Source: a virus
Virus record (IMG/VR): IMGVR_UViG_3300043313_000424
Coordinates: 1-23,720 of that record
Reading direction: 5' to 3' (one strand)
Length of the DNA: 23,720 nt
The notes beneath the pieces are model-generated. The model saw nothing but the letters and a program-made list of their open reading frames with translations, had not been told where the DNA came from and searched no databases. A program made the position numbers and the translations under genes. Below, in pieces: positions 1-23,720 of this stretch (position 1 is the stretch's first letter; each line of letters starts with the position of its first letter).

Positions 1-221
1 CAGTCGGGGTCGGCCTCGCTGCTGCAGGTCAGCCGGCAGCGGGCGGCGCGATCGGCGGCACGATCGCAGGGGCCGCAGGCTCGATCGAGAAGACGAGCCG
101 CGAGGTCGAGCTGCGACCGGTGATCAGCGAGCGCTCGGTGGGCTCAATGCCGCCCGTGGTGCCCGTCTTCGGCGGCGGCGCGATCGGCGGGGGGCGGCTG
201 CTGCAGCCGCATCGGCAGTGA
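1..221 (+). CDS. C-terminal part of an unknown Gly/Ala-rich protein (cut by window edge)
   Basis: The frame that starts at base 3 is open to a TGA at 219-221, giving about 72 residues of a protein whose start lies outside the window. The visible part is rich in Gly and Ala, with a glycine-zipper-like stretch (GGAIGGTIAGAAGS) followed by a more polar segment and a second Gly cluster near the end. The stop overlaps the GTG of the next gene in a GTGA arrangement, the same coupling used between all later genes of this plus-strand operon, which supports it being real. Third codon positions are strongly G/C. I do not recognise a family; a membrane-associated or small structural role is possible but unproven. 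Confidence 0.5.
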   Translation, partial: VGVGLAAAGQPAAGGAIGGTIAGAAGSIEKTSREVELRPVISERSVGSMPPVVPVFGGGAIGGGRLLQPHRQ

Positions 222-481
222 ACGGCGCGGCCTTCGCGATCGCTCTCGGCGTGTCGATCAGCTTCGGCACGCCAGCGCCCTCGAAGGTGCGCCCGTATGG
301 CGGCTTCGCAGCCGCCAGCGCTCCCCCTGAGCGGGTCACGATCTTCCCGCCGAGCGAGCAGAGCACCAACCTGCAGCAGCTCGAGAGCGCGCCGAGCGTA
401 CCGACCATGCGTATCCACCGGGGGCCGGCAGCGCCTGCTGCTGCCCCTTCCCTGATCCACGTGAAACGGAGAGACACATGA
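218..481 (+). CDS. Hypothetical protein, 87 aa, Pro/Ala-rich
   Basis: The start is GTG at 218, overlapping the upstream TGA as GTGA; the stop overlaps the ATG of the PEP-CTERM gene as ATGA. The N-terminus has a short hydrophobic run (residues 4-16, AAFAIALGVSISF) that could be a weak signal peptide or anchor. The rest is Pro/Ser/Ala-rich and probably disordered. There is no recognisable domain. Its reality rests on G/C-rich wobble positions and on exact stop/start overlaps at both ends. Because it sits directly upstream of an exported PEP-CTERM protein, an envelope-related role is conceivable, but nothing in the sequence establishes one. Confidence 0.5.
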   Translation: MNGAAFAIALGVSISFGTPAPSKVRPYGGFAAASAPPERVTIFPPSEQSTNLQQLESAPSVPTMRIHRGPAAPAAAPSLIHVKRRDT

Positions 482-1128
482 ACCTCAGAACCGCAACCGC
501 TGCTGCCCTTCTCGCCGCAGCGCCGCTCGCTCAGGCGATCGGCACCTACGAGCGCACGCTGACGTGCGAGCGCTACTACATCGAGCAATGCTACGACTCG
601 TTCAGGCTGACTGCAGACCGGGCTGAAGTGAACCCGCTGCAGCCGCTGTACCTCGAGTACGACGTGGTGGCGCACACGCGCGGGGTCGATGCCGAGACAG
701 GCTTCCAGCCGGGACAGGGCTGGAGCGTGAGCTATGACGGCGACGGCAGTTGGGACACCTTGGGCACTCCCTACGGGCACATCGGCGAGCACGTCAAAGC
801 CGATGTGTCATGGCTGCTCGAGGCTTACCCCTTCGTGCATGGCGTGGGGCTGTTCACCGTCTACGGGCACACCGGCCTGCAATGGGTCGATCGCCCCGAC
901 AACTGGTGGGACACCGTGCAGTCCGGCGACGTGATGAGTCCCGATTGGCGCCCGTGGTACTACAACCCGCAGCGAGTGATGATCGCCAACATGACGTTCA
1001 CTCAGCCCGCAGAGCGGCCACCCCTGCAGCTCGGGGCCGTAGTGCCGCATGCGCCTGAGCCCGGCACTTGGGCGCTGATGCTGGCAGGCCTCGCTGCATG
1101 CGCGCGACTGCACAGGCGGCGCGCATGA
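478..1128 (+). CDS. Secreted PEP-CTERM sorting-signal protein
   Basis: This 216-aa protein has two clear export signals. Residues 1-20 form a Sec signal peptide: a short basic start, an Ala/Leu core and an AQA-like cleavage site. The C-terminus is a textbook PEP-CTERM tail: the PEP motif at 193-195 followed by GTWALMLAGLAACA and a closing RRR at 213-215. In known systems this tail is cut by an exosortase and the protein goes to the cell surface or matrix. The mature middle (about 21-185) is aromatic and acidic, with two cysteines (30 and 38) and a beta-rich look, but I recognise no family. ATG 478 has a GGAG seven bases upstream and overlaps the previous stop (ATGA); its own TGA overlaps the next ATG. 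These overlaps place it inside a phage-like operon rather than in adjacent host DNA. Confidence 0.85.
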   Translation: MNLRTATAAALLAAAPLAQAIGTYERTLTCERYYIEQCYDSFRLTADRAEVNPLQPLYLEYDVVAHTRGVDAETGFQPGQGWSVSYDGDGSWDTLGTPYGHIGEHVKADVSWLLEAYPFVHGVGLFTVYGHTGLQWVDRPDNWWDTVQSGDVMSPDWRPWYYNPQRVMIANMTFTQPAERPPLQLGAVVPHAPEPGTWALMLAGLAACARLHRRRA

Positions 1129-1337
1129 ACGTGGAGCTGACGGTGACGGGCGAGGAGGTCGCCTTCGGCCTGCTCGAGGTCCGGCGCGAGCTGGCGCTGC
1201 GCGCGAGGGTGTACCCGTTCTGGATCCAGACCGGACGCCTGAAGCCGGCAGAGGCGAAGCAGCACACCGAGCGACTGCAGGCGGTCGAGCGCATCTTGGT
1301 GCAGCTCGGCGAGCAGACGACACCGAGGCTGCTGTGA
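1125..1337 (+). CDS. Small phage-type hypothetical protein, 70 aa
   Basis: The ATG at 1125 overlaps the stop of the PEP-CTERM gene (ATGA). In-frame upstream starts would run into that gene, so I chose the overlapping ATG. The product is a charged, mostly helical protein with the pattern LEVRRELALRARVYPFWIQTGRL followed by a second amphipathic helix. I recall similar small proteins from phage early or regulatory regions (Glu/Arg-rich helix, a V-Y-P-x-W-I core, then a short coiled helix), but they have no assigned function. Its stop overlaps the GTG of the following helix-turn-helix gene. It could be a partner of that protein; this is inference from adjacency only. Confidence 0.65.
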   Translation: MNVELTVTGEEVAFGLLEVRRELALRARVYPFWIQTGRLKPAEAKQHTERLQAVERILVQLGEQTTPRLL

Positions 1338-1528
1338 GAACGCGCGCCGAGATTCATGCGGCGCGAGTCGCTCGCGCCCTCGAGGTCGTCGCAATGCGGC
1401 GCGAAGGCCTGACCCTGAAGGCGATCGGCGAACGGCTCGGCGTGACCCGCGAGCGCGTGCGCCAGATCGAGGCCTTCGGCGAGCGACGCGCCCGCCTCGC
1501 GCGGGTCGTTAGCGGTAAGGCCGACTAA
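1334..1528 (+). CDS. Sigma-70 region-4-like helix-turn-helix protein, 64 aa
   Basis: The GTG at 1334 overlaps the upstream TGA (GTGA). The core (about residues 26-46) reads GLTLKAIGERLGVTRERVRQIE, which is the sigma-70 region 4 helix-turn-helix consensus, including the R-E-R-V-R-Q-I-E recognition helix that in sigma factors contacts the -35 element. The protein is far too short to be a sigma factor and lacks region 2, so it is better described as a stand-alone region-4-like DNA-binding domain. It may be a transcriptional regulator or an RNA-polymerase-associated protein. The C-terminus is short and basic. Its TAA overlaps the TAG of the convergent protease gene. Confidence 0.75.
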   Translation: MRTRAEIHAARVARALEVVAMRREGLTLKAIGERLGVTRERVRQIEAFGERRARLARVVSGKAD

Positions 1529-2298
1529 GGCCGCACGGTCCAGATATCGTCCGTGAGGTCGGGGTCCCCGACGTAGCGGAAGGGCAGCGTGAAAAACCCG
1601 CGCTGCCCCCACCCCGCCCCCCAACTGTTCTGCACCAGAAACCTCTGCGTCGTCTGGTCGTAGCCGACCGCCATGACGGCGTGACCGCCGATTGGGGCCT
1701 CGCCATCGAGAGGCATCTGCGCCACGCCTGTACGAGCCACATCGCGGTGCATGAACGAGTTGTAGACCGTGAAGCCGAAGACGAACGGAAACCCCTGCGC
1801 GAGGCACGTCTGCATGTCTAGCAGCGAGTCGAGGCGCGCGTAGCTGCCCACGAGGTCGAGCTGCGCGGCTGCGGTCGCCGCCTTCGTGGGCTTCCACTTG
1901 AATCGCTTGATCACGTAGGGCCATGCCTTCTCGGGCGCAGCTCCGTGCGAGCGCATCGACTTGATGCCGTCGCGGATGTACGCGCCGCTGTCCTCTTTGA
2001 TCCAGCCGCGCATTTCGCGCTCGACGTAGTAGGTGAACAGCGGCGAGTGCAGCTCGTTCGGGTGCAGGTAGTTCACCATGCCGCAGATCGCGAAGCCGGT
2101 GCAGCTCCCGAGACTTCCCTGATCGCGCACCTTCAGCCGCCCCCCGTTCGGGCCTTCGCGCAGATCGACCCGCTGCGGCAGCGCAGGGCCTGCCATCAGG
2201 CCGAGCTGGCGCCTGCCGTCGCTGAAGTGGTGATCCCGCACGTCCGGCAGCTCAGGCACCCACCCGAAGCCGCGCTCGATCGATTTTTCTTCCGTCAT
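1525..2298 (-). CDS. Papain-family (C1A) cysteine protease
   Basis: The 257-aa product matches the bacterial branch of peptidase family C1. It opens with GWVPELPDVRD and a P-x-x-VDLR segment, then DQGSLGSCTGFA carrying the oxyanion-hole Gln60 and nucleophile Cys66. GGHAVMAVGYD provides His206, and QNSWGAGWGQRGFF provides Asn224. All catalytic positions are intact. There is no signal peptide and no long inhibitory propeptide. ATG 2298 overlaps the endolysin stop (ATGA) and has GAGG a few bases upstream; an in-frame ATG at 2319 is possible but overlaps more. It follows the endolysin directly, so late expression in or near the lysis cassette is likely. Possible roles are release, destruction of host surface protein, or virion maturation; none is shown by sequence. 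Confidence 0.9.
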   Translation of the reverse strand: MTEEKSIERGFGWVPELPDVRDHHFSDGRRQLGLMAGPALPQRVDLREGPNGGRLKVRDQGSLGSCTGFAICGMVNYLHPNELHSPLFTYYVEREMRGWIKEDSGAYIRDGIKSMRSHGAAPEKAWPYVIKRFKWKPTKAATAAAQLDLVGSYARLDSLLDMQTCLAQGFPFVFGFTVYNSFMHRDVARTGVAQMPLDGEAPIGGHAVMAVGYDQTTQRFLVQNSWGAGWGQRGFFTLPFRYVGDPDLTDDIWTVRP

Positions 2299-2852
2299 GT
2301 GACCCTCGTCCTTTGCCATCCGTACTCGAAGTCTTCTTGGCTCTCGTCGCGCTCGGCCAGATCGATGTACCGAGCCCCCTGCAGCGCGTTCAGCATGCGC
2401 AGCAGCACCTGCAGGCCCTCGCCCCCGCGCTGGCCGTAAAACGACTTCAGCGCGTGCCGTGTGAGCGCGCCGACCTGACCATCCACCTTCAGGTCAGGCC
2501 ATGCAGTCGCTCGCTTGTTCAGCACGTTAAGGCATCGCTGCAGGAACTCGCCGGCGCGGTCGGTGCCCATGTTCACACCGGTGTCGAACAGCTCCTCGGC
2601 GATCGCAGGCGCGATGGTCTGCACCTGATCGAAGCGAGGCTGAAGCCAGTAGCGCTGCTCGTAGATCGAGTACGCCATCTGCCAGCTCATGCGATCCATG
2701 GGGCCGATGTAGCCGAAGGCTCGAGCGACGGCCTCGGTGATCCCGAACATGGTCGGCCCGCCTCGATCGCTCGGGTGGTTCACGTAGCCGCCCTCGCGCT
2801 CGATCAGTAGCGCGATCGAGGCCGCGATGTTGCGCGGGGCCGGATCGCTCAC
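2295..2852 (-). CDS. Endolysin, glycoside hydrolase family 108 (N-acetylmuramidase-type)
   Basis: This 185-aa enzyme should cut the glycan strands of peptidoglycan at lysis. Residues 10-80 contain the GH108 signature EREGGYVNHPSDRGGPTMFGIT, with the catalytic Glu20 immediately before Gly-Gly-Tyr. The second half (about 85-180, beginning ELFDTGVNMG) matches the PG_binding_3 domain that normally accompanies GH108. There is no signal peptide, so it should depend on a holin to reach the cell wall. The start is GTG 2852, overlapping the upstream stop as GTGA. It sits between a probable holin and the cysteine protease. The length is normal for the family. Confidence 0.93.
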   Translation of the reverse strand: MSDPAPRNIAASIALLIEREGGYVNHPSDRGGPTMFGITEAVARAFGYIGPMDRMSWQMAYSIYEQRYWLQPRFDQVQTIAPAIAEELFDTGVNMGTDRAGEFLQRCLNVLNKRATAWPDLKVDGQVGALTRHALKSFYGQRGGEGLQVLLRMLNALQGARYIDLAERDESQEDFEYGWQRTRVT

Positions 2853-3262
2853 GAGGGCGTCGAGTCGCTGCTGCGCTGCGTGCTGGTCAGGCGCGAGAAC
2901 AGGTGGTCGCGCCCGAGGTCGAGGAAACGCACCCCGCCGTAGCTCGTCAACATGATGATGCCGACCTCGAGCCAGTCGTTCAGCTCGTAGTACTCAGAGA
3001 AGACGAACGAGGCCATGCCGGCTGCGATCGCGGTCACCATGTGCGCGGCGATAAACGCGGGCAGACGCGGCGGCGTGCCGTCCTTCAGCAGGTTCAACAG
3101 CGCAGCCAGGCCGAACACCGTAGACAGGATCAGCACCATCGAAACCGATAGCAGCGAGACACCCCGGAACGTGGTGTCGAAGGTCACACCGGCCGCAAAG
3201 GCGACACACGGGTTCAGGAATAGAAGCACGCATCGGAGTCGCTTGATCAGTGAACGGGCCAC
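2849..3262 (-). CDS. Putative holin (small membrane protein, 137 aa)
   Basis: The GTG at 3262 has an AAAGGCGG ribosome-binding site and overlaps the previous gene by 16 bases. The N-terminus looks like a signal peptide or first membrane helix (residues 8-25, ending AFAAG). Three further hydrophobic segments follow at about 35-57, 67-88 and 96-112, with a charged tail. The pattern LSVSMVLILSTVFGLAALLNLLKDG, then a hydrophobic Ala/Gly helix, then TSYGGVRFLDL recalls the LydA/holin superfamily III layout, though I cannot confirm membership. Position immediately before the endolysin with a GTGA overlap strongly suggests a lysis role. No Rz/Rz1-like spanin pair is visible next to it. Confidence 0.65.
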   Translation of the reverse strand: MARSLIKRLRCVLLFLNPCVAFAAGVTFDTTFRGVSLLSVSMVLILSTVFGLAALLNLLKDGTPPRLPAFIAAHMVTAIAAGMASFVFSEYYELNDWLEVGIIMLTSYGGVRFLDLGRDHLFSRLTSTQRSSDSTPS

Positions 3263-3732
3263 GGTCCGCCTTTCGCCTCTGCAGCACGCCGCTTGCGCGG
3301 CATGAGGTAGCGATAGTTCACGTCGCAGACCGCCACGTACACGCACGCCGACATATCGACCAAGTAACGCACGAGCAGCAGCGAGGTGTGACCGCGCTGC
3401 ACGGCCATGAAGACGAAGGCGGCGTAGATCGCAGCCATCACCATGTACCCGAAGTCGCGGTAGTGCCGCAGCACCGGGAAGCGGTACGAGTCAGGCAGAA
3501 AGTCGTTGATGACAGCATCGAGGATGCCGAAGAACGAGATGCCGGCGAGGCCGTACATCACGAGGTCAGCAGGCCACCCCACCTCGGTCACGAGCTGCCA
3601 GCCGAGGCTGAGCGGATCCGTGATGCTGATGATCGACGCGACGAACGTGCTGCAGCAGAAGTAAAGCCGGATCGCGTCGTTGCAGTCGTGGCGCTTGTCG
3701 GCGTTGCGGCGGTTCTGGCTCTCGTCGATCAT
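3247..3732 (-). CDS. Small multi-pass membrane protein (possible second holin or antiholin)
   Basis: A 161-aa protein with four predicted membrane segments at about 21-38, 56-77, 95-112 and 117-137, a hydrophilic 20-residue N-terminus and a basic C-terminus (PRKRR near 145-149). I chose ATG 3732 because an AAGG lies eight bases upstream and it starts 10 bases after the previous stop; a more upstream ATG at 3786 would overlap that gene by 44 bases. I do not recognise a specific family. The gene precedes the putative holin and endolysin, so a lysis-timing role is plausible. A superinfection-exclusion membrane protein is an alternative. Confidence 0.7.
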   Translation of the reverse strand: MIDESQNRRNADKRHDCNDAIRLYFCCSTFVASIISITDPLSLGWQLVTEVGWPADLVMYGLAGISFFGILDAVINDFLPDSYRFPVLRHYRDFGYMVMAAIYAAFVFMAVQRGHTSLLLVRYLVDMSACVYVAVCDVNYRYLMPRKRRAAEAKGGPWPVH

Positions 3733-3742
3733 GGGCAGGGCC

Positions 3743-4114
3743 TTAGGGCTTTGGGGGTGTGGGGAGTCGTTTGCGTGCAGGCGCATCGCGCAGCGCCTGC
3801 CGGTACTCGGCCCACACCTCCCGGTCCTCGAGGCTGAGCGGCGAGTCCGGCAGCTGCGTCCAATCCGACGCCCTCAGGGCCTCGTCGCGCAATGCCCGCA
3901 GCATAGTCCCCGCCTGCAGAGAAGTCCTCGCGGGCCTCTTGATGACATTGCCGGACTTCAGGCTGACCTGTTGCAGCTCGTGGTCGTAGCGCCCCGGCAT
4001 CGCGATCAGGCCCTCGGGCGTGAAGTCCTCGATCGGCCAATCGTCGGGGATGCTGCGCACCGTCGAGTCGAACAGGCCCGTCGCGGGATCGTAGAACGAC
4101 CACTCTCGATTCAT
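3743..4114 (-). CDS. Phage tail assembly chaperone-like protein (Phage_tail_APC type)
   Basis: A 123-aa soluble protein. Its C-terminal half carries a motif I recognise from the Phage_tail_APC family: LRDEALRASDWTQLPDSPL (about 75-93) followed by WAEYRQALRD (101-110). Proteins with this ending usually lie just after tail-tip or fibre genes and are thought to help fibre assembly, sometimes annotated as tail fibre assembly proteins. The N-terminal part (about 1-60) describes a small beta-rich domain. ATG 4114 overlaps the stop of the tip gene (ATGA) with AGGTGA upstream, so its expression is coupled to the gpJ-like protein, its likely client. Confidence 0.8.
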   Translation of the reverse strand: MNREWSFYDPATGLFDSTVRSIPDDWPIEDFTPEGLIAMPGRYDHELQQVSLKSGNVIKRPARTSLQAGTMLRALRDEALRASDWTQLPDSPLSLEDREVWAEYRQALRDAPARKRLPTPPKP

Positions 4115-7100
4115 CGTTTCACCTGCGTCACGCGCAGCTTGGATTGGAAGAGGTGCATGACGGGCGCGCCGCTGTCGAGCTTCACCGTCCGCAGCGAGAA
4201 GGTCAGCGACACGCCGGCAGCAGCCGAGAAGGTGCCATGCATCACGTACTTCTGTTTGGTGAAGTTGACGTTCGTGTCGGCGTCCGAGAGGCTGAAGAAC
4301 GAGCCCCCGGCGAGGGTCACTCGCCACCCGAGCGTCGAGCCTGCATCGGGGTAGACGTTATCGGCGTTGATGTAGCCCGAGACTTCGACGTTGCAGGCAG
4401 CAGCAGGCGTGATCGTGAATGAACGGATCGACGCGTTCGTGCCGTAGCCAGCGCCCGCGAAGTCGTTCGAGTCCTCGAACACGGTCGTCGCGGCCTGATC
4501 GTGAATCTGCGAGGTCTGCACGTCCACGCCGCCGACCGAAGACCAATCGTTCGAGCTGAGCGGCGCGAAGCGAATGTTCTGGATGTAGCCGCCGATCGTG
4601 GCGAACGAGCTATCGAAGTAGAAGCGCCGGCCCGGCGTGGTGTTGACCGAGCGGCGCGCGACGCCGTTCTGCAGGTAGTTCACGCGCGAGCCGTCATAGA
4701 CGATCGCGAGCACGTCGCCTGCGCTCACGGTCGTCGCGCCGGTAAGGCCGACCCCGTTCTCGTAGAACGACAAGGTGCCGTTCGCCTCGATGTAGAACGC
4801 GAAGTCGATGTTCCAGTACGCGCCGTCGGCAGCAGGGTCAGCGAACGGCGTTGTGTCGGGGTCGTTCAGCCCGACCATCAATTGGAAGTTGGTCGTGACG
4901 ACGACGAAGGAACAGTAGCCGGCGTTCTTGAAAATGTCGCGCGAGAAGACTTGGGAGTCCCAATCGTTCGAGCCGCCGCCCTTGCCCGCAGCGTTGCCCT
5001 GCACGTAGCAGTAGGTGACAGGCACGAGCACCAGATCGACTGCAGGCACGGCCATGTAGCGCACCCACGTCGATATCGATGCGTTCCAGCGATAGATGAT
5101 CCCGCTACTCGGCTGGCTCCACAGGTCGCCGTCGCGCGCACCTGTCGGCGTCGCCTCTTGATAGAAGGTCTGGACCCCTTCGCTGAAGCTCGGCGCGGCG
5201 ACCTTGTGCGCGATGACCATCGACCACGCCGAGCGCACGAGGCCGTTGACCTGCCGCAGCCTGAACAGGTAGACGCGATCGGACTTCAGGCCAGTGAGCA
5301 CGGTGCCGGTGCTCGCGCCGTCCTCGACGGTCGAGGGCCAGCCATCAGACGGCATCGGGTTCGTGACGGCCTCGATGTACTGCAGCTCGAAGTACCCGCC
5401 CTGCCGCACGCCCTCGTACTGCGTGGGGTTCCAGACGACCTTCACGCGGGTGACGATCGAGCCGTCAGAGAGAGCGACCGTGCCGGACTCGACGCCGAGG
5501 CCGAGAGGAGAGAACACGAACCACTCGAGCGGCAGATTCGTATTCGGCGCTGCGTCCTGCGCGAGGAACTGCGCAGCAGGGTCCGTGATGCTCGGGTGCG
5601 TTTCCTTCAGGCCGAGCGTAATGCCGCCCGACAGGTTGAACGTCCACAGCAGAACCTCGAATTCTTTGTTCGTCCAGCCGTAGCGCGGCAGGTTCACCGC
5701 CACCGTTTCGTACAGCTCGATCGGGTACGCCTTGAAATTCAGCGGCAGGTTCAGCGAGAGGCCCTGTCGCTGATCGCGCAGCATGACGCCGCAGACGTGC
5801 TGTGCGTGATAAAAGCTCGTCACTGCGCCGAGGGTCAGGTCGCGCGGCAGCTCTTGGCCATCGAGCACCACGTACGCCTGCGCTCGCACCTCTTTCGTCG
5901 GCGTCATCACGTAGTCGTGATCCTGATCGGCGATCGTCGGGCGATAGACGTTGACGAGTTCGGTCCGAGGCGGGCCGCTGACCGTTTCGATATCGCCTTG
6001 GCCGCTCAGCCAGCTCTCATCGATCGTGGCGACGGGTGCGCTGTAGTAGGCCGCTTTGATGCGCAGCTTGCCGCCCGCCCATGCGTACTTGCCGGCCATG
6101 GACACGACGATTTCCTGCAGCGCTTCGGCGGGGTCGCCACCGGTCGGGATCACGATGCCGCACACGTAGACCTTGCGTTGATAGGTCGTCGCCGGTGCCT
6201 GCGAGGTCGCCGGGACCGCGAACGGAATGGTCACGTCGCAGGCGTTCGCGCTCGCGATGATCAGCGGCTCGTGAATCTCGGCAGCGAGCGCTGCGCCGCC
6301 GTAGGGATAGAGCGCCCAATCGCGAGCGACCAGCGCAGGGTTCTCGGACCATGCCGTGAGGCCGCTGCGCGGGTCGAACACCTTCGCGCCTCGAATCACC
6401 GCGCTCATGGCCGGTACGCCCTGAGTGAACACGTCGGGGTCGTACTGCAGGGTGACGAGCAGGCAGGCGATGCCGGCGAAGCGGTGCGAGCTGGACACGT
6501 CGCTGATGCCGAGCGCCACCAGCTCGTTGCCGATGTTCTGATTCGGGGTGCCGAGGAAGCCGCGCACGCGCGCCTTGCTGCTCGATTGGTTCCACTGGTA
6601 GGTGCCCATGAGCTGCAGCGTTCCGCTGCCGCCTGACCAAGACACGACGTTGCCCGAGATAGTCGTCGCGACGGATCGCTCTTGCGGGAAGTCAGGCCCT
6701 TCCGGGTACACCACGTCGATCAGGTTCACGGTGCCGGGGATCGGCGGATGCGGCAGCGTGATCGAGCCCGAGGCGAGCGGCGGCGTAATGAACCCTTCCA
6801 GAATCGGCTTCGAGTTGCCATACGGCGCGTTCGTCACGTAGCCGTTCGGGTCCAGCTCTAGCAGCAGGTCGCCGAAAAAGTAGCGCTCGAAGCCATCGAT
6901 CTCGTGCCCCGCGACGGCGACGACGAAGGTGTAGAACTCTTTCTTAACTCCGTGCGTGGCCTTGTAGACGATGCCGTCCACGTTGCGCACCCGACCGTAG
7001 ACGCGCGAGCGCTGCGCGTCGGTGGTCGAGGTCATCACGAGGCGATCGCGGACGCTCTCGTTGAAGGCGTTGCGCGCTGCGCGCTTCGCTGCGCTCGCCT

Positions 7101-7233
7101 GATAGCTGCCATACGCATAGACCGCGCCGGCAACCACCGCATACGACAGCGCCGTGACCCCTGCCGTCCCCAAGACGGTCAGGACGGCCATGTCCAGAAA
7201 GTAGTACAGCGCGAACTCGACAACCCCCGGCAC
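4111..7233 (-). CDS. Tail tip / central host-specificity protein (gpJ-like), 1040 aa
   Basis: Its position (last large gene of the tail cluster, after an NlpC-like gene) and size suggest the distal hub and receptor-recognition protein. Residues 12-42 form a long hydrophobic Ala/Val helix, followed by a charged segment and beta-rich hub domains to about 550. Residues 580-680 resemble a fibronectin type III domain (ending GLKSDRVYLFRLRQVNG). Residues 702-724 carry the GDLWSQPSSGIIYRWN motif common in phage fibres. Residues 750-890 look like a SPRY/concanavalin-type beta sandwich (idyai-, G-D-x-L-x-I-x-Y-D-G- and Y-L-Q-N-G-like strands). Residues 910-1040 form a last beta-rich domain, probably the exposed receptor-binding end. 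The GTG start at 7233 follows the upstream stop by three bases, after a G-rich ribosome-binding site. Confidence 0.85.
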   Translation of the reverse strand: MPGVVEFALYYFLDMAVLTVLGTAGVTALSYAVVAGAVYAYGSYQASAAKRAARNAFNESVRDRLVMTSTTDAQRSRVYGRVRNVDGIVYKATHGVKKEFYTFVVAVAGHEIDGFERYFFGDLLLELDPNGYVTNAPYGNSKPILEGFITPPLASGSITLPHPPIPGTVNLIDVVYPEGPDFPQERSVATTISGNVVSWSGGSGTLQLMGTYQWNQSSSKARVRGFLGTPNQNIGNELVALGISDVSSSHRFAGIACLLVTLQYDPDVFTQGVPAMSAVIRGAKVFDPRSGLTAWSENPALVARDWALYPYGGAALAAEIHEPLIIASANACDVTIPFAVPATSQAPATTYQRKVYVCGIVIPTGGDPAEALQEIVVSMAGKYAWAGGKLRIKAAYYSAPVATIDESWLSGQGDIETVSGPPRTELVNVYRPTIADQDHDYVMTPTKEVRAQAYVVLDGQELPRDLTLGAVTSFYHAQHVCGVMLRDQRQGLSLNLPLNFKAYPIELYETVAVNLPRYGWTNKEFEVLLWTFNLSGGITLGLKETHPSITDPAAQFLAQDAAPNTNLPLEWFVFSPLGLGVESGTVALSDGSIVTRVKVVWNPTQYEGVRQGGYFELQYIEAVTNPMPSDGWPSTVEDGASTGTVLTGLKSDRVYLFRLRQVNGLVRSAWSMVIAHKVAAPSFSEGVQTFYQEATPTGARDGDLWSQPSSGIIYRWNASISTWVRYMAVPAVDLVLVPVTYCYVQGNAAGKGGGSNDWDSQVFSRDIFKNAGYCSFVVVTTNFQLMVGLNDPDTTPFADPAADGAYWNIDFAFYIEANGTLSFYENGVGLTGATTVSAGDVLAIVYDGSRVNYLQNGVARRSVNTTPGRRFYFDSSFATIGGYIQNIRFAPLSSNDWSSVGGVDVQTSQIHDQAATTVFEDSNDFAGAGYGTNASIRSFTITPAAACNVEVSGYINADNVYPDAGSTLGWRVTLAGGSFFSLSDADTNVNFTKQKYVMHGTFSAAAGVSLTFSLRTVKLDSGAPVMHLFQSKLRVTQVKR

Positions 7234-7236
7234 GAG

Positions 7237-7644
7237 TCAGCCCCCCACCCGCCAGCACATCAGTGCGGCCTCGAAGGGCAACGCCACGAGCCCGCCGTCT
7301 GCTGATGCAGCGATCCAAGTCGTGCCGTTGCAGACGGCGAGCGCCGGCCCCTGCTCGGTGTGCACGAGGCCCACGTCGGCGACTCGAGCCATGGTCGGAC
7401 GCTGGCGCGCGCCGAATCGCGCGTCGGCCATTTCGATAAGCCCGCCCTCCTTGTCGATGATCGCGTCGGCCTGCTCCTTGTCGCTGTAGATGCGCAGGTC
7501 GTGCATCGGGTCGAACGCCGTGACGGCGGCGGCGCAGTCGCACGCGAAGGTCGCGCAATCGTGCTTGCCCCACTCGAAGGGCATCGTGCGGTGGCGCTGC
7601 AGCTCAGCCGCGAAAGCGGCCTGCCAGTTGGCTAGTCGGATCAT
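7237..7644 (-). CDS. DUF6950 / NlpC-P60-like tail tip protein
   Basis: A 135-aa protein with the motif FEWGKHDCATFACDCAAA (residues 23-40), which resembles DUF6950 phage proteins and the Cys-containing start of NlpC/P60 peptidases, with Cys30 as the candidate nucleophile. In lambda-like phages the equivalent position, just before the gpJ gene, is filled by the gpK-type NlpC/P60 peptidase at the tail tip, which may trim cell wall during entry. A clear catalytic His is less obvious (His98 is a candidate), so activity is uncertain. ATG 7644 overlaps the preceding stop (ATGA). The longer upstream frame is not needed and overlaps the neighbour. Confidence 0.75.
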   Translation of the reverse strand: MIRLANWQAAFAAELQRHRTMPFEWGKHDCATFACDCAAAVTAFDPMHDLRIYSDKEQADAIIDKEGGLIEMADARFGARQRPTMARVADVGLVHTEQGPALAVCNGTTWIAASADGGLVALPFEAALMCWRVGG

Positions 7645-8201
7645 CGTTTGAAGAATGCGGCGCTCGGCCACACGTCCTGATGCGTTGCTTGACTCACGAT
7701 GAACTCCAGCGCGCGATCGCCCGAGAACAGGCGTTGCTGGTCGGCGTCGGTGTATTTCAGGCCTCGAGGGCGGCTGAAGGTGATCCCTCGGTGTTCTGCC
7801 GTGACCTTGATCGTCGCGGTGGCCGGGCCCTGATTGATCGGCATCTGGTCGAGCGTGCCGCGCCACAGCTCCATGACGTCCACGATCGCCTGCGTGTCCG
7901 GATTCATAAGGCAGAACCACATCGTGACGAGCTTGCCCTGAATCTGCTCTTGCAGCGCCAGCGACAGGTACTCGGTCGGCACGCCTGAAAGGGTGAAGGC
8001 CATGCCGATCACCTCGCCGCCCTGTTCCTTGATCGGGTCCACACCGGTCTGCCTGCCGCCGATGAAGGTGCCGCCGTTCCAGACGATCGAGTCGCGCGCG
8101 GTGGTCACGCGCACCGGCTGCGTGAGCTGCAGCTCCACCAGCAGCGCGATCGCGATGCGGTTCCCGAGCAGGGCCAGCCCCGGCGCGCTCATCGTCCTCA
8201 C
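7641..8201 (-). CDS. Minor tail protein (tip region), 186 aa
   Basis: I recognise this by context rather than by a named domain: it lies between a minor tail gene and the NlpC-like and gpJ-like genes, where lambda encodes gpL-type tip proteins. The sequence is beta-rich (VELQLTQPVRVTTARDSIVWNGGTFIGG near the start, then IGMAFTLSGVPTEYLSLALQ). The C-terminal WPSAAFFKR end resembles other phage tip proteins. The GTG at 8201 overlaps the upstream stop as GTGA; an internal ATG at 8192 with GAGGA just upstream is an alternative start that shortens it by three residues. No cysteine cluster like that of iron-sulfur gpL proteins is present; only one Cys (in WFCLMN) is visible. Confidence 0.7.
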   Translation of the reverse strand: MRTMSAPGLALLGNRIAIALLVELQLTQPVRVTTARDSIVWNGGTFIGGRQTGVDPIKEQGGEVIGMAFTLSGVPTEYLSLALQEQIQGKLVTMWFCLMNPDTQAIVDVMELWRGTLDQMPINQGPATATIKVTAEHRGITFSRPRGLKYTDADQQRLFSGDRALEFIVSQATHQDVWPSAAFFKR

Positions 8202-8785
8202 GTCGGCACCTCCTCGAGGTCGATCGCGAGGCCGAGCGATCGCCCGGGCTCAGCCGGCGCTGCGTTGCTCATGCTCGGCAGCAGCATCGTGCAGGTCGGC
8301 TGGAACCACGTCACAGGCGAGCCTGCAGCGAGCACGCTGCGCACACGATTCACAAGCGGCACCACGAGGATGCCGGCCGAGGGTGTGCAGTCAGAGAAGC
8401 ATTGGAAGAGCTGACCCGCTACGCCGACCATATCGCCGGACAGCAGGCCTCCGTTGGCGACGATCGAGAGCGTGAGGTCGCCGCGCGCAGCGGCGAGGCT
8501 CAGGGTCGGGGTGCCGCGCAGGGTGCCGCGAGGGATCAGCCGCCGCCAGTAGGGCACGCGCACGCGATCCGAGCCGCCTGCGAGGCGCGAGAAGAACGCC
8601 TCGGCCTGCCCCCCTTCGCTCAGCGTGAACTCGGGCAGCGTGACCGAGCAGGTCCAGAACTGGCCGGGGAATTCGACCGACTCGATCGAGCCCGCCATGG
8701 GCGAACGAAACTGCACGCCCGCCTTCGTGATCCCCCACGACACCGAGCGCGGGGTCAGCACTGAAGGCCAATCGAAGGTCGCCAT
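8198..8785 (-). CDS. Minor tail protein following the tape measure, 195 aa
   Basis: ATG 8785 overlaps the tape-measure stop as TAATG, and its stop overlaps the next gene. The product starts MATFDWPSVLTPRSVSWG, contains FPGQFWTCSVTLPEFTLSEGGQAEAFFSRL and ends in an acidic tail. The W-P-x-x-L-x-P-x-x-x-x-W opening and position directly after the tape measure fit a distal tail (Dit-like) or lambda gpM-type baseplate component that attaches to the tube end. I cannot assign a specific family from the sequence alone. Upstream in-frame extension would lie entirely within the tape-measure gene and was rejected. Confidence 0.75.
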   Translation of the reverse strand: MATFDWPSVLTPRSVSWGITKAGVQFRSPMAGSIESVEFPGQFWTCSVTLPEFTLSEGGQAEAFFSRLAGGSDRVRVPYWRRLIPRGTLRGTPTLSLAAARGDLTLSIVANGGLLSGDMVGVAGQLFQCFSDCTPSAGILVVPLVNRVRSVLAAGSPVTWFQPTCTMLLPSMSNAAPAEPGRSLGLAIDLEEVPT

Positions 8786-11121
8786 TAGCCGGCCCTCCGC
8801 TGCAGCTTCGCCATAACCTCGCCCGTAATCTGCTGCTTCAGCATCGGCACCAGCGCGGCCAGCTCGTTGCGAGTGACGCCTGAGGCGATGTGGATGTGCG
8901 TGTCGCCCATCGAGGGTCCGCTGCCCAGCGCGTTGTTCGGCGTGACCTTCCCCCACTGCGAGCCGGCCATCAGGTAGTCTTTTCCGCCGACGCTCAGCAG
9001 CTCGGGGCCGTGCTCGTTCACTCGATTGATGGACCCCGGCGCAGTGCTGCCGCCAGCAGCTCGAGCACCGACCCCCATCAGGGCGGGGAACAGCGAGCCG
9101 ACGAGGCCACCGAATCCCTTCCCTTGGCTGAAGCCGCCGAACAGGGCGTTCGACAACTCCGACTGCAGCGCCTGCACCACCATGTTTTCCAGCATGTGCT
9201 TCCACGAGTCGCCGATATCCTCGAAGTTGCCAGTTAGAACGTCGTGCAGCGTCTGCCCGAGCGTGTCATCGATCCTCGAGGCAGAGTCCGCAGCGAAGTC
9301 CTCCATGCGGCTCAGGCCCTCTTTGAAGGCATCCGGCACGCCGCCCGAAAGCTGCTCCGTCACCTTGTAGCTCAGGCGCTCGAACGCGTCGTCGCTCAGG
9401 CCTGCAGCGCCGAGCGTGCTGACTTGGCGCAGGCCCAGCTGGATCTTCTCTTGCGGGTCAGCCACGCCGGCGCGGCGCGCGAGGATGCGCTGCTGTTCCT
9501 CGGCGGTGATGTTCGCGTCTTTCATGCCCTGAATGAAAATCTGCAGCTCGGAATTCCACTTCGCGAACGCGCGGTCGGGGTCTTCGTTCTGCAGTGCGTA
9601 AAGCGACTCGCGCAGCTTTTCGGCGTAGTCGTCGGCCTCTTTCACCGCCTCGGCCCAACGCTTCGCCGAGTCAGCGTTCGAGTCGTATTTGTTCTTCAGC
9701 TTGTCCAGCCCCTCGGCCAGATTGATGATCGCGGCCCTCTGCTCGGCGGTCGCGTTCTTGAACTTGGGATCGCTGGCGAGCTTGCCGAGCGCCTTGTCGA
9801 GGTTCTGCGTGTGAGTCTCAGCGCTCAGCTCGGCCTGCGTCATCTCGGTGAGCTGCCGGATGTACTTCGACACCTCGTCCTCGCGCTCCTTGCCGCCCTT
9901 GCTGTCGCTCGGCAGCTTCGGCGCAGTCTTCTTGGGCTTGCCGCCGATGCCGATGCGCGCGAGCTGATCGTCCAGCTCGTTGCCGCTGGTGTAGTCGCGA
10001 CCGTTGCCTGAACGCAGCAGGCTGTTCAGCATCTGCTGGCGCTGCACGAGCGCCTTGCGCTCAGCCGCTGCGGCCTCGTTCACTGCAGCGAGCGCGCCGC
10101 CGTTCGCCCACTTCTTGTACGCCTCGCGGAAGCCGTAGGTCGGATCGCTCAGCTTGTCGAGCGTCGATCGGCCCTGCATCGCCGCCTCGGCGTCCTTCGT
10201 GAAGTTGCCGAGCGCACCTGCGCGCGCCATGATCGCGCCGATTTCGGAGCCGATGATGCGAAAGGCCGTGACCACGGCAGTCGCGCCAACGACAAGCTCG
10301 TTGAAGACCGACGTGATCCCGCTGATCACAGGCGAGAGCCGATCGCCGCCTTCTCGAGCTGCAATGAACTGGCCGACGATCGCCTCGAGCGACGGCAGCA
10401 GGCTGTTCGCGAGCTGCGTGCCCACCGCGCTCTGCAGCAGGTGCAGCTTCCCCGTCGCGTCGCGGTAGCGGTCGGCTGCTGCAGCGCTCTCGTCGGTAAT
10501 CCCGGAGTACTTTTTCCAATACTCGGTGTTCTCGCGCAGCGAGTCGCCGCCCTCGCTCAACAGGGGCAGGATCGATTGGTAGCTCTTGCCGAAGATGGCC
10601 ATGCCGACCGCGGCTTTCTCCGGCCCCTCGGACCACTCGCCGAACTTGTCGGCCAGCTCCGCGAACACGACGTCGGCCTTGCGCGCATTGCCTGCTGCAT
10701 CGAGCGCATCCACGCCGATCTTTTTGAACAGGCCCAAGCTTTCCTTATCGCCGCTCGCCGCCTTGCCGAGCTGCAGGTTCAGCTTCCCGAGCGCGGCGGT
10801 CGCCTCGCCCACGTCCGCGCCTGCCTGACCTGCAGCGAAGCCGATCGAGCCGATCGACTCGACGGACACCTGCGCCTTTTTCGCCAAGTCGTTCAGGTTG
10901 TCCTGTGCGTCGATCGCCCCGTTGATCAGGCCCTCGAAGTAGCGCACCGAGAAGTAGCCGCCGAGCGCGCCGCCGATGTTCTTCAGCGTGCCCTGCACCC
11001 GCAGGAACGACTTTTCGATATCGGCGGCACGCTTGTCGGCCATGCGCGCGGCCTTGTCCAGACCGGCCTCGAGCTTCGCCAGCCGGGCCTCGATGTCAAT
11101 GGAAAGGGTTGCGAGTGCCAC
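8785..11121 (-). CDS. Tail tape measure protein, 778 aa
   Basis: This protein sets tail length and is ejected ahead of the DNA. It begins LSIDIEARLAKLEAGLDKAARMADKRAADIEKSF, a helical start typical of lambda-type tape measures, and remains largely alpha-helical with charged heptad-like stretches. A Gly/Ala-rich hydrophobic zone lies near residues 250-300. The C-terminal part (about 610-720, with TLGQTLHDVLTGNFEDIGDSWKHML) resembles the lambda tape-measure C-terminal domain, followed by the NEHGPELLSVGGKDYL motif common in such proteins. GTG 11121 follows the chaperone GT-type stop by three bases. Its place directly after the frameshifted chaperone pair is the canonical one. Confidence 0.93.
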   Translation of the reverse strand: MALATLSIDIEARLAKLEAGLDKAARMADKRAADIEKSFLRVQGTLKNIGGALGGYFSVRYFEGLINGAIDAQDNLNDLAKKAQVSVESIGSIGFAAGQAGADVGEATAALGKLNLQLGKAASGDKESLGLFKKIGVDALDAAGNARKADVVFAELADKFGEWSEGPEKAAVGMAIFGKSYQSILPLLSEGGDSLRENTEYWKKYSGITDESAAAADRYRDATGKLHLLQSAVGTQLANSLLPSLEAIVGQFIAAREGGDRLSPVISGITSVFNELVVGATAVVTAFRIIGSEIGAIMARAGALGNFTKDAEAAMQGRSTLDKLSDPTYGFREAYKKWANGGALAAVNEAAAAERKALVQRQQMLNSLLRSGNGRDYTSGNELDDQLARIGIGGKPKKTAPKLPSDSKGGKEREDEVSKYIRQLTEMTQAELSAETHTQNLDKALGKLASDPKFKNATAEQRAAIINLAEGLDKLKNKYDSNADSAKRWAEAVKEADDYAEKLRESLYALQNEDPDRAFAKWNSELQIFIQGMKDANITAEEQQRILARRAGVADPQEKIQLGLRQVSTLGAAGLSDDAFERLSYKVTEQLSGGVPDAFKEGLSRMEDFAADSASRIDDTLGQTLHDVLTGNFEDIGDSWKHMLENMVVQALQSELSNALFGGFSQGKGFGGLVGSLFPALMGVGARAAGGSTAPGSINRVNEHGPELLSVGGKDYLMAGSQWGKVTPNNALGSGPSMGDTHIHIASGVTRNELAALVPMLKQQITGEVMAKLQRRAG

Positions 11122-11124
11122 GGT

Positions 11125-11753
11125 TCAGTCCTCGTCGTCGCGCGGTTCGCGCTTCGGGTTATGCGACTTGATCAGCAGCAGCCGCACGATAGTTTCCTCG
11201 GCGTCGGGCACGCGGTTGAACTCGAGCGCGAGCGGCAGCGCGTCCCACCGCACGCCGCCCATGCCGTCCGCAATGAAATTCCACACCCTGATGGCCTCGA
11301 GCGTGCTTGCATTCGGCTCGGGCGGGGCTTCGCCTTCCCAGACTACGCCGGCTCGGTAGTCGAGGAAGGCGAGGAGTTTTTTGCGTCGCCGTCGCGCTGC
11401 TTGTTGTACCGTGCCCATAGCTCGATCGCGTGCATGGCGATTTTCATCACGAGCTCGGGCTGATCGCCGGCCCACTCGGCGAACACGTCGGCGTCGAAGT
11501 CCTGCAGCGCATCGCTTCCGATGCTCGAGCCCAACAGGTCGGCCTCGGTGAAGCCGCGCCAATCCACCACGAGGTCGCGCAGGCGCTGATTGACCAGCGC
11601 CAGCTTCACCTTCCCGTCGCTGTCGTGGAAGCCGAGGCCTTCGACCAGATGCGGCCTGCGCACGTAGACCGCGCGACGGCGGGGCTCGTCGTCCAGCTCG
11701 AGCCATTCCCGCGAGGCGGCGCGCTGCCGCCTCAGCATGTCCTCGGGCCGCAT
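11125..11753 (-). CDS. Tail assembly chaperone, -1 frameshift product (gpGT-like, 209 aa)
   Basis: Ribosomes slipping back one base at A AAA AAC (11382-11376) read 126 residues of the G-type protein and then enter an open frame of 83 further residues ending at TGA 11127-11125. The extension begins LLAFLDYRAGVVWEGEAPPEP and ends in an acidic-basic tail (KREPRDDED). The extension has no convincing start and ribosome-binding site of its own, while its frame is open through the slip site, which is the standard gpG/gpGT organisation. In lambda the T domain binds tube subunits while the G domain binds the tape measure. The frame arithmetic was checked codon by codon. Confidence 0.87.
11330..11372 (-). 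promoter_or_regulatory. Frameshift-stimulating stem-loop
   Basis: Starting three bases after the slippery heptamer, the minus strand can fold into a long hairpin. The outer arm is TCGCCTTCC (11372-11364), pairing perfectly with GGAAGGCGA (11338-11330). After a two-base internal loop (one G-U wobble, one mismatch), GACTAC (11361-11356) pairs with GTAGTC (11346-11341) around a nine-base loop. Fifteen perfect pairs placed immediately after a slip site fit a stimulator of frameshifting. The short three-base spacer suggests that the first pairs are open in the stalled ribosome. Confidence 0.85.
11343..11753 (-). CDS. Tail assembly chaperone, unshifted product (gpG-like)
   Basis: The 136-aa product lies between tail tube and tape measure, the conserved slot of gpG. 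It starts at ATG 11753, overlapping the tube stop as TGATG. The sequence is acidic and helical (RPEDMLRRQRAASREWLEL, then a VVDWRGF segment typical of TAC proteins), with KIAMHAIELWARYNK before the frameshift site. Without frameshifting, translation continues through a short Ser/Thr-rich tail to TAG at 11343-11345. The known role of the family is to bind the tape measure and recruit tube subunits; it is normally absent from the mature virion. A longer in-frame start exists but would overlap the tube gene. Confidence 0.87.
   Translation of the reverse strand: MRPEDMLRRQRAASREWLELDDEPRRRAVYVRRPHLVEGLGFHDSDGKVKLALVNQRLRDLVVDWRGFTEADLLGSSIGSDALQDFDADVFAEWAGDQPELVMKIAMHAIELWARYNKQRDGDAKNSSPSSTTEPA
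11376..11382 (-). promoter_or_regulatory. Programmed -1 ribosomal frameshift slippery heptamer
   Basis: The minus strand reads A AAA AAC here, a canonical X XXY YYZ slippery site. The zero frame reads GCA AAA AAC (Ala124-Lys-Asn); slipping back gives AAA AAA and then CTC CTC GCC in the extension frame. It lies where tail chaperone genes conventionally shift, near the end of the G-type frame. Confidence 0.92.
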
Positions 11754-12397
11754 CAGGCCGGCAGGCGAAGGATGTAGCCGCGCACGTTGAACGAGAGCGT
11801 GCCGCTGCCGACAGCGCCTACGTCCACCGACTCGGAAGGCACCGAGGGCGTGCCGTAGCCGACTCGCACTGCGCCATCGATCAGGTGCGTTACCCGAATC
11901 GCCAGCTTCGCTGACTTGCGCGCGCTCTGCTCGCACAGGATCATCGCCGGACTCGGCGTGGTCTGCGGGATCACGTCGAACGAGAAGTCTTCAGCAGCGA
12001 GCAGGCCCGCGTCGGTCTGCCGCGTGCGATGGATCAGCGCCGTAATGTCGAGCGCCTCGGCCTCGCCGCCGCCCGTCGCGTAGGTGCGCGCTTCCGCGAC
12101 CGTGAGCCAAGTGAGCACCGGATAGAACGAGCCGCTGACCCACACGCCCATCTGCGTCGTGTCGATCCCCTGCAGCGTGAAGTTGCCGGTCGTCGGCGCA
12201 TCGATGCGGATGGCCTGTTCTTCCAGCTCCTCCATGCCGACTACGTTCTTCATGTAGCCGACCACGCCGTCGAGCTGGCCGTGAGCGGCTGCTGCAGCGA
12301 CGCCCGGGTTGGCGAGAGTCACGCCCGTGACCGGGATCGCGGCTCCGTAGGTTGCGCCGATTTCGACGCGTACGTTGCGTCCCTTGATAGCTGGCAT
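11753..12397 (-). CDS. Major tail tube protein, 214 aa
   Basis: Tube subunits stack as hexameric rings around the tape measure. Position (after the DUF3168 terminator gene and before the chaperone pair) and size point to the major tail protein. The sequence is beta-rich, with IKGRNVRVEIGATYG at 4-18, PVLTWLTVAEA at 93-103 and VDVGAVG at 191-197. ATG 12397 has a strong AAAGGGG ribosome-binding site, consistent with high expression, and is one of the few genes here preceded by a real intergenic gap. A second copy of this fold is encoded at 19306-20049 and aligns nearly without gaps. The stop overlaps the chaperone ATG. Confidence 0.87.
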   Translation of the reverse strand: MPAIKGRNVRVEIGATYGAAIPVTGVTLANPGVAAAAAHGQLDGVVGYMKNVVGMEELEEQAIRIDAPTTGNFTLQGIDTTQMGVWVSGSFYPVLTWLTVAEARTYATGGGEAEALDITALIHRTRQTDAGLLAAEDFSFDVIPQTTPSPAMILCEQSARKSAKLAIRVTHLIDGAVRVGYGTPSVPSESVDVGAVGSGTLSFNVRGYILRLPA

Positions 12398-12459
12398 GTG
12401 GAACCCCTTTCAGGTCACGGTTGGAAAGTAACGCGGTGCAGTATTCCACCGCTCGAGAG
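12398..12459 (-). promoter_or_regulatory. Intergenic leader of the tail tube gene with small hairpin and strong RBS
   Basis: This 62-base gap contains an inverted repeat GCGGTG/CACCGC with an eight-base loop (12433-12452), followed on the minus strand by a short T-containing stretch (GTTACTTT). A strong AAAGGGG lies about seven bases before the tube ATG. The hairpin could be a weak attenuator or a 5' stabiliser of the tube message. I see no convincing -35/-10 pair. Confidence 0.45.
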
Positions 12460-12822
12460 TTATGCCCACCACGCGACCGTCATCACGACCGCATCTAGGC
12501 CGAGGTCGCCGTCGCCACCGGTGGCCCTCGAGGTCACTGCGGCCTGCCGCGTGATCGGTGCGAGAGCGACCGCGCCGGCGACTGCATCAGCGATCGCGTT
12601 GGCGCGCACCGCTGTCGCGGCCCAGCTCTCGACGGAGAACGACACCTCGTCCTCGAGCACTTCGCCGCCGAGCCCCTTCAGGGGATCGTGGGTGGCCGAG
12701 AACACCACGTAGTCGCCCGCCATGCCCTCGTCCACAAGGTTCTGCACGATGCGGCCCTGCACGAGCGCGGTGAGCGGCGCATAGGCGGCGAGGAGGGCGC
12801 GGAATTCGGCTTCGGGGGTCAT
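12460..12822 (-). CDS. Tail terminator / tail completion protein (DUF3168 family)
   Basis: A 120-aa protein beginning MTPEAEFRALLAAYAPLTALV, with the DUF3168 pattern: an N-terminal helix, then a V-x-G-R-I-V-Q segment, a DYVVFS strand, a DEVSFSVESWA strand near the middle, and a C-terminal beta strand ending in VVMTVAWWA. DUF3168 proteins cap the tail tube and join it to the head, like lambda gpU or SPP1 gp17. ATG 12822 overlaps the upstream stop (ATGA). Gene order (gp10-like, terminator, tube) agrees fully with HK97-type phages. Confidence 0.88.
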   Translation of the reverse strand: MTPEAEFRALLAAYAPLTALVQGRIVQNLVDEGMAGDYVVFSATHDPLKGLGGEVLEDEVSFSVESWAATAVRANAIADAVAGAVALAPITRQAAVTSRATGGDGDLGLDAVVMTVAWWA

Positions 12823-13310
12823 GGAGTCTCGCCCTTGTTGTTCAGCTTCGCGATGGCCGGTTCCAGCGCCGCCTCGAACTCAGACAGCGCCTCGTTCAGC
12901 CTGCGCGCGCCTGTCTCGAGAAAGTGAACGCCCTTGACTGTCTTGCCGCTGCGGCTCTGGTGGTCGAAGTTGACGAAGCGCCAGTAGAACGGGTCCAGCG
13001 GGTTCTTCGCTGAGCGCTGCGCCTTCGGCAGCGGCTTCACGTTCAGGAACACGCCCACGTCGCCGCGCCGTCGCGCCTGCTTCGAGGCCCGCACGGCGAT
13101 CGCGCCGCGCAGCACGCCCGCCTTGCGATACGGCGCTTTCAGGCTCGAGGCGAGGCTGAGCGTCGGGGTGTTGCCCCGAATCTCGGTGCGCACCGGTTTC
13201 GCGGCAGCGCGCAGGGCCTTCAACAATGCACGCTTGCGCAGCTTGTCGGGGATCGCCTTCAGCGCTTCGCGGTAGTCGCGCGTATCGACCGTGGCGTGAA
13301 TGCCGTCCAT
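12819..13310 (-). CDS. HK97 gp10-like tail/connector protein, 163 aa
   Basis: It starts at ATG 13310, overlapping the previous stop as TGATG. The product opens MDGIHATVDTRDYREALKAIPDKLRKRALLKALRAAAKPV, the typical helical start of the HK97-gp10_like family. The middle has the strand pattern of this family (KNPLDPFYWRFVNFDHQ, then FLETGARR), and it ends with a helix, LSEFEAALEPAIAKLN. Proteins of this family lie between the head-closure and terminator genes and take part in head-tail joining or tail completion. A longer start upstream would overlap the neighbouring gene and was not used. Confidence 0.87.
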   Translation of the reverse strand: MDGIHATVDTRDYREALKAIPDKLRKRALLKALRAAAKPVRTEIRGNTPTLSLASSLKAPYRKAGVLRGAIAVRASKQARRRGDVGVFLNVKPLPKAQRSAKNPLDPFYWRFVNFDHQSRSGKTVKGVHFLETGARRLNEALSEFEAALEPAIAKLNNKGETP

Positions 13311-13651
13311 CACGCAGGCCTCGCGCCAGTGATCAGCTCGAGCGTGTGGTTGGCGCCGTCCACGTTGACGGGCACGCCGGTCAGCTCGTACACCTTGCCC
13401 TTCCAGCGCACCGCGCCCGAGCTTTCGATCCCCGGCCTGTAGCTGATGCCGAAGACGATCGAGTCGAGGCCGAGCACTGCACCGTTGCGCTGCAGCTCGC
13501 GCGCCGTCGCCGGCCTCACTCGAGCCCACACCGTCGCGATATCGGTCCAGCCCTTGACGGTCTGCCCCGCCTCGTCCTGACCCTTGCCGGCCTTCAGCAG
13601 TTGGATCGGCTGATCGCGCTCCCCTGCGTCGATAGCTGCGGTGCGTGCCAT
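13310..13651 (-). CDS. Head closure / head-tail joining protein (Phage_H_T_join type), 113 aa
   Basis: ATG 13651 overlaps the connector stop as TGATG. The sequence starts with AGERDQPIQLLKAGKGQDEAGQTVKGWTDIATVWARVRPATARELQRN, which matches head-tail joining proteins of the SPP1 gp16 / HK97 type (I-x-L, then G-W-x-x-x-x-x-x-W-A-x-V). It ends with a strand, ANHTLELITG. Such proteins close the connector channel after packaging. Its length is typical and its position between connector and gp10-like gene is canonical. Confidence 0.87.
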   Translation of the reverse strand: MARTAAIDAGERDQPIQLLKAGKGQDEAGQTVKGWTDIATVWARVRPATARELQRNGAVLGLDSIVFGISYRPGIESSGAVRWKGKVYELTGVPVNVDGANHTLELITGARPA

Positions 13652-14217
13652 CAGTAGAACGTCCGCAGCGGATCCAGCAGGCGAGCGAGGAAAGGCGACT
13701 CGGCGATGCGCAGCTCGGAAGCCGCCTGCGGGTGCGTGTTCCAGTAGGCGCACATGGCCCCGATGTACAGCAGGGCCGTCGCGGGCACGTCCGCAGCTGT
13801 ACTGCCCCACCCTGCCACGAAGTCAACGCGCACACGAGAACCTGACCATGCGGGCAGGCTCGGATACGCCGACGACAGCAGGCGCGCGACTCGAACCCCT
13901 GCCGGCGTGCGGATCGCCATCGGCCCGGCCAGCACCAGCGTCCAGCTCGAGCCGTTCCAGTAGCTCAGCTCGACGGACTGCACCGGGTGAACCTTGAACA
14001 GGTCCTCGTCCCCCGGCCAATCGAACAGCTCCGCGCGCCGGGTCTGCGTGATCAGGCACGAGCCCGTTTCGTGCTCGGCGCTCTCGCGCGCGGCCTTGAT
14101 CCAGATCGGCAACACGAGGTCGTTCATGGAGTGATCGATGCGCGCCATCGCCTTGGCCTGCTCGATCGACAGCGGCTCGATCGCGGGCTGAACCACCCGG
14201 TCGGTGTCGTAGATCAC
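13651..14217 (-). CDS. Head-tail connector protein (HK97 gp6 / phiE125 gp8-like), 188 aa
   Basis: GTG 14217 overlaps the stop of the exported Cys-rich gene (GTGA). The opening (IEPLSIEQAKAMARIDHSMNDLVLPIWIKAARESAEHETGSCL) is the family hallmark: a short P-x-S-x-x-x-A-K helix, then a D-x-x-x-x-D-x-x-L-x-x-x-I-x-x-A-R-E-x-x-E-x-x-T-G helix. A W-x-x-x-L-x-G-P-like strand region and VDFVAGWG-x-x-A-A-D-V-P-A (132-146) follow. The protein forms the ring below the portal. It is separated from the probable head-side genes by about 9 kb of fibre and accessory genes. Confidence 0.88.
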   Translation of the reverse strand: MIYDTDRVVQPAIEPLSIEQAKAMARIDHSMNDLVLPIWIKAARESAEHETGSCLITQTRRAELFDWPGDEDLFKVHPVQSVELSYWNGSSWTLVLAGPMAIRTPAGVRVARLLSSAYPSLPAWSGSRVRVDFVAGWGSTAADVPATALLYIGAMCAYWNTHPQAASELRIAESPFLARLLDPLRTFY

Positions 14218-14582
14218 TTGCGCGCCCCCGGGCCCGGAACGCAGACGGTCGGCTCTTGCCTGAACATCGTGCGGAAGGCTCGGCACTTGTCGCCGTCCCA
14301 GTTCGTGGTGCAGGCCGATTGCCCGCCCTCGCACATCATCCCGCCCTCGAGCCTGATCGCGTTGTACGCCGCTGCCGAGATAGGGCCGACTGAGGTGAAG
14401 ACCTTCGTACCCGGCTTCGCTGGCGGTCGGTTGTAGACCCTGCACTCCCCGCCTTCCATGACGCAGCGGCACTGCGAGTACATGTTGGTGATGCCCTCGC
14501 GGTGATCCTCTGCAGCACGCGCGCTGCGCACGCCGAACAGGACGAGCAGGCAGACCAGAATGAGAAAGCCGAAGAACTTCAT
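14214..14582 (-). CDS. Exported cysteine-rich small protein, 122 aa
   Basis: Residues 1-23 form a strong Sec signal peptide (MKFFGFLILVCLLVLFGVRSARA, with likely cleavage after ARA). The predicted mature part of about 99 residues holds seven cysteines (38, 40, 47, 84, 91, 100, 114) and looks like a disulfide-stabilised periplasmic or secreted protein. I recognise no family. ATG 14582 overlaps the G8 spike stop (ATGA) and its stop overlaps the connector GTG, so it is made with the structural genes. The lack of a lipobox near the cleavage site argues against a lipoprotein. Possible roles include inhibiting a periplasmic factor, superinfection exclusion, or supporting lysis. Confidence 0.75.
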   Translation of the reverse strand: MKFFGFLILVCLLVLFGVRSARAAEDHREGITNMYSQCRCVMEGGECRVYNRPPAKPGTKVFTSVGPISAAAYNAIRLEGGMMCEGGQSACTTNWDGDKCRAFRTMFRQEPTVCVPGPGARK

Positions 14583-17500
14583 TGCGTAGACCCGTTCACG
14601 TTGATCTTCAAAAGGCGGTTTTGCTTGCTGAACGACATGATGGGATCGGCGTCGTTATAGCCCGGTATGTCGCCGTAGTAGAGGTGAAGCCACAGCAGGC
14701 TGTTCGCCGTGTCGCGCCAGTAACGCCTCGAGGTCGGCCCGCCTGCTGCGAGCAGGTCCGCGCGGTTGAAGACCTGCGTGAAGGTGTACGGACCGCCCGG
14801 GCCGTTGATCACGCAGCTCGTGACCGGCGTCGAGGGATTGAACTCGATTCCGAGCGTGAAGTTTTGCCCCGCCACGTTGGGGTAGCCCGCGTACAACGCG
14901 ATCAGCAGCTTCGAGGGCGTCGCCGCATTCGGGAGGTCTGCTTTGATGATCCCGTTAACGAGCTTGTCTTCGACCGCCGCATGGCGCATGTTGGGATAGT
15001 TCTGGTGCGGCGCTCCGGTGTTCCAAGTGCCGACCTGAGTGACGCCATCGGCTGCGTATCGCGTGTAGTTGATCGGGCTGTTATCCCCGTAGTACACGTC
15101 GATGTTGTCGAAGCGTTCGACCTGCACGCCGACGAAGTGATACGTGTCCGGCAGGAACTTGCCGTTGAGGTTCACCGCATCGGGCGAGCTGGGCGCATAG
15201 ACCGAACCGGTCGTGCCATGCAGCAGAAACGGGTGATCGAAGACCCACCAACCGCCGTCCTGCCCCATCGACGCGAGGCCGTCAGCAGGCAGCGACATAG
15301 CGCCGCTGTTGCCCTGCGACCATGGCACAGCGATATCGCCTACGAGGTTCTTGTACGCAGCAGAGAACCCTTGGTCCGGATAGTTGTTGGCGACCATGTA
15401 GAGCGGCGGGAATCGCACGCCGTACCAACCGGGCGAGGCACCGAGCACGCAGGTGTTGGTGTCGAGCGAAAAGCCGCGCTGTACCGGGTAGAGGTAGAAG
15501 TCCCACAGGCGCATGACCTGCCCCGATTGCGTCACCAGCGGCAGGCCGTAGCGGCTCTCGAGGTAGGTGTACTGCGGCGCGGTCGGGACGAAGATCGAAT
15601 TGATCCGGTTAACCCCGTTGTTGTACGACACCATCATGTTGTTGAGGGTGTTCGGGTACGCGTCGTCCAGCGTGGTGCTGACCATCAGGGCCTGATCGAA
15701 CGCCGAGATGGCACCGTGCGACGGCGCTGCATTGCCTGAGATGGAAACGCGAATCTGGCCGATCGCGGTGTTGCTGTTCTTCACGCCCGCGCAGGTCCAA
15801 CGAACGTAGTGCGGCGCTCGAGCTTCGTTGTTGTACCAGCGCTCGCACTTCCAAAGATTCACCTTGTCGAAGTCGTTCGGTGTGGTGTCGTAGAGGTTCA
15901 GCACGCGACCCGCTTCGTAGTGGCCGTACCCGAGCCCGCCGTCCTCGTTGATCACGCGCGGCTGCGTGCGCATGTTGAACGAGACGCAGCAGGCCGCTTC
16001 GTTGTTGAAGTGCTGCAGGTTCAGGTGATTCATCGGCGCGTACTCGACGTTCCGGGACTGACCGAAGCAGCCGAACTGGTACACGTCGGTGTTGGTGTCG
16101 TCAGGGTTGAACCTCTGATCGCACGCGAACGTGTTCCAGATGCCGATGAAGGCACCGAAGACCGAGTTGTTGCGCAGGTAGTTATCGGGGCTCGTGTACC
16201 AGATGCCCGATGCGCCCGCGTCGCTGTACTCGCCGGGGTATTGCCTGCCGTAGAAGGGGTGCCGGGTGTACTGGTCGTGGTACTTGATCGGGATCTGGCC
16301 GAACCTCAGCGAGCGCACGCCGCTCACAAGGTTGCCGTCGATCACGTTGCGTCGCTCGCTGCCGTCCTCGAGGAATATGCAGTGCGTGTCGATGTAGCAG
16401 TAGACGTTTTTCTCGAGCACGAAGCCGCAGGTGCCGTGAATCGTGCTGCCCCGGTTCGAGCTGCGCGAGGTCGAACACTTGCTGATGAAGTTTTTCGTGC
16501 CGTCCACGTCGCCGAGGTACACGCCGCCCTTGTTGGTTGGGCTCAGGTACGGCGTGTAGCTGCGCATGTGCTGGTGGTCGGGGTAGCGCCCCAAGAAGCC
16601 GGCCTGACCTACGCGGTACCGCTCGACGCCCTCCATTTGGCATTCAGCGGTAAGACCCATCACCATCAGGTGCGCGCCGTAGCCGTAGGTGTTCCAGTCT
16701 GAATCGTTGGGCGCGCCGTACTTGAGCGGGTGAGTCAGCAGGCCCACGCTCGAACAGTTGTCGATGCTCGAGGCCGCGCCTGCAGCGATCGCTGACAGCA
16801 CGCGCGAGCCGAGAATCTGCTGCCCGTTCACGGTGCCGAACACGTCGTTGGGCAGGATGCCGTGATTGGTGTAGCTGAGGTTCGTCCCCGGCACCTCCTC
16901 GAGCGTCGAGCCGCCGCGAGTCGGCGGCACGAGGTATTGGATTTTTCCGTGGTGACGGTGCTGCAGGGTCGCCGTGTTGGTCGGGAAGTGGCCTGCGTCG
17001 TAGGTCGTCGCCTGACTGATCGGGATCGTCGTGCTGTTCACCACGTTCGACGCGACCGTGATCACCTCTTGCCCCCATCCCGGCAGGCGCGTCACGTCGG
17101 GGTAGCGCTGCTCGGTGCCCGTAATCAGCAGGTCTACCGTGTTGTCGCTCAGGCCCTCGTAGTAGTACTTCGAGGTGGTCACCTCGAGCTTGTCGCCCGC
17201 CTTCAGGTTCACCGGCACGCGCGAGGTGATCGAGCTGGCACCGACCGCTGCGGTATTGCCGAGCTTGAACACGGTGGTAAGCCCGCTCACGTCGCTGCAC
17301 CAGTGCCACTTGCCGCCGTTCATTACGAGGCAGCCGCGGTTGCTCTCGGGTCGCGTGTCCTGCCGAAGGCCACCGGGCTGCGGCGAGGCGACCGCGAGGT
17401 CGTTCACCCTCAGGCCTGTCGGCACCCACTCGTGCGTGACGCTGCCGCGCGGGAAGGGGTCAGCTCGAGTGCCGCAGAAGTAGGTTCCGCCGTTGACGAT

Positions 17501-17761
17501 CAAGCGCTTCGTGCGCAGCACGGTCGATACCGTGCGCGACACCTTCAGGGTGCCGTAGACCGTCACGCTGTCGTAGTTCGGGGTAAGAGGCACGTCCAGC
17601 AGAACGACGTCGCCCACGCCCACCTCGATGATCGCGCCGTCGCCTGCGCTCGCATAGAGCACCGACCACAGCAGCTCGCCGCCGGGTCCGGGGGGAGGTG
17701 GAGGCGCAGCCGCCGCACCACCGCCGCGCCGCACCGCTTTCTGCATTGCACTGCGCGTCAT
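14579..17761 (-). CDS. G8-domain, CEMIP/TMEM2-like beta-helix tail spike (candidate polysaccharide depolymerase)
   Basis: A 1060-aa protein with a basic N-terminus and a Pro/Gly linker (12-29). A G8-type domain spans about 38-150, with repeated strands, a VYGTLKVS segment and NGGTYFCGT before DPF. The centre resembles the catalytic region of the eukaryotic hyaluronidases CEMIP and TMEM2 in motif order: VGQAGFLGRYPDHQHM (384-399), IHGTCGFVLEKN (441-452), HCIFLEDGSERRN (460-472), then a P-D-N (525-527) followed by N-N and GIW (540-542). From there it continues as a right-handed beta-helix-like architecture to a beta-rich C-terminus (about 850-1060). The expected role is binding or cleaving a surface glycan. 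Whether it cleaves, and what, cannot be told from sequence. The motif comparison is from memory. Confidence 0.75.
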   Translation of the reverse strand: MTRSAMQKAVRRGGGAAAAPPPPPGPGGELLWSVLYASAGDGAIIEVGVGDVVLLDVPLTPNYDSVTVYGTLKVSRTVSTVLRTKRLIVNGGTYFCGTRADPFPRGSVTHEWVPTGLRVNDLAVASPQPGGLRQDTRPESNRGCLVMNGGKWHWCSDVSGLTTVFKLGNTAAVGASSITSRVPVNLKAGDKLEVTTSKYYYEGLSDNTVDLLITGTEQRYPDVTRLPGWGQEVITVASNVVNSTTIPISQATTYDAGHFPTNTATLQHRHHGKIQYLVPPTRGGSTLEEVPGTNLSYTNHGILPNDVFGTVNGQQILGSRVLSAIAAGAASSIDNCSSVGLLTHPLKYGAPNDSDWNTYGYGAHLMVMGLTAECQMEGVERYRVGQAGFLGRYPDHQHMRSYTPYLSPTNKGGVYLGDVDGTKNFISKCSTSRSSNRGSTIHGTCGFVLEKNVYCYIDTHCIFLEDGSERRNVIDGNLVSGVRSLRFGQIPIKYHDQYTRHPFYGRQYPGEYSDAGASGIWYTSPDNYLRNNSVFGAFIGIWNTFACDQRFNPDDTNTDVYQFGCFGQSRNVEYAPMNHLNLQHFNNEAACCVSFNMRTQPRVINEDGGLGYGHYEAGRVLNLYDTTPNDFDKVNLWKCERWYNNEARAPHYVRWTCAGVKNSNTAIGQIRVSISGNAAPSHGAISAFDQALMVSTTLDDAYPNTLNNMMVSYNNGVNRINSIFVPTAPQYTYLESRYGLPLVTQSGQVMRLWDFYLYPVQRGFSLDTNTCVLGASPGWYGVRFPPLYMVANNYPDQGFSAAYKNLVGDIAVPWSQGNSGAMSLPADGLASMGQDGGWWVFDHPFLLHGTTGSVYAPSSPDAVNLNGKFLPDTYHFVGVQVERFDNIDVYYGDNSPINYTRYAADGVTQVGTWNTGAPHQNYPNMRHAAVEDKLVNGIIKADLPNAATPSKLLIALYAGYPNVAGQNFTLGIEFNPSTPVTSCVINGPGGPYTFTQVFNRADLLAAGGPTSRRYWRDTANSLLWLHLYYGDIPGYNDADPIMSFSKQNRLLKINVNGSTQ

Positions 17762-19155
17762 GCCATCGCATCCGATTGAATGTTCTCGAACGCGCAGGTG
17801 TTCGACACGTGCAGCTTGCCGTATAGCGCCGCTTGGCTCGCGCTCGAGTAGGTGTGCACGACAGTCCAGCTGGTGCCGGCGTTCTTCGAGACTTCGAGCA
17901 CGATGTTCGTGCCTGCGCGCCTCACTCGAATCTCGTCGTTGTTCGCAGGCGCAAGCACGGTGCCGTTGAGCGCCACGGTGTTGTACTGGCCGGCGTTGGC
18001 GTAGTAGACGTTCGCCGAGCCGTCGTGCCCGTAGTAGAGCCCGTACAGGGTGCCGCGCTCAGTGACGGTCGGGTCGAGGTCGAAGCCGAATACGCCCTTG
18101 AACGGGTTGCCGTTGTCGCCGCTGATGCCGGTGATCTTGCAGCGAATGTGGCCGTCTGCGCTCGCCGCAAGTTTCTTCGTGCTCGATGCGCCGTGCGTGT
18201 CGTCCTGAATGTTCCCGCCGTTCGCAGGGTTGCCGTAGTAGTTCCAGCCTGCGGTTGCGTCGCCGCTCTCGACTACGTATGCGCCGAGGGCCGTCATGCG
18301 CACCTTCGAGGCAGCGGGCAGCACGTAGTTTTGCACCGCAGCGCTGCTGATGGACGCGACGAGGTTGCCCGCAAGGTCGCGCATCTTGTTGGTCGCGGGC
18401 GGCGTGTAGTTCAGCGTCAGCGACTCGCCATAGGCGACCGGAGGCGAAACCGTGAGATACGTGTAGATGCCGTCCACGCGGGTGTGCGCGCTGATCGTCT
18501 TCGTCGGGATCGCGAAGGCCGAGGCAGCGCTGATTGCGGGGTCCATGTTCTCGGACCACTGCAGCACGACGCTGTTCTTGTCGGTGTTCTGAACCGCGAT
18601 CAGGCTGAGCGTCGGCACGCCCGTATCGATCAGCGGCCCCGGCACGATGCCGTAGTAGTAGCGGCCGTTCTCGCGCCACGTCGTGATCGTCTGCACCTGC
18701 CCTTGCGTGTTCACCCACTGCGGGTTGTTCACCGGGTTCATGGAGGCCGCGAAGGTCGGGATGTGCGCCGGATTGCCGTCCGCGATCAGGCCGATGATCG
18801 TTTCGGTCGAGTCGAGCGCGCCCGCAGGGTTCGGCGCGAAAGCGTACTGAGCGGTGACGGCCTGCTCCGGCATCTTCAGGTAGCCGGTGTACGGAATGCT
18901 CGTGTTGAACGCGACGCTGGTCGGGAAGCCGCTCGCGCCTGCTGCTGCTGCCTGAGCTGCTGCCGCAGCGACTTGCGCGGCTGCTGCCGTCGTCTGCGCG
19001 GTGTTAGCCGTGCCCTGCGCGGTCGATGCGGCAGTGCCTGCAGCAGTCGCCGTCGCCTGCGCTGTCGTGACGCGCGGGTCCAGGTCCTGAAAGTTGCCGT
19101 CGAGTTCGGCGATCGTGAGGGCCGAGCCCTTGGTCTGTCGGAGCGTGATCGTCAT
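17758..19155 (-). CDS. Tail fibre with coiled coil, SwmB-like and lectin-like domains, 465 aa
   Basis: The N-terminus LRQTKGSALTIAELDGNF is a common attachment motif of phage fibres. Residues 27-75 form an Ala/Thr/Gln-rich heptad region likely to trimerise as a coiled coil. Residues 183-280 resemble an SwmB/Big_5-type domain (LQWSENMDP, then YLTVSPPVAYGESLTLNYTPP, then RDLAGN). Residues 285-460 form a beta sandwich like a concanavalin-type lectin (HIRCKITG, FKGVFGFDLDP, GTNIVLEVSKNAGTSWTVV). The start overlaps the polyproline gene stop (ATGA) and its own stop overlaps the G8 spike ATG, suggesting that spike and fibre are made together. It is likely a receptor- or matrix-binding fibre. Confidence 0.83.
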   Translation of the reverse strand: MTITLRQTKGSALTIAELDGNFQDLDPRVTTAQATATAAGTAASTAQGTANTAQTTAAAAQVAAAAAQAAAAGASGFPTSVAFNTSIPYTGYLKMPEQAVTAQYAFAPNPAGALDSTETIIGLIADGNPAHIPTFAASMNPVNNPQWVNTQGQVQTITTWRENGRYYYGIVPGPLIDTGVPTLSLIAVQNTDKNSVVLQWSENMDPAISAASAFAIPTKTISAHTRVDGIYTYLTVSPPVAYGESLTLNYTPPATNKMRDLAGNLVASISSAAVQNYVLPAASKVRMTALGAYVVESGDATAGWNYYGNPANGGNIQDDTHGASSTKKLAASADGHIRCKITGISGDNGNPFKGVFGFDLDPTVTERGTLYGLYYGHDGSANVYYANAGQYNTVALNGTVLAPANNDEIRVRRAGTNIVLEVSKNAGTSWTVVHTYSSASQAALYGKLHVSNTCAFENIQSDAMA

Positions 19156-19316
19156 TGCACGTAGTCCTGTTCCATGTAGTCGCCTTCAACGAAGTGCGGA
19201 TTCGTCACCGGAGGAGGAGGCGGCGGGGGCGGCGGCGGTGGCGGGGGAGGAGGAGGCGGCGGCGGCGGGCGCGGCGGCTTTTTCTTCTCGGGCGGGGGTG
19301 CAGGGTCAGGCGACAT
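19152..19316 (-). CDS. Small polyproline protein with C-terminal aromatic tag, 54 aa
   Basis: ATG 19316 lies inside the last codons of the tube paralogue, in the third unit of its 15-base repeat, and the stop overlaps the fibre ATG (ATGA). The product has an N-terminal P/E/K-rich part, then 20 consecutive prolines (residues 17-36), then an 18-residue tag ending GDYMEQDYVQ. The tag resembles the T-Y-V repeats ending the tube paralogue (aromatic and Val/Met spaced by about five residues). A stiff proline rod with a terminal docking peptide is my reading, as an inference. It is short, so the coding call rests on exact stop/start overlaps at both ends and on the related tag. Confidence 0.7.
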   Translation of the reverse strand: MSPDPAPPPEKKKPPRPPPPPPPPPPPPPPPPPPPPVTNPHFVEGDYMEQDYVQ

Positions 19317-19350
19317 AGGTTGCGGCGACGTAGGTTGGGTCAACGTAGGT
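19306..19350 (-). repeat. Three tandem 15-base units encoding T-Y-V-x-x tags
   Basis: On the minus strand, ACCTACGTTGACCCA, ACCTACGTCGCCGCA and ACCTATGTCGCCTGA follow one another at 19350-19306. They encode TYVDP, TYVAA and TYVA-stop. The TAC-to-TAT change in the third unit creates the ATG of the next gene in another frame. Confidence 0.85.
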
Positions 19351-20049
19351 GGCACCCGGCGCAGGCGGCGGCGGGGGCGGTGGGGGCGGCGCAGGCGGCG
19401 CGCTGATGCCGGGGATCGCGAGGGCAAAGCCGTCGATCGACCACGCTCGAGCCTGAGTGCCGACCGCGCCGAGCTGCACGTCCTCGCCGACGAGCCCGGG
19501 CTGCGCGCGACAGAGCCGCACAAAGCCGCCCTTGTGCGTGATCCGCACGATCAGGCCGAACCCCTGAATCGCGGCGTTCTCGCAGACCAGATGCGCGGCG
19601 CTTCCCTCCTCGAACGCGAGGAGGTTCATGGCGAGGGTCTGTGCGCCGAGCAGGCCTCGCCCTCGGTTGCGCTGCTGAAAGTCGCGAATCGTGGTGCGGT
19701 CGATCGGCGCAGCATCCGGCACGGTGATCGTGTAGCTCGTGCTCTCGGCGATCGTCAGCCACGTGAGCACCGGCACCACGAACCCCGAGGCGTAGGTGTC
19801 GTACGGCGTGGTGTTCAGGCCTGCGAGCACGAAGCCGTTCGTCGTCGCGCTGCCGACTTGAAAGGCCTGTCCCTCGATTTGAGGCATGCCGGCCACGCCG
19901 TTGAAGTAGCCGGCGCTGAAGTTGGCGAGGCCGTGCGAATTCGCGATGATCGTGGGCCAGTACCCCTGAGGCACCACCTGAACTGCGATCGGAGTGCCAT
20001 ATGTGGCACCAACCTCGATTCGGACGTTGCGGCCCTTGATGACGGCCAC
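19306..20049 (-). CDS. Second tail-tube-like protein with polyproline stalk and TYV tags, 247 aa
   Basis: GTG 20049 follows the upstream stop by two codon-lengths of spacer, with GGAG about ten bases before it. The first 212 residues align almost without gaps to the major tube protein at 11753-12397: IKGRNVR at 4-10, PVLTWLT at 93-99 and GAVG at 194-197 fall at the same residue numbers in both. I estimate about one third identity by hand. The copy adds a C-terminal extension: a nine-proline run (221-229), then three T-Y-V units ending ATYVDPTYVAATYVA. It is embedded among fibre genes rather than next to the chaperones. It may cap or decorate the tail, or replace some tube subunits; function is inference. 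Confidence 0.85.
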   Translation of the reverse strand: MAVIKGRNVRIEVGATYGTPIAVQVVPQGYWPTIIANSHGLANFSAGYFNGVAGMPQIEGQAFQVGSATTNGFVLAGLNTTPYDTYASGFVVPVLTWLTIAESTSYTITVPDAAPIDRTTIRDFQQRNRGRGLLGAQTLAMNLLAFEEGSAAHLVCENAAIQGFGLIVRITHKGGFVRLCRAQPGLVGEDVQLGAVGTQARAWSIDGFALAIPGISAPPAPPPPPPPPPAPGATYVDPTYVAATYVA

Positions 20050-20051
20050 GC

Positions 20052-20363
20052 TCAGCGCTCCGTCATCTGAAGGTACAGCGTGCGATGGTCGCTGCGCGGC
20101 GGCGTCGCCGTCGTAATGAAGTCGAACGTGATCGAGGCGAGCGCGCCCGGAGTGCCGTCCTTCACCCATGCCGTCAGCACGCCGCCCGATCGAGTCGGCG
20201 CTGAGTGCTGCACAAGGCCACCGCTTAGCGTCACGGTGAACGAGGCGATCGAGTCGCCGATCAGCGCCAGCCAGTCGGTCAGGTCAACCGAGTAATCGAG
20301 CTTCGCGCTCGGGTCTTTCGGGATCGTCGGCCGCGATGGCACGCTCAGGTCGTAGCTTTCCAT
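20052..20363 (-). CDS. Fibre-tail adaptor-like phage protein, 103 aa
   Basis: ATG 20363 overlaps the long fibre stop by 19 bases, with AGGAAAGG upstream. The sequence IPKDPSAKLDYSVDLTDWLALIGDSIASFTVTLSGG followed by SGGVLTAWVKDGTPGALASITFDFITTATPPRSDHRTLYLQM matches a widespread phage family (K-D-P-x-A-x-L-D-Y-x-x-D-W, then a G-G/D-G-x-x-G core, then an R-x-D-x-R-T-L strand), often annotated as a phage fibre-tail adaptor. It commonly follows a gene ending in VPAE-like repeats, as here. A small beta-sandwich connecting fibre and virion is the likely role. Confidence 0.75.
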   Translation of the reverse strand: MESYDLSVPSRPTIPKDPSAKLDYSVDLTDWLALIGDSIASFTVTLSGGLVQHSAPTRSGGVLTAWVKDGTPGALASITFDFITTATPPRSDHRTLYLQMTER

Positions 20364-23245
20364 CGCCTTTCCTCAGCCCATACCCGCAAGGTGCGGGACT
20401 CGGCCGTTATAGCGTACAGGCGCTGCTCGGAGGGCACGCGCCAAGTGCGTAGAGCGCTGACGATCAGCGGGAACGCATCGGCCTGAATCGCCGAGTCGCC
20501 CGCCACCACTGCGTCGATCGCCTGCGCGTACATGATCGCGCGCTGCGTCGCCTGATCGCCCGCAGCGACGATATCGGCAGCAGCCGCGACCAGCACCGCA
20601 GCCGTGATGCTCGAGTCGCCCGCGATCGCCGCCTCGATGGCCAGAACCGCCGCGACCATGCGCTGAATCGCCGAGTCGCCGGCAGTCGCCGCCTCGTTCG
20701 CGCTCAGCTCGAGCACCGCCGTGCGAGCTGCAGAGTCGCCGGCAGTCGCCGAGTCCGTCGCGACCTTCACCGTCGCGCCTGCGCTGATCCCCGAATCCGA
20801 GGCCGCTGCGGCGTCGGATGCCGCGCTCGCCCCTATCCCTTGGCCAGATGCCTGATCGCCGGCTGTAGCCGCATCCTGCGCGGCGGCGGCAGTCGTGCGC
20901 AGCGCCGCACCGCTGTCCCCTGCAGCAGCCGAGTCGGTCGCGCTCATGTTCGAGCCGCCGCCCTGCGCGCTGATCGCCAAGTCGCCTGCAGCAGCAGAGT
21001 CGGTACCGACCGCGCCGAGCGCCGCTTGGCTCGAGCTGCTGTCGCCTGCTGCAGCTGGATCCGTTGCCGCAGCGCCGAATGCCCCCTGCTGCGCCGCAGC
21101 ATCGCTCGCGCTGGCGCTGTCGCTCGCGCTGAGGCTCGCCGGACCGATCGCTCGAGTGGCTGAGTCGGAAGCCGCAGCCGCGTCGCTCGCTGCTGCGTTC
21201 GTCGCCGCTGCTGAGCTGGCCGCATCGCTCGCCGCTGTCGCGTCGCTCGCTGCTGCCTGCTGCGCGCGCACCGTCGCCGCGCTGTCGCCTGCCGCTGCCG
21301 CGTCAGTCGCGAGCCCGATGCCGGTTTCGAGAGAGGTCGCCGAGTCGCCGGCTGCTGCCGCATCCGTCGCTGCGCCGACCCCGATGCGAAGCTGCGCGGC
21401 TGAGTCGCCCGCCGCCGCCGCGTCGCTGGCGATCAGGCCACCCGCTGCCGCCGAGGTCGAGCTATCGCCAGCCGCCGCGCTGTCGCTCGCCGTGCTGCCG
21501 AAGGTCGCTGCGGTCGCCGCGCTATCGCTCGCCGCCGCCGAATCGCTTGCCAGCACGAAGCCGGTTTCGAGTGCGGTCGCGCTATCCGTCGCGCCGGCTG
21601 AGTCAGCCGCGCTCGCCGCATACGGAGCTGCGCCAGTGCTCCCGCTGTCGCCGGCTGCTGCAGAGTCCGAGGCGGCGACGGTCCCCGTTTCGAGCGAGGT
21701 CGCCGAATCACCTGCCGCCGCCGAGTCAGGTGCCGCCAGAGGGCGCGTCGCCTGCGTCGCGCCTGAATCCCCCGCAGCCGCACTGTCCGTCGCCGCCACG
21801 GGGCGCGTAGCCTGTGTGGCCGCGCTGTCGCCGGATGCCGCTGAGTCGGTGGCCGCAGCAGGTCGCGTCGCCTGAGTGCTCGCGCCGTCTGCTGCTGCTG
21901 CTGCGTCGCTCGCGCTCGCGCTGTACGTCGCGCCGCCCGCCGCGCCTCGAGTCGTGAACTGCCAATCGTCGTAGACCGAGCCGGTGCTGCCGGAGAACAT
22001 GCCCGCATAGTTCACGCCGTCGAGGTCGGTCGCCTGCACAGGCCCGAGGCGCGCGACGCCATCGACCAGCACCGTGATGTAGTTGTCGGCGTCAACGTCT
22101 ACCTCGAGCAGGTATTCCACCGAGGCGTCCATCGCCCAACCGCCGTCGTACTCGGTCGCCAGTTGCGTGCCGCTCGCGCTGACGAAGCTGACTAGCTGGA
22201 TCTTCCCGAACCAGAAGCGCGCGCGCAGGTGCGTGTAGTAGTCCCACACCCGGAAGATCAGGCCGGCGTCCGTGACGGGCTTGATCTTCGCGCCCATGCG
22301 GAAGTCTTTGCTGCGGCCAACCGGAATCTTGTTGATCGCGAGGTTGGCGGAGGGCACGGCCTTGTTGCTCGTGATCTGGAACGGGTTGCCGCTGAACGAC
22401 CCGTCGCCCTCCCAAGGCGTGCCGTCGAAGGACGAATTGGCGATCGGCGACTCATCGGCGCGGTTGAAGTTGTCGGCGCGGATCGTCGTCGCTGCGCCTC
22501 CGGGCCCGGCCTGCGTTCCCGAGTCGCCTGCGGCTGCTGAGTCGCTGACCGCCTCGTAGCCGACCTCGAGGTGCGCCGCAGAGTCGCCTGCGCTCGCGCT
22601 CTCGGTCGCGGTCAGGTTGTAGATGTTCGCTGCGGTGTAGTCGAGCTGGATTTTTGCCGCGCCACCGTTGCCGCCTGTGCGCGTGCCGTTCGATCGAGTC
22701 GGGCCACCACCGCCGCCGCCCGGGGTCGCGCCTGCAGTCGCGTTCGCATTGACTGCGCCCGCGCCACCGCTGCCGCCTCCGGTGGGGGCAGTCGCGCCAG
22801 TGACGCTGGTCGCGGCGACGCCGTTCGCGCTGGTGCCTGCTGAGCTGCCGCCGCCCGCGCCGCTCGCCCCGTTGCTGAACCCTGCGCCACCGGTGCGCGT
22901 CGCAGTCGCGCCGACGCCTGCTGCAGCGCCTGCGCCGCCCGTGGTGCCGTTCGCCGGCACGCTCGCACCTGCGCGAGCCATGACGGTCGAGGCATCGCGG
23001 AACCAGCAGTCGCTCGCAGTCGTGCCCGGTATGCCGCCTGCGGGGATCTGTACGGTTTCAGCGACCCCCGGCACGACCGTCAGGGTCGCGATCGAGAGCC
23101 CGCCGCCGCCGCCGCCCGCACCGTTGCCGGTGGTCGATCGAGTGCCACCGCCGCCGCCCGGTCCCCAACAGGTGACCGTGACCGACGTAACCCCTGCAGG
23201 CGGGGTCCACGAGGTCGTTCCCGCGTTGAGGGTTTCAGTGGTCAT
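20345..23245 (-). CDS. Long glycine-rich repetitive fibre with lectin-like domain, 966 aa
   Basis: Residues 1-200 are a phage glycine-rich domain starting SWTPPAGVTSVTVTCWGPGGGGG and containing several Gly runs. Residues 208-247 hold two units of a D-S-A-A-A-G-D-S repeat. Residues 250-435 form a concanavalin/LamG-like beta sandwich (FNRADESPI, then YLLEVDVDADNYITVLVDG, then VYDDWQF). Residues 441-928 are about 24 repeats of roughly 20 residues with core D-S-A-A-A-G-D-S-A. The C-terminus (929-966) has three short repeats of the type TWRVPSEQR, LYAITAESR, TLRVWAEER, a known phage ending. It is probably an elongated surface fibre or decoration. No good ribosome-binding site precedes ATG 23245; the region upstream can form a strong hairpin. 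Confidence 0.85.
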   Translation of the reverse strand: MTTETLNAGTTSWTPPAGVTSVTVTCWGPGGGGGTRSTTGNGAGGGGGGLSIATLTVVPGVAETVQIPAGGIPGTTASDCWFRDASTVMARAGASVPANGTTGGAGAAAGVGATATRTGGAGFSNGASGAGGGSSAGTSANGVAATSVTGATAPTGGGSGGAGAVNANATAGATPGGGGGGPTRSNGTRTGGNGGAAKIQLDYTAANIYNLTATESASAGDSAAHLEVGYEAVSDSAAAGDSGTQAGPGGAATTIRADNFNRADESPIANSSFDGTPWEGDGSFSGNPFQITSNKAVPSANLAINKIPVGRSKDFRMGAKIKPVTDAGLIFRVWDYYTHLRARFWFGKIQLVSFVSASGTQLATEYDGGWAMDASVEYLLEVDVDADNYITVLVDGVARLGPVQATDLDGVNYAGMFSGSTGSVYDDWQFTTRGAAGGATYSASASDAAAAADGASTQATRPAAATDSAASGDSAATQATRPVAATDSAAAGDSGATQATRPLAAPDSAAAGDSATSLETGTVAASDSAAAGDSGSTGAAPYAASAADSAGATDSATALETGFVLASDSAAASDSAATAATFGSTASDSAAAGDSSTSAAAGGLIASDAAAAGDSAAQLRIGVGAATDAAAAGDSATSLETGIGLATDAAAAGDSAATVRAQQAAASDATAASDAASSAAATNAAASDAAAASDSATRAIGPASLSASDSASASDAAAQQGAFGAAATDPAAAGDSSSSQAALGAVGTDSAAAGDLAISAQGGGSNMSATDSAAAGDSGAALRTTAAAAQDAATAGDQASGQGIGASAASDAAAASDSGISAGATVKVATDSATAGDSAARTAVLELSANEAATAGDSAIQRMVAAVLAIEAAIAGDSSITAAVLVAAAADIVAAGDQATQRAIMYAQAIDAVVAGDSAIQADAFPLIVSALRTWRVPSEQRLYAITAESRTLRVWAEERRWKATT
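20462..21925 (-). repeat. About 24 coding tandem repeats of ~60 bases (20 residues)
   Basis: This stretch of the 966-aa fibre repeats x-x-D-S-A-A-A-G-D-S-A plus nine to ten variable residues. The rhythm is about 20 residues per unit, with some 19-22-residue units. Wobble positions vary, so repeats are clear in protein and weaker in DNA. The last four or five units drift to a more hydrophobic composition. Confidence 0.85.
22505..22624 (-). repeat. Two outlying copies of the 20-residue repeat
   Basis: Residues 208-247 of the long fibre read T-E-S-A-S-A-G-D-S-A and V-S-D-S-A-A-A-G-D-S-G with ten-residue spacers, the same unit as in the main array. The lectin-like domain lies between these two and the other 24, as if inserted in an originally continuous array. 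Confidence 0.75.
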
Positions 23246-23356
23246 GGCTGAAAGGCAAGCCGCCCGCCGAGCGCTTCGACGCTACGGCGGGCGGACTTCA
23301 CGGCGGGGGGCAACGCGCGGCCGCGCCGAAGGTGCCCCGCTCGGGGGGGGTGTATC
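23246..23356 (-). promoter_or_regulatory. 111-base intergenic region with strong hairpin before the long fibre gene
   Basis: The largest gap on the minus strand. CCGCCCGCCG+AGCG pairs with CGCT+CGGCGGGCGG (23260-23294) around a six-base loop with one bulged base, and flanking AAG/CTT extends it to 23257-23298 with a second bulge. A perfect 12-base palindrome GCGCGGCCGCGC lies at 23315-23326. No T-run follows the hairpin, so it is not a textbook intrinsic terminator. Its 3' arm ends about 12-14 bases before the fibre ATG and contains the only GGCGG that could serve as a ribosome-binding site, so it might control translation of the fibre. Confidence 0.6.
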
Positions 23357-23689
23357 TCAGGCTTCGGTGATGCGCAGCGACTGCCCGTCGTCAACGATGA
23401 AGCTGCGCTCCACATTCGGCTCGAGCGGAGTCGCGCCGTTGGGCATGCGCTCGCGATCGGCGATGCGCTCGACGGTCACGAGAGCGGGCCTCGAGGCTGA
23501 CACACGCACGATGGTGGGCAGGCCATCGTTGGCGGCGTCGGCCTGCGCGTTCGCATCGTTCGCGTCCGGACCCGGCGCGCCTGCTCGCTTCGCGTCCTCG
23601 TTCGGCGAGCTGACCGGCTGAGCGCCGCGCGCGGAGGGCCGCGAGGCCGGATCGACTGCGGCGCGGGCCGCACTTTTCTTGGTTGCCAT
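23357..23689 (-). CDS. Probable head-region protein, 110 aa
   Basis: ATG 23689 follows the previous gene after 13 bases, with GGAG within the palindrome GGAGCGCTCC just upstream. The first 55 residues are Lys/Ala/Asp/Pro-rich and likely disordered (MATKKSAARAA start). Residues 56-110 form a compact beta-rich part (TIVRVSASRPALVTVERIADRERM, then ERSFIVDDGQSLRITEA). Small proteins with a basic Ala-rich start and a similar D-D-G-x-S-L ending are often found after major capsid genes, but I cannot name a family. A head-associated or accessory structural role is inferred from position only. Confidence 0.65.
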   Translation of the reverse strand: MATKKSAARAAVDPASRPSARGAQPVSSPNEDAKRAGAPGPDANDANAQADAANDGLPTIVRVSASRPALVTVERIADRERMPNGATPLEPNVERSFIVDDGQSLRITEA

Positions 23690-23702
23690 GTTGGAGCGCT
23701 CC

Positions 23703-23720
23703 TCAGGTGATCGTGTAAGT
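23703..23720 (-). CDS. C-terminal end of an upstream gene (cut by window edge)
   Basis: The minus strand at the window edge reads ACT TAC ACG ATC ACC TGA, i.e. the last residues T-Y-T-I-T and a stop at 23705-23703. The reading frame is inferred from the stop and the close spacing to the next start. From gene order it could be the major capsid or another head protein, but five residues cannot establish this. Confidence 0.4.
   Translation of the reverse strand, partial: TYTIT

Follow-up and report, generated by a model that had tools for sequence, protein, structure and literature searches.

The protein encoded at 14579-17761 on the minus strand of the 23.7-kb IMG/VR virus record IMGVR_UViG_3300043313_000424 (the window, that is, the whole analyzed stretch of 23,720 nucleotides) has a core of the CEMIP/TMEM2 family, and the preferred reading of this protein, to which we assign a probability of about 0.6, is that of a siphophage virion tail spike that is built on a G8 plus beta-helix scaffold and acts on a host polysaccharide. 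The assignment of the core to the CEMIP/TMEM2 family and fold is close to certain, and the placement of the product in the virion as a spike is highly probable. Phage spikes are a known kind of protein; the CEMIP/TMEM2 scaffold is represented in no PHROG (the spike matched zero of these families), and a tblastn search with the spike detected no copy of its core in 50,697 catalogued phage genomes. Among the papers searched, none joins a G8 domain with a tail spike. The CEMIP/TMEM2-type phage spike is a real, uncommon finding and contributes a candidate family of depolymerases or receptor-binding proteins with members in podo-, sipho- and T4-type phages.

The CEMIP/TMEM2 core of the probable spike

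The spike ORF starts with ATG and encodes 1060 amino acids. Every motif quoted in the original prediction is present in it, in the same order: GRYPDHQH (residues 391-398), IHGTCG (441-446), HCIFLEDGSERRN (460-472) and SPDNYLRNN...GIW (524-542). The features of the gene are as follows:

14579..17761, minus strand: CEMIP/TMEM2-family (G8 + beta-helix) spike protein, 1060 aa (Pfam, PDB sequence and fold searches)
17681..17761, minus strand: N-terminal 27 residues, basic and then poly-Ala/Pro, a putative attachment peptide (sequence, model)
17450..17641, minus strand: G8 domain match, residues 41-104 (Pfam PF10162)
16124..16681, minus strand: CEMIP beta-helix domain, residues 361-546 (Pfam PF24606)
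16166..16672, minus strand: stretch with 12 invariant polar or aromatic residues, a candidate ligand or active site (20-sequence alignment)
14582..15139, minus strand: C-terminal beta-rich region, residues 875-1060 (sequence, model)

The hmmscan match of the spike to CEMIP_beta-hel (PF24606; E=2e-33, 116.4 bits against a Pfam cut-off of 27.3) is far above chance. For the window spike taken alone, the predicted G8-like N-terminal domain is borderline: PF10162 has a cut-off of 22.9 bits, and the spike scores 22.8 bits in hmmscan and 25.9 bits, above the cut-off, in a six-frame search. Each of the five phage relatives described below has a G8 match above this threshold. Among PDB sequences, only the human TMEM2 ectodomain (8c6i) gives a significant match, with E=5e-11 for the single protein and E=5e-66 for a ten-sequence family profile.

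An AlphaFold2 model of the window spike, for which an alignment with its phage and bacterial relatives served as input, has a mean pLDDT of 57.8 and a pTM of 0.61; the G8 and helix parts are mostly well predicted, unlike the C-terminal parts, residues 726-878 are unreliable, and residues 1-27, with a pLDDT of ~30, are probably disordered. Foldseek ranked TMEM2 8c6i at the top (5e-20), followed by the K1 capsule lyase and the phi297 and AP22 tailspikes (~3e-5), and the TM-scores between the window spike model and TMEM2 are just 0.3-0.4 across the full chain. For the model of the homolog from contig L005 (pLDDT 68.8), TMEM2 is again the top match (9e-26), the two models having most alignment rows in common and hence not being fully independent. 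An ordinary tailspike or pectate-lyase fold was rejected given that TMEM2 outranks the tailspikes for both models; by Foldseek E-value, TMEM2 leads by ~15 orders of magnitude, and a G8 domain is present. Pfam, the PDB sequence profile and the fold search agree on the predicted family.

The spike shares with TMEM2 and CEMIP (KIAA1199) a G8 domain that opens a continuous right-handed beta-helix, as well as the motifs GRYPxHxH, HGTxG, HCxFxEDGxExxN and PxN..GIW; unlike in TMEM2, neither a transmembrane nor a signal segment is apparent in the spike, and its gene lies in a tail-gene cluster. Classical tailspike depolymerases (K1 lyase 7w1c, phi297 gp61 4ru5, AP22 gp54 4y9v, KP32 gp38) have the right-handed beta-helix and the tail-gene context in common with the spike; they are not known to contain G8 or the CEMIP motifs. 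In an alignment of the core from 20 sequences (5 phage, 14 bacterial and human), H364, Q386, Y393, H396, H398, R437, H442, E465, E469, N472, W521 and N532 (spike numbering) are invariant in 20 of 20. Many of these residues are located on or beside strands of successive turns in the AlphaFold2 model (395-398, 439-442, 460-464) and might make up one site; judging from their conservation, the twelve residues are a candidate site to bind or cleave a host surface glycan.

Gene neighborhood and relatives in other viruses

The window is a siphophage late region that encodes, according to Pfam and PHROGs, a tape measure protein, a major tail protein (MTP), a head-tail adaptor and a central tail fiber. 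The order on the minus strand is 20345-23245, a GP4 gp77-like adaptor, an MTP-like gene, the fiber/adaptor protein P0002, the spike and a head-tail connector region, with the spike encoded inside the structural gene cluster alongside the following fiber/adaptor genes:

20052..20363, minus strand: GP4 gp77-like fiber-tail adaptor (Pfam PF23148, E=1e-15)
19306..20169, minus strand: second major-tail-protein-like gene, phrog_584 (PHROGs; comparison with contig L006); the true start is probably near 20050
17758..19155, minus strand: fiber/adaptor protein P0002, 465 aa (sequence searches)

The stop of P0002 and the start of the spike overlap by four bases (ATGA). P0002 consists of a conserved N-terminal fiber peptide, an Ala-rich coiled coil, an Ig-like segment and a C-terminal domain that is also present in another phage protein. 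The N-terminal peptide, MTITLRQTKGSALTIAELDGNFQDLDPR, is 65-79% identical to the starts of fiber-like proteins of other phages, and some of the proteins that share it have weak scores against tail-collar or whisker families. Directly 3' of the spike, again with a four-base overlap, 14214-14582 (minus strand) encodes a Cys-containing protein of 122 aa that probably has a signal peptide and that has no Pfam match. The 966-aa product of 20345-23245 (minus strand) combines a glycine-rich domain, a globular middle part and many degenerate ASDSAAAGDSA-type repeats, and had zero matches among the 50,697 phage genomes. Within the window, phrog_584 was matched twice, at 19306-20169 and at 11753-12397 (both minus strand), and the former gene, which is part of the spike module, may have arisen by duplication of a tube protein and taken on an attachment role.

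A first scan of viral contigs with the single spike protein as the query found nothing; later scans, with profiles and the L005 protein as queries, retrieved five relatives. These are proteins with both domains, G8 and CEMIP_beta-hel, encoded in five IMG/VR contigs that carry podo-, sipho- and T4-type genes:

L005: P22-type portal
L006: phrog_12 portal; siphophage
L007: T4-type portal and terminase
L037 and L038: phrog_332-type portals

The L005 spike shares 64% identity with that of L037 despite the different portal types of the two contigs, which suggests that the spike gene was exchanged between phages. In L006, the MTP-like gene (41% identity), the adaptor (37% over 133 aa) and the spike follow in the same order as overlapping genes. 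This repeated arrangement, together with the adaptor that carries the fiber peptide and overlaps the spike, supports a virion tail spike, in line with the original prediction of a phage spike. The L005 spike can be considered a tail protein because of an insert at residues ~207-310 that is 44-55% identical to tail-fiber proteins of Rhizobium, Sinorhizobium and Leptospira phages. The insert is a NASPGVVTWTSHGL-type domain. The L005 protein encoded upstream (4452-6329) contains a stretch that resembles it, as does, by visual inspection, the C-terminal part of the L006 spike.

The fiber protein P0002, encoded just upstream, would carry the spike, which probably docks by a short N-terminal peptide. 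Many phage depolymerases act as second receptor-binding proteins and are attached to an adaptor through a short conserved peptide (PMC6872550); the disordered, basic N-terminus of the spike and the adaptor gene directly upstream fit this peptide-on-adaptor layout, and by analogy with the short N-terminal attachment peptides of these proteins, residues 1-27 may have an attachment role.

Inspection of the sequences for a signal-peptide or lipoprotein N-terminus revealed none in the window spike or in the L005, L006 and L037 proteins. The L007 protein keeps a signal peptide, so the phage copies need not all be virion parts. In this T4-type contig, the signal-peptide G8 protein and a small lipoprotein are encoded at L007:7745-12247, on the strand opposite to the portal and terminase, and are possible secreted auxiliary genes.

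Bacterial relatives and origin

Secreted bacterial proteins with G8 and CEMIP_beta-hel domains, from Vitreoscilla, Croceibacterium, Burkholderiales and Planctomycetota, have the domain order and the invariant residues of the spike, with up to 38% identity over 214 aa. Many of the bacterial G8 proteins end, as the spike does, with a W-D-T-A-N motif (the spike C-terminus is YWRDTANSLLWLHLYYG, a motif common to it and its bacterial relatives). Unlike the spike, they have a lipoprotein or signal-peptide N-terminus and chromosomal or plasmid neighbors of non-phage type. Given these N-termini and the ordinary chromosomal neighbors, a prophage origin of the matches in bacterial genome contigs was rejected. 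Such proteins are rare, being found in 4 of 274 genomes of the one class that was sampled.

In the phylogenetic tree, four phage proteins form a cluster that is not fully supported (89/83), L007 joins a pair of Planctomycetota proteins (100/98) and L038 sits elsewhere on a long branch, a topology that lends no support to a single origin for all phage copies. The phage-bearing group does not include human TMEM2, and although the respective fork is weak (79/90), direct gene exchange with animals is disfavored. The predicted link to animal hyaluronidases is an indirect one: the phage proteins cluster with G8 proteins of bacteria, and the connection appears to go via the secreted bacterial proteins rather than through direct exchange. 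Most likely, the spike gene was acquired from secreted bacterial G8 proteins.

Ligand, cleavage and the hyaluronan question

The original prediction read the motif set as an indication of action on hyaluronan, and this part is not supported. Two 2023 papers found human TMEM2 without hyaluronidase activity (PMC10206443, PMC10276149); the upper limit of kcat is ~1e-5 per min, and an active site could not be confidently assigned (PMC10206443). The substitutions that were reported to abolish TMEM2 activity (R265C, D273N and D286N) are all in lectin-like domain 1, which sits inside the helix. The family profile is colinear with chain residues 49-166, 340-369 and 397-756 of TMEM2 (8c6i) and skips 167-339, the insertion that forms this domain and is missing from the phage spike. 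By arithmetic on the construct described in PMC10206443 (106-1383, 1301 chain residues), and assuming that it is tagged in front, chain 167-339 corresponds to TMEM2 residues ~249-421. In the construct numbering, R265, D273 and D286, along with mouse A303, are within the missing insertion, and mouse H248 is at its edge (chain 166). None of the 10 family members in the spike alignment contains a lectin-like (GG/POMGNT1-type) Pfam domain. With the lectin insert missing and human TMEM2 inactive, family membership, secure as it is for the core, does not predict a hyaluronan substrate, and the hyaluronidase label of the spike is not supported and should go. It is therefore highly improbable that the spike is a genuine phage hyaluronidase with hyaluronan as its substrate, even with a core homologous to CEMIP/TMEM2 and with the precedent of phages of hyaluronan-capsulated streptococci, which carry other hyaluronidases (PMC13113925); besides, a hyaluronan-capsulated host would be unlikely for a GC-rich phage. 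The streptococcal enzymes (HylP, PL16) are phage-encoded and beta-helical, like the spike, and act on capsule; in the literature as cited in PMC13113925, they are triple-stranded beta-helix proteins of another family, and no hyaluronidases of this type were found among the sequence or fold matches of the spike.

Under the preferred reading, the helix with its invariant His/Arg/Glu/Asn set would be the glycan-recognizing part that grips the host exopolysaccharide or capsule, and the helix region would probably cleave the glycan, opening a path to the cell surface. The spike seems somewhat better described as a depolymerase than as a pure binder, the invariant polar residues being only suggestive with regard to polysaccharide cleavage. 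The scaffold may instead be a lectin because human TMEM2 was inactive in both studies, in one of which no active site was assignable either; the CEMIP-type helix of the virion spike would then bind the host polysaccharide non-catalytically, and another protein, if any, would cut, with P0002 and the 20345-23245 product, which resemble further fiber-type parts, as neighbors. We consider such a lectin rather unlikely, given that the invariance of His, Arg and Glu from phage to human exceeds what the binding of differing glycans should need and that the next-best fold matches are depolymerase tailspikes. Still less probable is a non-virion enzyme, the product of an auxiliary gene of host origin, that is freed at lysis and degrades matrix: the bacterial relatives are secreted and the L007 protein combines a signal peptide with Planctomycetota affinity, but the window spike, with no apparent signal peptide, overlaps a fiber gene in a late structural cluster, L006 has a conserved version of the module, and the L005 copy holds a phage tail-fiber domain.

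Returning to the depolymerase reading of the virion spike, a tentative extension, which we would not favor at present, is that these spikes form an uncatalogued class of phage depolymerases with a minimal CEMIP/TMEM2 core, in which the His/Arg/Glu cluster is catalytic, as it would be in the human proteins as well. If true, this would locate the CEMIP/TMEM2 active site; as natural lectin-free homologs, the phage spikes lend themselves to finding out if the CEMIP/TMEM2 helix is an enzyme in itself.

A G8-like N-terminus is also present in UZZ64504.1 of Curvibacter phage PCA1 (16.6 bits, under the cut-off), the gene of which is directly 3' of a tail-fiber gene, with a one-base overlap; unlike the spike, this protein lacks the CEMIP helix motifs. 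The gene (L049:305-3250) comes from a cultured phage, the host of which is a Hydra symbiont.
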